Assembly (NCBI GenBank): GCA_902806095.1
Contig: CADCVF010000002.1
Span: 1 to 57,388 of the forward strand
Reading direction: 5' to 3'
DNA length: 57,388 nucleotides
From: an uncultured Rubrobacteraceae bacterium
Lineage (GTDB): Bacteria > Actinomycetota > Rubrobacteria > Rubrobacterales > Rubrobacteraceae
Shown here: positions 1 to 57,388 of the stretch, one piece after another
Position numbering within the stretch: the first letter of the stretch is position 1
Layout: each line of letters begins with the position of its first letter
Position numbers and translations under genes: made by a program
Notes under the pieces: model-generated
Seen by the model: only the letters and a program-made list of their open reading frames with translations
What the model was told of the DNA's origin: nothing
Database searches by the model: none

Positions 1-440
1 ACCTCGCCATGGGCCAGGGGCGAGTGGTGCGGGATCTTGATGTTCTCCGTGACCGGCCAGCCGCAGAAGGTCCTCGGCGGAGGCTCGGACACATCGGCGG
101 ACTCTTCGCTACCAGTTGGGGTGACATCAGCCTCGCTTCCGGCCGGTTCATCGATGTCGACAGCGTAGCCGGGAGCGCTGTCGGCATCCATCGCGCTACC
201 TTCCAACACGTCGGCCAGGTCCCCGCTGGTATAGACGGCCACGACGCCGGGTTTCTCTCTGGCGGCCGAGACGTCGATGGAGGTGATCCTGGCGTGGGCG
301 TGGGGGCTTCGCAGAAAGGCCATGTGCAGCATCCCCGGCAGTCGGATGTCGTCGGTGAAGTTAGTGTGCCCCGTCAGGAGCGTCGGGTCCTCTTTGCGTG
401 GTACGCTGTTCCCCATGTATCGCCGGGCCATTTCCGTCAT
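1..440 (-). CDS. Molybdopterin-binding oxidase large subunit (CoxL/xanthine dehydrogenase family), N-terminal part
   Basis: This is the first 146 residues of a gene that runs off the left edge of the window. It starts at ATG 438-440, with AGGAGG about 8 bases upstream. The protein opens MTEMARRYMGNSVPRKEDP, then LLTGHTNFTDDI, then LRSPHAHARI. This is the typical beginning of the large subunit of molybdenum hydroxylases (CO dehydrogenase, aldehyde oxidase, xanthine dehydrogenase). These enzymes oxidise aldehydes, N-heterocycles or CO at a molybdopterin cofactor. Residues around 85-115 form a Ser/Glu/Pro-rich insert before the family sequence resumes at SPLAHGEV. The active-site loop and Mo ligands lie outside the window, so the substrate cannot be named. 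The gene is co-directional with and downstream of the pxp genes, which makes an oxidised N-heterocycle an attractive but unproven substrate. Confidence 0.85.
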   Translation of the reverse strand, partial: MTEMARRYMGNSVPRKEDPTLLTGHTNFTDDIRLPGMLHMAFLRSPHAHARITSIDVSAAREKPGVVAVYTSGDLADVLEGSAMDADSAPGYAVDIDEPAGSEADVTPTGSEESADVSEPPPRTFCGWPVTENIKIPHHSPLAHGE

Positions 441-558
441 GGCGCAACCTCCTCCTTCAAGCCAGAATCCTTTAACCAGTGGCAGCAATTTCTATTGTGC
501 ACCGCGAAGTCTCCCGTGATCTTGTGCGTACGGGCGGTTACGGAGGTGTCCCGGCATC

Positions 559-795
559 CTATTCCATCTCTAGGAGATCCTGGCCAGCGTCCACGGCCTC
601 CTCGTTCTCGACGAGAAACCTGGCGATGGTGCCCTCTTCCCCGGCCTTGACCTCGTGGAACGATTTCATGACCTCGATCAGGCCGACGGTATCTCCGGCC
701 GAGACCTGGTCGCCCTCTTCGACGTAAGTGTCGCTCTCCGGGTCGGGGCGGCGGTAGAAGGTGCCTGGCATCTGGGCTTTCACGGTCTTCGCCAA
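559..795 (-). CDS. Biotin carboxyl carrier protein-like (biotinyl/lipoyl domain)
   Basis: This 78-residue protein is essentially one biotinyl domain. It starts at TTG with a GGAGAG site 8 bases upstream. The lysine to be biotinylated is Lys44 in EVMKSFHEV; classical AccB has AMKM, so the residue after the lysine is Ser instead of Met. The family carries carboxybiotin between a biotin carboxylase and a carboxyltransferase. It lacks the long N-terminal arm of acetyl-CoA carboxylase AccB (about 150 residues), so it is a minimal carrier. It follows pxpA by 17 bases, and a biotin carboxylase gene lies 3.4 kb away on the other strand. I infer that it partners with that carboxylase and possibly the PxpB/PxpC complex rather than with general fatty-acid synthesis. 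Confidence 0.85.
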   Translation of the reverse strand: MAKTVKAQMPGTFYRRPDPESDTYVEEGDQVSAGDTVGLIEVMKSFHEVKAGEEGTIARFLVENEEAVDAGQDLLEME

Positions 796-812
796 TTCTA
801 ACTCTCCTCGTG

Positions 813-1586
813 CTAGGGAACCCTCTGCTCCGCCCGTCCGACGGGTCTTACCTCAACGCCGTTCTCCCCGAGCTTTCGCACTATGGTCTCGGCCAGCCTC
901 GCGACCCCGGGTGTGTCACTGTGAACACAGATCGAGTCAGCAGCCACCTCTATGTCGTTACCCTCCACGGTCCTGACCCTGCCCTCCGTCACGCCCCGGA
1001 GGACTCTCTCGGCCACCTCCTCAGGATCGAGCTCCTCGCCTACGCGGCGGGTAAAAACGATCTGGCCTTCGTCGTTGTACTCGCGGTCGGCGAAGAACTC
1101 CCTCGCGACGGGCTGGCCCATCTCCCGGGCGATCTCGTGGGTCTTCGAGGATTGCATGCAGTACAGGACGAGGGCCGGGTCCGACTCCTGAATCGCCCCG
1201 ATGATCGCGCGCGAGAGCTCCTCGTCGCTGGCTGCGGCCATGTAGAGGGCGCCGTGGGGCTTGACGTGCTGGACCTCCAGGCCGTAGAGGCGGGCGAACT
1301 CGCGCAGCGCACCTAGCTGGTAGATCAACTCGTCGCGGAGTTCCTCTGGCTTGGCCTTTATCTCCCTCCTGCCGAAGCCGACCAGGTCACCATACCCGTT
1401 GTGCAACCCGATCGCGACGCCGTGCTCTCTGGCCAGCGCTACTGTCTCGCGCATCACATGCGGGTCACCGGCGTGGAAGCCGCCGGCTACGTTGGCCGAG
1501 GAGATGTGGCGCATCAACTCCTCGTCCGCACCGAAACTGTAAGGGCCGAAGCTCTCGCCCATGTCGCAATTGAAGTCTATCTGCAA
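813..1586 (-). CDS. pxpA: 5-oxoprolinase subunit PxpA (LamB/YcsF family)
   Basis: The 257-residue protein has the full LamB/YcsF length. It opens MQIDFNCDMGESFGPYSFG and continues with NVAGGFHAGDP and HVKPHGALYM, the family's signature blocks carrying the conserved Asp/His residues of its TIM-barrel-like fold. PxpA, PxpB and PxpC together form the bacterial ATP-dependent 5-oxoprolinase, which converts 5-oxoproline to glutamate. The start is TTG at 1584-1586, behind GGGAGG. The gene follows pxpC by 31 bases in the order B-C-A, all apparently served by one promoter near 3.55 kb. The assignment is firm at family level. Activity on 5-oxoproline follows from established work on this family; some homologues may act on related lactams. 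Confidence 0.93.
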   Translation of the reverse strand: MQIDFNCDMGESFGPYSFGADEELMRHISSANVAGGFHAGDPHVMRETVALAREHGVAIGLHNGYGDLVGFGRREIKAKPEELRDELIYQLGALREFARLYGLEVQHVKPHGALYMAAASDEELSRAIIGAIQESDPALVLYCMQSSKTHEIAREMGQPVAREFFADREYNDEGQIVFTRRVGEELDPEEVAERVLRGVTEGRVRTVEGNDIEVAADSICVHSDTPGVARLAETIVRKLGENGVEVRPVGRAEQRVP

Positions 1587-1617
1587 GGTGCCTCCCTTCG
1601 GTCGGCGGCTTCAGGCC

Positions 1618-2592
1618 TCAAGAAAGCGCTTCCTTGATCTCCGCCATCTGCTTGCGCCTCTGCTCTCGGGCCGCGAGCGCTTCTTCGAGATCGACGGAGC
1701 GAAAACGGGTCTTGTCATTGGTCTTGGTCTGGGCCAGTTTGTCGCGGTCCGCGCTTATGACGGTGCCTATGGTCGCGTAGCCCCCGCCGGTAACGGCGTC
1801 GTTCATCAGGACGATGGGCTCGACGCCGCCAGGCACCTGAATGGAGCCAACGGGGTAGCCGAAGTCGACCACGTTGGCCTGGTCTGCCCCTGCACCGGCC
1901 GGCTGTTCCCGCTCGACGAACCCGAGTTCGCCTCCCTTGTAGCGGTAGCCGACCCGGTCAGCGTCAGGGGTGACCGTCCACGTGGTGTTCAGGAACTCCT
2001 CCATGCTCTCCTCGGTCAACCGGTAGCTGGCGAGCCCGATAATGACGCGCAGCTCCGTCTCTTTGGAGTATTTTGGGATCTGCTGCTCCACGACGGCCAT
2101 CCCGACGCGGTCGGAGCGGTCACCGGCCTCGCCCAGCGCCAGCTCGTCGCCCTCCCCAAGCGCCCTGCCCTCGTGGCCGCCGAGCCCGATCAGGGTGTAG
2201 GTCGAGCGGCTGTGCATGAAGACGGGCACGTCTATCCCGCCCGCCACGGCCAGGTAAGACCTCGCGCCGTTCTGGAGGTAGTCGAAGGTAAGCACGTCCC
2301 CCGCCTCTACCGAGAGCGTCTCCCAGGTCGGGGCCTCCTCGCCGTTGATCTTCGGCGGCATCTGGGCCCCCGTAACGGCGACGACGGCGTCCTCTGTAAA
2401 CTCAAGCTCAGGACCGAAGTACGTTATCTCCAGGCCCGCCGCGCCTTCCTCGTTGCCCACGAGGTAGTTGCCGACCTGGTAGGAGAACACGTCCATCGCC
2501 CCGCTGGGCGGCATCCCGATGGCGTACTCGCCGAGGCGGCCCGTGTCCTGGACGGTGGTAAGTAGACCAGGGCTCTTCACCCTAATCGCCAT
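1618..2592 (-). CDS. pxpC: 5-oxoprolinase subunit PxpC (biotin-dependent carboxyltransferase/KipA family)
   Basis: The 324-residue protein shows the family hallmarks VKSPGLLTTVQDTGR at the N-terminus, GMPPSGAMD near residue 30, LEITYFGPELEF, and a central AVAGGIDVP block. This is the KipA / allophanate hydrolase subunit 2 fold, a cyclophilin-like domain also found in urea carboxylase. With PxpB it forms the ATP-using half of 5-oxoprolinase. Its start overlaps the end of pxpB by 11 bases, which implies translational coupling and a fixed stoichiometry. Database names for this family mention biotin-dependent carboxyltransferase, and a biotinyl carrier gene does sit downstream here, so biotin dependence should be considered. 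Confidence 0.93.
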   Translation of the reverse strand: MAIRVKSPGLLTTVQDTGRLGEYAIGMPPSGAMDVFSYQVGNYLVGNEEGAAGLEITYFGPELEFTEDAVVAVTGAQMPPKINGEEAPTWETLSVEAGDVLTFDYLQNGARSYLAVAGGIDVPVFMHSRSTYTLIGLGGHEGRALGEGDELALGEAGDRSDRVGMAVVEQQIPKYSKETELRVIIGLASYRLTEESMEEFLNTTWTVTPDADRVGYRYKGGELGFVEREQPAGAGADQANVVDFGYPVGSIQVPGGVEPIVLMNDAVTGGGYATIGTVISADRDKLAQTKTNDKTRFRSVDLEEALAAREQRRKQMAEIKEALS

Positions 2593-3487
2593 AGAGCACC
2601 CCCAGGATCTCCTCGTTGTACGCGTGGGGGTCGTGGAGCGCGCGATCAGGGTGGAAGACGAAGTTTTTCTTCCTGTACTCGAAGGTGCCGTCCTCGACGC
2701 AGCCCCGGATCTCGTCGAACTCCTCCCTTTCTATGCCCCGATAGTTGAAGACGTCGCCCGGCTTGGGGAAGACGATCGAGTCCTGAAAGTCCTTCAACTC
2801 CTGCTTCACGTCCAGGACGGGTGCAGGGGCGAGGCCGTAGAGCTGGTAGCCGCCGGCCCCTTCGACCGAGTAGACGACAGCGAACCCGCCGCCGAAGCCG
2901 AAGGCCCGTTCCGGGGTGTATGTGCGGGGTCTCACGTACTTGGGCACCTCCACCTGCTCCTCCGGCGGGACGAGCTGGTAGCACCAGGGCAGGCCTGGCA
3001 CGAACCCGATCATGGTCACGAGCCAAGGCGAGCCTAGCAACGCCGCGATAAAGTCCTCCTTCGAGTCGTAGCCATTAATGCGGGCAGAGTACTCGAGGTC
3101 GGTCGTTTCAGGGTCCTGATGGCGGTCACGAAAGCGCATCAGGGTCTCGTGGGTCCAGGGGTCTTCCATCATCACGGGCACGTCAACGACCCGCGTCCGG
3201 AGTTCGAAACCCTGGATATCTCCGGCTTCGGCGTCTATCTCCTTGAGGCGTGAGATCAGGTCGTCAGGATGCAGCACGTCGGGATCTATGCGGACCATGT
3301 ACGAGGCGTTGGACGGACAGATGTCCATCACGCCATCGATGCGTTCCTCCTCGAGCTTGTTCGTTATCGCCATAGCCCTGAAGTTGACCTTCAAGCTCAT
3401 CGCCTCGGCCAGCTCGACGAAGACGAACTCGTCCCCCCCGTAGCTGTAGCGCGCTTGCGGAAGCTCGGTCTCGACGCCACGACTCAT
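2582..3487 (-). CDS. pxpB: 5-oxoprolinase subunit PxpB (KipI / allophanate hydrolase subunit 1 family)
   Basis: The C-terminal two thirds carry the KipI/AHS1 core. GFVPGLPWCYQLV corresponds to the family's G-F-x-P-G-F-x-Y motif, and PRTYTPERAFGFGGGF follows, with GGYQLYGLAP near the end. At about 300 residues it is longer than the usual 210-240, with extra N-terminal sequence. An upstream in-frame start at 3526 would lie inside the -10 element of the promoter I see (3526-3554, minus strand), so I chose ATG 3485-3487; a GTG at 3497-3499 is the alternative. In Bacillus the homologue KipI inhibits the sporulation kinase KinA, but here the adjacent pxpC and pxpA point to the metabolic role. Confidence 0.9.
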   Translation of the reverse strand: MSRGVETELPQARYSYGGDEFVFVELAEAMSLKVNFRAMAITNKLEEERIDGVMDICPSNASYMVRIDPDVLHPDDLISRLKEIDAEAGDIQGFELRTRVVDVPVMMEDPWTHETLMRFRDRHQDPETTDLEYSARINGYDSKEDFIAALLGSPWLVTMIGFVPGLPWCYQLVPPEEQVEVPKYVRPRTYTPERAFGFGGGFAVVYSVEGAGGYQLYGLAPAPVLDVKQELKDFQDSIVFPKPGDVFNYRGIEREEFDEIRGCVEDGTFEYRKKNFVFHPDRALHDPHAYNEEILGVLYGD

Positions 3488-3525
3488 ATCCGGTTGCACC
3501 CCGCCTTCCCCTGGACTGTGCCGCA

Positions 3526-3554
3526 ATACTACATACGCCGGATTTTTGGGTCAA
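3526..3554 (-). promoter_or_regulatory. Sigma-70-type promoter of the pxpB-pxpC-pxpA-carrier operon
   Basis: Read on the minus strand, the -35 box is TTGACC (3549-3554) and the -10 box is TAGTAT (3526-3531), separated by exactly 17 bases. Transcription would start near 3519, leaving a leader of about 30 bases before ATG 3487. Both boxes are identical to those of the putative promoter at 18142-18170. Confidence 0.65.
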
Positions 3555-3603
3555 TAGATGCTAAAAGGGAGCCTGGATACATTGGAAGGTGAGGGGGGCG
3601 AAC

Positions 3604-4152
3604 TTGAACGCAGCTACGATGACCCGCGTGGCGCTCATGGCCGCCGTCACCGCCGTGGCAGCCCAGATCGCTATCCCGCTGCCCTTCTCGCCCATACCGT
3701 TCACCCTGCAACCACTGGCCGTTGTCCTCTCCGGGCTCCTGCTCGGCCCGCGCCAGGGGGCGCTGGCGCTGGCAATCTACGTGCTCATCGGAGCGGTAGG
3801 GGTCCCTGTGTTCGCCCAGTTCTCGGGCGGCCTCGGTATCATCGCTGGTCCCAGGGGCGGGTACCTCCTCTCCTACCCCCTGGCCGCCGCCGTGGCCGGC
3901 CTCGCCGCCTACGCCGCGGCAAACTCGCCCCGTAGCAGAGCGCTGATGCTGAGCTTTCTGTGGGGCGTTGCGGCCCTCGCCGTCATCTACGCGATCGGGG
4001 CGGGCTGGCTCTCCATCGTAACGCATCTGCCGCTGGCGGTGGCCGTCGCGCAGGGCGTGCTGCCTTTCGTGGTCTTCGACCTCGTGAAGGTCGTCGTGGC
4101 GGCGCTCGTCGCTGTGGCCGCCGCCCCGGCTATCGCCGCCTCCCGGACCTGA
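3604..4152 (+). CDS. bioY: Biotin transporter BioY (substrate-binding S component)
   Basis: This protein of about 182 residues is almost entirely hydrophobic, with about six membrane segments. It shows the BioY signatures PFSPIPFTLQPLAV and GLLLGPRQGALALAIYVLIGAVGVP (split here at LLLG / PRQG), followed by GPRGGYLLSYPLAA. BioY binds biotin in the membrane and delivers it alone or with an ECF module. The start is probably TTG 3604 behind GAGGGGGG; a GTG at 3589 is the alternative but would overlap its own ribosome site. It is transcribed divergently from the pxp operon and precedes a biotin carboxylase by 70 bases. This suggests that cofactor supply and the biotin enzyme are expressed together. 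Confidence 0.92.
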   Translation: MNAATMTRVALMAAVTAVAAQIAIPLPFSPIPFTLQPLAVVLSGLLLGPRQGALALAIYVLIGAVGVPVFAQFSGGLGIIAGPRGGYLLSYPLAAAVAGLAAYAAANSPRSRALMLSFLWGVAALAVIYAIGAGWLSIVTHLPLAVAVAQGVLPFVVFDLVKVVVAALVAVAAAPAIAASRT

Positions 4153-4222
4153 GGGAGCGCGGGGCCGGGAGTGGGGCTAACATGGCACTCTGGGCTCGGC
4201 GATTCAAAGGAGGTCGAGGGTC

Positions 4223-5563
4223 GTGTTCGAGAAGGTACTCGTGGCGAATCGGGGGGAGATCGCGCTTCGCGTCGTGCGCGCCTGCCAGGAGCTCGGGGTG
4301 GCCGCCGTCGCCGTCTACTCCGACGCCGACGAGAGCGCCCTCCACGTCCGCCACGCCGACGAGGCCGTACGCATCGGCCCGCCGCCGGCTGGTAAGAGCT
4401 ACCTCGACGTCGAAGCGCTGATCGACGCGGCGAGAGAGACGGGGGCTGAGGCGGTACACCCTGGCTACGGGTTTCTGGCCGAGAACGCCGCGTTTGCGGC
4501 GGCGTGCCGGGAGGCCGGGCTCACGTTCGTCGGGCCTCCGGCCGAGGCGATCGAGAAAATGGGGAACAAGTCCGCCGCGCGTCGGCTAGCTCGTGAGGCC
4601 GGGGTGCCGGTAGTGCCTGGCTCGGACGATGCCTCTTCCGCTGAGGAGGCGGCACAGACGGCTGGTGAGATAGGATACCCGATCATGGTCAAGGCAGCGG
4701 CGGGTGGTGGTGGCCGCGGCATCAGGGTGGCCGAGGATGAGGACGGGCTCAGAAAGGCCGTACAGGTGGCCAGGCGCGAGGCCGAGGCCGCTTTCGGGGA
4801 CGGGACGCTCTACCTAGAGAAGCTGCTCGTCGCGCCGAGGCACGTCGAAGTGCAGGTCATGGGCGACCACGAGGGGAACGTGATCCACCTCTACGAGCGC
4901 GAGTGCTCGATGCAGCGCAGGCGACAGAAGGTGCTCGAGGAGGCCCCTTCGCCAGGTATAAGCCAAGGGGTTCGCGAAAAGATAGCTGAGGCTGCGGTCA
5001 GGTTGGCCAGGGAGGCCGGGTATGCGAACGCTGGTACCGTGGAGTTTCTCGTCGAGGGCGATGAGTTCTACTTTATAGAGATGAACACGCGCATCCAGGT
5101 AGAGCACCCCGTGACGGAGATGCTCACCGGCGTGGACCTGGTGAAGGAGCAGATCCGGATAGCTGCGGGAGAGCCCTTGAGTCTCGAACAGGAAGACGTG
5201 CCGATGGTCGGGCACGCGATGGAGTTTCGGATCAACGCCGAGGACCCCGACCAGGACTTTATGCCGTCTCCAGGCGAGATCTCCTGGCTCGAAGTCCCAG
5301 GCGGCCCCGGTGTCAGGGTGGACTCAGCCATCTACCAGGGGTACCAGATCCCCCCGTTCTACGACTCGATGGTGGGCAAGCTCATAGTCTGGGCCCTCAC
5401 CAGAGAGGAAGCTATCAGCAGGGCCCGTCGCGCCCTCCGCGAATACCGCCTCGAGGGCATAAAGACGACGATCCCCCTCCACCTCAGGCTCCTGGAAGGT
5501 GAAGCCTTCCGATCCGGCGAGTACCATACAGGCTACCTGGAAGAGCTGTTGAACGGAGGCTGA
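4223..5563 (+). CDS. accC: Biotin carboxylase (AccC-type)
   Basis: This 446-residue ATP-grasp enzyme has the same length as E. coli AccC. It starts at GTG behind a near-perfect AAAGGAGG. Visible landmarks are EKVLVANRGEIALRVVRAC at the N-terminus, HPGYGFLAEN, the glycine-rich ATP loop KAAAGGGGRGIRV, and the catalytic EMNTRIQVEHPVTEM block near residue 290. The reaction is ATP- and bicarbonate-dependent carboxylation of biotin on a carrier protein. No carboxyltransferase alpha/beta genes are adjacent. The nearest carrier is the minimal biotinyl protein at 559-795, so the pair may serve a specialised carboxylation linked to the pxp genes. A housekeeping role in fatty-acid synthesis cannot be excluded. 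Confidence 0.92.
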   Translation: MFEKVLVANRGEIALRVVRACQELGVAAVAVYSDADESALHVRHADEAVRIGPPPAGKSYLDVEALIDAARETGAEAVHPGYGFLAENAAFAAACREAGLTFVGPPAEAIEKMGNKSAARRLAREAGVPVVPGSDDASSAEEAAQTAGEIGYPIMVKAAAGGGGRGIRVAEDEDGLRKAVQVARREAEAAFGDGTLYLEKLLVAPRHVEVQVMGDHEGNVIHLYERECSMQRRRQKVLEEAPSPGISQGVREKIAEAAVRLAREAGYANAGTVEFLVEGDEFYFIEMNTRIQVEHPVTEMLTGVDLVKEQIRIAAGEPLSLEQEDVPMVGHAMEFRINAEDPDQDFMPSPGEISWLEVPGGPGVRVDSAIYQGYQIPPFYDSMVGKLIVWALTREEAISRARRALREYRLEGIKTTIPLHLRLLEGEAFRSGEYHTGYLEELLNGG

Positions 5564-5641
5564 AAGGACGAAATCCTAAAGGTTTCTCTTCGCGCTCCGA
5601 GTATACTCCCGCATGAGACGAGCGAGTTACCGGAGGTTTGC

Positions 5642-6205
5642 GTGCGGACAATACCTATGGAGGTCAAGCGGCGGCGCTTCACCGTCCACGACTACCATCG
5701 CATGGGCGAGGCGGGGATCCTGCACGAGGACGATAGGGTCGAGCTCATCGAAGGCGAGCTGGTCGAGATGACGGCCATAGGCACCAGGCATTTCTCGTGC
5801 GTCAATCGGCTAACCCGGCTACTCGTGATGAACGTAGGGGATGATGCTATCGTCAGCGTCCAGAACCCCGTAAGGCTGAACGAGTACAACGAGCCCCAGC
5901 CCGACCTCGCGGTTATCCGCCCTCGCGACTACAGGGAATCACTCCCCGAACCCGATGACGTGCTGCTCCTGATCGAGGTCTCGGATACCACCCTCGCCTA
6001 CGACCGTGGGGTAAAGCTGTCGCTCTACGCGCGGGCTGGAATCAGGGAGGTCTGGATCGTAGACCTCCCGAACGAAACCATCGCGCGTTACACCAGTGCG
6101 TCTGCAGACGGCTACCGGCACGTAGACCAGATGCGACGCGGGCAGACGTTGGAGTCCACCGCGTTACCGGGATTGGTCCCGAGCGTGGACGACGTGCTCG
6201 GCTGA
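5642..6205 (+). CDS. Uma2-family putative restriction-endonuclease-fold protein (DUF820)
   Basis: The 187-residue protein begins with FTVHDYHRM and EDDRVELIEGELVEM, and continues with QPDLAVIRPRDY, LLIEVSDTTLAYDRGVKLSLYARAGIREVWIVD (given here in parts: LLIEVSDTT, YDRGVKLSLYA, EVWIVD). These are the PD-(D/E)xK-like motifs of the Uma2 family: Asp of QPDLAV, Glu of IEVSD and Lys of GVKLSLY would form the metal site. The family is very common in Cyanobacteria, Chloroflexi and some Actinobacteria and has no settled cellular function. The start is GTG 5642 with GGAGG 7 bases upstream; an ATG lies five codons later. It stands alone, and its stop is one base from the gabT stop on the other strand. 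Confidence 0.85.
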   Translation: MRTIPMEVKRRRFTVHDYHRMGEAGILHEDDRVELIEGELVEMTAIGTRHFSCVNRLTRLLVMNVGDDAIVSVQNPVRLNEYNEPQPDLAVIRPRDYRESLPEPDDVLLLIEVSDTTLAYDRGVKLSLYARAGIREVWIVDLPNETIARYTSASADGYRHVDQMRRGQTLESTALPGLVPSVDDVLG

Positions 6206-6206
6206 T

Positions 6207-7547
6207 TCAGGCTGCGCCGTCTACGGCGCGCCCGAGAACGGCCAGACCTTCCTCCAGCTCCTCGTCGGTGATGACGAAGGGCATCAGGGTGCGTATGCAG
6301 TTGCCGTACTGGCCCGCGCTGAGGAGCAGGAGCCCCTCCTGGAGGGCGCCCCCGATCACAGCCGCCGTTCGCTCCTTATCTGGGGTGCGGCTCTCTGCAT
6401 CCTTTACGAACTCCATGGCGGCCATCGGGCCTCTGCCACGCACGTCGCCGACGAAGTCGGGGTGCCGGTCCTGGATCTCGCGCATCGCTGCCATGACGCG
6501 CTCGCCGAGGACGTTGGCGCGCGCGAGGAGGTCTTCCTCCTCGAAGGCTTCGAGCACGGCGAGGGCGGCGGCGCAGGCTATCGGGTTGCCGCCGTAGGTG
6601 GTGCCAAGGCCCCCGACGTGGACGGAGTCCATGATCTCTGCTTTCCCCGTAACGCCGGCTATCGGGAGTCCACCGCCCAAGCTCTTGGCCGTCGTGAGGA
6701 TGTCAGGCTCGACCCCCGAGTGCTCGACGGCGAGCATCTTGCCCGTCCTGCCGAAACCCGTTTGGACCTCGTCCACGATCATCACGATGCCGTGCTCGTC
6801 GCACAGCTCCCGCAGCTTCCTCAGGTAGAAGTCAGGGAACGGTATGAAGCCACCCTCCCCGACCACAGGCTCCACGATAATAGCCGCGACGCTGCTCGGA
6901 TGCACCGTGCTCACGAAAGCCTTCTCGATGGACGCAAAGCAATCGCCCTGGCAGCCGCCGGAACAGTCCTTGCCCGCAGGGCAGCGGTACGCGTAGGGCG
7001 CAGGCACCCTGTAGACCTCGGGGACGAAAGGCCCGAAACCCTTCTTGTAAGGGTCAGTCTTTCCGGTCAGGCTCATCGCGAACATCGTGCGCCCGTGGAA
7101 GGAGTTCTCGAAAGCGATCACCGCCTGACGCCCCGTATAGTAGCGTGCTATCTTGGCCGCGTTCTCGACCGCCTCGGCCCCCGAGTTGACGAAGAACGAG
7201 CGTTTCTCCGTGTCTCCGGGTACCAGCGCATTCAGCTTCTCTGCTAGCTGTATATACTCCTCGTACTCTGTGACGTAGAAGCAGCTGTGGGTGAGTCTCT
7301 CGGCCTGTTCCTTTACCGCCTCGACCACCCGCGAGTCCGCGTGCCCGACGTTCATCACGCCGATGCCGCCACCGAAGTCTATGAACGTGTTGCCGTCGAC
7401 GTCGGTGAGCAGGGCGCCCTTCGCTTCCTTCGCGACCATCGGCGTCGCGATCCCAACCCCTGATGATACGGCGTTGTGCCGCCGCTCCATCAAAGCCAGG
7501 CTCTTCGGACCCGGTATCTCGGTCTTGATCCTCGTAGACTCAAGCAT
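6207..7547 (-). CDS. gabT: 4-aminobutyrate aminotransferase (GABA transaminase)
   Basis: This class III PLP aminotransferase of 446 residues has the GabT pattern: DGNTFIDFGGGIGVMNVGH, NSGAEAVENAAKIAR, AFENSFHGRT, IIVEPVVGEGGF, DEVQTGFGRTGK and the PLP lysine in TTAKSLGGGLPIAG. It would transfer the amino group of GABA to 2-oxoglutarate, giving succinate semialdehyde and glutamate. I chose ATG 7545-7547 because AGAGGTGG lies at the right distance; a GTG three codons upstream overlaps that site. The gene follows the amino-acid permease by about 120 bases, consistent with GABA uptake followed by transamination. The matching succinate-semialdehyde dehydrogenase appears to be at 38487-39953. A 5-aminovalerate activity is also known for this family. 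Confidence 0.92.
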   Translation of the reverse strand: MLESTRIKTEIPGPKSLALMERRHNAVSSGVGIATPMVAKEAKGALLTDVDGNTFIDFGGGIGVMNVGHADSRVVEAVKEQAERLTHSCFYVTEYEEYIQLAEKLNALVPGDTEKRSFFVNSGAEAVENAAKIARYYTGRQAVIAFENSFHGRTMFAMSLTGKTDPYKKGFGPFVPEVYRVPAPYAYRCPAGKDCSGGCQGDCFASIEKAFVSTVHPSSVAAIIVEPVVGEGGFIPFPDFYLRKLRELCDEHGIVMIVDEVQTGFGRTGKMLAVEHSGVEPDILTTAKSLGGGLPIAGVTGKAEIMDSVHVGGLGTTYGGNPIACAAALAVLEAFEEEDLLARANVLGERVMAAMREIQDRHPDFVGDVRGRGPMAAMEFVKDAESRTPDKERTAAVIGGALQEGLLLLSAGQYGNCIRTLMPFVITDEELEEGLAVLGRAVDGAA

Positions 7548-7666
7548 CGTCGCCACCTCTTCCTGTCGGGCTACTGCATTCCAGTATACCCGTCGTCAGC
7601 TCCCGGGCGATACCCCAGAGCGAGACGTATGCGGTGTGTAGAGCGTGAGGAGAGCAGGTCCGGGCA

Positions 7667-9127
7667 TCAGGAGGTTGTCTCCGACTCTCTTCTGGTCTCC
7701 GACTCACGGATTACCTCGGAAGGATCCCTCTGCGGTGGCCCGAACGCCTTGCGCAGCATGTAGGCCACCAGCATCACGCCGAGGCTTATGAGGCTCGCTA
7801 TCAACAGGGGACGCAGGCTGGAGATGATAGCCATCCCGATGAGCACCGCCACGATACCGACTATCGACAGGTACGTCAGCCACGGATAGAACCACATCTT
7901 CAGCTGCAGCCTCTCGGGCGCCTCGCGCTCCAGGCGGCGGCGCATCACGAGCTCCGAGATGGCGATCAGAAGGTAGACGAAGAGGGCTATGGCACCCGAG
8001 GCGTTGATCAGCCACGTGAACACCTCCGAGGGAAAGAAGTAGAAGATCGCAACGGACACGTACGCGAAGATGGTCCCTGTGAGGATAGCCCAGATCGGCA
8101 CGCCGCGCCTCGTCGTGTTGGTCATGAACCTGGGCGCGTCGTTGTGGCGGGTGAGGGCGAAGAGCATGCGGGAGGTCGTGTAGAGGCTGGAATTGAGGAC
8201 GGAGAGGACAGCGGTCAGGACTACGAAGTTCATCAAATCGGGCGCGAAGGGTATCCCCATCCTGTCGAACGCGAGGGTGAACGGGCTCTTGATGATGTCC
8301 TCCGTGAACCCTGTGTCCCATGGCACGATCGCCGCGACGAAGAAGACCGAGATCACGTAGAAGAGCAGGACCCTGTAGATGACCGCGTTAGTCGCCCTAG
8401 CGACGTTCCTCCCCGGCTCGTTGGACTCGGCGGCGGCGATGGTGACGATCTCCGCCCCGACGAAGGCGAAGATCACGGTCGCCACGCCGGAGAACATCGC
8501 CAGAGGACCGTTGGGGAAGAAGCCGCCATCCGCGTAGAGGTTCGAGAGACCCGGCGAGTTCCCGAGCGGCCACAGCCCGAACACGAACAACGCCCCGAGA
8601 CCGATGAACAGTATGATCGCCACGACCTTTATGCCGGCGAACCAGAACTCGAACTCGCCGTAGGAGCCGACGGAGTAGAGGTTGGTCGCCGTGAGGATCA
8701 ACACCAAGGCCAGGGCTATGAGCCAGGGCGCCACACTCGGTATGTACTGCCCCATGATGGACGCCGCCACCGTGGCCTCGAAACCGACCACGATGGCCCA
8801 GAAATACCAGTACAGCCACCCGATGGAGAACCCCGCCCAGTTGCCGAGAGCCATCCGGCCGTAGTCGGAGAAGGAGCCCACCGAAGGCTGGGCGACCGCC
8901 ATCTCCCCGAGCATCCTCATGATCAGGATGAGGAGGGCTCCGGTCAGTAGGTAGGTCAGTATGGTCGCCGGACCCGCCTGGTTGAGTATCGGCCCGGTCC
9001 CCACGAAGAGGCCGGCCCCGATGATCCCGCCGAGCGAGATCATGGTCATGTGCCGTCTTTTCAGGCCTGGTTGCAGGTGGCCTTCCTGGCCAGACCCGTC
9101 GCGCTTCTCTGCCGCCGCTTCAGCCAT
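7667..9127 (-). CDS. Amino acid permease (AAT family, GABA permease-like)
   Basis: The protein has 486 residues and about 12 hydrophobic segments. The N-terminal signature is LKRRHMTMISLGGIIGAGLF with VGTGPILNQAGPA after it, which is diagnostic of the amino acid transporter (AAT) branch of the APC superfamily (GabP, CycA, AnsP, LysP). IFAFVGAEIVTIAAAESNEP in the middle is the second family block, with the EIV(G/T)IAAAE motif. These are proton symporters for amino acids. The neighbouring gabT makes GABA a plausible substrate, but sequence alone cannot separate GABA, alanine or proline within this family. The start is ATG with GGAAGGGG just upstream. The C-terminus is short, charged and probably cytoplasmic. 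Confidence 0.9.
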   Translation of the reverse strand: MAEAAAEKRDGSGQEGHLQPGLKRRHMTMISLGGIIGAGLFVGTGPILNQAGPATILTYLLTGALLILIMRMLGEMAVAQPSVGSFSDYGRMALGNWAGFSIGWLYWYFWAIVVGFEATVAASIMGQYIPSVAPWLIALALVLILTATNLYSVGSYGEFEFWFAGIKVVAIILFIGLGALFVFGLWPLGNSPGLSNLYADGGFFPNGPLAMFSGVATVIFAFVGAEIVTIAAAESNEPGRNVARATNAVIYRVLLFYVISVFFVAAIVPWDTGFTEDIIKSPFTLAFDRMGIPFAPDLMNFVVLTAVLSVLNSSLYTTSRMLFALTRHNDAPRFMTNTTRRGVPIWAILTGTIFAYVSVAIFYFFPSEVFTWLINASGAIALFVYLLIAISELVMRRRLEREAPERLQLKMWFYPWLTYLSIVGIVAVLIGMAIISSLRPLLIASLISLGVMLVAYMLRKAFGPPQRDPSEVIRESETRRESETTS

Positions 9128-9157
9128 CTATTCCCCTTCCCTATCTCTACTCGCTCC

Positions 9158-9183
9158 GCGTGCAGCTTACACGTTATGCACGC
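9158..9183. repeat. Inverted repeat upstream of the permease gene
   Basis: Arms GCGTGCA (9158-9164) and TGCACGC (9177-9183) pair perfectly across 12 bases. It lies 30-55 bases upstream of the permease start and about 50 bases past the stop of the M24-like gene. There is no T-run on either side, so I favour an operator or processing hairpin over a terminator. Confidence 0.35.
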
Positions 9184-9232
9184 TCTTTTACAACATAGGG
9201 GCATCCGTCATGAAGGCGGGCCGGCACCAGCA

Positions 9233-10387
9233 TCAGACGACGATGAACTCCAGGGGCCGCGCGGAGAGAACCTCCCTCCCTGCACCGGTCACCAGGCAGG
9301 TGCGACCCAGGCTCATGGCGACCCCGCGCCCGGAGTCGGCCACCACGCAATGCAAGAAGAAGACCATCCTCGGCTTGGCCAACACGTGGTTCCCCGAGAA
9401 AAGCATCGGCCAGTCCATCCAGTTGGGGCTGAAGGTCGTGCCCAGAGAGTACCCGCACGCAGCGAAGCGATGCTCTTCTAGGCCCGCCGCGTCCAGTACG
9501 CGCCGATGGGCGTCGTCGACCTCACCGACAGGACGTCCCGGCGCCAGGGCTTCGGTCATCTCTTCGAGCGCCTCACGAACGGCGGAGAAGAGGTGGCGCT
9601 GGTAGTCCGAGGCCTCGCCCACGACCAGGGTGCGCATCATGGCCGCGTGGTAGTGCCTGTAGGAGCCTGCCCACTCCAGGGACAACTGGTCGACAGGGTC
9701 CATGCGTCGCATCCCTGCGGCGGAGCGGAACAGGAGGGCGCGCGGGCCCGAGCCGATGATCACCTCGTTCGCGGGGAAGTCCCCGCCGCCCTCGAAGATC
9801 GCGCCCTGCAAGGCCGCCAGGATGTCACCCTCGAAGACGCCAGGCGCCGCCACCTCCACTGCCCTGTCCAGGCCGAGATCCGCGAGGCGTGCGGCTTCCC
9901 GCACGTAGGCGATCTCGGCTGGGGACTTGATCACCCGCAACCTGCTTACGAGGTCCGAAGCCTCCACCAGCTCGCAGAAGCCATCGAGCGCGGTCTCCAC
10001 GCGCTTGAGGTTGTAGCCCGTGAGGCCGTAGGCGTCAGTCTCTATCCCCAGACGCTTGCCCCGGCAGCCGTGCTCTTCGAGGACCTCCCTCAGATCAACG
10101 GCGGGATCTGCGCCCTCTGCGTCAAACCAGACCCTGATGTCCTCGACCACCGAGGTATGCTCGGCTTGGCGCACGTCAGGGGTGCGGGTCAGGAGCGTGA
10201 GGTCCTCGCCATCAGCGTCCATGTAGAGGCACTGGAAGAAGACGTAGCCGAACGTGTCGTACCCGGTGAGGTAGTACATCGACTCCTGGCGGAACATGAG
10301 CAACCCGTCGAGGCCGCGCCCTGCCAACTCTCCTGCGGCGGCCTTGCGGCGGGCCGCCAGTTCTTCCGAAGCGAAGTGCAAGGACAC
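9233..10387 (-). CDS. M24-fold hydrolase lacking metal ligands (creatinase / ectoine hydrolase-like)
   Basis: The 384-residue protein has a creatinase N-terminal domain (SMYYLTGYDTFGYVFFQ near residue 36) and a pita-bread M24 domain. In metal-dependent members (prolidase, aminopeptidase P) five Asp/His/Glu residues hold two metals. Here the corresponding places read LSLEWAGSYRHYHAAMMRT, CGYSLG, VFFLH and AMSLGRT, so none of the five ligands is present. That matches the non-metallo branch, creatinase and ectoine hydrolase (DoeA/EutD), which open amidine or lactam-like rings without metal. The GYSLG-x(5)-NW region looks more like DoeA than creatinase. It starts at GTG, 18 bases after a FAD amine oxidase gene, and probably shares its transcript. 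The substrate is unknown. It is not a proline peptidase by active-site criteria. Confidence 0.75.
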   Translation of the reverse strand: MSLHFASEELAARRKAAAGELAGRGLDGLLMFRQESMYYLTGYDTFGYVFFQCLYMDADGEDLTLLTRTPDVRQAEHTSVVEDIRVWFDAEGADPAVDLREVLEEHGCRGKRLGIETDAYGLTGYNLKRVETALDGFCELVEASDLVSRLRVIKSPAEIAYVREAARLADLGLDRAVEVAAPGVFEGDILAALQGAIFEGGGDFPANEVIIGSGPRALLFRSAAGMRRMDPVDQLSLEWAGSYRHYHAAMMRTLVVGEASDYQRHLFSAVREALEEMTEALAPGRPVGEVDDAHRRVLDAAGLEEHRFAACGYSLGTTFSPNWMDWPMLFSGNHVLAKPRMVFFLHCVVADSGRGVAMSLGRTCLVTGAGREVLSARPLEFIVV

Positions 10388-10405
10388 GGCTCTAGGCTAC
10401 CCGAG

Positions 10406-11638
10406 TTAGGTCACAGACATGGCCGGAATGCCATAGTAGCCGCCGTAGAACGCCTCGCTCTCACGCCTGACCCAGCCACGGTCGGAAGCCTGCTCTCCGA
10501 ACCGCTCCAGGCCGAGCGAGGACAGGTCTTCTCCCGGGTCGCCACGCGCGATCCAGCCGGCCAGCCAGCTGCCTACCGCGGCGGAACCCGCGATGCCGAG
10601 AGCTGCGCATCCTGTGGCTGCGAAGAGGCCCTCGACCTGCGGCACGGGGCCGATCAGGTATGCCCCGTCGGGGGCGAAGGTCGTAAGCCCACGCTTGTAG
10701 GCGGATATCTCGAGGTTTCTCAGCACCGGGAAGACGGGGGCCAACCTCTCGCTGGCCTCCTCCATAATTTGTACCGGTTCCTCGATATCCGCCGTGTGGA
10801 ATCCGGCGGGCAACTCGAGGTCGTAGCTCGTCGGATCCGGCTCGAAGAACCCGTACAGGTAACCTCCCTCCTCCGGCCTGAGATAGCAACTCGCGTCGGT
10901 AACGCGGACGACGGGGTGGTGGTCAGGGATGCCCGAAACTGGGACCGTGGTGACGCGTTGGTGGCGAATGGGCACCATCGCCGTCCGATGACCCGCCATC
11001 TCGGCGAGGGTCCCCGTCCAGGGTCCGGCCGTCACCACGACGTTCTCCGCCTCGACGAAACCGTCGTCGGTCTCGACCCTCATCACCCGGCCGTCCATTA
11101 TCGAGAGTCCGGTCGCTGCCGTGCCCGTCCTGATTCTGACGCCAAGATCCTCTGCGGCGCAGCAGAAGGCCCGCGCGCATCGTCGAGGGTCTAGGTAGCC
11201 GTCCTCAGGTACGAAGTACCCGCCCTCGACCTGCGAGACGTCAAGGTGCGGCGCCAGCGTGGACATCTCCGCATCGTCGACAAAGCTGGCCTCCACGCCG
11301 CTACCGTTCGCGTGCTCGACGTGCTCCTCGAAGGAGACCATCCGTTCGGGATTTTGGGCCAGCAGCAGGCTGCCGACCTGGCGGAAGCCGGGGTCGTGGC
11401 CGGTTTCGCTCTCGAAGTCCAGGAACAGGTCAATGGCGTATCTGATCGCGCGCCTCATGAGTGGGGTGGCCCGGATCTGCCCGACCAACCCGGCGGCCTG
11501 GGAGGTCGTCTCGTCGAACAGAGTGCCGTTGCGCTCCAGGACCTGCACGTCCGTCCATCCGGCTCGCGCCAGATGGTAGGCGGTGCTCAGTCCCCAGATG
11601 CCGCCGCCCACGATCACAACGCTCGCTCGTCGGCTCAT
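10406..11638 (-). CDS. FAD-dependent amine/amino-acid oxidoreductase (DAO, sarcosine oxidase/dehydrogenase-like)
   Basis: The 410-residue protein begins with the dinucleotide-binding fingerprint VVIVGGGIWGLSTAYHLAR and an acidic residue at VLERN, and has the DAO-family C-terminal block FAPDGAYLIGPVPQVEGLFAATG. Members oxidise secondary or primary amines next to a carboxylate (sarcosine, glycine, D-amino acids, proline), making an imine. Conserved His near EMAGHRTAMVPIRHQ resembles the substrate-binding region of sarcosine oxidase beta subunits. There are no heterotetrameric partner genes (soxA, soxG, soxD), so it would be monomeric. The downstream M24-like hydrolase could supply its substrate: creatinase makes sarcosine, for example. 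That pairing is inference. The start is ATG with GGGTGAC upstream. Confidence 0.85.
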   Translation of the reverse strand: MSRRASVVIVGGGIWGLSTAYHLARAGWTDVQVLERNGTLFDETTSQAAGLVGQIRATPLMRRAIRYAIDLFLDFESETGHDPGFRQVGSLLLAQNPERMVSFEEHVEHANGSGVEASFVDDAEMSTLAPHLDVSQVEGGYFVPEDGYLDPRRCARAFCCAAEDLGVRIRTGTAATGLSIMDGRVMRVETDDGFVEAENVVVTAGPWTGTLAEMAGHRTAMVPIRHQRVTTVPVSGIPDHHPVVRVTDASCYLRPEEGGYLYGFFEPDPTSYDLELPAGFHTADIEEPVQIMEEASERLAPVFPVLRNLEISAYKRGLTTFAPDGAYLIGPVPQVEGLFAATGCAALGIAGSAAVGSWLAGWIARGDPGEDLSSLGLERFGEQASDRGWVRRESEAFYGGYYGIPAMSVT

Positions 11639-11729
11639 CCCGTCACCCGATATGCTGCCCGCATGGCCAGGCGGAAGCGCCCCAAGGACCGAGTAGGGCT
11701 TGTTGTGCCGGGGCGTACCGCCACCCTCC

Positions 11730-12851
11730 TCAATTCAGAAGCTTCTCTGCATCGGTGTACGAGAGGTCGTGGGCCTCGGCGACAGGCTCGGAGACGAGAT
11801 CCCCCCTGAGCGTAGAGAGTCCTTTGGCCAGGGCCTCATCTTCGGTAGCCGCGCCCTCGATACCTTTGTCGGCTATTTTGATCAAGTAGGGCAACGTCGC
11901 GCTGGTCAGGGCCAGCGTCGAGGACCTCGCCACAGCACCTGGTATGTTGGCCACGCAATAATGGACGACGCCCTCTTCGACGTACGTGGGATCGGAGTGC
12001 GTCGTCGGCCTAGCCGTCTCTATGCACCCGCCCTGGTCGATGGCGACGTCGGCGACCACGCTCCCCGGGCGCATGCTCGCGACCATCTCGCGCGTGACGA
12101 GCTTGGGCGCTTTGGCCCCGTGCACGAGCACGGCCCCTATGACCACGTCGGCCTGTCTGACGTAGGCGGCGGTCCTGGCCCGGTTGGGTATCACGAGGTC
12201 GGCCCTCCCCTCGAAGATGTCCGAGAGGTAGGCGAGCCGCTTGGGGCTGATGTCGAGCACGCTCACGAGTGCCCGCATGCCGAGAGCTATCTTGGCGGCC
12301 TCGGTGCCGACGACCCCGCCGCCGATGATCGTGACCTTCGCCGCAGGCGTCCCCGGCACGCCTCCGAGCAGGAGCCCCGCACCGCCTTGCGGGCTCTCGA
12401 GGTGGTGCGCCGCCGCCTGTACGGACATCCTTCCGGCCACCTCGCTCATGGGCGTGAGGAGCGGCAGAAGCCCATCAGGCGTCTCGACCGTCTCGTAGGC
12501 GATGGACTGTATCCTGCGCTCCATCAAGAACTCCGTGAGACCCTTGTCAGCGGCCAGATGTAAGTAGGTGAAGAGCTGCTGGCCCTCCCTGAAGCGGTCG
12601 TACTCCTCGGGGACGGGCTCCTTGACCTTCACAATCAGATCCGCGGCCTCAAAGACCTCCTCAGGCCCGTCGACGAGCCGCGCCCCCGCCTCATCGTACT
12701 CCCCGTCGGAGAAGCCCGCGCCGTCTCCGGCACCGGCCTGGACATATACCTCGTTGCCGTAATGTACCAACTCGGCAACGCCGTCAGGCTGCATGGAGAC
12801 GCGGCCCTCCATGTCCTTGATCTCCTTGGGCACCCCTATTACTGTCGCCAT
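11730..12851 (-). CDS. ald: Alanine dehydrogenase
   Basis: This 373-residue NAD-dependent enzyme has the usual length. Landmarks are IGVPKEIKDMEGRVSMQP at the N-terminus, where the Lys/Arg bind pyruvate, LFTYLHLAAD with the catalytic His, the Rossmann fingerprint IIGGGVVGTEAAKIA, and the Asp/Gly-rich VADVAIDQGGCIETARPT block. It interconverts L-alanine with pyruvate and ammonium. In this setting it can regenerate pyruvate, or remove alanine formed when transaminases use pyruvate as acceptor, as putrescine:pyruvate transaminases do. It has a clear own promoter (12890-12918) overlapped by an inverted repeat. Downstream minus-strand genes (FAD oxidase, M24, permease, gabT) may be read through from it. 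Confidence 0.95.
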   Translation of the reverse strand: MATVIGVPKEIKDMEGRVSMQPDGVAELVHYGNEVYVQAGAGDGAGFSDGEYDEAGARLVDGPEEVFEAADLIVKVKEPVPEEYDRFREGQQLFTYLHLAADKGLTEFLMERRIQSIAYETVETPDGLLPLLTPMSEVAGRMSVQAAAHHLESPQGGAGLLLGGVPGTPAAKVTIIGGGVVGTEAAKIALGMRALVSVLDISPKRLAYLSDIFEGRADLVIPNRARTAAYVRQADVVIGAVLVHGAKAPKLVTREMVASMRPGSVVADVAIDQGGCIETARPTTHSDPTYVEEGVVHYCVANIPGAVARSSTLALTSATLPYLIKIADKGIEGAATEDEALAKGLSTLRGDLVSEPVAEAHDLSYTDAEKLLN

Positions 12852-12889
12852 AGCGTTCCTTTCCCTCGCTGCACCCAGACTCTCAGTAC

Positions 12890-12918
12890 CTTATAGCAAG
12901 GTTACTATAAACGTGCAA
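12890..12918 (-). promoter_or_regulatory. Promoter of ald with overlapping inverted-repeat operator
   Basis: On the minus strand, TTGCAC (12913-12918) and TATAAG (12890-12895) are 17 bases apart, and the expected start of transcription leaves a leader of about 30 bases. A perfect inverted repeat, TTATAG (12891-12896) and CTATAA (12905-12910) with an 8-base spacer, covers the -10 box and part of the spacer. A regulator bound there would block RNA polymerase. Confidence 0.6.
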
Positions 12919-12939
12919 GGATGCTGGCAGGGGAGCATG

Positions 12940-12975
12940 TCAGCGTTTCAGCAGTCAGCACTTCAGCTGGTCAGC
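12940..12975. repeat. Short-word repeat cluster: five TCAGC units
   Basis: Five copies of TCAGC lie in 36 bases with spacers of 3-6 bases. The reverse complement, five copies of GCTGA, occurs at 51346-51398 in another intergenic gap. The cluster lies between ald and the GNAT gene, upstream of the chosen GNAT start. Confidence 0.6.
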
Positions 12976-13058
12976 TTCACGCGGCTTGCCGACGATTTCG
13001 GACTGGACTATGCTGGCCGTATCGGCTCTGTCGTGGCGGGCGCGAGGAGGATTGGACG

Positions 13059-13631
13059 GTGCTGGTCTTTCTGGAAACCGAGCGGCTTGTGCTCCGCCGG
13101 TTCACAATGGCCGACGTGGACGATCTGTTCGACCTCGACGGCGACCCTGAGGTAATGCACTTCATAACGGGTGGCAGGACGACGCCGAGCGAGGAGATCG
13201 AAAACGACGTTCTGCCCGCTTTCTTAAGCTACTACGAGCAGGGTGACCGGTACGGTTTCTGGGCGGCCATCGAGAAGTCCACCGGGGGATTTCTCGGATG
13301 GTTCCACTTCCGGCCGCGGGAAGGCGGAGACCCGGACGAAGCCGAGCTCGGCTACCGGTTCAAGAGATCCGCCTGGGGCAAGGGCTACGCCACCGAAGGT
13401 TCACGAGCCCTGATCCAAAAAGGCTTCACCGAACTCGGCGTGCGCCGCGTGGTCGCGGAGACCATGGTCGTCAACGCTGCCTCCCGTCGGGTGATGGAGA
13501 AAGCTGGCCTGGCGTACGTGCGCACGTTCCATCAGCCGTGGCCTTACCCCATCGAAGGTTCGGAACACGGAGACGTCGAATACGCGCTGCGCAAGGCCGA
13601 TTGGGAGCGGCCGGCGAATCCTCCAGGCTAA
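13059..13631 (+). CDS. GNAT-family N-acetyltransferase (RimJ/RimL type)
   Basis: The 190-residue protein begins FLETERLVLRRFTMADVDDL, the standard opening of the Acetyltransf_3 (RimJ/RimL) group. It continues with AELGYRFKRSAWGKGYATEGSRALI (in parts: ELGYRF, AWGKGYATEG), where the R/Q-x-x-G-x-G/A acetyl-CoA loop is found, and ends NAASRRVMEKAGLAYV, the conserved motif B. The start is GTG 13059 because AGGAGG sits 8 bases upstream; longer in-frame readings run into the TCAGC repeat cluster. It acetylates an amine: ribosomal-protein N-termini, antibiotics and small amines are all known substrates. In an amine-catabolism neighbourhood a small-amine substrate is possible but not shown. Its stop overlaps the stop of the convergent membrane-protein gene. 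Confidence 0.9.
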   Translation: MLVFLETERLVLRRFTMADVDDLFDLDGDPEVMHFITGGRTTPSEEIENDVLPAFLSYYEQGDRYGFWAAIEKSTGGFLGWFHFRPREGGDPDEAELGYRFKRSAWGKGYATEGSRALIQKGFTELGVRRVVAETMVVNAASRRVMEKAGLAYVRTFHQPWPYPIEGSEHGDVEYALRKADWERPANPPG

Positions 13632-14935
13632 TCGTCGGTCTGCCGGCGCTCGATGAGGACCGTGTCGGGACGCAGCCACAAGGAGACGTGCGCCGGCTGC
13701 ATCGTCTCCCTGACTACTTCGACCAGTTCGTCGCTGATGATGCCGAGGTTCGTTTCGTCGCGTAGCCGGGCGGAGAACGTTTCGAGGGTCCTTCTCGCGT
13801 CGTATTTGCTGCGGTAGAAGCGCCTATCCACGAACGCCTGCACCCGACGGCGCAGCGGGTTGAACAGCGCCGCTATGGCAAGAGTGGTAGCCACGGTGGC
13901 AAGTCCATTGTCTCCTGCCATAATCGGAGAGAAGAGACGCTGCAACACCACGATGCCGCCGAAATAGAGTCCGACTAGCATGGCCGTGAGTGAGCCGTAG
14001 ACGAGGGTGCGGTTTATGAGGATGTCTATGTCGAACAGATGCGAGCGTAACACGGCTACGGAGATGGACAGTGGGACGAGCAGGAAGAACAACGAAAAGC
14101 CCGTACGGAGGAGGAGTAGCGCAAGAGGCGTGTCTCCATCAACCAGGGAGAGGTCCACCGGCAACTGGAAGGGGAAGGTTCCCACGATAGCCAGTGTCGT
14201 GCCGAAGACGACCCATCTGGTCTGCCGACGTTGCTCTACAGAGGAGATCCTCCGGTAACGATAGGCCAGGGACCAGGTAATGCTCACCACGATTCCAAGG
14301 AACACCATGTATGATATCCACTCCAGGGCGGGTGAACGAGAGTACAGGTCCGGAAACAGATCGCGGGAAACCTGAAAAGCGATGAACGCAACGGCGAGCC
14401 AGCGTGTCCAACGCGGCACAAACCGTCCGCCGGGGAAGAGCAAGAAGAACAACATTGAACAGACCAACCCCACAACCTGCAAGCCCCGGACGGGCAACCA
14501 CCAGGCCGGCTGGGCAGAGACCAAGGCTTCGGCATTCGTGGTATCGACCGTGACCGGCCCGAAGGACACCAGAAACATGGAAACCAACAGCGCCATGCGA
14601 TCGTCGGAACGTCGCCAGAAGATGAGCGCACCCACCACGAACCATACCAGTTGGGAGACCTTGTCCACCACAACGTTCAGAAACGCATAGGTGCGCACCG
14701 ACAGCCCGGCGTCCTGTAACGCTCGCACACCTTCTGGTGTAGGTTGATCCACAGCCCGCTCGGAACAGACCTCGGACGTGGCGGTGCACACGCCACGATA
14801 GTGTTCGAAGCTGCTCGGAACACTGAAGACGACTATAGCTAGCGCCGTAATGGCCACCACCACCCACGTCATGCGGGCCAGGAAGAGCCAGCGTCCTTGC
14901 AGGGTGGGTGGAGGTGCGGAGGCGCGTGGGCTCAT
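13628..14935 (-). CDS. Sensor-like polytopic membrane protein without kinase domain
   Basis: This protein of about 435 residues has around nine hydrophobic segments. After the membrane part it reads LFDIDILINRTLVYGSLTAM, then NPLRRRVQAFVDRRFYRSKYDARRTLE (in parts), and then a short soluble tail, SARLRDETNLGIISDELVEV and MQPAHVSLWLRP. The same linker is found between membrane and kinase modules in NarX/LiaS-like histidine kinases of Actinobacteria and Chloroflexi, including the one at 45893-48036. Here the gene stops before any HisKA or HATPase domain. It may be a stand-alone sensor or co-receptor, or a kinase that lost its output. I chose ATG 14935 behind CCGAGGAA; an earlier in-frame start at 15034 has no ribosome site. 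Confidence 0.7.
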   Translation of the reverse strand: MSPRASAPPPTLQGRWLFLARMTWVVVAITALAIVVFSVPSSFEHYRGVCTATSEVCSERAVDQPTPEGVRALQDAGLSVRTYAFLNVVVDKVSQLVWFVVGALIFWRRSDDRMALLVSMFLVSFGPVTVDTTNAEALVSAQPAWWLPVRGLQVVGLVCSMLFFLLFPGGRFVPRWTRWLAVAFIAFQVSRDLFPDLYSRSPALEWISYMVFLGIVVSITWSLAYRYRRISSVEQRRQTRWVVFGTTLAIVGTFPFQLPVDLSLVDGDTPLALLLLRTGFSLFFLLVPLSISVAVLRSHLFDIDILINRTLVYGSLTAMLVGLYFGGIVVLQRLFSPIMAGDNGLATVATTLAIAALFNPLRRRVQAFVDRRFYRSKYDARRTLETFSARLRDETNLGIISDELVEVVRETMQPAHVSLWLRPDTVLIERRQTDD

Positions 14936-15316
14936 CTCACTGATTCCTCGGTCTGGCGAGGTTGAGTGTGGTCCCGGCCGCGCATGCAAAGCAGGACGCC
15001 GTCCTGACGCCAGGCTCGCCTGCCGTTCTCCCAACTATCGTTCTCACTCCTTCCGAGTTGCCCGGAGCTTCTCTTTGTCTCACCATCATAGCGGGCAGAC
15101 GTCTGCCAAGCGTTACGAAGAGCGTTACGATCGAGAATTTCTGGCAACCACGCGAGATTGTCTTCGCATTGCAGCCCTTGACTCGCAGCGCGGCGAACAC
15201 CCTCCTTCACCCGGTGAGCCCCCACCGAACAGTGGATGCTTGTTTTTGTCGTGAAACCTTTACAATAAGGGTTCAAGCATACAGGGACCGGCATTGCGGG
15301 CGCGACGGGAGATGCA
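14936..15316. other. Intergenic control region between the sensor-like gene and the MerR-XRE-cupin regulator
   Basis: This 381-base gap separates divergent genes. It holds a perfect 14-base palindrome (15094-15107) followed at once by two direct copies of AGCGTTACGA (listed separately). A TACAAT near 15261 could be a -10 element for the regulator, but I see no matching -35 at 16-18 bases. No credible gene is present. Confidence 0.5.
15094..15130. promoter_or_regulatory. Candidate operator: 14-base palindrome plus tandem direct repeat
   Basis: GGCAGACGTCTGCC (15094-15107) is a perfect palindrome. AGCGTTACGA then occurs at 15109-15118 and 15121-15130, with a 12-base period, so the copies would lie on nearly the same face of the helix. 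The position between divergent genes, one encoding a DNA-binding protein, fits an autoregulatory site. Confidence 0.45.
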
Positions 15317-16132
15317 TTGGCACAGGGAAGCGGTTCGATGGGATTCTCCATTGGCGAGGTCTCACAGGCGGTAGGGCTTGCGCCGCAGACTTTGAGGTTG
15401 TGGGAAAGGGAGCGCCTGATCACACCCCGCAGGACGGACCGGGGCTACAGGCTGTACTCGGAGCCCGACGTACAGCGCCTGCGCGAGATCAAACAGCTCA
15501 GGAAGGTCGAGGGCCTGAACTTCGCGGCCATACGCAAGCAGCTAGGCAGCCCGCCGGAGACGACCAGCCCCAATGGATCGGCGCGCGGCGGACCGTCAGG
15601 GGCGCCGGGGGAGCGCTTGCGGAGGCTCAGGATCAAGGCCCACAAGACGCTGAAGGAGGTCTCTGAGGCCACTGGGCTCTCTATCTCGTTTATCTCCGCG
15701 CTCGAGCGAGGGGGTTCGGGAGCTTCGGTCGCGTCTTTGCGGCTGCTTGCGGAGGCTTACGGGGCGAACATGCGCGAGGTGTTCGGCGCCGACCTGGAGC
15801 AGAGCACGCCGCTGGTGCGGGGCGCCGACAGGCCCGTGATGCAGTGGGATAACGGCGTACGCTTCGAGGAGATGGCCTCGGGTGAGAAGGTCATGGATCC
15901 TTCCTACATAAAGGTGCCTTCCGGCGCGGGGAGCGAGGGTTTCTACTCCCATAACGGGGAGGAGTTCATCTACGTGATCTCCGGCCGGCTGTTCGTTGAG
16001 CTAAAGGACCACGGAACGTTCCAGGTAGCACCCGGCGACACCCTCTATTTCCCCTCGACCACCCCGCACCGCTGGTGGGCCGGCGAGGAGCCCGTCGAGG
16101 CCGTCTACGTCAACACCCCGCCGACGTTCTAA
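15317..16132 (+). CDS. Three-domain transcription regulator: MerR-type HTH, XRE-type HTH and cupin
   Basis: Three modules can be read in 271 residues. Residues 9-75 are a MerR winged helix (FSIGEVSQAVGLAPQTLRLW, then GYRLYSEPDVQRLREI). Residues 100-155 are an XRE/Cro helix-turn-helix (LRRLRIKAHKTLKEVSEATG, then ISFISALERG). Residues 195-268 are a cupin_2 barrel (HNGEEFIYVISGRL, then PGDTLYFPSTTPHRWW), whose His/Glu residues could bind metal or ligand. XRE-cupin is the layout of PuuR, the putrescine repressor of E. coli; an extra MerR reader in front is unusual. The start is TTG 15317, or ATG 15338 with GGGAAG upstream. It sits two genes before the amine-catabolism cluster, in the same orientation, and is my best candidate for its regulator. 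Confidence 0.85.
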   Translation: MAQGSGSMGFSIGEVSQAVGLAPQTLRLWERERLITPRRTDRGYRLYSEPDVQRLREIKQLRKVEGLNFAAIRKQLGSPPETTSPNGSARGGPSGAPGERLRRLRIKAHKTLKEVSEATGLSISFISALERGGSGASVASLRLLAEAYGANMREVFGADLEQSTPLVRGADRPVMQWDNGVRFEEMASGEKVMDPSYIKVPSGAGSEGFYSHNGEEFIYVISGRLFVELKDHGTFQVAPGDTLYFPSTTPHRWWAGEEPVEAVYVNTPPTF

Positions 16133-16147
16133 CCAGGGCAGGATCTC

Positions 16148-17974
16148 GTGCCCCACGACCTCGAGCTCGACGCCCTGCTCTCGATCCCAGCTCTCTTCGC
16201 GCCGCGAGTCTCGCCCGACGGAAAGTGGGTGGCGTGGAGCTGGTCGCGCCTCGGGCCGGCCGCGGACGTGTTCGCAGCACCCACCGATGGCTCGCAGCCT
16301 CCCCTCCGCCTTACTGAGACCTTAGAGGGGGACACCATGGTCGTCTCCTGGACCCCGAACAGCGAAGCAGTCCTGGTATCTGAGGACAGAGACGGCGATG
16401 AGCGCGTCAGGCTCTTCCGGGTCAGGCTCGCGGAGCCGGGGGTGATGGAGCCGCTAACCGGGGCTGCCCCGAACTATTATCTGCGGGGCGGCGAGTTGCA
16501 TCCGAACGGACGTTGGCTGATCTACGCCGCCAACCTCGACGCCGAGAGCGGAGAGGAGATCGAGACCGACCGGCTCTACAGGCATGACTTGCAAACGGGT
16601 GAAAGAATGGTGCTGGCCAGACCCGAGAAGGGTAGTATCCCCTGGCCCGAGCTGAACCATCAGGGTACCCACGTACTCTACTCGCGCAACGAGTCGCACC
16701 CGGCCGGACAACAGATCTGGCTGGTGGACATAGAGGGTCTCGAAGACCGTGAGATCCTGAACTTCGGCCCGCGGCTCAAGGTCTCGGCCTCCTGGTTCCC
16801 CGACGGACGCAGGGTCCTCTTCGTCGCCGAGGCCGAGTCCTATCGCAGGCTAGGCTTGTGGAGCATGGACGAAGAGCCCGTACGCTGGCTCGTAGAAGAT
16901 CCAGCCCGTAGCATCGAATACTCCTTCGCTCCCCCGAACGGCGGCCCTGTAGTCGTAGTAGGGGTCGAGCAAGCCAGGGTAAGAGCCTCGCTGCTCGACG
17001 TGCAGAGCAGCGCCGAGACCTCACTGCAGCACTCTAGAGGCAACCTCATACCGCTGGCCAAGGTCGACGACGGCGAATGGATCTGTACTTACTACGACGC
17101 CCTTCATCCCGTTGACCTCGTACACTATGGCGCAAATGGCGGCGCGCCGGCGAGCCTCACAGGCCTGCCGGAAAGGATGGACATAGACGAGGAGCGGCTC
17201 GTCGCAGCCGAAGACTTCCGCTGGCGCTCTGTCGACGGCCTGGAGGTACAGGGTTGGCTCTACAGAACACGCGGTGAGAAGCTTGGAACAATCGTCTTGA
17301 TCCACGGCGGCCCGACCAGCCATGCCGAAGACCGGTTCAACGCCCAGATCCAATACCTGGCCTCGCGCGGCTTCGACGTGCTGGCGCCGAACTATAGGGG
17401 CAGCACGGGGTTCGGGCTCGCTTTCCAGGAGTCAATAAAGCATGACGGCTGGGGCGGTCGGGAGCAGGAAGACATAAGGTGTGGGATCGAAGCGCTGATC
17501 GAAGCCGGCGCGGCAGAGCACGGACGCGTGGGCGTTACCGGCACCTCCTACGGCGGATACTCGGCATGGTGGGCTATAACCCACTACGAGCCCGCCGCTG
17601 CGGCCCCGATCTGCGGGATGACAGATCTCGTACTCGACTACTACGCGACGCGCCCCGACCTCAGGCCCTACAGTGAGGAGATGATGGGCGGCTCACCCGA
17701 GGATGTCCCCGACCTCTACCGCAACCGGTCTCCGATCGAGTTCGTAAACAACATCAAAGGGAAACTCCTGATCGTCCAGGGCTCGAAGGACCCGAACGTG
17801 ACACAGGACAACGTCCAAGCAGTTACGAAAGCCTTGCAACGCGAGAACATCCCCTACGAACTCATCACCTTCGACGACGAAGGCCACGGCATCGCCCGCC
17901 CGAAGAACCTGCGCGTCCTCTACCCGCGCCTGGCCGACTTCTTCCACAAGGCTTTCGACGTATCTTCTCGATGA
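16148..17974 (+). CDS. S9-family prolyl oligopeptidase-like serine peptidase
   Basis: The 608-residue protein has an N-terminal seven-bladed propeller (repeated SPDGKWVAW, WTPNSEAVLVSED, HPNGRWLIYAA, WFPDGRRVLFVAE strands) and a C-terminal alpha/beta-hydrolase domain. Catalytic residues are visible: Ser467 in GTSYGGY, Asp548 in GSKDPNV and His580 in EGHGIA, with the oxyanion HGGP motif near residue 384. This is the acylaminoacyl-peptidase / dipeptidyl-peptidase branch, which cuts short peptides. No signal peptide is seen, so it is cytoplasmic. It follows the MerR-XRE-cupin regulator by 15 bases and is probably co-transcribed with it. Whether it belongs functionally to amine catabolism is unknown. 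Confidence 0.93.
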   Translation: MPHDLELDALLSIPALFAPRVSPDGKWVAWSWSRLGPAADVFAAPTDGSQPPLRLTETLEGDTMVVSWTPNSEAVLVSEDRDGDERVRLFRVRLAEPGVMEPLTGAAPNYYLRGGELHPNGRWLIYAANLDAESGEEIETDRLYRHDLQTGERMVLARPEKGSIPWPELNHQGTHVLYSRNESHPAGQQIWLVDIEGLEDREILNFGPRLKVSASWFPDGRRVLFVAEAESYRRLGLWSMDEEPVRWLVEDPARSIEYSFAPPNGGPVVVVGVEQARVRASLLDVQSSAETSLQHSRGNLIPLAKVDDGEWICTYYDALHPVDLVHYGANGGAPASLTGLPERMDIDEERLVAAEDFRWRSVDGLEVQGWLYRTRGEKLGTIVLIHGGPTSHAEDRFNAQIQYLASRGFDVLAPNYRGSTGFGLAFQESIKHDGWGGREQEDIRCGIEALIEAGAAEHGRVGVTGTSYGGYSAWWAITHYEPAAAAPICGMTDLVLDYYATRPDLRPYSEEMMGGSPEDVPDLYRNRSPIEFVNNIKGKLLIVQGSKDPNVTQDNVQAVTKALQRENIPYELITFDDEGHGIARPKNLRVLYPRLADFFHKAFDVSSR

Positions 17975-18016
17975 GAATCCAGGTCAACGGACCCAGGAGC
18001 GCATAGATGTTTAGGG

Positions 18017-18037
18017 TGTGTATTCTGCGAATACACA
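18017..18037. promoter_or_regulatory. Candidate operator: perfect 9-3-9 inverted repeat
   Basis: TGTGTATTC (18017-18025) and GAATACACA (18029-18037) are exact reverse complements around TGC. There is no T-run, so a terminator is unlikely. It lies about 105 bases upstream of the -35 box of the amine-cluster promoter and 43 bases past the S9 peptidase stop. Confidence 0.5.
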
Positions 18038-18141
18038 TAAGTGCAGAAGGATGTACTACGACATTGTGGAGCGGCACACATGGGGCCAGGCAGATCAGCA
18101 CCATGAAACGTTAGAGATCCCACCGAATTTCGCGCCGAATC

Positions 18142-18170
18142 TTGACCGCTTTACAGTAACTGTGTAGTAT
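18142..18170 (+). promoter_or_regulatory. Promoter of the amine-catabolism cluster
   Basis: TTGACC (18142-18147) and TAGTAT (18165-18170) are 17 bases apart; transcription should start near 18177, about 40 bases before the aminotransferase ATG. The spacer contains a small palindrome, ACAGT-A-ACTGT (18153-18163), where a repressor could bind. The boxes match those of the pxp promoter exactly. Confidence 0.65.
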
Positions 18171-18217
18171 TCGTGCAAAGCAAGGAGCCGGGTGACTCTG
18201 CCTGTAGGAGGTCTTAG

Positions 18218-19582
18218 ATGGATGTGATGAGGGGTCTTGAGGAGCGCGGGAACGGCAAGCCGCTCTCTGGTGTGGAGAACCTGATGCTTCACTTCACGCC
18301 TTATGACGAGGACTGGTCGAAGCTGCCTGTTATCGTCTCTGGTGAGGGGTGCTACGTCACCGACGACAAGGGCAACTCTTACATAGACGGGCTTGCCGGG
18401 CTCTTCACGACGCAGGTCGGGCACGGCAGGAGCGAGCTGGCCGAGGTCGCTGCGAGGCAGATGAAGGAGCTTGGGTTCTTCCCCAACTGGAGTTTCCAGC
18501 ACCCGCGCTCGCTGGAGCTTGCGGCCAAGATCTCGGAGATAGCGCCGGGGGACTTGAACAGCACGTTCTTCGTCTCCTCCGGGTCCGAGGCTGTGGAGAC
18601 CGTCATAAAGCTTGCCAGGCAGTATCACAAGACCAACGGCGAGCCGGGGCGATACAAGATCATCTCCAGGGACGTGGCCTACCACGGGACGACGATGGGT
18701 GCTCTCTCGGCGACGGGGCTGCCCGGCTTCAAGGCACCGTTCGAGCCGCTTCCCTCGGGCTTCTTCCACGTGAGGAACACCCAGCAGGATCCTGATGGAG
18801 CGGCCGACGCGATCGAGCAGATGATCGAGGCCGAAGGCCCTGAGCTCGTCGCCGCCGTTATCCTCGAGCCGGTCCAGAATGCCGGTGGCTGCCTCGTGCC
18901 GCCGCCCGAATACTGGAAGAAGGTACGCGAGATCTGTGACCGTCATGGTGTGCTGCTGGTCTCCGACGCGGTGATCTGCGCCTTCGGCCGACTCGGCGAG
19001 TGGTTCGGCATCGAGCGTTTCGACGTGGTCCCCGACATGACGAGCTTCGCCAAGGGCGTCACATCGGGCTACCTGCCCATGGGGGGCGTCGTCGTAGGCG
19101 ACAAGATGGCATCCACCCTCAAGGAGAACGCGCCGATGTTCATGCACGGCTCGACCTTTGGGGGGCACCCGGTGTCCTCTGCGGTGGCGCTAGAGAACAT
19201 CGCGATCATGGAGCGCGAGAAGTTGCTCCAGAACGTCCACGACCTCGAAGGGCATTTCGGGGACGAGCTCGGACGCATGGCGGCCGACCATCCGGTCGTC
19301 AAGGAGGTCAGGGGGATGGGCTTCTTCTGGGCCGTCGAGATCAACCCCGAGAAGGCCGACGGCACGCCGCTGGAGGGCGACGAGTACCAGAAGTACTTCA
19401 AGGGCGTGGTCTCGAGGAAGCTCATGGAGGGCGGCCTGATCTGCCGCTTCGACGATAAGGACGATCCCGTGATCCAGTTCTCCCCCGCGCTCGTCTCGGA
19501 CAAGGAAGTCCTCAGCCGCATAGCAGAGATCACCGATGGCGCCCTCACCGAGCTCGAAAAGCAACTCGGCTACAGAAACTAG
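18218..19582 (+). CDS. Class III aminotransferase, putrescine/omega-amine:pyruvate type (SpuC-like)
   Basis: The 454-residue PLP enzyme has the omega-transaminase pattern: HFTPYDEDW near the N-terminus, DGLAGLFTTQVGHGR, SSGSEAVETVIKLARQYH, DVAYHGTTMGALSATG, EPVQNAGGCLVPP and the PLP lysine in SFAKGVTSGYLPMGG. The Asp that holds the pyridine nitrogen lies in SDAVICAFGR, where most relatives read DEVITGFGR. The family includes putrescine, spermidine and beta-alanine:pyruvate transaminases; SpuC makes 4-aminobutanal from putrescine. The start is ATG with GGAGG upstream, behind a good promoter. It opens the cluster and is followed 12 bases later by a FAD oxidase. Assignment to putrescine rests on context. 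Alanine formed here could be recycled by ald. Confidence 0.88.
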   Translation: MDVMRGLEERGNGKPLSGVENLMLHFTPYDEDWSKLPVIVSGEGCYVTDDKGNSYIDGLAGLFTTQVGHGRSELAEVAARQMKELGFFPNWSFQHPRSLELAAKISEIAPGDLNSTFFVSSGSEAVETVIKLARQYHKTNGEPGRYKIISRDVAYHGTTMGALSATGLPGFKAPFEPLPSGFFHVRNTQQDPDGAADAIEQMIEAEGPELVAAVILEPVQNAGGCLVPPPEYWKKVREICDRHGVLLVSDAVICAFGRLGEWFGIERFDVVPDMTSFAKGVTSGYLPMGGVVVGDKMASTLKENAPMFMHGSTFGGHPVSSAVALENIAIMEREKLLQNVHDLEGHFGDELGRMAADHPVVKEVRGMGFFWAVEINPEKADGTPLEGDEYQKYFKGVVSRKLMEGGLICRFDDKDDPVIQFSPALVSDKEVLSRIAEITDGALTELEKQLGYRN

Positions 19583-19594
19583 AAGGGTAGACGG

Positions 19595-21019
19595 TTGACC
19601 CGAACCGTAAGCTCGCGGCGGCACGCCGGCCCAGGAGCCAAAGACTACCGTTCTTACAGCTTCTGGCTCGAGACGACCGGGGAGGAGCTCACGCCGAGAC
19701 CGTTGCTATCCGGTCCCACCGAGGCCGACGTGGCCATCCTGGGCGCGGGCTTCACGGGTCTCTGGACGGCCTACTATCTGCTCCGGCGGGAGCCTTCGCT
19801 GCGGGTGGTGGTGCTCGAGTCCGAGGTCGCCGGTTTTGGTGCCTCGGGGCGCAACGGCGCCTGGTGCAGCTCGGGTTTCCCCGTCAGCCCCGGTGAGCTC
19901 CAGCGACGTTTCGGCAGAGAGGCCACGCGAGAGCTTCTGCTCCAGATGCGGAGCGCGGTCGACGAGGTCGGCAGGGTCGCCACGGCGGAGGAGATCGACG
20001 CCCAGTATCTTCGCGGCGGACAGCTCCGCGTCGCCCGCGGTCCGAGCCAGCTACCAGGTCTAGAGGGAGCGTACGAATCGTTCCGCAACCTCGACCTGGA
20101 CGGGGGCCTCAGGTTGCTCGACGCGGAGGAGACCGCAGAACGCGTCAGGATCACCGGCGCAGAAGGGGCTCTGTACAACCCGCACTGCGCGACCATCCAC
20201 CCGGCGCGGCTCGCGCGCGGGCTCGCCAGGGCCGTAGAGCGACTCGGCGGTGAGATCTTCGAGCAGACTACCGTCACGGACTTCGAGACCGGTCCCAGCC
20301 CGCGGCTGGTGACGGATTCTGGTGAGGTACGCGCGGGCACGGTCGTGCTCGCGGGGGAGGCCTACCTGGCGCAGCTGCGCAAGCTGCGCCGGGAAGTGCT
20401 GCCCATCTACTCCCTCATCGTTTTGACCGAGCCCCTCTCCGAGGAGAGCTGGGCGGAGATCGGCTGGGAGGGCCGGGAGTGCGTGGCGTCCAACCGCTAC
20501 ACGGTAGACTACCTCTCCCGCACGGCCGACGGGCGCATACTCTTCGGGGGTCGCGGCGCGCCCTATCATTACGGGTCGCGCATAGAGGATGAGTTCGACC
20601 GCCACGATCCCACGCACGAGATGCTGCGCAGCACCGCGAGGGCGTGGTTCCCGGCCCTCGAGGGCGCGCGCTTTACCCACGCCTGGGGGGGACCATTGGC
20701 CGTGCCCCGCGACTGGATGCCCACTATGTCCTACGACCCGGCCCGGGGTGTCGCGACCGCGCGCGGCTACACGGGACAGGGCGTGGCGACCGCCAACCTC
20801 TCGGGCCAGACGCTGGCCGATCTGATCCTCGGTCGAGACACCGCGGTAACCCACCTGCCCACCGTCAATCACGAGACGCGTGCCTGGGAGCCGGAACCGT
20901 TGCGCTGGTTGGGCGCCAGGTACGTGCAGCGCGGCCTGATGAAGGTCGACGACCGCGCCGAGCGGACCGGGGATCCGCCGACCGGCAAGACCCTGGCCGA
21001 GCGCCTCGGCAGTCACTGA
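19595..21019 (+). CDS. FAD-dependent oxidoreductase (DAO family, PuuB-like)
   Basis: The 474-residue protein has a short leader SYSFWLETTGEELTPRPLL, then the FAD fingerprint VAILGAGFTGLWTAYYLLRR with Glu at VLESE, then GFGASGRNGAWCSSGF, typical of gamma-glutamylputrescine oxidase (PuuB/OrdL) relatives. The C-terminal block GVATARGYTGQGVATANLSG completes the FAD site. PuuB oxidises gamma-glutamylputrescine to the aldehyde. However, no puuA-like gamma-glutamyl ligase is present in this window, so the substrate may be a free amine, an N-methyl amine or an amino acid. The start is TTG 19595 with AAGGGTAG upstream. Its position between a transaminase and a monoamine oxidase supports an amine substrate. 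Confidence 0.85.
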   Translation: MTRTVSSRRHAGPGAKDYRSYSFWLETTGEELTPRPLLSGPTEADVAILGAGFTGLWTAYYLLRREPSLRVVVLESEVAGFGASGRNGAWCSSGFPVSPGELQRRFGREATRELLLQMRSAVDEVGRVATAEEIDAQYLRGGQLRVARGPSQLPGLEGAYESFRNLDLDGGLRLLDAEETAERVRITGAEGALYNPHCATIHPARLARGLARAVERLGGEIFEQTTVTDFETGPSPRLVTDSGEVRAGTVVLAGEAYLAQLRKLRREVLPIYSLIVLTEPLSEESWAEIGWEGRECVASNRYTVDYLSRTADGRILFGGRGAPYHYGSRIEDEFDRHDPTHEMLRSTARAWFPALEGARFTHAWGGPLAVPRDWMPTMSYDPARGVATARGYTGQGVATANLSGQTLADLILGRDTAVTHLPTVNHETRAWEPEPLRWLGARYVQRGLMKVDDRAERTGDPPTGKTLAERLGSH

Positions 21020-21066
21020 GGGTCGACGGTGGGGACGAAAAGAACCGGCGGCACGGAGGCGGGTGA

Positions 21067-22530
21067 ATGAACAGAAGCCTCTCGCGCGGGGATACGGCTG
21101 TCGATGTGGTGATCGTCGGCGCGGGGTTGGCCGGGCTCACGGCGGCGAGAGAGCTGGAGAGCGCGGGCGCTGCGGTGCTGGTGATCGAAGCCCAGGATAG
21201 GGTCGGTGGCCGAACGATGGCCAGGCGCGTTGCAGGGACGACCGTCGAGCTGGGCGGGCAGTGGATCGGGCCGGGCCAACGTCGCATCGGCGCGCTCGCC
21301 CGTGACCTCGGCGTCGAGACCTTCCCGACGCACCTTCCCGGGCGCACCGTGTTCTGCGAAGGCGGGCGTCGCTCGGAGTACGAGGAAGACGGTGAGATCC
21401 CCTTTTCGGACCCCGCCGCGCTCCGCGAGGTCGAGGAGGCTTTCGGGGCCCTGGGCAAGCTCGCGAGGGGAGTGCCAGCCGATGCGCCCTGGAGGGCGAA
21501 GAACGCCGCGGAGTTGGACGGGCAGACACTCGAGACTTGGAAGCTAGGGCATGAGCTAAGCAGTGGTGCCAGGTTCTATTTTGATCTCGCGGTGGAGTCG
21601 CTGTACGCCTGCGAGCCGCGCGACGTATCGCTGCTGGGCGTCCTGGCGGATGTAGCCTCATCGGGCAGCTTCGAGGGACTCTTCGAGATCGAAGCCTCCG
21701 CCGAAGAATACAGGTTCGTCGGCGGCGCGCAGGAGATCTCGGTCCGCCTGGCCGAAGGGCTGGAAGGACGCGTGGTTCTGGACTCTCCGGCGCGGCGAAT
21801 CGTCCAGGAGGGAGGGGCTGTGCTCGTGGAGTCGGTCCGCGCCTCCGTTCGCGCAGGGGCGGTGATCGTCACGGTGCCGCCCGCCCTGCGCGGGCGCATA
21901 GAGTACGTTCCCGCGCTCGGGCCGAGGCACGACGGGCTCTCACAAAGGATGCCCATGGGGGCCGTGATCAAGTGCCACGCCGTCTACGGGACGCCGTTCT
22001 GGCGCGAGACGGGGCTGAACGGACGGGCCGAGAGCGACACGGGTCCATGTAAGGTCACCTGCGACAACTCGTTTCCCGAAGACAGCGTCGGCGTCCTGAC
22101 CGGCTTTATCCTGGGCTCCGACGCCCGCGAGTGGGGACGCCGGGAAAGAGGAGAGCGCGAGGAGGCCGTACTCGAGTGCTTCGCCCGCTATTTCGGCGAG
22201 AAGGCCCTCGACACGCTTGGCTATGCAGAGACTGATTGGGGAGCGGAGGTCTATTCACGCGGGGGCTACGCGGGGGTGCCCACGCCGGGTATGCTCTTGG
22301 ACCACGGTCCCGCGCTGCAGGAACCCGTGGGTCGCATCTACTGGGCGGGGGCCGAGACCTCCTCGGAGTGGAGCGGGTACATGGAGGGGGCCGTCGAGTC
22401 CGGCGAGCGGGCCGCCCGGGAGGTACTCTCGGATCTCTCCGGGGTTGTCCCGCGCCGGGAGGCACCCGTCTCCGACGTAGACGATCTCTCGCAAAGGAAG
22501 CTTGCTCAGGGCTACACGCACAGGGGGTAA
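21067..22530 (+). CDS. Flavin monoamine oxidase (putrescine oxidase-like)
   Basis: The 487-residue protein starts with VDVVIVGAGLAGLTAARELE and VLVIEAQDRVGGRTMAR, the FAD fingerprint and GG doublet of the monoamine oxidase family. It then shows ELGGQWIGPGQRRI and a C-terminal IYWAGAETSSEWSGYMEGAVESG (in parts: IYWAGAETS, GYMEGAV). Actinobacterial putrescine oxidases (Rhodococcus, Kocuria) belong here and turn putrescine into 4-aminobutanal with release of hydrogen peroxide and ammonia. The residue before the last flavin block is Ser/Glu-rich rather than the Cys that carries covalent FAD in MAO-A/B, so the flavin is probably not covalently bound. It sits directly before the Pot importer genes. 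Putrescine, spermidine or an aromatic amine are all possible substrates. Confidence 0.9.
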   Translation: MNRSLSRGDTAVDVVIVGAGLAGLTAARELESAGAAVLVIEAQDRVGGRTMARRVAGTTVELGGQWIGPGQRRIGALARDLGVETFPTHLPGRTVFCEGGRRSEYEEDGEIPFSDPAALREVEEAFGALGKLARGVPADAPWRAKNAAELDGQTLETWKLGHELSSGARFYFDLAVESLYACEPRDVSLLGVLADVASSGSFEGLFEIEASAEEYRFVGGAQEISVRLAEGLEGRVVLDSPARRIVQEGGAVLVESVRASVRAGAVIVTVPPALRGRIEYVPALGPRHDGLSQRMPMGAVIKCHAVYGTPFWRETGLNGRAESDTGPCKVTCDNSFPEDSVGVLTGFILGSDAREWGRRERGEREEAVLECFARYFGEKALDTLGYAETDWGAEVYSRGGYAGVPTPGMLLDHGPALQEPVGRIYWAGAETSSEWSGYMEGAVESGERAAREVLSDLSGVVPRREAPVSDVDDLSQRKLAQGYTHRG

Positions 22531-22533
22531 GGG

Positions 22534-23664
22534 TTGCAAGAAAGAAAAACAACGGAACACTCGCCAACGGCGAGCGGTGCCGGGCCGGATACGGGCCGGG
22601 AGGTGGCCGTGGAGTTGACCGGGGTCACCAAGCGCTTCGGGGAGTTCGTGGCGGTAGAAGACCTGTCGCTCGACATCTATGAGGGCGAGTTCTTCTCGCT
22701 GCTGGGGCCGAGCGGGTGCGGCAAGACCACGACGCTGCGTATGATCGCGGGCTTCGACGAGCCCACGGAGGGCAACATCTCCGTCGCCGGAGAGCAGGTG
22801 CGGGGTGTCCCGCCCTACCGCCGTCCCGTCAATACCGTGTTCCAGTCGTACGCGATCTTCCCCCACTTGAACGTCTTCGACAACGTGGCCTTCGGCCTCA
22901 GGCGGGCCGGGGTTCAGAAGGACGAGATCCGCCAGCGGGTCACCGATGCCTGCGAGATGGTGCAGCTCGCAGGCTTCGAGAAACGCCGGCCGAACATGCT
23001 CAGCGGCGGGCAGCAGCAGCGGGTCGCGCTCGCGAGGGCGCTCGTCAACCGGCCGAAGGTGTTGCTCTTGGACGAGCCTCTGGGGGCTCTCGACCTCAAG
23101 CTCAGAAAAGAGCTGCAGCTCGAGCTCAGGACCTTGCAGCACGAGGTCGGTATCACCTTCGTCTACGTCACGCACGACCAGGAAGAGGCGCTCACGATGA
23201 GCGACAGGATCGCGGTGATGGACAGCGGCGTGGTGCGGCAGGTCGCCGACCCCGCCACCCTGTACGAGTTCCCGCACGACCGCTTTGTCGCCGGCTTTAT
23301 CGGGCAGACCAACATGTTCTCCGGCAGGGTCGAGGCGGTGGAAGGGGATCGGGTAACGCTTCGCACCTCGGACGGGGAGAAGATCGAAGCCAAAGGGCAG
23401 GAAGCCATCGAGGCGAACTCGGAGGCGCACGTCGCAGTCAGGCCGGAGAAGATCAGGTTCGGAGGCGACGGGGATAACGTCCTCTCGGTCACCATCGAGC
23501 AGGTCGTCTACCTGGGGGTGAGCACCCAGTACATCGCGGTGCGTCCCGACGGGGAGAAAATCGTGCTCTACCAGCAGAATTCCCACGACACCGCCGGTCC
23601 CGCGGAAGGCGAGCGGGTCTCCGTCGCCTGGGACGCCGCCAACTGTCTTGTTCTAGGAGGGTAA
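22534..23664 (+). CDS. potA: Spermidine/putrescine ABC importer, ATP-binding subunit
   Basis: The 376-residue ATPase has Walker A GPSGCGKTTT (residues 58-67), Q-loop VFQSYAIFPHLNV, signature LSGGQQQRVALARAL, Walker B VLLLDEPLGALD and H-loop VTHDQEEA, followed by a C-terminal TOBE regulatory domain (VRPEKIRF and YLGVSTQYI). This is the PotA/FbpC layout of the polyamine/opine/iron uptake group. It would drive import of polyamines with the three genes that follow. It starts at TTG three bases after the monoamine oxidase stop. The next gene starts two bases after its own stop, so the importer is tightly coupled with the oxidase genes. Confidence 0.93.
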   Translation: MQERKTTEHSPTASGAGPDTGREVAVELTGVTKRFGEFVAVEDLSLDIYEGEFFSLLGPSGCGKTTTLRMIAGFDEPTEGNISVAGEQVRGVPPYRRPVNTVFQSYAIFPHLNVFDNVAFGLRRAGVQKDEIRQRVTDACEMVQLAGFEKRRPNMLSGGQQQRVALARALVNRPKVLLLDEPLGALDLKLRKELQLELRTLQHEVGITFVYVTHDQEEALTMSDRIAVMDSGVVRQVADPATLYEFPHDRFVAGFIGQTNMFSGRVEAVEGDRVTLRTSDGEKIEAKGQEAIEANSEAHVAVRPEKIRFGGDGDNVLSVTIEQVVYLGVSTQYIAVRPDGEKIVLYQQNSHDTAGPAEGERVSVAWDAANCLVLGG

Positions 23665-23666
23665 CC

Positions 23667-24773
23667 ATGCAAAGAAGGGTAAGCCGGGGCAGATTCCTGA
23701 AGACCCTGGGCGCCGCCGGGATCGCCGGCTCGACGCTCTCGATCCTTTCCTGCCAACCGAACACGAACGCGGCGGGTGGCGGCGGTGGCGGCGGTGGCGG
23801 GCCGGAGGAGAAAGAGCTCGCCCTCTACAACTGGTCGGACTACGTCGCCAAGAGCACCATACCCAGCTTCGAGGAGAAGACGGGCATACAGGTCACGCAG
23901 GACTTCTACGGCTCCAACGAGGACCTGCTCGGCAAGCTCCAGGCCGGCGCCACGGGATACGACGTGATCGTGCCGAGCGACTACATGGTCGCGGTCATGA
24001 TCAAGTCCGACGTCGTCCAGAAGCTGGACAAGTCCAAGATCCCGAACGCCAAGAACGTGGGTGAGGACTATTTGGGCCTCTCCTACGACCCGAACAACGA
24101 GTACAGCCTCCCCTACCAGTGGGGCACGACCGGCATCCTGTACAACCGGAAAGAGGTAGGGGAGCTGGACGGCACCTGGGACCCACTGTGGGACCCCGAG
24201 TTCGAGGGTCAGATCGCCATGCTCTCCGACAGCCGGGAGACTTTGGGCGCCGCGCTCTACAGGCTGGGCTACTCGGTGAACACCAAGGACGACGACGAGC
24301 TCGCCGAGGCCGAAGCGTCGTTGAAGGATCAACAACCACTCCTACGCGGGTACTTCATCTCCACCGAGGTCCGGCCGCTGGTGCAGAACGGCGATGTCCA
24401 GCTGGGCCACGTCTACTCCGGTGACGCCTTCTTGGCCCTCGCCGGGAACGAGGACCTCGACTACATCATCCCCAAGCCGCGGGCGTCGCGCTGGACGGAC
24501 AACATGTGCATCCCGAACGGCGCGCCACACCCGGACAACGCCCACAAGTTCATAAACCATATCCTCGACGCGGGCGTGGGGGCCAAGCTCTCCAACTACA
24601 CCTACTACAACACGCCCAACGCGGCCGCGCTGCCCAAGATAAACCCCGCGCTCAAGAATCTTCCGGGCTACACCTTGACGCCGGAGATCTTCGAGAGGCT
24701 GGAGGTCATCGAGGACGTCGGGGCGAAGACCCGCAAGTACGAGCGCATCTTCACCGAGGTAAGGAGCGCTTAG
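23667..24773 (+). CDS. potD: Spermidine/putrescine ABC importer, substrate-binding lipoprotein
   Basis: The 368-residue protein has an N-terminal signal with Arg-rich start (RRVSRGRFLKTLG), hydrophobic core and a lipobox ILSC giving lipidated Cys29. A run of nine glycines (37-45) then tethers the binding domain. The mature part shows the PotD/PotF pattern: LALYNWSDYVAKSTI, FEEKTGIQVTQDFYGSNEDL, GYDVIVPSDYMV and LPYQWGTTGILYN, whose Asp, Trp and Tyr residues line a polyamine site in known structures. The Arg pattern resembles a Tat motif but lacks consecutive arginines in the right place, so the export route is uncertain. The start is ATG with AGGAGG upstream. Polyamine binding is likely. Related proteins also bind other amines. 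Confidence 0.93.
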   Translation: MQRRVSRGRFLKTLGAAGIAGSTLSILSCQPNTNAAGGGGGGGGGPEEKELALYNWSDYVAKSTIPSFEEKTGIQVTQDFYGSNEDLLGKLQAGATGYDVIVPSDYMVAVMIKSDVVQKLDKSKIPNAKNVGEDYLGLSYDPNNEYSLPYQWGTTGILYNRKEVGELDGTWDPLWDPEFEGQIAMLSDSRETLGAALYRLGYSVNTKDDDELAEAEASLKDQQPLLRGYFISTEVRPLVQNGDVQLGHVYSGDAFLALAGNEDLDYIIPKPRASRWTDNMCIPNGAPHPDNAHKFINHILDAGVGAKLSNYTYYNTPNAAALPKINPALKNLPGYTLTPEIFERLEVIEDVGAKTRKYERIFTEVRSA

Positions 24774-24774
24774 C

Positions 24775-25638
24775 GTGGGAGGCAAAGGCCGCGGCTGGAC
24801 CTTGCGGCTCGTGGGGCTGCTCACGCCCATCACGGTGTGGCTCGGGCTCTTCTTCCTCGTGCCGCTGCTCCTGATCCTGGCCTACTCCTTCGGGAAAAGC
24901 GGCGTCTACGGCGGCATAACGCTGGGTTTCAACCCGGGTAACTACCTCAAGGTCTTCGATCCGCTGTATCTGGAGATCATCATCCGCACCTTCGTGATAG
25001 CGGCGCTGACCACCTTAATCTGCTTCGCGCTCGGGTACCCGCTGGCCTACTTCATCACCTTCAAGGGACGCAGGTGGCGCAACGCCCTCATCTTGCTGGT
25101 GATGGTCCCGTTCTGGACGAGCCTCCTGATCCGGGCGTACTCGTGGGTCGTGATCCTGAGCGGCAACGGAATCGCCAACAAGACGCTGCAGTTTCTGGGC
25201 ATCACCGACGCGCCCGTCACGCTAATCTTCACGTCGCAGGCGGTCCTGATGGGAATGGTCTACTCGTACCTGCCGTTCATGATCCTGCCCCTCTACGCCT
25301 CCCTGGAGAAGTTCGACACCCGCCTGAAGGAGGCGGCCAAGGACCTCGGGGCGAGCCGGTGGGAGACCTTCTGGCGGGTGACGTTCCCGCTTAGTATGCC
25401 GGGCGTGATCGCGGGCTCCATCCTGGTCTTCATACCCTCGGCCGGGGAGTTCGTCATCCCTCAGTTGCTCGGCGGGTCGAGGACGGTGATGACGGGCAGC
25501 CTGATACAGAGCCAGTTCGGATCGGCCCGTGACTGGGCCTTCGGGAGCGCCCTCTCCATAATGCTCGCCGCGTTGCTGCTCGCGGCGATCCTGTTCTACG
25601 TGCGACGCGTCGGCGCGGACAAGCTGGAGGGGGTGTAA
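24775..25638 (+). CDS. potB: Spermidine/putrescine ABC importer, permease subunit B
   Basis: The 287-residue protein has about six membrane segments. The cytoplasmic coupling loop EAAKDLGASRWETFWRVTFPLS carries the EAA motif (EAA-x3-G-x9-I/F-x-LP) that contacts the ATPase. It is followed by PGVIAGSILVFIPSAGEFVIPQLLGG in parts (IPSAGEFVIP, LLGG), typical of PotB/PotH. The start is GTG one base after the potD stop, so translation is coupled. With potC it forms the heterodimeric channel of the importer. Confidence 0.92.
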   Translation: MGGKGRGWTLRLVGLLTPITVWLGLFFLVPLLLILAYSFGKSGVYGGITLGFNPGNYLKVFDPLYLEIIIRTFVIAALTTLICFALGYPLAYFITFKGRRWRNALILLVMVPFWTSLLIRAYSWVVILSGNGIANKTLQFLGITDAPVTLIFTSQAVLMGMVYSYLPFMILPLYASLEKFDTRLKEAAKDLGASRWETFWRVTFPLSMPGVIAGSILVFIPSAGEFVIPQLLGGSRTVMTGSLIQSQFGSARDWAFGSALSIMLAALLLAAILFYVRRVGADKLEGV

Positions 25639-25642
25639 ACGG

Positions 25643-26473
25643 ATGAGCGCGAAGACCGGCGGCCCCGTCTACAAGGGCGTGGGGAGGATCCCGGATCGGG
25701 CGCTGTTGCTGTTCTCGGTCCTGATCTACGCTTTCCTGTACGCCCCGATCCTGGTCCTGATGTTCTTCTCGTTCAACTCCAGCAGGAGCACGCAGAGCTG
25801 GACCGGCTTCTCTACCGAATGGTACGCGGCGCTCCTTCGGGACGAGACCATCCACCAAGCCTTCTTCAACTCTATGAAGGTCGGGGTGACGGCCACGCTC
25901 ATCGCCACCGTCATCGGTACGTTCACGGCGCTGGCGCTCACGCGCCACGACTTCAGGGGCAAGCTGGCGGCCGACACCACCATCTACGCGGCCACGGTGA
26001 TGCCAGAGATCGTGGTCGGAGTGAGCCTGCTGGCCTTCTTTGTGGCCACCCTGATCCCGCTCGGCATCGAGCTCGGCATAGTGACCATAGTCATCGCGCA
26101 CGTGGCGTTCACCGTCTCGTTCGTGACCATCGTGGTGCGGGCGCGCCTCGCGGGGATGGACGAGTCTCTCGAAGAAGCGGCCCAGGATCTTGGGGCCAAC
26201 CCGACGACGACCTTTCTACGGGTAACGCTACCCTTGATCTTTCCCGGCGTCATGGCCGGGGCCCTGCTGGCGTTCACGCTGTCCTTCGACGACTTCGTGA
26301 TTACGTTCTTCGTCTCGGGCGTGGGATCGAGCACGCTGCCCTTGAAGATCTACTCCATGATCAAGTTCGGCGTCACGCCGGTCATCAACGCGCTCTCCAC
26401 CGTGGTGCTCGTGGCCACCATAGCCTTGATCTTCGGCGGCAGCCGCCTCCTCGTGCGAAGAGAAAACTCCTAG
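25643..26473 (+). CDS. potC: Spermidine/putrescine ABC importer, permease subunit C
   Basis: The 276-residue protein has about six membrane segments. Near the start, YAPILVLMFFSFNSSRS is the PotC/PotI hallmark. The EAA loop ESLEEAAQDLGANPTTTF with VTLPLIFPGVMAG after it is intact, as is LSFDDFVITFFVSG near the C-terminus. It begins four bases after potB and completes the ABCD set in the order A-D-B-C. The next gene, an aminotransferase, starts four bases downstream, so import and catabolism are one transcript. Confidence 0.92.
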   Translation: MSAKTGGPVYKGVGRIPDRALLLFSVLIYAFLYAPILVLMFFSFNSSRSTQSWTGFSTEWYAALLRDETIHQAFFNSMKVGVTATLIATVIGTFTALALTRHDFRGKLAADTTIYAATVMPEIVVGVSLLAFFVATLIPLGIELGIVTIVIAHVAFTVSFVTIVVRARLAGMDESLEEAAQDLGANPTTTFLRVTLPLIFPGVMAGALLAFTLSFDDFVITFFVSGVGSSTLPLKIYSMIKFGVTPVINALSTVVLVATIALIFGGSRLLVRRENS

Positions 26474-26477
26474 AGGC

Positions 26478-27851
26478 ATGGTCGATACTACTCACCCGAA
26501 AGCCAGTCCTCCGCGCGAGCGCATCCTCGCGCTGACCGAACGCGAGAGGGATTCATTCGCGCGGACGCACCAAAGATCCCGCGAGCTCTACGAGAAGGCC
26601 GGCGACTCCCTCTTCGGGGGCGTGCCGATGAGCTGGATGATGAAGTGGGCCGGCGGGTTCCCGGTGTTCGCCGCACGGGCCGAGGACTCGACCGTCTTCG
26701 ACGTAGACGGCAACGAGTACGCCGACTTCTGCCTCGGCGATACCGGTGCGATGACGGGGCACGCGCCACCGGCGGTGGCGGCAACGGCGGCGGAGCAGTC
26801 AGCCCGCGCCATCACCACCATGATGCCCTCCCCCGACGCCCCGGCGGTCGGCGAGGCCCTGGCCGAAAGATTCGGGCTGCCGCTGTGGCAGGTGACCCTG
26901 AGCGCGACCGACGCGAACCGGTTCGCGATCCGGATGGCGCGCCAGATCACCGGCCGCCCCCGCATCCTGGTCTTCAACTGGTGCTACCACGGTACCGTGG
27001 ACGAGACGTTCGCCGTCCTGCGCGAAGGCCGCGTCGTCGCCCGTCCAGGCAACGTCGGCCCGCCGGTGCAGCCCGAGCACACCACCCGCGTCGTCGAGTT
27101 CAACGACCTCGCAGCACTCGAGGAAGCCCTGGCCCACGAAGACGTGGCTTGCGTGCTGGCCGAGCCAGCCATGACCAATATCGGGATCGTGCTCCCCGAA
27201 CCTGGTTTCCACGACGATCTGCGCGACCTCACACGCCGCCACGGGACGCTCCTCATCATCGACGAGACCCACACCATGTCTACAGGCTACGGTGGCTACA
27301 CCCGAGAGCACGGGCTCGACCCTGACATCCTGACCGTCGGCAAGACCATAGGCGGCGGCGTCCCTGCAGGGGCATTCGGCCTTACCAGGCAGGTTGCCGA
27401 GAGGGCGCTAGCGCAGGAAGATGCTGACTATGTGGACGTCGGCGGCGTCGGGGGCACGCTGGCCGGGAACGCGCTCTCCGTGGCGGCGATGCGCACTGCC
27501 CTGACGGAAGTACTGACCGCTGAAGCCTTTCAGCGCACCATCCCGCTGGCCGAGCGTTTCGAGCGGGGTGTAAAGGGAGCCATAGAGGAGAAGGGGGCTC
27601 CGTGGAACGTCACCCGCCTTGGCTGCCGGGTCGAGTACAGTTTCTCGCCCGAGCCGCCGCGGAACGGCGGGGAGGCTGCAGCCTCCCACGATGATGAGTT
27701 GGAGACACTGCTGCACCTGTACGCGCTCAACCGCGGGGTGCTCATAACGCCCTTCCACAACATGGCCCTTATGGCCCCGACGACCACGGAGGCGCAGGTG
27801 AATCGGCACACGGCCGTTTTCTCGAAAGCGCTGGAGGACCTGTATCAGTAG
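26478..27851 (+). CDS. Class III (GSA-aminomutase-like) PLP aminotransferase
   Basis: The 457-residue fold-type I PLP enzyme has ARAEDSTVFDVDGNEYADFC near residue 70, VTLSATDANRFAIRMARQ in place of the usual SGTEA motif, FNWCYHGTVDETF, DETHTMSTGYGG, and the PLP lysine in LTVGKTIGGGVPAGAFG. The closest relatives by pattern are glutamate-1-semialdehyde aminomutase and beta-amino-acid (beta-phenylalanine) transaminases. The Ser-Ala-Thr-Asp-Ala reading of the phosphate-binding turn is atypical. It starts four bases after potC. An omega-amino or beta-amino acid substrate is the most natural guess for an importer-linked transaminase; tetrapyrrole synthesis is unlikely here. Substrate unknown. Confidence 0.82.
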   Translation: MVDTTHPKASPPRERILALTERERDSFARTHQRSRELYEKAGDSLFGGVPMSWMMKWAGGFPVFAARAEDSTVFDVDGNEYADFCLGDTGAMTGHAPPAVAATAAEQSARAITTMMPSPDAPAVGEALAERFGLPLWQVTLSATDANRFAIRMARQITGRPRILVFNWCYHGTVDETFAVLREGRVVARPGNVGPPVQPEHTTRVVEFNDLAALEEALAHEDVACVLAEPAMTNIGIVLPEPGFHDDLRDLTRRHGTLLIIDETHTMSTGYGGYTREHGLDPDILTVGKTIGGGVPAGAFGLTRQVAERALAQEDADYVDVGGVGGTLAGNALSVAAMRTALTEVLTAEAFQRTIPLAERFERGVKGAIEEKGAPWNVTRLGCRVEYSFSPEPPRNGGEAAASHDDELETLLHLYALNRGVLITPFHNMALMAPTTTEAQVNRHTAVFSKALEDLYQ

Positions 27852-28009
27852 GCTCCCGTCTCCGGCTGTGGTGAGCGAAGCGACTCCTCCTGCCCATCTC
27901 TGAGGTACACGTGCCGTGCGTGCTGGTCGAATCAGCAGGATCACGACAGGCGAGTAAAATGGAGCGTACCGTCTAGCGTGCAGGCGGGCTCTCAGGGAAG
28001 GGAGGCAAC

Positions 28010-29602
28010 GTGGCAGAGTCGATCGACCGAGGCGACGCTTCGAAGACGGCCAGATCCGATAGTCCACACGAAGACCTCAAGGACAAGGGTCTCGAGCACG
28101 ATGCCGTTGGACTCCTGGCCAGCGTCGTGCTTGGGGTCTCCTGCGTGGCTCCGGCCTACGCCCTCACCGCCACCCTCGGCCCCACGGTCAGCGAGGTCGG
28201 TCTGCAGATGCCGGCGGTCTTCCTGGCGGGGTTTATACCGATGTTGCTCGTTGCCTATGCTTACCGGGAGCTCAACCATGAGGCGCCGGATTGCGGCACC
28301 TCGTTCACGTGGACGGTGAAGGCCTTCGGCCCGCACGTCGGCTGGATGTGCGGGTGGGGCTTCGTTCTGGCGACGGTGATCGTGCTCTCCAACCTTGTGG
28401 GCGTGGCGGTCACGTTCTTCTACCTGCTGCTCGGGAACGTCTTGGGGAACCCGGCCATCGAGGCACTGGGCGGCAACGCGGTCGTCAACGTCCTGACGAC
28501 CCTGGTTTTCCTGGTGGGCGCCACAGCTATCTCCTACCGCGGTATGGCGGCGACGAAAGGGGTCCAGTACGTACTCGTGGGGCTGCAGATGGTCGTGCTC
28601 GCCCTCTTCATCGCCCTGGCTTTCGGCGGAGCGCTCGGGGGTGCCTCAGAGCTCGCTATCGGCTTTTCGTGGAGCTGGCTCAACCCGTTCGCGATAGGGT
28701 CCTTCGCGGCTTTCGCGGCCGGGTTGTCGCTCTCCATCTTCATCTTCTGGGGCTGGGACACCACGCTCACCGTCAACGAGGAGACTACCGGCAGCTCCAG
28801 CACGCCGGGACGAGCCGCACTCCTGACCATTCTCACGATCCTCAGCACGTACATGCTGGTTGCGATCTCGGCCCAGATGTTTGCCGGCATCGGCGAGCAG
28901 GGCATCGGTCTGGGCAACCCCGACACCGCGGACAACGTTTTCGCCGTGCTCGCCGAGCCCGTGCTCGGAGTGCTCGCCATCTTCCTATTCCTCGCGGTGC
29001 TGGCGAGCGCGGCAGCGAGCTTGCAGACCACGTTCTTGCCCGCGGCTCGGACGATGCTCGCCATGTCCTTCTACAAGGCGGCGCCGGAGCGTTTCTCGCA
29101 CGTGCACCCGCGATTTCGGTCGCCGTCGTTCGCGACGCTTTTCTCCGGCGTGGCCACGGCGATCTTCTACACCGTAATGACATTCCTCAGCGAGGACGTC
29201 CTGATCGACACCATCTACGCGCTCGGGTTGATGATCGCCTTCTATTACTCGCTCACGGCTTTCGCGTGCGTGTGGTACTTCCGCAGGGAGCTGTTCACGA
29301 ACCCGAAGAGCTTCGCGTTCAAGGGCCTCTTCCCGGGTCTCGGCGGGATAATGCTCACGCTCCTCTTCTTCAAAACGGCCATCGATACCTTCGACCCAGC
29401 CTACGGTAGTGGCGGGGCGGTATTCGGGATGGGCACCGTCTTCGTTATCGGGGTGGGCCTGCTGCTACTGGGTGTCATCTTGATGTTCGCGTGGCAGTAT
29501 CGGGCACCGGAGTTCTTCCGCGGAGAGACCCTCACTCACGACACGGCCGTGCTCGCCACCGAAGAGGATCTGCTGCAGGATCGGGACCCGGAGGAGCACT
29601 GA
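28010..29602 (+). CDS. APC-superfamily amine/amino-acid permease
   Basis: The 530-residue protein has 12 or more membrane segments. Near the start, LEHDAVGLLASVVLGVSCVAPAYALTATLGPTV in parts (VGLLASVVLGVSCVAPA, YALTATLG) is the first APC helix pair with its unwound Gly-rich substrate site, and IFIFWGWDTTLTVNEETTGS holds helix 6. It resembles the APA/PotE-like and putrescine/ethanolamine permeases more than the AAT group at 7667-9127. It starts at GTG with GGGAGG upstream after a 158-base gap, so it may have its own promoter; TAAAAT at 27955-27960 could be a -10 box. It directly precedes a copper amine oxidase, suggesting that it brings in that enzyme's amine. Confidence 0.88.
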   Translation: MAESIDRGDASKTARSDSPHEDLKDKGLEHDAVGLLASVVLGVSCVAPAYALTATLGPTVSEVGLQMPAVFLAGFIPMLLVAYAYRELNHEAPDCGTSFTWTVKAFGPHVGWMCGWGFVLATVIVLSNLVGVAVTFFYLLLGNVLGNPAIEALGGNAVVNVLTTLVFLVGATAISYRGMAATKGVQYVLVGLQMVVLALFIALAFGGALGGASELAIGFSWSWLNPFAIGSFAAFAAGLSLSIFIFWGWDTTLTVNEETTGSSSTPGRAALLTILTILSTYMLVAISAQMFAGIGEQGIGLGNPDTADNVFAVLAEPVLGVLAIFLFLAVLASAAASLQTTFLPAARTMLAMSFYKAAPERFSHVHPRFRSPSFATLFSGVATAIFYTVMTFLSEDVLIDTIYALGLMIAFYYSLTAFACVWYFRRELFTNPKSFAFKGLFPGLGGIMLTLLFFKTAIDTFDPAYGSGGAVFGMGTVFVIGVGLLLLGVILMFAWQYRAPEFFRGETLTHDTAVLATEEDLLQDRDPEEH

Positions 29603-29603
29603 G

Positions 29604-31550
29604 ATGGGGCAATCCACGGGCAGAACGGAGAGGGCCGCGGCGGTCAGGCACCCGCTCGACCCGCTCGTCGCCGAAGAGTTCCGCCGGGCGGCGAACACCC
29701 TGCGCGAGGACCGAGGCTTCGACGAGCGGTGGCGCTTCGCCGCCATCGAGCTCAAAGAGCCACCCAAAGAGGTACTCGCGTCTGGGCGTAAGGTACCGCG
29801 GGAGGCGCTGCTCATCTGCTGGAATCGCGACGACGGCCAGGCATACAAAGCGGTCGTCTCGCTCGACGAGGATCGCATCGTCTCGTGGGAGCACCGTCCC
29901 GGCGAGCAGCCGAACGTGACCGTCGACGAGTACCACGAGTGCGACGATGCCCTGCGACGGGATCCCAAGGTCGTCGAGGCGCTCGCCTCGCGCGGCGTCA
30001 CCGACATGGACAAGGTCCTCTTCGACGTCTGGGCCTACGGGGGGTCTTTGATCGCTGACAAGTACAGGGGCCGTCGCATCGGCTGGACGGACATCTGGTA
30101 CCGGGACCACGAGGACTCCAACCCCTACGCCAACCCCGTCAACGGCCTCAAGCTGATCGTCGACCTCAACCGCGCGAAGCTACTCGAGATCGAGGACAAC
30201 TTCTCGGTCGAAAAGCCGAAGATTATGGGCGAGTACGCACCGAAACACGTTCCCGGCCTGCGGGAGCGAAACGACCTGAAACCGCTCGAGATCACGCAGC
30301 CCGAGGGAGCCTCCTTTGTCCTCAGCGGCAACGAGCTCGAGTGGCAGAAGTGGTCCATGCGCGTTGGGTTCAACTACCGCGAGGGGCTCGTGCTCCACAC
30401 CGTCGGCTACGACGAAGGCGGAAAGACCAGGCCAGTGGCGCACAGGATGTCGTTCTCGGAGATGGTCGTGCCCTACCGTGATCCGAGCCCTGAACACTTC
30501 AGGCGCACGGCCTTCGACGTTGGTGAATGGGGCCTGGGGTTCATGACGACCTCGCTTGAGCTGGGGTGCGATTGCCTGGGCGAGATCTCCTACCTCGACG
30601 CGGTCCTCCACGACTCCACGGGGGAGCCTTACACCATCAAGAACGCCATCTGCATTCACGAGGAGGACGACGCCGTCCTCTGGAAGCATGTTGACGAGGT
30701 CGACGGGGCTGAGGTCCGAAGAAGTCGGCGGCTGGTTCTCTCCTTCCACGCGACCGTGGCGAACTACGAGTACCTCATCTACTGGCGTTTCTACCAGGAC
30801 GGCAACATCGAGTGCGAGGTGCGGGCCACCGGCATCATGGTGACTTCCCACTTCCCAGAGGGCGAGCAGCCCCCGTACGGGTCTCTGGTTGACGATCGTA
30901 CCTACGCCCCGTTCCACCAGCACTTCATCGTCGCCAGGCTCGACCTCGACGTGGATGGCGAGGCGAACACCGTCGTCATGTCCGAGACGGAGGCGTCGCC
31001 GGTCGGGCCGAAGAACCCCTACGGCCTCGCACTCGTGCAGCGCAACCTACCCCTTCGAACCGAGGAGGAGGGCAAGCAGGACTACGACTGGAACACCCAG
31101 CGCTCCTGGAAGGTCGTCAACGACAACGCCAGGAACGGGCTCGGCACCTCCACCGCCTACAAGCTCGTCCCCACCGGCTGCCTTCCGGCGATGTTCGACC
31201 CCTCCTCGCCGGTCCTCGAGCGGGCCGGGGTCATCGGGCACACCATGTGGGTCACCCCCTACCACGAAGACGAGCGCTGGCCTTGCGGGGAGTTCGTGAA
31301 CCAGAGCGAGGTCGACACGGGGCTACCGGTATGGACCCGACAGAACCGGTCCATCGAGAACTCCGACGTCGTCCTCTGGTACGTGTTCGGCATCCACCAC
31401 ATCACACGCCCCGAGGAGTGGCCTGTGATGGCCGTTGACACCGTCTCGTTCTGGCTCAAGCCGGTGGGCTTCTTCGACCGCAACCCCGCCCTGGACGTGC
31501 CTTCCACGGCCAACGAACACTGCCACAGTCCGGGCGGAGGAGCGCCATGA
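29604..31550 (+). CDS. Copper-containing primary amine oxidase
   Basis: The 648-residue enzyme has the family's normal length. The active-site set is complete: catalytic base Asp305 in FDVGEWGLG, the Tyr388 that becomes topaquinone in VANYEYLIYW, and copper ligands His438 and His440 in FHQHFIV plus His599 in GIHHITRPEEWPVM. It oxidises R-CH2-NH2 to the aldehyde with release of ammonia and hydrogen peroxide. Arthrobacter phenylethylamine and histamine oxidases are well-known relatives; putrescine and cadaverine are also used by some. No signal peptide is visible, so it is cytoplasmic, as in Arthrobacter. It starts one base after the permease stop and overlaps the next gene by four bases (ATGA), so it is co-translated with a ureohydrolase. 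Confidence 0.95.
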   Translation: MGQSTGRTERAAAVRHPLDPLVAEEFRRAANTLREDRGFDERWRFAAIELKEPPKEVLASGRKVPREALLICWNRDDGQAYKAVVSLDEDRIVSWEHRPGEQPNVTVDEYHECDDALRRDPKVVEALASRGVTDMDKVLFDVWAYGGSLIADKYRGRRIGWTDIWYRDHEDSNPYANPVNGLKLIVDLNRAKLLEIEDNFSVEKPKIMGEYAPKHVPGLRERNDLKPLEITQPEGASFVLSGNELEWQKWSMRVGFNYREGLVLHTVGYDEGGKTRPVAHRMSFSEMVVPYRDPSPEHFRRTAFDVGEWGLGFMTTSLELGCDCLGEISYLDAVLHDSTGEPYTIKNAICIHEEDDAVLWKHVDEVDGAEVRRSRRLVLSFHATVANYEYLIYWRFYQDGNIECEVRATGIMVTSHFPEGEQPPYGSLVDDRTYAPFHQHFIVARLDLDVDGEANTVVMSETEASPVGPKNPYGLALVQRNLPLRTEEEGKQDYDWNTQRSWKVVNDNARNGLGTSTAYKLVPTGCLPAMFDPSSPVLERAGVIGHTMWVTPYHEDERWPCGEFVNQSEVDTGLPVWTRQNRSIENSDVVLWYVFGIHHITRPEEWPVMAVDTVSFWLKPVGFFDRNPALDVPSTANEHCHSPGGGAP

Positions 31551-32545
31551 TAGATCCCTTCCAGCGCTGGGCATCAGTGGGCGAGAAGCCCGATTACGCG
31601 GGCCTGCTCACCTTCGCCGGCGTTCCCTACACGCAAGACCCGGCGCACCTCGAAGGCGTTGACGTGGCGATAGTCGGCGCGCCTATGGACGACCTGGTCT
31701 CCGACCGTCCGGGGACGCGTTTCGGGCCGCGCGCGATCCGCGCCGCGAGCAGCCCATCCGGCCCGGAACTGGAGACCGCACTCGACGCGATCTCCGAGTT
31801 GCGCATCGTTGACTTCGGTGACGCCCCTGTCCTACCGGCGGACCCCGTTCACTCCCACGCAGCGATCGAAGCTACCGTCGCACAGGTCCTTGCGGCTGGC
31901 GCGGTCCCTGTCATCATCGGCGGAGACCACTCCATCACCGAGCCGGACGTGCGCGCCTGCGCTAACGCATACGGGCCCGTTGGCCTCGTGCACTTCGACA
32001 CGCACACCGATACGGGCGCAGAGGTCTTCGGCGTCGAGCTCTCCCACGGCACCATCATGCGTCGGCTCGTGGAGGAGGGCACCGTCGATCCGCAGCGCTA
32101 CGTTCAGATCGGGCTGCGCGGCTACTGGCCCGGTGAGAAGGAGTTCGCCTGGCAGAGAGAGCACGGTATCACTAGCCTCTTCATGCACGACATCCGCAAC
32201 CTGGGTATAAGAGAGGTCATAAGCCAGGCCGTCGAGACGGTCGGCGGGGGACCGGTCTTTCTGACCGTGGACATAGACGTTTTGGACCCCGCCTTCGCGC
32301 CAGGCACAGGGACGCCGGAACCAGGTGGGATGACTACCACCGAGCTGCTCTGGGCCATGCGGGAGGTGGCCGTGCACCTTGAGGTGATCGGGGCCGACAT
32401 GGTCGAGGTGATCCCTACGGGCGTGGGGTCAGCGGACATCACCGCGCTCGCCGCGGACAGAATCATCAGGGAGATCCTCGGCGGCATCGCACTGCGCAGG
32501 AGAAGTCGAAATAGCGGAAAACCCAACGACAAGGAGGAGAGATGA
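31547..32545 (+). CDS. Ureohydrolase 1 (agmatinase / guanidinobutyrase family)
   Basis: The 332-residue arginase-fold enzyme has all Mn ligands: His128 in GGDHS, Asp151, His153 and Asp155 in FDTHTDT, and Asp242/Asp244 in TVDIDVLDPAF, followed by APGTGTPEPGG, the agmatinase-type signature. It removes urea from a guanidino compound. Agmatine gives putrescine; 4-guanidinobutyrate gives GABA. No arginine decarboxylase is seen here, whereas a 2-ketoarginine decarboxylase lies 1.5 kb downstream, so guanidinobutyrate is a serious candidate. The gene overlaps the amine oxidase before it and the aldehyde dehydrogenase after it by four bases each. Strong coupling to an aminobutyraldehyde dehydrogenase fits either route. 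Confidence 0.9.
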   Translation: MIDPFQRWASVGEKPDYAGLLTFAGVPYTQDPAHLEGVDVAIVGAPMDDLVSDRPGTRFGPRAIRAASSPSGPELETALDAISELRIVDFGDAPVLPADPVHSHAAIEATVAQVLAAGAVPVIIGGDHSITEPDVRACANAYGPVGLVHFDTHTDTGAEVFGVELSHGTIMRRLVEEGTVDPQRYVQIGLRGYWPGEKEFAWQREHGITSLFMHDIRNLGIREVISQAVETVGGGPVFLTVDIDVLDPAFAPGTGTPEPGGMTTTELLWAMREVAVHLEVIGADMVEVIPTGVGSADITALAADRIIREILGGIALRRRSRNSGKPNDKEER

Positions 32546-33975
32546 CGGAGACCAAGACACTGAAGAACTTCATTGGGGGGGAGCACGTAGACGCCGCAGG
32601 AGGCCGCACCTACGAGCTGGTCAACCCGGCCACGGGCCAGACGTTCGCCCAGGCACCCGTTTCCGAGCAGGCCGACATCGACCGGGCATTCGAGGTGGCG
32701 GACAGGGCTTTCGAGACGTGGCGCGATGCGACGCCTTCAGAGAGGCAGCTCGCCCTCTTGAGGCTGGCTGACGCCATAGAGGACCGGGCCGAGGATCTGG
32801 TTCGGGCAGAGTCGGAGAATACGGGGAAGCCGTTCGGGCTCACCATGGAAGAGGAGATCCCTGCGGGGGTGGATCAGATCCGCTTCTTCGCCGGCGCCGC
32901 CCGCTGTCTGGACGGCAAGTCCGCCGGAGAGTACCTCGAAGGGTACACTTCGTTCGTCCGCCGCGAGCCGGTGGGCGTCATCGGCCAGATAACTCCGTGG
33001 AACTACCCGATGATGATGGCAATCTGGAAGTTCGCCCCGGCCATAGCCGCAGGCAACACCATCGTGATCAAGCCCAGCGACACCACCCCCGTCTCCACGG
33101 TAATGATGGCCGAGATCGCTGCTGAGTTTCTTCCCGAAGGCGTGTTCAACGTGGTCTGCGGCGATCGGGACACAGGAAGGATGCTGGTCCAACACCCAAC
33201 ACCGCAGATGGTCGCGATCACCGGTTCCGTCAGGGCCGGCATGCAGGTCGCGGAAGCCGCGGCCTCCGACCTCAAACGGGTCCATCTGGAGCTCGGCGGA
33301 AAGGCGCCGGTGATCATTTTCGACGACGCCGACATCGAAGCGGCGGCCGAGGAGATAGCGGGTGCCGGCTACTTCAACGCCGGCCAGGACTGCACCGCGG
33401 CCACCCGCGTGCTTGCCCACCCTGGCATCCACGACGACTTCGTGGCGGCGATCACCGAGCAGGCCAGGAACACGACGACGGGAGACCCCGACGACGAGGT
33501 GGATTACGGCCCCCTGAACAACGCGACCCAGCTGGAGCACGTCTCGGGCATGGTCGAAAGGCTCCCCGACCACGCCGAGGTAACCGTCGGCGGCGAGCGC
33601 TTCGGCGACAGGGGCTTCTTCTACTCCCCCACCGTGGTCTCGGGCCTCAGGCAGGACGACGAGGCTTCCCAGAACGAGATCTTCGGCCCCGTCGTCACCG
33701 TACAGTCTTTCTCGGATGAGGACGAGGCGGTCAAGTGGGCCAACGGCGTCAAGTACGGTCTGGCTTCCAGCGTGTTCACAAAGGACCACGGACGGGCGAT
33801 GCGGGTAAGCCGCAGGCTGGACTTCGGGTGCGTCTGGATCAACACTCACATCCCCCTCGTGGCAGAGATGCCCCACGGCGGCTTCAAGCACTCGGGCTAC
33901 GGCAAGGACCTCTCGATGTACGGCCTGGAGGACTACACCCGCATCAAGCACGTCATGACCAACCTCGAAGCGTGA
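32542..33975 (+). CDS. Gamma-aminobutyraldehyde dehydrogenase-like aldehyde dehydrogenase
   Basis: The 477-residue NAD-dependent ALDH has Asn154 in TPWNYPMMMA, Glu250 in LELGGKAP and catalytic Cys284 in NAGQDCTAATR. The PWNYP-MMMAIWKFAPA block and the GQDCTA-ATR active site are typical of aminobutyraldehyde dehydrogenases (PatD/PuuC-like, also betaine aldehyde dehydrogenases), which accept 4-aminobutanal, 3-aminopropanal or 4-guanidinobutanal. It would turn the product of any of the amine oxidases or the transaminase here into GABA. It starts inside the last codons of the ureohydrolase (ATGA overlap) with AAGGAGGAGAG just upstream. Confidence 0.9.
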   Translation: MTETKTLKNFIGGEHVDAAGGRTYELVNPATGQTFAQAPVSEQADIDRAFEVADRAFETWRDATPSERQLALLRLADAIEDRAEDLVRAESENTGKPFGLTMEEEIPAGVDQIRFFAGAARCLDGKSAGEYLEGYTSFVRREPVGVIGQITPWNYPMMMAIWKFAPAIAAGNTIVIKPSDTTPVSTVMMAEIAAEFLPEGVFNVVCGDRDTGRMLVQHPTPQMVAITGSVRAGMQVAEAAASDLKRVHLELGGKAPVIIFDDADIEAAAEEIAGAGYFNAGQDCTAATRVLAHPGIHDDFVAAITEQARNTTTGDPDDEVDYGPLNNATQLEHVSGMVERLPDHAEVTVGGERFGDRGFFYSPTVVSGLRQDDEASQNEIFGPVVTVQSFSDEDEAVKWANGVKYGLASSVFTKDHGRAMRVSRRLDFGCVWINTHIPLVAEMPHGGFKHSGYGKDLSMYGLEDYTRIKHVMTNLEA

Positions 33976-34090
33976 CCCGACGCGGAGGGCTCGGCGTGAG
34001 CGAGAGCCGGATAAACGGCGTGGAGTTGACCGGGACAGCCGCGCTCACGCCCCGCCGACCTGGCAGGCACTGAAGGTAAGGACGAACGGA

Positions 34091-35692
34091 ATGACGACTT
34101 GCGGAGAAGTGTTAGTCGGGCTGCTGGAAGCCTATGGCATCGACACCGTGTTCGGCATCCCCGGCGTGCACACCGTGGAGCTCTACCGCGGCCTGCCAGA
34201 TACTCGCATACGCCACATCACACCGCGCCACGAGCAGGGCGCAGGCTTCATGGCCGATGGTTACGCCAGGGCCTGCGGCAGGCCGGCGGCCTGCTTCATC
34301 ATCACCGGGCCGGGTCTGACCAATATCGCTACCGCCCTGGGTCAGGCTTACGCCGACTCGGTACCGATGCTGGTGATCTCCAGCGTCAACAACAGCCATG
34401 AACTGGGGCTAGGGGAGGGACGGCTGCACGAGCTACCCTCGCAGCGCAACCTGATGGCTGGTCTGACCGCGTTCAGCCATACTCTGCTGCGGCCGAACGA
34501 GTTGCCCGAGGTGCTGGCGCGCGCCTTTGCGGTGTTCCACAGCGCCAGGCCGCGGCCGGTGCACATCGAACTGCCGCTGGATGTCATCACTACGCCCGCC
34601 GATCACGTACTGAGGCAGATAGCGCCGCCCGGCGCCCGGCCGGGGCCCGACCCGGGCGCGATCGCCGCGGCCGCCGAGCTGTTGCGCGGAGTCCGGCGGC
34701 CGCTCGTGGTGCTGGGTGGTGGGGCGCAGGACGCGGCTCCCCAGGCGCGCGCTCTGGTCGAGCGGCTCGGAGCGTTGACCGTAACCACCATCAACGGCAA
34801 GGGCATACTGCCGCCCGAGCATCCACTGTGTCTGGGCAGCACCCTGCCGCAGCCTCCGGTGCTGGAAGAACTGGCTGCCGCCGATGTCGTTCTGGCGGTC
34901 GGCACAGAGCTTGGCGAGACCGATACGCTGCTGTTCGACGGCCGGCCCACCCTTGGCGCGCGGCTGATCCGCATCGACGTTGACCCCGGGCAGCTCACCC
35001 GCAACGCGCTGCCCGAAGTCGCCATCCTCAGCGACGCAGGCATTGCTCTGCAAGCGCTGGAACGAGAGTTGGAAGATTACGATGTCGATCAGGCAACGGC
35101 GACGGCGCGAGCGCAAGCGCTGCGCGAGCAGTTGCAAGGCCTCCTGAATAAGCGACAACGCCTGCATCAACGCTTCATGGCGGCGGTGCAGCAGGCACTG
35201 CCGGGTGTGATCGTGGTGGGCGATTCCACCCAACCGGTCTACAGCGCCAATCTATTCTACGAACCTGAGCAGCCGCGGTCGTACTTCAATTCCAGCACCG
35301 GCTACGGCACCCTGGGTTATGCGCTGCCGGCTGCACTGGGTGCCAGGCTGGCCCGGTCCGAGCGGCCGGTGGTGGCCTTGATCGGTGACGGCGGGCTGCA
35401 ATTCACGATGGGCGAACTCGCGACCGCGGTGGAGCTGGCGCTGCCACTCCCGATCCTGCTGTGGAACAATCGCGGCTACGGCGAGATCAAACGCTACATG
35501 GCGGAGCGCAGCATCCCCCAGATCGGGGTTGATATTTACACGCCCGATTTCCTCACCATCGCCCACGGTTTCGGCTGCCGCACCGAACGGACCGAGACCC
35601 TGGAGCAGTTACGGCAGCTGCTGCGCCAGGCTCGGCAGGCGGCAGGGCCAACCCTGATCGAGATCGATGAGGAGGCAGCGCTCGCGTGGTAA
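34091..35692 (+). CDS. aruI: Thiamine-diphosphate 2-ketoarginine (5-guanidino-2-oxopentanoate) decarboxylase-like
   Basis: This 533-residue ThDP enzyme has the acetolactate synthase fold. The N-terminal block VFGIPGVHTVELYRGL, then TPRHEQGAGFMADGYAR with the cofactor-activating Glu48, resembles Pseudomonas AruI closely. The C-terminal ThDP motif runs from GDGGLQFTMGELATA to LLWNN. AruI decarboxylates 2-ketoarginine to 4-guanidinobutanal in the arginine transaminase pathway. Acetolactate synthase is less likely: no small subunit follows and the context is amine catabolism. The gene uses CTG far more than its neighbours, which mix CTC and CTG, and is bordered by gaps of 115 and about 80 bases. 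This suggests recent acquisition, possibly from a proteobacterium. Confidence 0.82.
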   Translation: MTTCGEVLVGLLEAYGIDTVFGIPGVHTVELYRGLPDTRIRHITPRHEQGAGFMADGYARACGRPAACFIITGPGLTNIATALGQAYADSVPMLVISSVNNSHELGLGEGRLHELPSQRNLMAGLTAFSHTLLRPNELPEVLARAFAVFHSARPRPVHIELPLDVITTPADHVLRQIAPPGARPGPDPGAIAAAAELLRGVRRPLVVLGGGAQDAAPQARALVERLGALTVTTINGKGILPPEHPLCLGSTLPQPPVLEELAAADVVLAVGTELGETDTLLFDGRPTLGARLIRIDVDPGQLTRNALPEVAILSDAGIALQALERELEDYDVDQATATARAQALREQLQGLLNKRQRLHQRFMAAVQQALPGVIVVGDSTQPVYSANLFYEPEQPRSYFNSSTGYGTLGYALPAALGARLARSERPVVALIGDGGLQFTMGELATAVELALPLPILLWNNRGYGEIKRYMAERSIPQIGVDIYTPDFLTIAHGFGCRTERTETLEQLRQLLRQARQAAGPTLIEIDEEAALAW

Positions 35693-35782
35693 CGAGTGGG
35701 GAGAAGGCGCCAGAGATCCAGGGTCGGAGTAGAAGCCTGTGCGGTGTCGAACGGGCGCAAAGCTAGAAAGGAGATGATGCCG

Positions 35783-36757
35783 TTGATCCGTTACGAACCA
35801 GCAGACTCGTTCGTAACCCCGCGCTTCTCGGGAGTGCGCACCTTTATGAGGTTGCCGAACACGCAAGATCTGGAGAACGCCGACGTGGCTATAGTCGGGG
35901 CGCCGTTTGACACCGGCGCATCCTTCCGGGTCGGCGCCCGCTTCGGCCCGGAGGGCATAAGGAGCGCTTCGCACCTCTTGAGGCCCTACAACCCTTCCCA
36001 GGACATCATCATATTCGAGCATCTCTCGGTCATAGACTACGGGGACGTGCCCGTGGTCCCCGGCTTCATCGAAGAGAGCTACGAGCGGATAAGGGAAGGA
36101 CTGGAGCCCATACACCGCGCCGGCGTCGTCCCCATCGTGCTCGGCGGAGACCACTCCATAGCGCTTCCGGAGCTCAGGGCCGCGGCGGCCGTCCACGGAT
36201 CTCTGGCCCTCGTGCAGTTCGACTCGCACGCCGACACCTGGGATTCCTACTTCGGCAAGAAGTACAACCACGGCACCGTCTTCAGGAGGGCGGTCGAGGA
36301 GGGACTGCTAGATCCGGCGCGCTCCATCCAGGTCGGGATGCGCGGCCCGCTCTACGACGCAGGCGATTGGGATGCTTCTCTGGAGCTGGGCTTCGAGCTA
36401 ATCGCCACCAACGGTGTTCGCGAGTTGGGCATAGACGAGACCGTAGCCCGCATCAGCGAACGGGTGGGCGATGCAAAAGTCTACGTCTCTTTTGACGTGG
36501 ACTTCGTGGACCCGGCGTTCGCGCCGGGGACCGGGACCCCAGAGATCGGGGGCTTCACCAGCCGCGAGGCGCAGGAGTTCTTGCGGGACTTAGCAGGGCT
36601 TAACATCGTAGGTTGTGATGTGGTGGAAGTCTATCCGCAATACGACGGCGCCGGCCAGATAACCGCCCTGTTGGCCGCCAACGTGGCGCACGAGTTCTTG
36701 AGCCTGATTGCACTCCTGAAGCGGGGAGGACGCCCGACTACCCACACGAAGCCATGA
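35783..36757 (+). CDS. Ureohydrolase 2 (agmatinase / guanidinobutyrase family)
   Basis: This is a second arginase-fold enzyme, of about 324 residues, with the metal motifs GGDHS, FDSHADTW and SFDVDFVDPAF followed by APGTGTPEIGG. The substrate loop reads SFRVGARFGPEGIR, where the first copy has SDRPGTRFGPRAIR, so the two probably differ in specificity. An AAAGGAG ribosome site lies immediately before ATGATGCCGTTG. The ATGs at 35774 and 35777 are too close to it, so TTG 35783, nine bases away, is my preferred start; the upstream frame to 35696 is not supported. It follows the AruI-like gene, making 4-guanidinobutyrate a good candidate substrate, with GABA and urea as products. Confidence 0.88.
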   Translation: MIRYEPADSFVTPRFSGVRTFMRLPNTQDLENADVAIVGAPFDTGASFRVGARFGPEGIRSASHLLRPYNPSQDIIIFEHLSVIDYGDVPVVPGFIEESYERIREGLEPIHRAGVVPIVLGGDHSIALPELRAAAAVHGSLALVQFDSHADTWDSYFGKKYNHGTVFRRAVEEGLLDPARSIQVGMRGPLYDAGDWDASLELGFELIATNGVRELGIDETVARISERVGDAKVYVSFDVDFVDPAFAPGTGTPEIGGFTSREAQEFLRDLAGLNIVGCDVVEVYPQYDGAGQITALLAANVAHEFLSLIALLKRGGRPTTHTKP

Positions 36758-36801
36758 CGGTTTCCCGCAAGAGTTGTGAAGGCAGATAGAGGGAGCAAGA
36801 G

Positions 36802-38235
36802 ATGAACGTGCTCGACTACCTAATCATGCTGATCTACTTCGCGGTGATGATCGGCGCCGGCTACTGGGGCCTGAGAAGGGCCCGCAGCGCCGACGACTAC
36901 CTCGTCGCCGGGCGGAGGTTGGGCCCGTTCATGTACATTGGCTGTCTGAGCGCCGTCGTGCTCGGCGGCGCCTCGACCATCGGCGGCGTGGCCCTCGGCT
37001 ACGAGAACGGCATCTCGGGGATGTGGCTGGTGTTCTGGATCGGCATGGGAGTCATAGCGTTGGGCGTACTCATGTCCACCCGGCTCTCGCGCCTGGGGGT
37101 CTATACCGTCGCCGAGATGCTGGAGAACCGCTACGGGGCTCCCTCGCGCCTGATCAGCGCGCTCATCATAGCCGCCTACGCTCTCATGATCGCGGTGACA
37201 TCGACCATCGCGATAGGCACCGTCTTCAACGTCGTCCTGGGCCTCTCGCCCACCGTGGCGATCCTCGTCGCGGGGGGCATCGTCGTCGCCTACTCGGTGG
37301 CGGGCGGGATGTGGTCGATAACCCTCACGGACATCATCCAGTTCTGCATAATGACGGTCGGCATCTTCTTCATCCTGCTGCCCATCGCGGTCGTCAGGGC
37401 CGGCGGCTTCTCGGGGATGCAGGAGGCCCTTCCGGCCTCCTACTTCGATCTCACCACAATCGGGGGGCAGACGATCTTCACCTACTTCCTGCTCTTCTTC
37501 TTCGGGCTCATGATCGGACAGGACATCTGGCAGCGGGTCTTCACGGCGCGCAGCCCGGAGGTCGCGCGCTGGGGAAGCGTGGTGGCCGGAGTGTACTGCC
37601 TGCTCTACGCCCTCACCGGCGCATTGGTGGGGACCGCGGGGCGGGTGATCCTCCCCGACATCTCAGCTGATAACGCCTTCGCCCGGATAGCCACCGACGT
37701 CTTGCCTATCGGGATCACCGGCCTGGTGCTCGCGGCGGCGCTCGCAGCGGTGATGTCCACCGCCAGCGCAGGCCTCCTGGCCTCCTCTACCATCCTCGCC
37801 AACGACGTCTACGCTGGCTTCGTCGCCAGGGGAGAGCACAACAAGGTGCTGGTCAGCCGCGTGACCACCCTGCTCGTGGGCGTCGCCACACTGGTGACCT
37901 CGATCGCGGTGAACGACGTGGTGGGAGCGTTGACGGTGGCCTACGATCTCCTGACCGGCGCGCTGTTCGTGCCCATAGTTGGGGCGCTTTTCTGGGGCCG
38001 CGCGACCGCGGCGGGTGCGCTGGCCTCCATGGCGGCCGGCAGCGTCGCCGTGGTGGCTTTCATGGTCAAAGACGGGCTGTTCGCGAACACGCCCATAATC
38101 TGGGGGTTGGTGGCGAGCCTCGTCGCGTTCGTGGTCGTGAGCCTGCTTACGCCCAAACCCTCCCAGGAGCGCATGGCGGCCTGGGAGCGCCGGCTGACCG
38201 AGGGCGGGACAGCGCGAGTCCCGGAAGAAGCATGA
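36802..38235 (+). CDS. Sodium:solute symporter (SSS family)
   Basis: The 477-residue protein has about 13 membrane segments. It shows RRARSADDYLVAGRRLGPF near the start, CLSAVVLGGASTIGGVALGY, a central GGMWSITLTDIIQFCIM with the family's typical Gly-Gly-x-x-x-x-x-T/S-D block, and ALAAVMSTASAGLLASSTI, which holds the helix 8 Ser/Thr sodium site. Family substrates range from proline, pantothenate and urea to carboxylates and choline. The gene sits between a ureohydrolase and an SSADH-like gene. GABA, guanidino acids or urea export/import are conceivable, but the substrate cannot be read from sequence. The start is ATG with GGAGCAAGAG upstream. Confidence 0.9.
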   Translation: MNVLDYLIMLIYFAVMIGAGYWGLRRARSADDYLVAGRRLGPFMYIGCLSAVVLGGASTIGGVALGYENGISGMWLVFWIGMGVIALGVLMSTRLSRLGVYTVAEMLENRYGAPSRLISALIIAAYALMIAVTSTIAIGTVFNVVLGLSPTVAILVAGGIVVAYSVAGGMWSITLTDIIQFCIMTVGIFFILLPIAVVRAGGFSGMQEALPASYFDLTTIGGQTIFTYFLLFFFGLMIGQDIWQRVFTARSPEVARWGSVVAGVYCLLYALTGALVGTAGRVILPDISADNAFARIATDVLPIGITGLVLAAALAAVMSTASAGLLASSTILANDVYAGFVARGEHNKVLVSRVTTLLVGVATLVTSIAVNDVVGALTVAYDLLTGALFVPIVGALFWGRATAAGALASMAAGSVAVVAFMVKDGLFANTPIIWGLVASLVAFVVVSLLTPKPSQERMAAWERRLTEGGTARVPEEA

Positions 38236-38301
38236 GCGAGAGGCGGTAGACTGTTCACGAGCCCAGACGGTGACCGTCGGGGAGATGGAGAGGAGAAAAT
38301 C

Positions 38302-38451
38302 GTGACGCGGTTCGCCATGGCGGGGATACAGATGCGGGTCTCAGCGGAGTACTATTGGCCTCGCCAGAGGTTCTCGGACTTCGAGGAGGAAGAGGCGATG
38401 ATCCACTCGCAGCCACTGCGCGCGCCCTTCAAGACGAGAACGGTATCGTGA
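38302..38451 (+). CDS. Small ORF of unknown status (49 residues)
   Basis: A GTG-started ORF of 49 codons follows GAGAGGAG in the 250-base gap between the symporter and the succinate-semialdehyde dehydrogenase. It begins MTRFAMAGIQMRVSAEYY, which faintly resembles the first strand of nitrilase-superfamily amidases (such as N-carbamoylputrescine amidase), then turns acidic (FSDFEEEEAMIHS) and ends in RAPFKTRTVS. It could be a real small protein or the leftover start of a deleted amidohydrolase gene. I do not recognise it otherwise. Confidence 0.3.
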   Translation: MTRFAMAGIQMRVSAEYYWPRQRFSDFEEEEAMIHSQPLRAPFKTRTVS

Positions 38452-38486
38452 AGCACTGAACCCGATAAGAAGGAAGGGAGACGTCG

Positions 38487-39953
38487 ATGACCATCGCAAC
38501 GTCCGAGCAAAGCGTAATTGACAGCGTAAACAAGCAGCTCTTTATAGGGGGAGAGTGGCGTGACGCCTCAGGCGGCGGCACCCTGGCCGTCGAGGACCCG
38601 TCGACCGCCGAACCGCTCTGCGAGATCGCGGACGGCACGCCCGAGGACGCCACGGCCGCGCTCGGGGCGGCCGACGAGATGCAGGAAGAGTGGGGCAAGA
38701 CGGCGCCGCGCGAACGGGGTGAGATCCTCCGCCGCGCCTTCGAGAAGATAGTGGAGCGCACCGACGAGCTGGCCCTCCTGATGACGCTCGAGATGGGCAA
38801 GGCGCTCGCTGAGTCGAAGGCGGAGATCACCTACGCCGCCGAGTTCTTCCGGTGGTTCTCGGAGGAAGCCGTTCGCATAGAGGGCCGCTACGCCGTCCCG
38901 CCCGCGGGCGCCGGGCGCATGCTCACTATGAAGCAGCCCGTCGGCCCTTGCCTCTTCATTACGCCGTGGAACTTTCCCATGGCGATGGGGACACGCAAGA
39001 TCGGGCCAGCCATCGCCGCCGGATGCACGATGGTGATGAAGCCAGCCCAGCAGACCCCCCTGTCCATGCTCGCCCTCGCCGGGATCCTAGAGGAGTCAGG
39101 CCTTCCCGGCGGCGTCCTGAACGTGGTGACGAGCTCCTCCTCCGGCGGCACGATGGGACCACTTATCGCCGACCCCCGTGCCCGCAAGCTCTCCTTCACG
39201 GGCTCGACCGAGGTAGGGCGCAAGCTCGTCGCCCAGTCGGCCGAGCAGCTCCTGCGCGTCTCTATGGAGCTCGGCGGCAACGCCCCTTTCCTCGTCTTCG
39301 ACGACGCCGATGTCGACGCCGCGGTCGAGGGCGCCATCGTCGCCAAGATGCGCAACATCGGCGAGGCGTGCACCGCGGCCAACCGCTTCCACGTCGCAGG
39401 GGGCGTCGCTAGTGAGTTCGCCGAGAAGCTCGCGAAGCGTATGGATGCCATGAAGGTCGGGCGCGGCACCGAGGAGGGCGTCGAGGTGGGCCCCCTCATC
39501 GACGGCGACCAGCGCGACAAGGTCGGCGACCTTGTCGATGACGCGCTCGGCAAGGGAGCCAGGGCCCTGGTCGGCGCCGAGAAGATGGAGGGATCCGGCT
39601 ACTTCTACCGCCCCACCGTGCTCGACGACATCCCCGAGGACGCGACGCTCTTGAAGGAGGAGATCTTCGGTCCTGTAGCCCCGGTCGCCTCCTTTGATTC
39701 GGAAGAAGCTGCCATAGCCGCCGCCAACGACACCGAGTACGGCCTCGTGGCCTACGTCTACACCAGCGACCTGAAACGCGCCCTTCGTGTCTGTGAGGGC
39801 ATCGAGACCGGCATGGTCGGCCTCAACCAGGGCATGGTCTCCAACGCCTCAGCCCCTTTCGGGGGCATCAAACACTCCGGCTTCGGCCGCGAAGGAGGGA
39901 TAGAGGGCATCGAAGAGTACCTGGAGACGAAGTACGTAGCCATCAATCTTTAG
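38487..39953 (+). CDS. gabD: NAD(P)-dependent succinate-semialdehyde dehydrogenase
   Basis: The 488-residue ALDH has the SSADH pattern: LTLEMGKALAESKAEI-like block (TLEMGKALAES), TPWNFPMAMGTRKIGPAIAAG, Glu261 in SMELGGNAPF and catalytic Cys295 in RNIGEACTAANRF. The EACTAANRF motif is shared with GabD-type enzymes. It oxidises succinate semialdehyde to succinate. It therefore completes the GABA shunt with gabT (6207-7547), although the two lie 30 kb apart. The start is ATG with a strong GAAGGAAGGGAG site. Related enzymes use glutarate semialdehyde, which would fit cadaverine/lysine breakdown, so some breadth is possible. Confidence 0.9.
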   Translation: MTIATSEQSVIDSVNKQLFIGGEWRDASGGGTLAVEDPSTAEPLCEIADGTPEDATAALGAADEMQEEWGKTAPRERGEILRRAFEKIVERTDELALLMTLEMGKALAESKAEITYAAEFFRWFSEEAVRIEGRYAVPPAGAGRMLTMKQPVGPCLFITPWNFPMAMGTRKIGPAIAAGCTMVMKPAQQTPLSMLALAGILEESGLPGGVLNVVTSSSSGGTMGPLIADPRARKLSFTGSTEVGRKLVAQSAEQLLRVSMELGGNAPFLVFDDADVDAAVEGAIVAKMRNIGEACTAANRFHVAGGVASEFAEKLAKRMDAMKVGRGTEEGVEVGPLIDGDQRDKVGDLVDDALGKGARALVGAEKMEGSGYFYRPTVLDDIPEDATLLKEEIFGPVAPVASFDSEEAAIAAANDTEYGLVAYVYTSDLKRALRVCEGIETGMVGLNQGMVSNASAPFGGIKHSGFGREGGIEGIEEYLETKYVAINL

Positions 39954-39976
39954 GGAGTAGGAACGTATCCTTGTAG

Positions 39977-39996
39977 GGGCGCTTCGCGAAGCGCCC
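39977..39996. repeat. Perfect 20-base palindrome between gabD and the next dehydrogenase
   Basis: The arms GGGCGCTTCG and CGAAGCGCCC pair completely, leaving at most a tiny loop. It ends 11 bases before the next ATG, with AAAGGAG directly after it. A hairpin here could stop RNA polymerase partially, protect the upstream message or control access to the ribosome site. Confidence 0.7.
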
Positions 39997-40007
39997 GAAA
40001 GGAGATC

Positions 40008-41447
40008 ATGACGGAAAGTACGATGCGGGTCATCAACCCGGCTACGGGGGAGAACATCGAGGAGATACCGATCTCTTCCCGCGAGGAGGTCGATGCTGCC
40101 ATCGAGCGAGCGCGGGGCGGTTTTCGCGAGTGGCAGGGGTTCGCCGGGCTGGACCGGGCCGAGGTATTGCATGAGATCTCTGCGCGGATGCGGGAGCATG
40201 CGGACGAGCTTGCGAAGGTCATGACGCTGGAGGGTGGCAAGCCCTACATCGAGAACCACGACGAGGTCGGGTGGACGGCCGCCTGCTTCGACTATTACGG
40301 TGAGATAGCCCGCGACTCCGTCGGCTACCTACCCGCCCCAATCGAACCCCAGCAGCTCGCTCTTGTCGTAAAGGAACCCGTAGGCGTCGTGGCATGCATC
40401 GTCCCCTGGAACTTCCCGCTTCTTTTGGCCGCCTGGAAGGTTGCCCCTGCGCTGGCCGCCGGGAACTCCGTCCTCCTCAAGCCCTCCGAGGAGACGCCGC
40501 TGGCCACGAGGCGGATGATCGAGCTTATGGGCTCCCTGCCCGACGGCGTCCTGCAGGGAGTCTACGGGGCGGGGAACGTGGGCGATGCCCTAGTAAGGCA
40601 CCCCGGCGTGGACATGGTCGCGTTCACGGGAAGCCAGACCACGGGGCAGAAGGTGGCGCACGTCGCCGCGGACCGCCTGATAAGGGTAAACCTGGAGCTT
40701 GGTGGCAAAGACCCGTTCATAATCTGCGACGATGTAGACATCGACATCGCCGCGCAGGGGGCCGTGTGGGCCGCCTGCCTGAACGCCGGACAGGTCTGCA
40801 CCTCCTCAGAGCGTTTCTACGTGATGAGCGAGGTGGCCGACGATTTCGTCGAGGCTTCGAGGAGCTTTGTGGAGAGCCTGAACATCGGCGACCCGATGGA
40901 CCGCTCGACGGACATAGGGCCCATGATCAACGGCCCAGGCCGCGAGAAGGTCGAGCGCCACGTCGGGGAAGCTCTAGAGAAGGGTGCGAAGCTCGTCGCC
41001 GGCGGCGAGCGCTACGGCGAGAGAGGCTTCTTCTACAAGCCCACCATACTCACCGGCGTGACGCCGTCCATGACTGTGATGCGGGATGAAACCTTCGGGC
41101 CCGTGGTCCCTGTCGTCGAGGTCGGGAGCCTGGACGAGGCGATCGAGCAGGCAAACTCCGTACCCTACGGGCTAGGGGCAAACGTGTACACACAGGATTT
41201 CGAGAAGATGCTCAAGTGCATGCGGGAACTCAAGGCCGGCACCGTCTGGATCAACGACCCCCTGACCGACAACGACGCGGCACCCTTCGGGGGCCAGAAC
41301 GGTAGCGGCATAGGCCGCGAGCTCGGCCGCGAGGGACTCGAAGCCTTCCGGGAGTCGAAGCACGTTCACATCGACCCGAAGGTGGAGAAGAAAGAGTGGT
41401 GGTACCCCTACGGCCCCGACGACGAGTCGGGCCAGAGGACGATGTAG
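40008..41447 (+). CDS. Aldehyde dehydrogenase (ALDH9/betaine-aldehyde-like, guanidinobutyraldehyde candidate)
   Basis: The 479-residue ALDH begins abruptly at MRVINPATGENIEEI and has the active-site set PWNFPLLLAAWKVAPALA, Glu230 in NLELGGKDPF and Cys264 in LNAGQVCTSSERF. GQVCTSSERF is common in broad aminoaldehyde and semialdehyde dehydrogenases. The tail KVEKKEWWYPYG is distinctive. The AAAGGAG site lies immediately after the palindrome at 39977-39996, so its translation could respond to that hairpin. In an AruI route a KauB-type enzyme is needed to oxidise 4-guanidinobutanal; this gene and the one at 32542 are the two candidates. Specificity is unproven. Confidence 0.88.
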   Translation: MTESTMRVINPATGENIEEIPISSREEVDAAIERARGGFREWQGFAGLDRAEVLHEISARMREHADELAKVMTLEGGKPYIENHDEVGWTAACFDYYGEIARDSVGYLPAPIEPQQLALVVKEPVGVVACIVPWNFPLLLAAWKVAPALAAGNSVLLKPSEETPLATRRMIELMGSLPDGVLQGVYGAGNVGDALVRHPGVDMVAFTGSQTTGQKVAHVAADRLIRVNLELGGKDPFIICDDVDIDIAAQGAVWAACLNAGQVCTSSERFYVMSEVADDFVEASRSFVESLNIGDPMDRSTDIGPMINGPGREKVERHVGEALEKGAKLVAGGERYGERGFFYKPTILTGVTPSMTVMRDETFGPVVPVVEVGSLDEAIEQANSVPYGLGANVYTQDFEKMLKCMRELKAGTVWINDPLTDNDAAPFGGQNGSGIGRELGREGLEAFRESKHVHIDPKVEKKEWWYPYGPDDESGQRTM

Positions 41448-42146
41448 GTGGCCGCTCCGCAAAACCTGGCGCCTGGCGTCTACAGGATGGACGCTTTTCG
41501 CTTCTCGAACTTCATAAGCGTGCTCCTCCTGGAGAACGACGACGGCTGGACGCTCGTAGACACCGGCGTGGACGGCAGCGTGGGGCGTATCGAGGAGACT
41601 CTAGCCATCCTCGGTTCCGGACCAAGAGACCTCAAGCGCATCTTCATCACCCACCAGCACGACGACCACACAGGTGGTCTGAAGGGTCTCCTGGAGTGGG
41701 CGCCGCATGCTGAGGTAGGCGCGTCGGAGCACGAGGCAAAGGTGATATCTGGCGAGCTTCCCTACGATCCCTCGGGCAACCGATTCGTCAGGTACATGGC
41801 CCGCAATGCGGAGCCGCCTGGCGTCCCTGTCGCGCGGACGTTGGACGAGGGTGATATGGTATCCGGGTTCCGCGTGATCTCCACGCCGGGCCACACTCCA
41901 GGACATGTCTCGCTGCTGCGTGATGCGGACGGCCTGCTGTTCACGGCCGACGCCTTCGGGTGTCTGCCTCGCAAGCCAAGGGTAGGCGTGATCAAGGCGC
42001 TCTGCACTGACCCGCCGATGGCGAAACGCTCGGCACAGAAACTCCTGCGCGAGGACTTCGCGACGGTTGTATTGGCACACGGCCCGGTCATGAGATCGGG
42101 TGGGAGAGAGAAGCTACAGAGAGCGATAGACAGGTGCCGCTATTAG
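41448..42146 (+). CDS. MBL-fold metallo-hydrolase
   Basis: The 232-residue protein has the metallo-beta-lactamase core: ITHQHDDHTGGL with His69, His71, Asp73 and His74, then STPGHTPGHVSLL, then GLLFTADAF and a final LAHGPVM, the full set of metal ligands. The fold covers glyoxalase II, lactonases and many unknown thioester or ester hydrolases. It starts at GTG directly after the stop of the aldehyde dehydrogenase, so the two are translationally coupled. A role in removing a cyclic or thioester by-product (for example hydrolysing glutathione-, mycothiol- or bacillithiol-type adducts of aldehydes) is possible, but the function is not known. Confidence 0.9.
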   Translation: MAAPQNLAPGVYRMDAFRFSNFISVLLLENDDGWTLVDTGVDGSVGRIEETLAILGSGPRDLKRIFITHQHDDHTGGLKGLLEWAPHAEVGASEHEAKVISGELPYDPSGNRFVRYMARNAEPPGVPVARTLDEGDMVSGFRVISTPGHTPGHVSLLRDADGLLFTADAFGCLPRKPRVGVIKALCTDPPMAKRSAQKLLREDFATVVLAHGPVMRSGGREKLQRAIDRCRY

Positions 42147-42147
42147 C

Positions 42148-43698
42148 ATGAACGGACGTTATGATGCCATCGTCGTCGGCTCGGGCCACAACGGCCTCAT
42201 AGCCGCCACCTACCTCGCGAAGGCGGGCAAACGAGTACTGGTGCTGGAGCGGCGCGACGTCATCGGGGGCGCCACGGTAACGGAGGAGACCTGGCCCGGT
42301 TACAGGCTCTCGACTTGCTCCTACGTGTGCAACCTTCTGCTGCCGGAGGTGATCCGGGACCTCGACCTGAAACGCCACAGCTACGATGTCAGACCGCTCG
42401 ACCCCCAGTACTTCGTCCCCTTCCCTGACGGCAAACACATGATCTCCTACCTGGATTCCGCGATGACGAAAGAGCAGCTCCGCAAGTTCTCCGAGAAGGA
42501 CATAGCAGCCTACGACGCCTACTGGGCGATGTGGGACCGGATCATCGCCAGAATGCGACCTCTACTCGACCTACCGGAGCCGACGCAGGCAGAGATCGAG
42601 CGCGCCTTCGACGGACCCGCAGGTGAAGAAGACTGGCACACGCTCACGAAGAAGAGCATCGCTGAGGTCCTGGACGAATATTTCGAATCAGAGCAGATCA
42701 AGGCCACATTGTGCGTAGGCGGCGTGATCGGGACGAACGCCGGTCCCAGAACTCCAGGCACTGCCTACGTAAAGTACCACCACATCCTCGGCAAGATCGG
42801 CGGCCACCAGGGGGCCTGGGGCTACGTCCGCGGCGGCATGGGCACCGTGTCGCAGGCTATAGCCTCCTCGGCCCGTGAAGCGGGGGCCGAGATCCTCACA
42901 AACGCCGAGGTCGCCGAGGTAGAGATCAGGAACGGCGCCGCAACGGGCGTCAACCTCCTCGACGGCCGCTCCTTCGACGCCGGCGTCGTCCTCTCAAACG
43001 CCGACCCACAACGGACCTACCTTGGCATGGTCGGCGAGAAGCATCTGCCTGATGACCTTGTCGAAGGTGTGAAGAGGATGCGCGCGGAGGGCTCGGTGGT
43101 GAAGGTACTTCTGGCCCTCGGCGAGCTGCCTGACTTTACGGCCCTGCCCGGCAAAGAGATCGGCCCGCAACACACTGGCGGCATCGTCATAAACCCTTCC
43201 GTGGACGCACTCCAGGAAGCGTGGGAAGAGTGCGAGCGGGGCGAACCTTCCAGGCGGCCGTTTATAGACGGCTACATCCAGAGCGCCACCGAAGACGGAC
43301 TCGCCCCGCCGGGAAAGCATACGCTGAGCCTGTTCTGCCAGTACGCGCCGTACACACTCTCCGGGGGAACGTGGGAAGAGCGGCGAGATGAGATCGGGGC
43401 GAACATTGTCGAGACCTTCGCGCAGTACGCCCCGAACCTGCCGAATGCGATCGAGCATATCGAGGTCCTTGGTCCGCGGGACATAGAGGCCAGGATCGGG
43501 ATAACGGGCGGCAATATCTTCCACGGAGAGATACTGCCCGAGAAGATGTTCGATGGCCGTCCCGTCCCCGGCTACTCGGGCTACCGCACGCCGGTCGAGA
43601 ACCTCTACCTCTGCGGCGCGGGCGCCTGGCCGGGAGGGGCCGTCTTCGGCGCGCCGGGCCGCAACTGCGCCTTCGAGGTACTCGCGGACCGTTATTAG
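42148..43698 (+). CDS. FAD/NAD(P)-dependent oxidoreductase (phytoene desaturase-like, PYROXD2 group)
   Basis: The 516-residue protein opens YDAIVVGSGHNGLIAATYLAK with Glu at VLERR, followed by GGATVTEETWPGYRLSTCSY. The VGSGHNGL reading of the FAD motif defines the PYROXD2-like group of the CrtI/phytoene dehydrogenase family. The C-terminus has LYLCGAGAWPGGAVFGAPGRN, again typical. The members' reactions are mostly unknown; they are often found beside amine and aldehyde oxidation genes. It starts two bases after the MBL-fold gene and closes the plus-strand cluster. A perfect 26-base palindrome 8 bases past its stop probably ends the transcript. Confidence 0.88.
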   Translation: MNGRYDAIVVGSGHNGLIAATYLAKAGKRVLVLERRDVIGGATVTEETWPGYRLSTCSYVCNLLLPEVIRDLDLKRHSYDVRPLDPQYFVPFPDGKHMISYLDSAMTKEQLRKFSEKDIAAYDAYWAMWDRIIARMRPLLDLPEPTQAEIERAFDGPAGEEDWHTLTKKSIAEVLDEYFESEQIKATLCVGGVIGTNAGPRTPGTAYVKYHHILGKIGGHQGAWGYVRGGMGTVSQAIASSAREAGAEILTNAEVAEVEIRNGAATGVNLLDGRSFDAGVVLSNADPQRTYLGMVGEKHLPDDLVEGVKRMRAEGSVVKVLLALGELPDFTALPGKEIGPQHTGGIVINPSVDALQEAWEECERGEPSRRPFIDGYIQSATEDGLAPPGKHTLSLFCQYAPYTLSGGTWEERRDEIGANIVETFAQYAPNLPNAIEHIEVLGPRDIEARIGITGGNIFHGEILPEKMFDGRPVPGYSGYRTPVENLYLCGAGAWPGGAVFGAPGRNCAFEVLADRY

Positions 43699-43705
43699 TG
43701 CGGTC

Positions 43706-43731
43706 TGCAAAGAGGTTCGAACCTCTTTGCA
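43706..43731. terminator. Perfect 26-base palindrome, probable bidirectional terminator
   Basis: The arms TGCAAAGAGGTTC (43706-43718) and GAACCTCTTTGCA (43719-43731) are exact reverse complements. It lies between the end of the amine cluster and the 3' end of the convergent response-regulator remnant, so it can end both. The design resembles the palindrome at 39977-39996. No long T-run follows. Confidence 0.6.
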
Positions 43732-43740
43732 AACTACGGC

Positions 43741-43767
43741 CTCAGGTTTCAGGCTACAGGATTTCAG
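43741..43767. repeat. Dispersed intergenic repeat, copy 1 (CCTGTAGCCTG family)
   Basis: The reverse complement reads CTGAAATCCTGTAGCCTG followed by AAACCTGAG. It matches the sequence at 52189-52213 (CTGAAACCTGTAGCCTG followed by CAACCTAC) with only a few differences. It overlaps the 3' end of the degenerate regulator. Confidence 0.55.
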
Positions 43768-44251
43768 TGTCTCTTCCGAGCCCTGCTTCGCGGGCGCGGG
43801 CTACGGCCGCTTTACGATCAGCGACCTGTAGCTTGTGGAGGATATTGGAGACGTAGTTGGCGACCGTCTTGGGGCTCAGGGAGAGGAGGCGTGAGATCTC
43901 GGCGTTCGACGCGCCCTGTGCCATGAGGTGCAGCATCTCCCGTTCGCGATCGATCAGGGTTGGAAAGGCTTCCGTGGCGCCGCGGGACGGGTGGTGAAGA
44001 AATCCATCAGGCGGGCGGCGATCCCAGGGCTGAAGACCGCGCCCCCTCTGCCCACTGTGCGGATCGCACTCAGCACGTCGTCCTTGGCAGCGTCCTTCAG
44101 CACGTAGCCGCGCGAGCGCCGCCGCGCTCGGATCTCCGTATGGCTCACCGGTCCACACCCCGAGCAGTATCTCCGCGCCGTACATCAACACCCACAGCAG
44201 CCCGCCCAACATCATGGCCGGACCGCCCAACCGCATCAGCTTCGACGACAT
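43754..44251 (-). pseudogene. Collapsed remnant: membrane-protein start fused to NarL-type response-regulator end
   Basis: The minus-strand sequence from 44251 starts well (AAAGGAG, then MSSKLMRLGGPAMMLGGLLW), like the membrane protein at 48120-48665, but stops resembling it after about 39 codons. From about 44148 another frame reads SRGYVLKDAAKDDVLSAIRT and GIAARLMDFFTTRP, which is the middle of a response regulator. Near 43985 the frame changes again to AFPTLIDREREMLHLMAQ and the complete LuxR helix-turn-helix (LSLSPKTVANYVSNILHKLQ). The receiver domain and phosphorylation site are missing. So two gene ends are joined by a deletion and the second carries a frameshift. The intact paralogue is at 45234-45890. 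A free HTH product is conceivable but unlikely. Confidence 0.8.
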
Positions 44252-44401
44252 CTTTACGGCTCCTTTCTAGGATTCGCTTACCTTGCTAGCGGGTACTCTA
44301 CGCAGGGTCCTTTCCCGGGAGGTAGAGGAAAGTCTTCCCCAAGTTCGGGTGTTTTTCCGGGAAGATCAACTCGCGATCGGACGCAAGAGATTACAATAGA
44401 C

Positions 44402-44416
44402 TACGATGTATTCGTA
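44402..44416. promoter_or_regulatory. Candidate autoregulatory operator of the toxin-antitoxin pair
   Basis: TACGA (44402-44406) and TCGTA (44412-44416) form a perfect inverted repeat with a 5-base spacer, 16 bases before the antitoxin start. A TACAAT at 44392-44397 may be the -10 box. Ribbon-helix-helix antitoxins usually bind short palindromes in just this place. Confidence 0.45.
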
Positions 44417-44432
44417 AAGAGGCGGTGAAGAA

Positions 44433-44846
44433 GTGGCGACGAAGGGGCGGCCGTTCACGGTGCGTTTGAGGCCGGAGGTGGAGCGGCGCTTGGAGGAAGA
44501 GGCCAGAAGGGCGCGGCGGCCGAAGACGGTCATGTTGGAGGCTCTGGCGGACGAGGGATTGAGGATGCGTCGCTTTCCGGGGATAGGGTTCAGGGGGGCG
44601 GAGCATGATCGCAGGGCGTGGATCATGGGCACGGGACTGGACGTATGGGAGATGATCGAGCTTTACGGGGACGGGGGCGAGGGAATTCTCAAGAACCATC
44701 CGATCTCTCGCCGTCAGCTGGAGGTGGCGCTCGCCTACTACAAAGAACACGCGGACGAGGTGGACTGGCACATCGAGGAGAACAGCCGCACGCCCGAGGA
44801 GTGGCACAAGCTCTACCCGGGGATCTTGCCTCCGCCGGAGGAGTAG
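44433..44846 (+). CDS. DUF433-type antitoxin with ribbon-helix-helix N-terminus
   Basis: The 137-residue protein has a short N-terminal strand-helix-helix (GRPFTVRLRPEVERRLEEEA, then RARRPKTVMLEALADEG) of the ribbon-helix-helix kind. Next comes a DUF433 helix-turn-helix region (IMGTGLDVWEMIELYGDG, then HPISRRQLEVALAYYKEHAD). The tail EENSRTPEEWHKLYPG is acidic and may bind the toxin. It starts at GTG. The next gene starts with ATG directly after its TAG, so the two proteins are made together. DUF433 proteins are the recognised partner of DUF5615 PIN-like proteins. I infer an antitoxin that represses its own promoter. Confidence 0.8.
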   Translation: MATKGRPFTVRLRPEVERRLEEEARRARRPKTVMLEALADEGLRMRRFPGIGFRGAEHDRRAWIMGTGLDVWEMIELYGDGGEGILKNHPISRRQLEVALAYYKEHADEVDWHIEENSRTPEEWHKLYPGILPPPEE

Positions 44847-45212
44847 ATGCGGCTCATGCTCGATGCCCATGTCTCGGGCCCACGGGTTGGCGAAGCTCTC
44901 GAAAGCATGTGCTACTCTGTCAGGGCCGTGGATCAAGAAAAAGAACTCGAGCGATTACCCGACGAGCTGCTTTTCGATCTGGCCGTCGAAGAGAATCGCA
45001 TCATGGTGACCCAGAACGTCAAAGACTTCATGCAGATCCTCAAGCAGCGCCCGCCGGAGAAGGGCCATTCGGGGCTCCTGTTGATCCCGCACTCCGTCAA
45101 GCTGAACGACTTTGGAACCCTGATCTCTGGCATACGCAAGACGCTCTCCGGTCTGTCCCAGGGGGAATGGGTGGACCGTGTCGAGTGGATGAGGAGAGCG
45201 AGGAGCAGTTGA
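44847..45212 (+). CDS. DUF5615 PIN-like putative toxin (ribonuclease fold)
   Basis: The 121-residue protein begins MRLMLDAHVSGPRVGEAL and continues with LPDELLFDLAVEENRIMVTQNVKDFM in parts (LPDELLFDLA, IMVTQNVKDF), the three acidic patches of the PIN-like Mut7-C/DUF5615 family: Asp6, the DELL glutamate and the Asp in VKDF. These would hold a metal for RNA cleavage, as in VapC toxins. Direct biochemical proof for this family is limited. It immediately follows its DUF433 partner. The pair sits between the collapsed signalling cassette and the intact one, where gain or loss of mobile modules is evident. Confidence 0.8.
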   Translation: MRLMLDAHVSGPRVGEALESMCYSVRAVDQEKELERLPDELLFDLAVEENRIMVTQNVKDFMQILKQRPPEKGHSGLLLIPHSVKLNDFGTLISGIRKTLSGLSQGEWVDRVEWMRRARSS

Positions 45213-45233
45213 CAAGCCTGACGGCAGATTGCC

Positions 45234-45890
45234 CTACGGTCCTTCGTGTCCCAACCCCGCTTCGCGAGCCCGGATGATGGCCTGGGCGCGGTCGGCCACC
45301 TGCAGCTTGGTGAAGATATTCGAGACGTGGTTTCGGACGGTCTTGGAGCTTAGGCGTAGGCGCTTTGCTATCTCGGGGTTGGGCTCGTGGCGGGCGATGA
45401 AGGTGAGAATCTCGCGTTCACGGTCGGTGAGTTCGGGGAAGGCGTCCGGTGGAGTGCTCGTACGGGGAGCCGCGAAGTATTGCATCAGGCGACGGGCTAT
45501 GGCCGGGCCGAAGATTGCCTCACCGCTCGCGACGGCCCGGATCGAACGCAGTATCTCGGCTTTCAGGGCGCCTTTGAGCAGGTAGCCGCGGGCACCGGCC
45601 TGTAGCGCCGCAAAGACCGAGTCGTCGTCCTCTTGCATGCTGATGACTAGGATGCTTATGTGGGGGCTGGTGCGGAGGATGGTGCGGGTGGCTTCGATGC
45701 CGTTGACGTCGGGCATACCGAGGTCCCTCAGGATCACATCAGGCTGAAGTCTCTCTGCGAGCGTGATTGCCTCTCGTCCGTCCCCGACCTCGCCGACCAC
45801 CTCGAGGTCGGACGCAGAGAGGAGCAGAGCCCTCAAACCGTCTCGAAAGTGGGAATGGTCATCGGCGATGAGCACCCGAATCTGCTCCAA
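45234..45890 (-). CDS. NarL/LuxR-family response regulator
   Basis: The 218-residue protein has a receiver domain (IRVLIADDHSHFRDGLRALL with acidic Asp10/Asp11; phosphorylation site Asp56 in DVILRDLGMPDVNG; Lys in GYLLKGAL) and a C-terminal LuxR helix-turn-helix (LTDREREILTFIARHEPNPE, then LSSKTVRNHVSNIFTKLQ). Two residues are slightly unusual: Arg before the phosphorylated Asp, where Met is common, and Gly instead of Asp after the Lys. It starts two bases after the stop of the sensor kinase on the same strand, so they form a classical pair. The kinase is broken by a frameshift, so this regulator may depend on another kinase or be orphaned. Confidence 0.93.
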   Translation of the reverse strand: MEQIRVLIADDHSHFRDGLRALLLSASDLEVVGEVGDGREAITLAERLQPDVILRDLGMPDVNGIEATRTILRTSPHISILVISMQEDDDSVFAALQAGARGYLLKGALKAEILRSIRAVASGEAIFGPAIARRLMQYFAAPRTSTPPDAFPELTDREREILTFIARHEPNPEIAKRLRLSSKTVRNHVSNIFTKLQVADRAQAIIRAREAGLGHEGP

Positions 45891-45892
45891 AG

Positions 45893-48036
45893 CTAGGCCT
45901 CCCGTATACCGGTTTCGTCAGCCACATCCTGCACGCAGGGCAGTAGCGCCCTTACGCGAGTGCCGCCGAATGGAGCGGACTCGACTATGCAAGACCCGCC
46001 GAGCTCTTCGGCCCGCTCACGCATCGAGGAGAGGCCTACACCCGGCTTGTGGTCTTCCCCGATGCCCCTTCCATCGTCCGATGCTTCCACAATGAGCATC
46101 TCCGATTCTTCATTCATAGAGAGGCAGACTTCGCAGTTGCGGGCGTCGGCGTGCCGCGACACGTTGTTCAGAGCTTCCATGACGATGCGGTAAGCGGCGA
46201 CCTCGACGGCGGCGGGCAGCGGTGGCAGCGCACCCGGAGCCTCGACCGTCACCCGGATGCCGCCATCGTTGTGATGGTCGGCGTGCGCCCGCAACGCCGG
46301 TAGAAGGCCCAGGGCGTCGAGCGCGGGAGGCCTGAGCTTATAGACGAGGCGTCGCACGTCGGACACGGCGTCTTGGGCGCGTTCCATCAGGTGGCCGAGC
46401 AACTCTTGAGCGCGTTCGGGATCTGTAGAGATGAGATCCCGTGCGGCTTCGGCCGTCATCGTCAGGCCAGCGAGTTGCGGACCGAGTCCGTCGTGCAAGT
46501 CGCGCCTGAGCCTGCGCCGTTCCTCCTCCTGAGCCGTGACCAATCGCCCTCGAGAACGCTGAAGGTCGGCGGAGAGGCTTATTGCCTCGTTGGTCAGATG
46601 AGTAGCGTGCGCTACAACGCCGACCTGGTGCGCGAGGTTCTCGAGGAGTCGCCTTTCCTCGGGTGAGAAGCTCCCCTCTCCGGCGCGCGTTCCCAGAATC
46701 AACCGGCCCACCGTCTCTCCTCCGTAGATGAGCGGCAGGCGAAGCGTGTCATCTACCGGATCTCCTGCGGCCGCTGCGGTCTCGAACCCTTCCTTGAGTT
46801 TGAGTTGGATCTCTGCGTAAGGTAGCTTCAACGCTTCCTGCACGGTCCGGGTGGCGGCGGGTAGCACGCCGTCCGGGGCGAGCGTAGATTCGAGACGCTT
46901 TCCGAGATGCGAGAGGACCGCATATGGATCGTCCCTCTTGCCGTACATGAGTCGATTCACGACGCGCTGCAACCATTCACGCACAGGCTGGAAGAGCACC
47001 GCGACGAGTCCAGCGGCAAGGATCGAAACCAGCAGATTGCCTTGCGCTTGCAGGAGCACGCCGAGACCGCCCACCACCAGCACGTAGATCCCAAAGACGC
47101 ACGCGTCAACGCCCCGTAAACCAGGGCACGGTTTACGACGAGATCTATGTCCCACAACCGGTAGCGCAGGATCGCCACGCCCATGGATGCTGGAATGGCG
47201 CACACGGCCAGGGTAAGGAAGGCCCATAGAACGCCTTCTATGAGTTCCGAGGATCGTACCCCCACAACGAAGAGCAAAGTGGCGGCGAAAGCCACGAGTA
47301 TACCGGAGCCCGCAATCCACTTGATCTGCTGCCGTTCTACTCCTTGGGATCGCCAGAAGCGCGCTACCAGACTGCTCGCAGGCAGGAGGTATGCCAGTAC
47401 GAGTAGGAGCGTCTGCGCGTAGCTTACGTACGGGTCAAGAAACGGTTTCAGAGCGTCAATACCGAAGGGGTTGTTCGCCGATGGCCACCCGAGGAAACGC
47501 CCGGGCGCGAATGCCCAAAAGGCGATCTCCGCCAGGGTAGTGCCGATGACGAGCCAGACGACGGGTCGCCAGCGGCGCGAGGGCAACCTTCCATCCGGAA
47601 AGAGCAGCAGCAGGAACGGGAAGATGCCGATGTTACCGGTGAATACGTTCGCCCAGGCTGCAAACGCCCCTCCGAGCAACGGCTCCGGGTTGCTGTACAG
47701 AGCGTGAGCCGCGTAGGAGTCGGCCAGGGCGTTCAATGCCAAGAGCAGGCCCGTGGCGCACATGAGCCAGCCTATGACGTTCTCCGGTCGGCGCGAGGCG
47801 ACCAAAGCGCCGACCGTCGAGAAAACGGTAGCCAGGAGCACGGGATTGAGGACGGGCATTGTCTCGTTGGTCGGAACCTCGGAGGACCAACCCAGGATCA
47901 TGATTGCCAAAGCGGCTGTGGCGAATAGGAGGGAAAGCACCAAAGAAGAGAGGGCGAGCCACCGGGCGGCGCGGGGACTCATTCCCACAGCGATGCGTCC
48001 CAGATCCGTCTCCCGATTTTTGACGGTATGTGTCAT
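45893..48036 (-). pseudogene. Sensor histidine kinase (NarX/LiaS type), interrupted by one frameshift
   Basis: Two overlapping reading frames together make a normal kinase of about 710 residues. The first frame holds seven or more membrane segments and ends the good part at RYRLWDIDLVVNRALVYGALT. The second continues with ACVFGIYVLVVGGLGVLL, a GAF-like region (LPLIYGGETVGRLILGT), the HisKA_3 box RRRLRRDLHDGLGPQLAGL with the phospho-accepting His, and the ATPase domain (EALNNVSRHAD, ASDDGRGIG, GVGLSSMRERAEELGG). The join lies at 47103-47105; adding one G gives the usual GALTACVFG. It may be a true mutation, a sequencing error or a programmed slip. The start is ATG 48036, with AAAGAGG close upstream; ATG 48057 is the alternative. 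Confidence 0.82.
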
Positions 48037-48119
48037 TCGCCTCTTTCCCAGGCCCATCCTACACTACAAGCGTACGCAGGAGGGACATTCAAGAGTGCAT
48101 GACATCCGTTCCCCGGAGT

Positions 48120-48665
48120 TCAGCTCACGCGGGCGGGCTGCTCGGTTGATGCTTCTCTTCGCGACCAGAGCACGCCCCCTAGCGCCAGCCACAGCAGGCC
48201 GAAGACCACCAGTCCCCACGGGTCAACCGGGAACATGGCTATCCTTACGGGCAAGCCGACGATGATCGCTACCCCGCACCACCACGGCAACACTCTAGCT
48301 TGCAACGTAGCCACGCCATAAAGCACGAACCCTATCAGCGCGCCCAGCGACCCGATATCGAGAATCCAATAGGTCTCGCTCCCCGAGAGCGCTAACACAA
48401 TGCGGCCCACGAACTCGACCGAAAGCACCACGACGAGTATGTAGAATCCTGCGCGTCCGATGAGCCCGTAGTTGGCTTTCTGCAGGGCGTGGAACCCTAC
48501 GAACCCCACCGTCAGTAGACCGAATGCTGAGGCGAACAGGAGCGCCGGCAACAGGGCGTTCACCCCAAGACCGAATACCAACCCGACTAGGGCACTCCCC
48601 GCGAATGCTACGCCGGCCAGCATGGTAGCCACCCCACCCCAACGTACAAGATCCGAAGAGGTCAT
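48120..48665 (-). CDS. Small polytopic membrane protein of unknown function
   Basis: The 181-residue protein has five or six hydrophobic segments and few charges. It starts MTSSDLVRWGGVATMLAGVAF, behind a good AAGGAGGATC site, and ends with WSRREASTEQPARVS. The first 30 residues match the start of the collapsed remnant at 44251, so the two were paralogues. It lies upstream of and in line with the sensor kinase and response regulator (84-base gap), suggesting a three-gene membrane-signalling unit. Small proteins of this kind are common beside LuxR regulators in Rubrobacter-like genomes. I do not recognise a domain with a known role. Confidence 0.75.
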   Translation of the reverse strand: MTSSDLVRWGGVATMLAGVAFAGSALVGLVFGLGVNALLPALLFASAFGLLTVGFVGFHALQKANYGLIGRAGFYILVVVLSVEFVGRIVLALSGSETYWILDIGSLGALIGFVLYGVATLQARVLPWWCGVAIIVGLPVRIAMFPVDPWGLVVFGLLWLALGGVLWSRREASTEQPARVS

Positions 48666-48699
48666 GATCCTCCTTGTGTCTTGGTTTCGGACTACAATC

Positions 48700-49844
<1,145 letters not shown>

Positions 49845-49848
49845 TCCT

Positions 49849-50349
49849 TCACAACAGTTGCTTTCCTGGCGTGAAGGTACGCCAGAGCCTGTCGGTTATC
49901 GCCCATAGCAGGAACGTGGCTGCGCTCCTGCCTATGGGACGAACGCGGCTGTTGTGGAACGCGGCGAAGCGCCATTCGGCGTCCTCACGCACGGCGACGA
50001 GCGTCTGGATCGAATCCCGTTCCGGCGAAGGCTTCGTCTTGCCCCGCATCACCGTGCCACCGGTCGCATGGACGATGGCTACGTCTGTGCTCGGAAACTT
50101 GATGCTCAGAACGCGTCCCGTCAGACGCGTGCCCTTGAGGAACTTGTCGAAAAGTCGCTGGTGTGAAGCGGCGATCTCCAGGCGCCCTTTGGTGTGCGTC
50201 CCGTCGAAGGCGACGTAGTCGGCGTCTTCGGTGAACCGCGAGCCGTAAGCTTCGCCATCTCCCCTGCCCCAATCGGCGAGCAGGTCCTCGAAGAGGGCGA
50301 GTATCTTCGCTTCGTCGGTCCGGAAGTGCGTGGTTGTTTCGCGTTTCAT
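49849..50349 (-). CDS. SnoaL-like / SgcJ-EcaC family protein
   Basis: The 166-residue protein has the small cone-shaped alpha+beta fold of the SnoaL/NTF2 superfamily: ILALFEDLLADWGRGDGEAYGSRFTEDADYV (in parts: DLLADWGRGDGEAY, FTEDADYVAFDG), HQRLFDKFLKGTRLTG and WRFAAFHNSRVRPIG. SgcJ/EcaC-type proteins are common and mostly uncharacterised; some are isomerases or hydrolases in natural-product pathways. I chose ATG 50349 with AGAGGA upstream; in-frame ATG 50388 has a poor ribosome site. The C-terminus touches the IS110 transposase, so the last residues (TPGKQLL) may derive from the insertion. Confidence 0.82.
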   Translation of the reverse strand: MKRETTTHFRTDEAKILALFEDLLADWGRGDGEAYGSRFTEDADYVAFDGTHTKGRLEIAASHQRLFDKFLKGTRLTGRVLSIKFPSTDVAIVHATGGTVMRGKTKPSPERDSIQTLVAVREDAEWRFAAFHNSRVRPIGRSAATFLLWAITDRLWRTFTPGKQLL

Positions 50350-50479
50350 CGGGTCGAAACGTCCTCTCTGGTTGTGGCCGTCGGCCATTCCTACCGCGGA
50401 GCTTCGACCTGTTATCCTTGAGGTTGCGTGTCTCGGGTAACGGGTCTCGCCCAGCGCGAGCCTACTACTCGGGGATTGC

Positions 50480-50519
50480 GACCCCCGGCATGAGGTGTTG
50501 CAGCACCCCACCGGGGGTC
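50480..50519. terminator. Stem-loop, probable rho-independent terminator
   Basis: GACCCCCGG (50480-50488) pairs with CCGGGGGTC (50511-50519), and an inner GGTG/CACC stem folds the loop. CTCTTTATT follows on the plus side. It separates the PadR and SnoaL-like genes. Confidence 0.55.
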
Positions 50520-50629
50520 CTCTTTATTCAGATCACGGCCCAGCCTCCTCCACCCGGAACACCGGACATCGGGGCGCCAGCGCTTCGAACTCTTCTGGAG
50601 TGCCTGAGATACCGTAGAGTTGCCTGAAG

Positions 50630-51274
50630 TCACACATCTTTCTCCTCTCCACCCCCGGCCGCGCTCAACTGGTCCCGCTCCGAATGAAGGGAACGCCACT
50701 CCGACAGGCTGCCAAGCTTTCCGGCCTCGATCTCCTCTACGATCCCGCGCACCCATCCAAGTTCGGCCTCGCGCAACATCAACTCGTGTTCCGACTCTAC
50801 GAGGAAAAGTCGGGGCAGGTTAAACTGCTCGGCGGCGGTGTCAAGTCGGGATCTCAGCTCCACAGTCTCTGCTTCCAGACGCCGTACCCGCTCCTCAAGT
50901 AGCGCGACAGCCTCCTCGGGAGGAAGCCCTGGCAAGAATGAGAGCCCGGCAGCAAACTGCGTGTACTCTTTTACCGGCTCCCTCAAGAGCTCACGCAGCC
51001 AGGTAAGGAACTCCTCGCGCCCCGCGCCGGTGATCTCGTAGATCGTCCGCTCGGGACGCCGCCCGTCGCGTACCGTCTCCCTCGCTACAATGAGTCCCTC
51101 CCGCTCCAGCACCCCAACCACCGAATACAGAGAACTGTACCTGAGCCGTACCGATTCGTGCTTGCCCCGCTCGCGCATCGTGGAGACCATCTCGTAAGGG
51201 TGCATCGGCCGCTCGTAGAGGAGCGCCATCACCGCCAAAGCCAGCGGATTGGACACCTTCCTCTTAGACGCCAC
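50630..51274 (-). CDS. PadR-family transcriptional regulator
   Basis: The 214-residue protein has an N-terminal winged helix (NPLALAVMALLYERPMHPYEMV, in parts NPLALAVMALL and MHPYEM, then SSLYSVVGVLEREGLIV and RRPERTIYEITGAGREEFL), diagnostic of PadR. A C-terminal helical Vir_act_alpha_C-like domain (ALLEERVRRLEAETVELRSR) serves for dimerisation. PadR proteins are repressors released by small hydrophobic or phenolic ligands and usually control a nearby transporter or enzyme. The start is GTG behind AAGGAGTAAGC. It has a near-consensus promoter with an inverted repeat over the start site, so it most likely represses itself. Its target is unclear; the divergent methyltransferase gene begins 240 bases away. 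Confidence 0.93.
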   Translation of the reverse strand: MASKRKVSNPLALAVMALLYERPMHPYEMVSTMRERGKHESVRLRYSSLYSVVGVLEREGLIVARETVRDGRRPERTIYEITGAGREEFLTWLRELLREPVKEYTQFAAGLSFLPGLPPEEAVALLEERVRRLEAETVELRSRLDTAAEQFNLPRLFLVESEHELMLREAELGWVRGIVEEIEAGKLGSLSEWRSLHSERDQLSAAGGGEEKDV

Positions 51275-51284
51275 GCTTACTCCT

Positions 51285-51314
51285 TAGTCGATATAAACTA
51301 GTCACAATCGACTA
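51285..51314. promoter_or_regulatory. PadR operator candidate: 8-14-8 inverted repeat
   Basis: TAGTCGAT (51285-51292) and ATCGACTA (51307-51314) are perfect reverse complements with a 14-base spacer. The site spans the predicted transcription start and the edge of the -10 box of the padR promoter, 11 bases before its GTG start. Confidence 0.6.
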
Positions 51315-51339
51315 TATACCTGGAGCGGCGTGGTGTCAA
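51311..51339 (-). promoter_or_regulatory. Promoter of the padR gene
   Basis: On the minus strand TTGACA (51334-51339) and TATAGT (51311-51316) are 17 bases apart, close to the sigma-70 consensus. The predicted leader is about 30 bases and carries the inverted repeat listed above. Confidence 0.7.
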
Positions 51340-51345
51340 GAGTTC

Positions 51346-51398
51346 GCTGACCGGCTGAAATGCTGACAGCCGCCACAGGCGGCGTGCTGAAATGCTGA
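51346..51398. repeat. Short-word repeat cluster: five GCTGA units
   Basis: GCTGA occurs at 51346, 51354, 51362, 51386 and 51394. GCTGAAATGCTGAC is present twice, flanking a GCCGCC/GGCGGC hairpin. It is the reverse complement of the TCAGC cluster at 12940-12975. Confidence 0.6.
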
Positions 51399-51516
51399 CC
51401 TGCTGTCTGCTATACACTGTGATCGGGGTGAGTAGTATCGGAGTGCATGGAGAGCGACACCTCGCACCGGCTACGGCGTGGGCAGGAGCGTTCGTCGCGT
51501 GCGCGGTGGGGACTGG

Positions 51517-52158
51517 ATGCTCGGGCGTTGGGTGTTCGTGCCAGTCTTCGTAGCTGCCTTCTACGGCGGTATGATCGTCATAGACCTCCTCACCTACACT
51601 ATGCTCTCGTTCTGGCGAGGATGGCTGAGGCGACGCGGCCTCGTGGCATGGTACCTGGTCGAGGTCGTCGGGATGTGGGGCGGGACGACGCTCCTAATCG
51701 TGGCGCTAGCGCCGTGGTGGCTCTCGGAGAATCCTGGATGGGTGCCGTTGCAAGTGCTCGGCTGCCTGCTCGGGCTCGTCTCGGTCGGGGTGGGGACCTG
51801 GGCCTGCTACAAGATAGGCTGGGCGCGCCTACTCTTTGCTGGGGCGCTGTTCCTGCCGGGGTCAGGTGCTGAGGAGAACAGGGTACCGCAGCGGCTCGTG
51901 GTGGAGGGACCGTACCGCCACGTACGGAACCCGCTCTACGTCACTGACTTCGCACTCATCCTGGGTACAGCCCTCCTGGCGAACGACCCCTTCCTCTCCC
52001 TACTCGCCACGTTCTACGCCGCCCAGCTAGCCCTCCAGCCACCCCTCGAAGAACGCGAGCTACACTGGCGCTTCGGACTACGTTATAGTCGCTACTGCCA
52101 GTTAGTACCCCGCTTTATACCGAGGATTCGACCCATTCGTCCCAGTGAGATTGAATAG
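51517..52158 (+). CDS. Membrane methyltransferase of the isoprenylcysteine carboxyl methyltransferase (ICMT) family
   Basis: The protein of about 213 residues has four to five hydrophobic segments. The C-terminal part has the ICMT/PEMT signature VVEGPYRHVRNPLYVTDFAL and EERELHWRFGLRYSRYCQLV, which bind S-adenosylmethionine at the membrane face. Bacterial members methylate lipids, isoprenoid-linked groups or small molecules; few are characterised. The start is uncertain. ATG 51517 has GGTGGGG at a suitable distance, while GTG 51478 would add 13 basic residues. It is convergent with the SAM methyltransferase gene. A repeat of the CCTGTAGCCTG family lies in the 51-base gap between them. Confidence 0.85.
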   Translation: MLGRWVFVPVFVAAFYGGMIVIDLLTYTMLSFWRGWLRRRGLVAWYLVEVVGMWGGTTLLIVALAPWWLSENPGWVPLQVLGCLLGLVSVGVGTWACYKIGWARLLFAGALFLPGSGAEENRVPQRLVVEGPYRHVRNPLYVTDFALILGTALLANDPFLSLLATFYAAQLALQPPLEERELHWRFGLRYSRYCQLVPRFIPRIRPIRPSEIE

Positions 52159-52188
52159 AAGGCAATAGGCTGCAGCAGTTTGGTCTTG

Positions 52189-52213
52189 CTGAAACCTGTA
52201 GCCTGCAACCTAC
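52189..52213. repeat. Dispersed intergenic repeat, copy 2 (CCTGTAGCCTG family)
   Basis: CTGAAACCTGTAGCCTG plus CAACCTAC matches the reverse complement of 43741-43767. Both copies are at 3' ends of genes. Confidence 0.55.
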
Positions 52214-52950
52214 TTCCTTGTGAGCACGATGAGGTGATCGCTCATCGAGGTGAACGGTTCGCCCTCGAAGCCGCCGTAGACTGCGTCCACCTCGAAGCCC
52301 GTCAGTCTCAGCATGAGCCCCAACTCGTCGCGGTTGGTGATCCGGATCATCAGGTCGTGCGCCCTCCGGTTCACGATCGTCCCCGAACCGTCGTACCTTT
52401 CGTAGAACAGCCGCATCTCCATTAGATGTGTGGCAGCGTCGTAGCGGGAGACGGAGAAGCGATCGAGCCAGCCGTCTGGCATTTCGCGGGTGAAGTCGTG
52501 GCGCAGCCCGGAACCGTATGGCGGGTCGACCAGCTCCTCGGGTGAGAACACAGAGACCTCTATGCCGAGCAGACCACCTGGCATGAGGTGTTCTGCTACG
52601 TTGCGCAGGAACGCCAGCGCATCGTCCACGCTATTCAGGCACAGGAATGAGTTGAAGGCGCAGACGGCGAGCCCGTAGCGTCGCCCGAGCCCCACGCTGC
52701 GCATGTCTCCCACGATCCACTCGACAGGCTGACCCTTTTCTCTCCCTCTCTCGACCATGTCCCTGGAGAGTTCGACGGCGGTTACGTCGTGGCCGGCTGC
52801 GGCGAGTGGGGCGGCGATGCGGCCTGTACCTGCGCCCCATTCGATGACGGGCCCGGCCTCGCGTCCGGCAAGGGAGAGCCAGAAAGGGAGGTCGTAGTCG
52901 TGCGTATATTCGAAGTCATAGAGTTCGGACAGGGGATCATACTCCGCCAT
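52210..52950 (-). CDS. Class I SAM-dependent methyltransferase
   Basis: The 246-residue protein has motif I VIEWGAGTGRIAAPLA, the acidic residue at VELSRDM, VGDMRSVGLGRRYGLAVC with motif II, and LMPGGLLGIEVSVF with motif III. This is the methyltransf_25/11 group. An N-terminal YDFEYTHDYDLPFWLSL region caps the substrate site. The reaction is methyl transfer from SAM; the acceptor cannot be told. It starts at ATG, and its upstream gap to lemA contains AT-richer, repeat-like text. It has no operon partner on its strand. Confidence 0.9.
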   Translation of the reverse strand: MAEYDPLSELYDFEYTHDYDLPFWLSLAGREAGPVIEWGAGTGRIAAPLAAAGHDVTAVELSRDMVERGREKGQPVEWIVGDMRSVGLGRRYGLAVCAFNSFLCLNSVDDALAFLRNVAEHLMPGGLLGIEVSVFSPEELVDPPYGSGLRHDFTREMPDGWLDRFSVSRYDAATHLMEMRLFYERYDGSGTIVNRRAHDLMIRITNRDELGLMLRLTGFEVDAVYGGFEGEPFTSMSDHLIVLTRK

Positions 52951-53110
52951 TCGAATTAGGAATCGAGACTTAGGAACTGGGAATTGTTCGACACGTGGAC
53001 CTCTCTAGCTTCGGAAACTGCACTTCACCATTCTTTCACAACTCGAAACTCAAAATTCCTGATTCTGTGGGGATATAATGTTGCTGGCATCCTAGTCGCG
53101 GAGGTTTTGG
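52951..53110. promoter_or_regulatory. Divergent intergenic region with a TATAAT box before lemA
   Basis: This 160-base gap between the SAM methyltransferase and lemA starts is AT-richer than its surroundings and made of recurring words such as TTAGGAA, GGGAATTG and AAATTCCTGATTC. A perfect TATAAT lies at 53074-53079, about 30 bases before the lemA ATG. I see no convincing -35 box. GGAGG precedes the lemA start. Confidence 0.45.
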
Positions 53111-53671
53111 ATGGGCATTGTCTTGTTGATCGTACTCGTCGTGATCGTGGTGATACTCGTGATCTTCGCCATCGTCACCTATAACGGGCTCGTGCGGCGA
53201 CGTAATGAGGTCGAGGAGTCTTACAGGCAGATAGATGTGCAACTCAAGCGGCGATACGACCTGATCCCGAACCTTCTCGAAGGCGTGAAGAAGTACTTCC
53301 GTCAGGAGCAGAACGTGCTTACGCAAATAACGCAGGCACGCTCACAGGCTATGCAGCCCCAGTCTCCGGGCCAGCAGGCCCAGTCCGAGGCCCGTCTCTC
53401 GGGGGCTATCGGGAACCTGTTCGCGGTTGCTGAGAACTACCCCGACCTCCGATCCAACACCGTGCTTTTGGACTTCCAGGAGGAGCTCTCTTCTACGGAG
53501 AACAAGATCTCCTTCGCGAGGCAGCACTACAACGACTCTGTCCAGTCCTACAACACGAAGATACAGAGCTTCCCTGCGGTCATCTTCGCCCGTTCCATGG
53601 GCTTCACCGAGAAGGAATACTTCGAGGCCCAGGGTCCCGAGCGGGAGTCCGTAACGGTCTCCTACGACTAG
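53111..53671 (+). CDS. lemA: LemA family membrane protein
   Basis: The 186-residue protein has one N-terminal membrane helix (residues 2-24), then the LemA core NEVEESYRQIDVQLKRRYDLIPNLLEGVKKY (in parts: QIDVQLKRRYDLIPNLL), ENYPDLRSNTVLLDFQEEL and IQSFPAVIFARSMGF, an antiparallel helical bundle outside or facing the cytoplasm. LemA proteins commonly pair with HtpX or with membrane stress proteins, and their molecular role is unsettled. It starts at ATG with GGAGG upstream, 30 bases after a TATAAT. htpX follows after four bases, so the two form an operon, probably for membrane protein quality control. Confidence 0.95.
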   Translation: MGIVLLIVLVVIVVILVIFAIVTYNGLVRRRNEVEESYRQIDVQLKRRYDLIPNLLEGVKKYFRQEQNVLTQITQARSQAMQPQSPGQQAQSEARLSGAIGNLFAVAENYPDLRSNTVLLDFQEELSSTENKISFARQHYNDSVQSYNTKIQSFPAVIFARSMGFTEKEYFEAQGPERESVTVSYD

Positions 53672-53675
53672 GGCG

Positions 53676-54662
53676 ATGGAAGGTAGAGACCAGGGCACTT
53701 TCAGGGATCGCATCGCCCGCAACAGGCGTAACAGCCTGCTGCTCATGGCCGCATTCCTCGCCTTCATCACCATCTTCGGCTACATCATCGGGTTCGCCTG
53801 GCTCGGTGACCCCACACGCGCCCTCTTCGGCCTCGCCCTGGCCCTGGTAGTCGGGGTGGTCTCAGGCCTCATCAGCTACTTCGCTGGGGACAAGATGGTC
53901 CTCGCGGCCTCGCGGGCCAGGGAGATCACACACGATGACGCCCCCGTACTCTTCAACGTGGTCGAGGAGATGTCCATAGCCTCGGGTCTTCCGATGCCGA
54001 AGGTCTACATCGTCGACGACAGTGCCCCGAACGCCTTCGCCACGGGCCGCGACCCCGAGCACGCCACCGTCGCCGTCACGAGTGGCCTCCTCGAAAAGCT
54101 CGACCGCGACGAGTTGCAGGGTGTCATGGCGCACGAGATGTCCCACGTCGCCAACTTCGACATCCGCTACTCCATGCTCGTCGGCATCCTGGTAGGCACG
54201 ACGGTCTTGATCTCCGACTTCTTCCTGCGCGGGCTCTGGTTCAGTGGGGGCAGGGGAGGAGGTCGTCGAGGCGGAGACGGCGGAGGGCAGTTGCAGATCA
54301 TAATGATCCTGATCGCCATCGTCCTCGCCATCCTCGCGCCCCTGTTCGCCCGTCTCTTGCAGCTCTCCATAAGCCGCCAGCGCGAGTTCCTCGCCGACGC
54401 AACGGCCGTCAGGCTCACCCGCAACCCCAAGGGACTCGCAGACGCGCTGCAGAAGATCGGTGGCGACAGGGAGGTCCTCGAGGTGGCCAACCGCGCGACC
54501 GCCCACCTCTACATCGCCAATCCCATAAAGAAGTTCGAGAAGCGTTCCAAGGGGCTTTTCTCAACGCACCCACCGATAGAGGAGAGGGTCATGATCCTAC
54601 GCGCCATGGAGGCCGGTGGAGTAGCCGAGACCACTGGACAAACCTCGACGGAGACCCCGTAA
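53676..54662 (+). CDS. htpX: Zinc metalloprotease HtpX
   Basis: The 328-residue M48 peptidase has two N-terminal membrane helices (about 20-43 and 48-70), the zinc motif HEMSHVAN (His153, Glu154, His157), a further hydrophobic pair around 165-235 split by a Gly/Arg-rich loop (GGRGGGRRGGDGGG), and SRQREFLADATAVRL with the third ligand Glu. HtpX degrades misfolded membrane proteins with its active site facing the cytoplasm. The glycine-arginine loop is longer than usual. The start ATG is five bases after the lemA stop, with little ribosome site of its own, so translation is probably coupled. A tRNA gene follows by 26 bases. Confidence 0.95.
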   Translation: MEGRDQGTFRDRIARNRRNSLLLMAAFLAFITIFGYIIGFAWLGDPTRALFGLALALVVGVVSGLISYFAGDKMVLAASRAREITHDDAPVLFNVVEEMSIASGLPMPKVYIVDDSAPNAFATGRDPEHATVAVTSGLLEKLDRDELQGVMAHEMSHVANFDIRYSMLVGILVGTTVLISDFFLRGLWFSGGRGGGRRGGDGGGQLQIIMILIAIVLAILAPLFARLLQLSISRQREFLADATAVRLTRNPKGLADALQKIGGDREVLEVANRATAHLYIANPIKKFEKRSKGLFSTHPPIEERVMILRAMEAGGVAETTGQTSTETP

Positions 54663-54674
54663 AGCGTTACAATA
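54645..54674 (+). promoter_or_regulatory. Possible tRNA-Gln promoter
   Basis: TCGACG (54645-54650) and TACAAT (54669-54674), 18 bases apart, lie just upstream of the tRNA. The -35 matches only four of six consensus bases and lies inside the end of htpX. Confidence 0.4.
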
Positions 54675-54688
54675 GCCGCCGTTACCTT

Positions 54689-54759
54689 GCCGGATGGTGT
54701 AACGGCAGCACGAGTGACTCTGAATCACTTAGTCCTGGTTCGAATCCAGGTCCGGCAGC
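54689..54759 (+). tRNA. tRNA-Gln (anticodon CTG)
   Basis: The 71-base cloverleaf has acceptor arm TGCCGGA/TCCGGCA, with the U1-A72 pair characteristic of glutamine tRNA, and discriminator G. The anticodon stem-loop GTGA-CTCTGAA-TCAC has anticodon CTG, and the T arm is CCTGG-TTCGAAT-CCAGG. CCA is not encoded. The 3' half is the likely attachment site of the element that begins here. Confidence 0.92.
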
Positions 54760-55133
54760 TCCTCTGAATATCCCTAGTTTGCAGGTAGAATGTGGAGAAG
54801 GGGCAGGGGTATTGCAGTCCGTCTCGACACCTTGTGCAGCAACCGTGCAGCAACGCAGCGGTGGTCGCTCTTCGAGGTCCGTCTCCAACAGGTTCCTAGC
54901 GCCTTCGTCCAGCTTCGGTCTTGAACGGGGGCGCTTCTTCGGGGCGAGGGGAGACCCCTCGCGAGGCGAGGCGACGTAGCGATTGACCGCGGAAACGCCC
55001 GCGCCGAAGGCGCAGACGTCTTCGAACTTGGCATCTCCTTCTCGAAGTCCTCACCGATCTTCTTGCTGAGCTCTTCGGAGTATCCTATCGAACTTCTAGA
55101 ATGCAGCATAGCCCAGTATCGCTGCAAATTGCT
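54760..55133. other. Junction region between tRNA-Gln and the integrase
   Basis: Apart from the IS630 remnant, the 374 bases contain no credible gene. The left attachment site is expected at the 3' end of the tRNA. Without the right end of the element (outside the window) the core repeat cannot be defined. Confidence 0.5.
54843..55091 (-). pseudogene. IS630-family transposase remnant (N-terminal domain, frameshifted)
   Basis: On the minus strand one frame reads YSEELSKKIGEDFEKEMPSS and another continues FGAGVSAVNRYVASPREG, then SPLAPKKRPRSRPKLDEG and ARNLLETDLEERP. This follows the usual start of IS630 transposases (YSEDLRKKI, then KRYVA, then APKK-RP, then KLDE-AR-LLE-DLEERP). The frames differ, so there is a small indel near 55032. 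The sequence loses similarity after ERP and the catalytic domain is absent. It is a dead fragment between the tRNA and the integrase. Confidence 0.6.
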
Positions 55134-56273
55134 CTAAGTAAGGGCACCTTCCAGTGCCGCAATGGCTTCATCTTGCATGGTGGGCAGGACGTGAGAATCG
55201 GTGTCTAGCGTCATGGCGATGTTGGCGTGACCCAGCATCTCCTGAACTATTTTAGGGTGAGTGCCTTTAGAGAGTAGAAGAGTCGCGAACGTGTGGCGCA
55301 AATCATGAATCCTTATCTTCGGAAGACCCGCGCGTTCGAGCAGCGGCCTGAAGGAGCGATAGGTGAGGTTGCCCACGTCCACGGGAGTTCCCACTTTCGT
55401 GGTGAAGACAAGTCTCGTATCTTGCCATAGGCTTCCTGCTTTAAGCTGCTCCTCTTCCTGGGCTATGTTGTGGTTCTTCAGAACCCTTACGGTATGACTG
55501 GCGAGTCGTATGCTCCGGCTCTTGTCGCCCTTGGGGGAGGTGAAGGATAATCCCGATCTCGTCCGCGTCAGTTGTTGGCGCACCGAGAGCGTTTCAGCGT
55601 CCAAATTCACATCTTGCCAACGCAACCCTAGTAGCTCACCTTCTCTCAATCCAGCAGTGATGGCCAGCACGTACAAGGCTTCAAACCTCTCTCCTTTGGC
55701 TGCCTCGAGTAATCTCTTCGCCTCTTGGGGAGAGAGGGCTTTGATCTCCTTCTTCATGATGCGTGGCGGGGTTACGGCTTCGCACGAGTTGCGCGGGATG
55801 AGACCGTGGCGCACGGCATATTTCAGGCTCTTGTTGAGAACGGTGTGGATGAGCTTTACGGTACGCCCCGACAAACCGGAGTTCAGCTTGGAACGGTAGA
55901 GTACCTGTACGTGCGCAGGGGTTATAGCCTTGAGCTTCAGGCTACCCAACGCAGGGATCAGGTGTACCCTCGAGACGTACTCGTAATTCTCCCAGGCATT
56001 CTGCTTGACGGTGTCCCGTACCGCACCGTCGAGCCACTTATTCAGGTACTCACCCAGCGTAAGGTTGCCGGCGTCAAAGATGAGCCCGCCGTCCCTGTCG
56101 GCCATCGCCTTGGTGAGCTTGTGGCGCACTTCTTCACGGGTCTTACCGCTGACGTAGCGGCGCTTAGGGCCTTCCGCTGTTTGGACCCAGTAGGCTCCCC
56201 GGTAGCCGACCTTCTTCCCGTTTTTCTTGTGCGGATAGATTGAGCCTTCACCGTTGCCGTTCTTCTTGGCCAT
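55134..56273 (-). CDS. int: Tyrosine-recombinase integrase with catalytic Tyr replaced by Asp
   Basis: The 379-residue phage/ICE-type integrase has an N-terminal arm-binding domain (GSIYPHKKNGKKVGYRGAYW), a core-binding SAM-like domain (about 72-165) and a catalytic domain. Active-site residues are Arg210 (AGLREGELLGLRW), Lys248 (TSPKGDKSR), His323 and Arg326 (IHDLRHTFATLLL) and His349 (MLGHANI). The nucleophile should be Tyr in TLDTYSHV, but the sequence reads TLDTDSHV: Asp359, codon GAT, one base from TAT. An Asp cannot form the covalent 3'-phosphotyrosine link, so the protein should be inactive unless this is a sequencing error. It points toward the adjacent tRNA-Gln, the normal arrangement. 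The start is ATG with GAGGAG upstream. Confidence 0.92.
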   Translation of the reverse strand: MAKKNGNGEGSIYPHKKNGKKVGYRGAYWVQTAEGPKRRYVSGKTREEVRHKLTKAMADRDGGLIFDAGNLTLGEYLNKWLDGAVRDTVKQNAWENYEYVSRVHLIPALGSLKLKAITPAHVQVLYRSKLNSGLSGRTVKLIHTVLNKSLKYAVRHGLIPRNSCEAVTPPRIMKKEIKALSPQEAKRLLEAAKGERFEALYVLAITAGLREGELLGLRWQDVNLDAETLSVRQQLTRTRSGLSFTSPKGDKSRSIRLASHTVRVLKNHNIAQEEEQLKAGSLWQDTRLVFTTKVGTPVDVGNLTYRSFRPLLERAGLPKIRIHDLRHTFATLLLSKGTHPKIVQEMLGHANIAMTLDTDSHVLPTMQDEAIAALEGALT

Positions 56274-56435
56274 CTTCTACTCCTCTCCCTTCATTAGTCC
56301 CTTAGGCTTCACTCCCAACAACCCCAGCTCGCCGATGGTCTGGGCATGCTCCTCAACCTACCTGTATCCGCTCCGAGAAAGCACACACGAGGTACTCCCC
56401 TCGATTCCCTTCCTGTTCGCCTGTGGTTCTTCGAG
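56274..56435. other. Gap between coiled-coil gene and integrase
   Basis: I see no full gene here. On the minus strand a 26-codon open stretch (EEHAQTIGELGLLGVKPKG and on to a stop just before the integrase) lacks a start codon and may be the tail of a decayed gene. Confidence 0.35.
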
Positions 56436-56651
56436 CTAGCGGTCTTCGCTCTCTAGGTCATCGAGGCGGGAGTCCGCAACCGCCAGCTCACCCTCAAGAT
56501 CTTCCACCTTCCCGCCGAGCTCCTCATGGCTCGACTCCAGATCCTCATGCCTCGAATCAAGATCTTTGTAGTTGGATTCAAGGTCGCTCAAGCGTTCACC
56601 GGTGCGTTTCATCCAGTCTGCGACGTGATCCGCTATGTGCTTCTTAGGCAT
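56436..56651 (-). CDS. Small heptad-repeat coiled-coil protein
   Basis: The 71-residue protein starts MPKKHIADHVADWMKRTGERL and then consists of seven seven-residue units with the pattern xDLExxx: SDLESNY, KDLDSRH, EDLESSH, EELGGKV, EDLEGEL, AVADSRL, DDLESED. Leu at a fixed heptad position implies a long, very acidic coiled coil, probably dimeric. There is no known domain. I chose ATG 56651 because GAGAGGT lies upstream; a longer frame from 56690 lacks a ribosome site. It follows an AT-rich control region and precedes the integrase by about 160 bases on the same strand. It might be a partner or regulator of the integrated element; the function is unknown. Confidence 0.55.
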   Translation of the reverse strand: MPKKHIADHVADWMKRTGERLSDLESNYKDLDSRHEDLESSHEELGGKVEDLEGELAVADSRLDDLESEDR

Positions 56652-56699
56652 TCTGTGACCTCTCTTTCTTGCGCCCCTGTTGGGGTGCAAGTACTAGGT

Positions 56700-56790
56700 T
56701 GATTTACCAAGAGAGTATATCACATATAACTCATTAAGTCAATAATCAAACTAAATAACTCTATACATATAGATGTGTTAGCTGCATGTG
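56700..56790. promoter_or_regulatory. AT-rich divergent promoter region of the integrated element
   Basis: About 90 bases are strikingly AT-rich in an otherwise GC-rich window, with TATATCACATATAAC, AATAATCAAACTAAA and CTATACATATAG runs. It lies between the divergent coiled-coil and hypothetical genes. It probably carries their promoters and may be a target for nucleoid proteins. Confidence 0.5.
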
Positions 56791-56893
56791 CATCTAGGGG
56801 GTTTGGCAGGCTCGCAAGGGGGCGTTCGCATCGAGGTGACTCGTGCTCTGTGGATAGCTCCTTTGTGTGTATCCTTGTGCCGGGGCAACATCT

Positions 56894-57298
56894 ATGCACC
56901 TAGCCAGCGACTACATCCACCCCTACAAGGACGCCGGGGGAGGTGCTGCCCGCTGCCGCGTACGGATCTGCCTTGCCGACGACGTGCGCGACGCTCCTGT
57001 GGTGATCTGCTCGGAGCTGCCCAACAACCCTGGAGGATCCATTACTAACTGGGCGGAGGCGATAACCGCGGGAGTGATCCGGGCCAACGAGCTGCCTACT
57101 CCTTTGGTGTGGATTGAGCACCGGCCCGAGGAGAGCACTGACGCCGGGGAGGAGACCTTCGAGTTGGTCGTCTTCTCTAGCTACGATGTGGAGGAGAGGG
57201 CACGCTACCTCGGGGAGACGAGGGCATGGATAGGGGGCGCTTCATGGAAGCGGCTAGACCATACCACCGTAGAGGTGTTGGTGGGAGATAAGGTGTAG
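56894..57298 (+). CDS. Hypothetical protein of the integrated element
   Basis: This protein of 134 residues starts MHLASDYIHPYKDAGGGAARC. It includes VRICLADDVRDAPVVICSELPNN (in parts: RICLADDV, PVVICSELPNNPGG), SITNWAEAITAGVIRANEL, PTPLVWIEHRPEES, ETFELVVFSSYDVEERARYLGE and a final WKRLDHTTVEVLVGDKV. The alternation of beta strands and one helix suggests a compact alpha+beta domain. I do not recognise the family. The start at ATG 56894 is chosen because the longer reading (56867) has an unlikely Cys-rich beginning. Its place after the AT-rich region suggests cargo of the element. Confidence 0.5.
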   Translation: MHLASDYIHPYKDAGGGAARCRVRICLADDVRDAPVVICSELPNNPGGSITNWAEAITAGVIRANELPTPLVWIEHRPEESTDAGEETFELVVFSSYDVEERARYLGETRAWIGGASWKRLDHTTVEVLVGDKV

Positions 57299-57388
57299 TA
57301 GCCGATTGCAGGGGAGAAGTATCCGGTTCGCTAGCTGGATCTTCAGATATTGCGGCGTGGAAAGGACGCTACGCCGGGCGGATTTCCT

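Follow-up and report, generated by a model that had tools for sequence, protein, structure and literature searches.

The gene at 15317-16132 on the plus strand of the window (the whole 57,388-nucleotide stretch of Rubrobacteraceae DNA analysed here) encodes a protein that carries a MerR winged helix, an XRE domain and a cupin barrel in one chain. From sequence comparisons, we consider it probable that this protein acts locally as a repressor of amine catabolism and of its own gene; it would block RNA polymerase through the motif TTACARTAANNNTGYAR and would be released by a ligand from the amine pathway. The prediction names three promoters, a single motif and the direction of regulation, which makes an unusual domain fusion a testable regulator.

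Domain organization and distribution of the regulator

The gene and the parts of its product are as follows.

15317-16132, plus strand: MerR-XRE-cupin regulator gene, 271 residues, TTG start (Pfam, orthologues)
15344-15538, plus strand: MerR_1 winged helix, residues 10-74, with no long dimerisation helix after it (Pfam, model)
15539-15607, plus strand: variable and disordered linker (residues 75-97) with a mean pairwise identity of 0.25 (model, alignment)
15608-15781, plus strand: XRE/HTH_3 domain, residues 98-155 (Pfam, model)
15908-16111, plus strand: Cupin_2 barrel, residues 198-265 (Pfam, homologue comparison)

The triple-domain layout read in an earlier note from the sequence alone is borne out, since all three domains exceed the Pfam gathering cut-offs: MerR_1 at residues 10-74 (E 8.6e-22), HTH_3 at residues 101-154 (E 2.2e-13) and Cupin_2 at residues 198-265 (E 2.7e-15). 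The TTG start at 15317 is supported by a GGGAG sequence just 5' of it and by an ATG at the equivalent place in two orthologues. The three folds are also seen in a structure predicted from 18 homologues (mean pLDDT 86, pTM 0.44), values that make the individual domains reliable but not their mutual arrangement. Among the features that mark the MerR family, the N-terminal winged helix is present by Pfam, and no long helix follows it in the model, in which helices at 42-58 and 62-69 give way to a disordered stretch (76-87) and then to the XRE domain. HTH_3 followed by Cupin_2 in one chain, the mark of XRE-cupin proteins, is found in the regulator and in 18 of 18 homologues. Across 23 Rubrobacteraceae orthologues, mean pairwise identity is 0.78 in the MerR domain (0.91 in its recognition helix), 0.25 in the linker, 0.83 in the XRE domain and 0.72 in the cupin; both heads are therefore kept while the linker is free to vary. 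Cupin residues H205, E209 and H244 (model numbering, counted from the Met codon at 15338) are invariant in 18 of 18 homologues. HppE is among the top fold matches of the model, and a His/Glu/His set of this kind binds metal in HppE; by analogy, the invariant residues of the regulator may perhaps hold a metal too.

The source genome groups with the Rubrobacteraceae. Full-length orthologues at 66-86% identity occur in 21 of 35 other genomes of the family, with one more at 51%, and the fusion is therefore not an assembly artefact. In wider samples, full-length relatives were found in 25 of 396 Actinomycetota genomes (23 of the 25 being Rubrobacteraceae), in 5 of 398 genomes from the phylum of an Oscillospiraceae genome (L052) and in 10 of 247 from the phylum of a genome titled Acidobacteria (L053); outside the Actinomycetota, the full-length fusion thus extends to some Bacillota and Acidobacteriota. 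Each of the members put through profile scans (18/18) has the three domains. How common the fusion is, a question raised by the earlier note, can thus be answered: it is conserved in Rubrobacteraceae and present in other phyla. A tree built from the XRE-cupin part groups the fusions together (support 98/94), with a single long-branched outsider among them, a pattern compatible with a single old fusion event. As far as sequence can tell, the MerR-XRE-cupin architecture is old. The literature searched, a scope outside which most subscription papers lay, yielded no report of such a fusion.

Genomic context

The neighbourhood of the regulator consists of the following features.

11730-12851, minus strand: alanine dehydrogenase-like gene, first of the leftward arm (assigned by sequence; relatives have syntenic orthologues)
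6207-11638, minus strand: remainder of the leftward arm
10406-11638, minus strand: FAD oxidoreductase, leftward arm
9233-10387, minus strand: M24 peptidase, leftward arm
7667-9127, minus strand: amino acid permease, leftward arm
6207-7556, minus strand: class III aminotransferase, leftward arm
16148-17974, plus strand: S9-family peptidase
18218-19582, plus strand: class III aminotransferase gene, with which the main target operon is predicted to begin
19595-43698, plus strand: amine-use cluster

The amine-use cluster holds genes for an FAD oxidoreductase, an amine oxidase, PotA, PotD, PotB, PotC, an aminotransferase and a permease, together with a copper amine oxidase, agmatinase, aldehyde dehydrogenases and others; the cluster genes scanned included no other regulator. 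Because the minus strand to the left also carries amine genes, the regulator is internal to the locus and not at its edge. The earlier note had placed the regulator two genes upstream of the cluster; a single gene, that of the S9 peptidase, separates it from the aminotransferase, and several relatives have no S9 gene at this place. The order alanine dehydrogenase-regulator-(peptidase)-aminotransferase-Pot is common to 19 Rubrobacteraceae genomes, as far as contigs reach and with insertions in some, and in these 19 the alanine dehydrogenase is divergent from the regulator.

The regulator is placed elsewhere in genus g2 and in genome G011. In the latter (L097:4738-10138), the 51%-identical orthologue stands beside genes for L-carnitine dehydrogenase, BKACE and a BCCT transporter, which suggests that this regulator may have moved to carnitine use. 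Acidobacterial homologues often adjoin class III aminotransferases, one of which scores above the GABA transaminase cut-off, and PotABC lies beside one of these homologues. Others have as neighbour a hydantoinase-like gene or one for a Phenol_Hydrox monooxygenase; in two Actinomycetota genomes outside the Rubrobacteraceae, the homologue is transcribed divergently from an operon for a monooxygenase of the Phenol_Hydrox type (L217:8624-11291). From these neighbours, the family is catabolic and linked to amines mainly in the Rubrobacteraceae locus and in Acidobacteriota. Conservation without amine genes nearby, which the earlier note would have counted against its own reading, is thus seen in the wider family, with its monooxygenase, hydantoinase-like and carnitine neighbours, and not in most Rubrobacteraceae orthologues.

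A 17 bp motif shared by three promoters

Comparison of upstream regions revealed that the 17 bp motif TTACARTAANNNTGYAR is repeated in the promoters of the alanine dehydrogenase, the regulator and the aminotransferase.

12902-12918, plus strand: motif TTACTATAAACGTGCAA, alanine dehydrogenase promoter
15260-15276, plus strand: motif TTACAATAAGGGTTCAA, 5' of the regulator gene; autoregulation predicted
18151-18167, plus strand: motif TTACAGTAACTGTGTAG, promoter of the aminotransferase operon

At up to one mismatch, TTACARTAANNNTGYAR has seven matches in the 3.8-Mb genome, three of which are these promoters; the pattern read backwards has none at the same stringency. Across the Rubrobacteraceae, exact matches all lie upstream of the aminotransferase or the alanine dehydrogenase at the cluster locus. 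Of the four near-matches outside the cluster, one is intergenic, two are inside ORFs and one runs across the end of an ORF, and a global regulon was rejected on these grounds. The 'master switch of the amine cluster' proposed in the earlier note is accordingly supported as a local switch, by synteny and by the motif shared among three promoters, and is too broad in its wider sense, with one of four near-matches outside the cluster promoters clearly intergenic. The intergenic one is the motif-like TTGCAATAACTGTGTAG on the minus strand at L154:1103, in the region before an FTR1-like permease gene of the source genome.

We scanned the relatives with one genome left out at a time and a threshold at 99% of the null. 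Where the regulator is syntenic, the motif exceeded the threshold in 13 of 13 aminotransferase, 17 of 18 alanine dehydrogenase and 18 of 19 regulator promoters, the same site possibly counting for both of the latter in adjacent layouts, where the two genes share one intergenic region. Where the regulator is absent or elsewhere, this was so in 0 of 10 aminotransferase and 0 of 8 alanine dehydrogenase promoters, and relocated regulators had it in 0 of 4 of their own promoters; these genome counts are not independent, since regulator and motif may have come to occur together through one or a few events in evolution. In the source window and in L098 the regulator and the alanine dehydrogenase stand apart, each promoter with a motif of its own. 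Genomes G002 and G005 have the motif and no regulator was found in them, with contig ends nearby, and they were kept out of both groups. Genus g2 keeps a regulator with conserved recognition helices, and no motif was found upstream of it. Targets next to the regulator's own gene are what the shared motif at adjacent promoters would point to.

In several genomes without the regulator, or with a moved one, the same aminotransferase is accompanied by a GntR-FCD gene in divergent orientation and by a TCGTCGAC element. In L158:8398-9159, L161:7777-8616 and L165:7700-8656, the GntR-FCD gene is divergent from this aminotransferase, with a promoter of the TCGTCGAC...ATACAGTATA type. In these relatives regulator and operator appear to have been swapped together, and the locus would be a natural case of an operon exchanging both.

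Two other candidate operators were rejected. Within 15094-15130, a region that the earlier note proposed for gel shift, a 14 bp palindrome (GGCAGACGTCTGCC) precedes a direct repeat of AGCGTTACGA; the other candidate, at 18017-18037 upstream of the aminotransferase, is a perfect palindrome with 9 bp arms, TGTGTATTCTGCGAATACACA. Neither was found in the relatives searched and they are thus not considered to be used as operators; the site at 15260-15276 does recur.

A similar motif beside homologues outside the family

Judged against dinucleotide shuffles at a threshold of p 0.05, the Rubrobacteraceae matrix matched 7 of the 11 promoters of acidobacterial regulators and the single promoter (1/1) from another Actinomycetota clade, and 0 of 9 promoters of Bacillota homologues. 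The score of 6 attained by the seven acidobacterial promoters was found in 3 of 99 control upstream regions (Fisher p 1.1e-6), controls that came largely from the same loci and were not restricted to true promoters. The acidobacterial sites overlap TATAAT-like -10 boxes, which possibly inflates their scores; since relatedness and -10-like content weaken the comparison, these matches are support and not proof. Three Acidobacteriota genomes (L232, L236 and L237) have a palindrome of the AACCTTGC-TATAATnnn-GCAAGGTT type around the -10 box upstream of the homologue.

Promoter geometry and mode of regulation

In the aminotransferase promoter, the motif lies between a -35 box TTGACC (18142-18147) and a -10 box TAGTAT (18165-18170), with a spacer of 17 bp; on the minus strand, the alanine dehydrogenase promoter reads as TTGCAC (12918-12913), 17 bp and TATAAG (12895-12890). 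Among the aminotransferase promoters of 17 genomes, the motif starts three bases past the -35 box in all 17 and the spacer is 17 bp in 15, an 18 bp reading fitting the -10 box better in two; the motif fills the 17 bp spacer and overlaps the -10 box. MerR activators act on promoters with 19-20 bp spacers (PMC8113463), and such spacers were not seen at these 17 aminotransferase promoters. The position of the motif in a 17 bp spacer suggests that the protein obstructs RNA polymerase in the manner of XRE-cupin repressors, and not that it untwists promoters in the MerR manner.

The regulator could instead be a MerR-like activator that untwists its target promoters upon amine binding to the cupin, the XRE head serving as anchor. 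The motif does lie between -35 and -10, as MerR sites do, the MerR winged helix and its recognition helix are strongly conserved, and no clear -35 box can be assigned at the regulator's own promoter. The prevailing 17 bp spacer and good -35 boxes of the aminotransferase promoters, the 17 bp reading of the alanine dehydrogenase promoter against the 19-20 bp of MerR promoters (PMC8113463), and the disordered linker in place of a long dimerisation helix all argue against it, and we regard the untwisting put forward in the earlier note as very improbable. That a different protein, for example of the Lrp/AsnC type, reads the motif while the fusion protein acts on other targets or on its own gene alone seems unlikely: strong matches are confined to the cluster locus, the scan of cluster genes revealed no other regulator and a similar motif stands beside acidobacterial homologues. 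In favour of such a reader, the association of regulator and motif is purely one of co-occurrence, and genus g2 keeps the regulator without the motif.

A somewhat less remote reading, and one compatible with repression, is that the two heads read different elements, bridging two operator types or two half-sites. Both helix-turn-helices are highly conserved on either side of a variable, disordered linker, a second CCTTG-N-AAGG element occurs in the alanine dehydrogenase promoter of several genomes, and some acidobacterial promoters contain AACCTTGC...GCAAGGTT. Yet some relatives lack the second element (several read CGTTG), it overlaps the -10 box, no equivalent was found at the aminotransferase promoter and one motif accounts for all three promoters, so that we hold this reading as tentative. 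Equally speculative is a class, crossing phyla, in which MerR and XRE heads act jointly on composite or paired operator elements under one cupin sensor; if true, such a repressor with two readers would have no described counterpart.

We favour steric repression, relieved by a metabolite of the amine pathway, because of the 17 bp spacer and the precedents of PuuR and other XRE-cupin proteins. We infer that the fusion protein is the reader of the motif, that it represses and that it regulates itself. It would bind TTACARTAANNNTGYAR at the promoters of the alanine dehydrogenase, of its own gene and of the aminotransferase-oxidase-PotABCD operon, and there block RNA polymerase. An amine or a breakdown product, our guess for the ligand, would enter the cupin barrel, perhaps together with a metal on His/Glu/His, and release the regulator from DNA; the MerR head might, at a guess, add affinity or read part of the site. 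Alanine dehydrogenase in the same regulon would fit an aminotransferase that makes alanine from pyruvate.

Comparison with known systems

XRE-cupin regulators of Pseudomonas are local repressors, three of them with palindromic sites, and are thought to occlude promoters, while PuuR leaves DNA on sensing putrescine (PMC7901475). The regulator resembles Pseudomonas PauR, PA0535, ErfA and PsdR (PMC7901475) in its HTH_3 and Cupin_2 domains, its predicted adjacent metabolic targets, a dyad-like site, polyamine links and likely promoter occlusion, which here is predicted; it differs in the sequence of the site, in the operon and in a MerR head that the Pseudomonas proteins do not have. Its XRE-cupin half (residues 96-268) aligns with E. 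coli PuuR, and putrescine-use genes are adjacent in both, in keeping with the PuuR-like logic of the earlier note; the extra MerR head and the aminotransferase and oxidase genes, in place of the gamma-glutamyl genes of PuuR, set it apart, and it is not a PuuR orthologue (NCBIfam NF007408, 35.7 bits against a cut-off of 211). HspR and structures of GlnR/TnrA rank among the best MerR matches and, like other short MerR-type domains, share a winged helix without a long coiled coil; the MerR head of the regulator differs in being fused to XRE-cupin, and an assignment as HspR was rejected (NF047375, 60.8 bits, below the cut-off of 105). The Vibrio cholerae XRE-cupin structure 1Y9Q has the same XRE-cupin fold (Foldseek E 4.4e-13) and no MerR head, and structure searches, including Foldseek, found no solved structure with all three domains. 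The papers searched likewise offered no model for the control of polyamine use in Rubrobacteraceae. With its added MerR head the regulator would be a new form of XRE-cupin repressor, and the proposed mechanism would give a first model both of an XRE-cupin regulator with two heads and of how Rubrobacteraceae control polyamine use.
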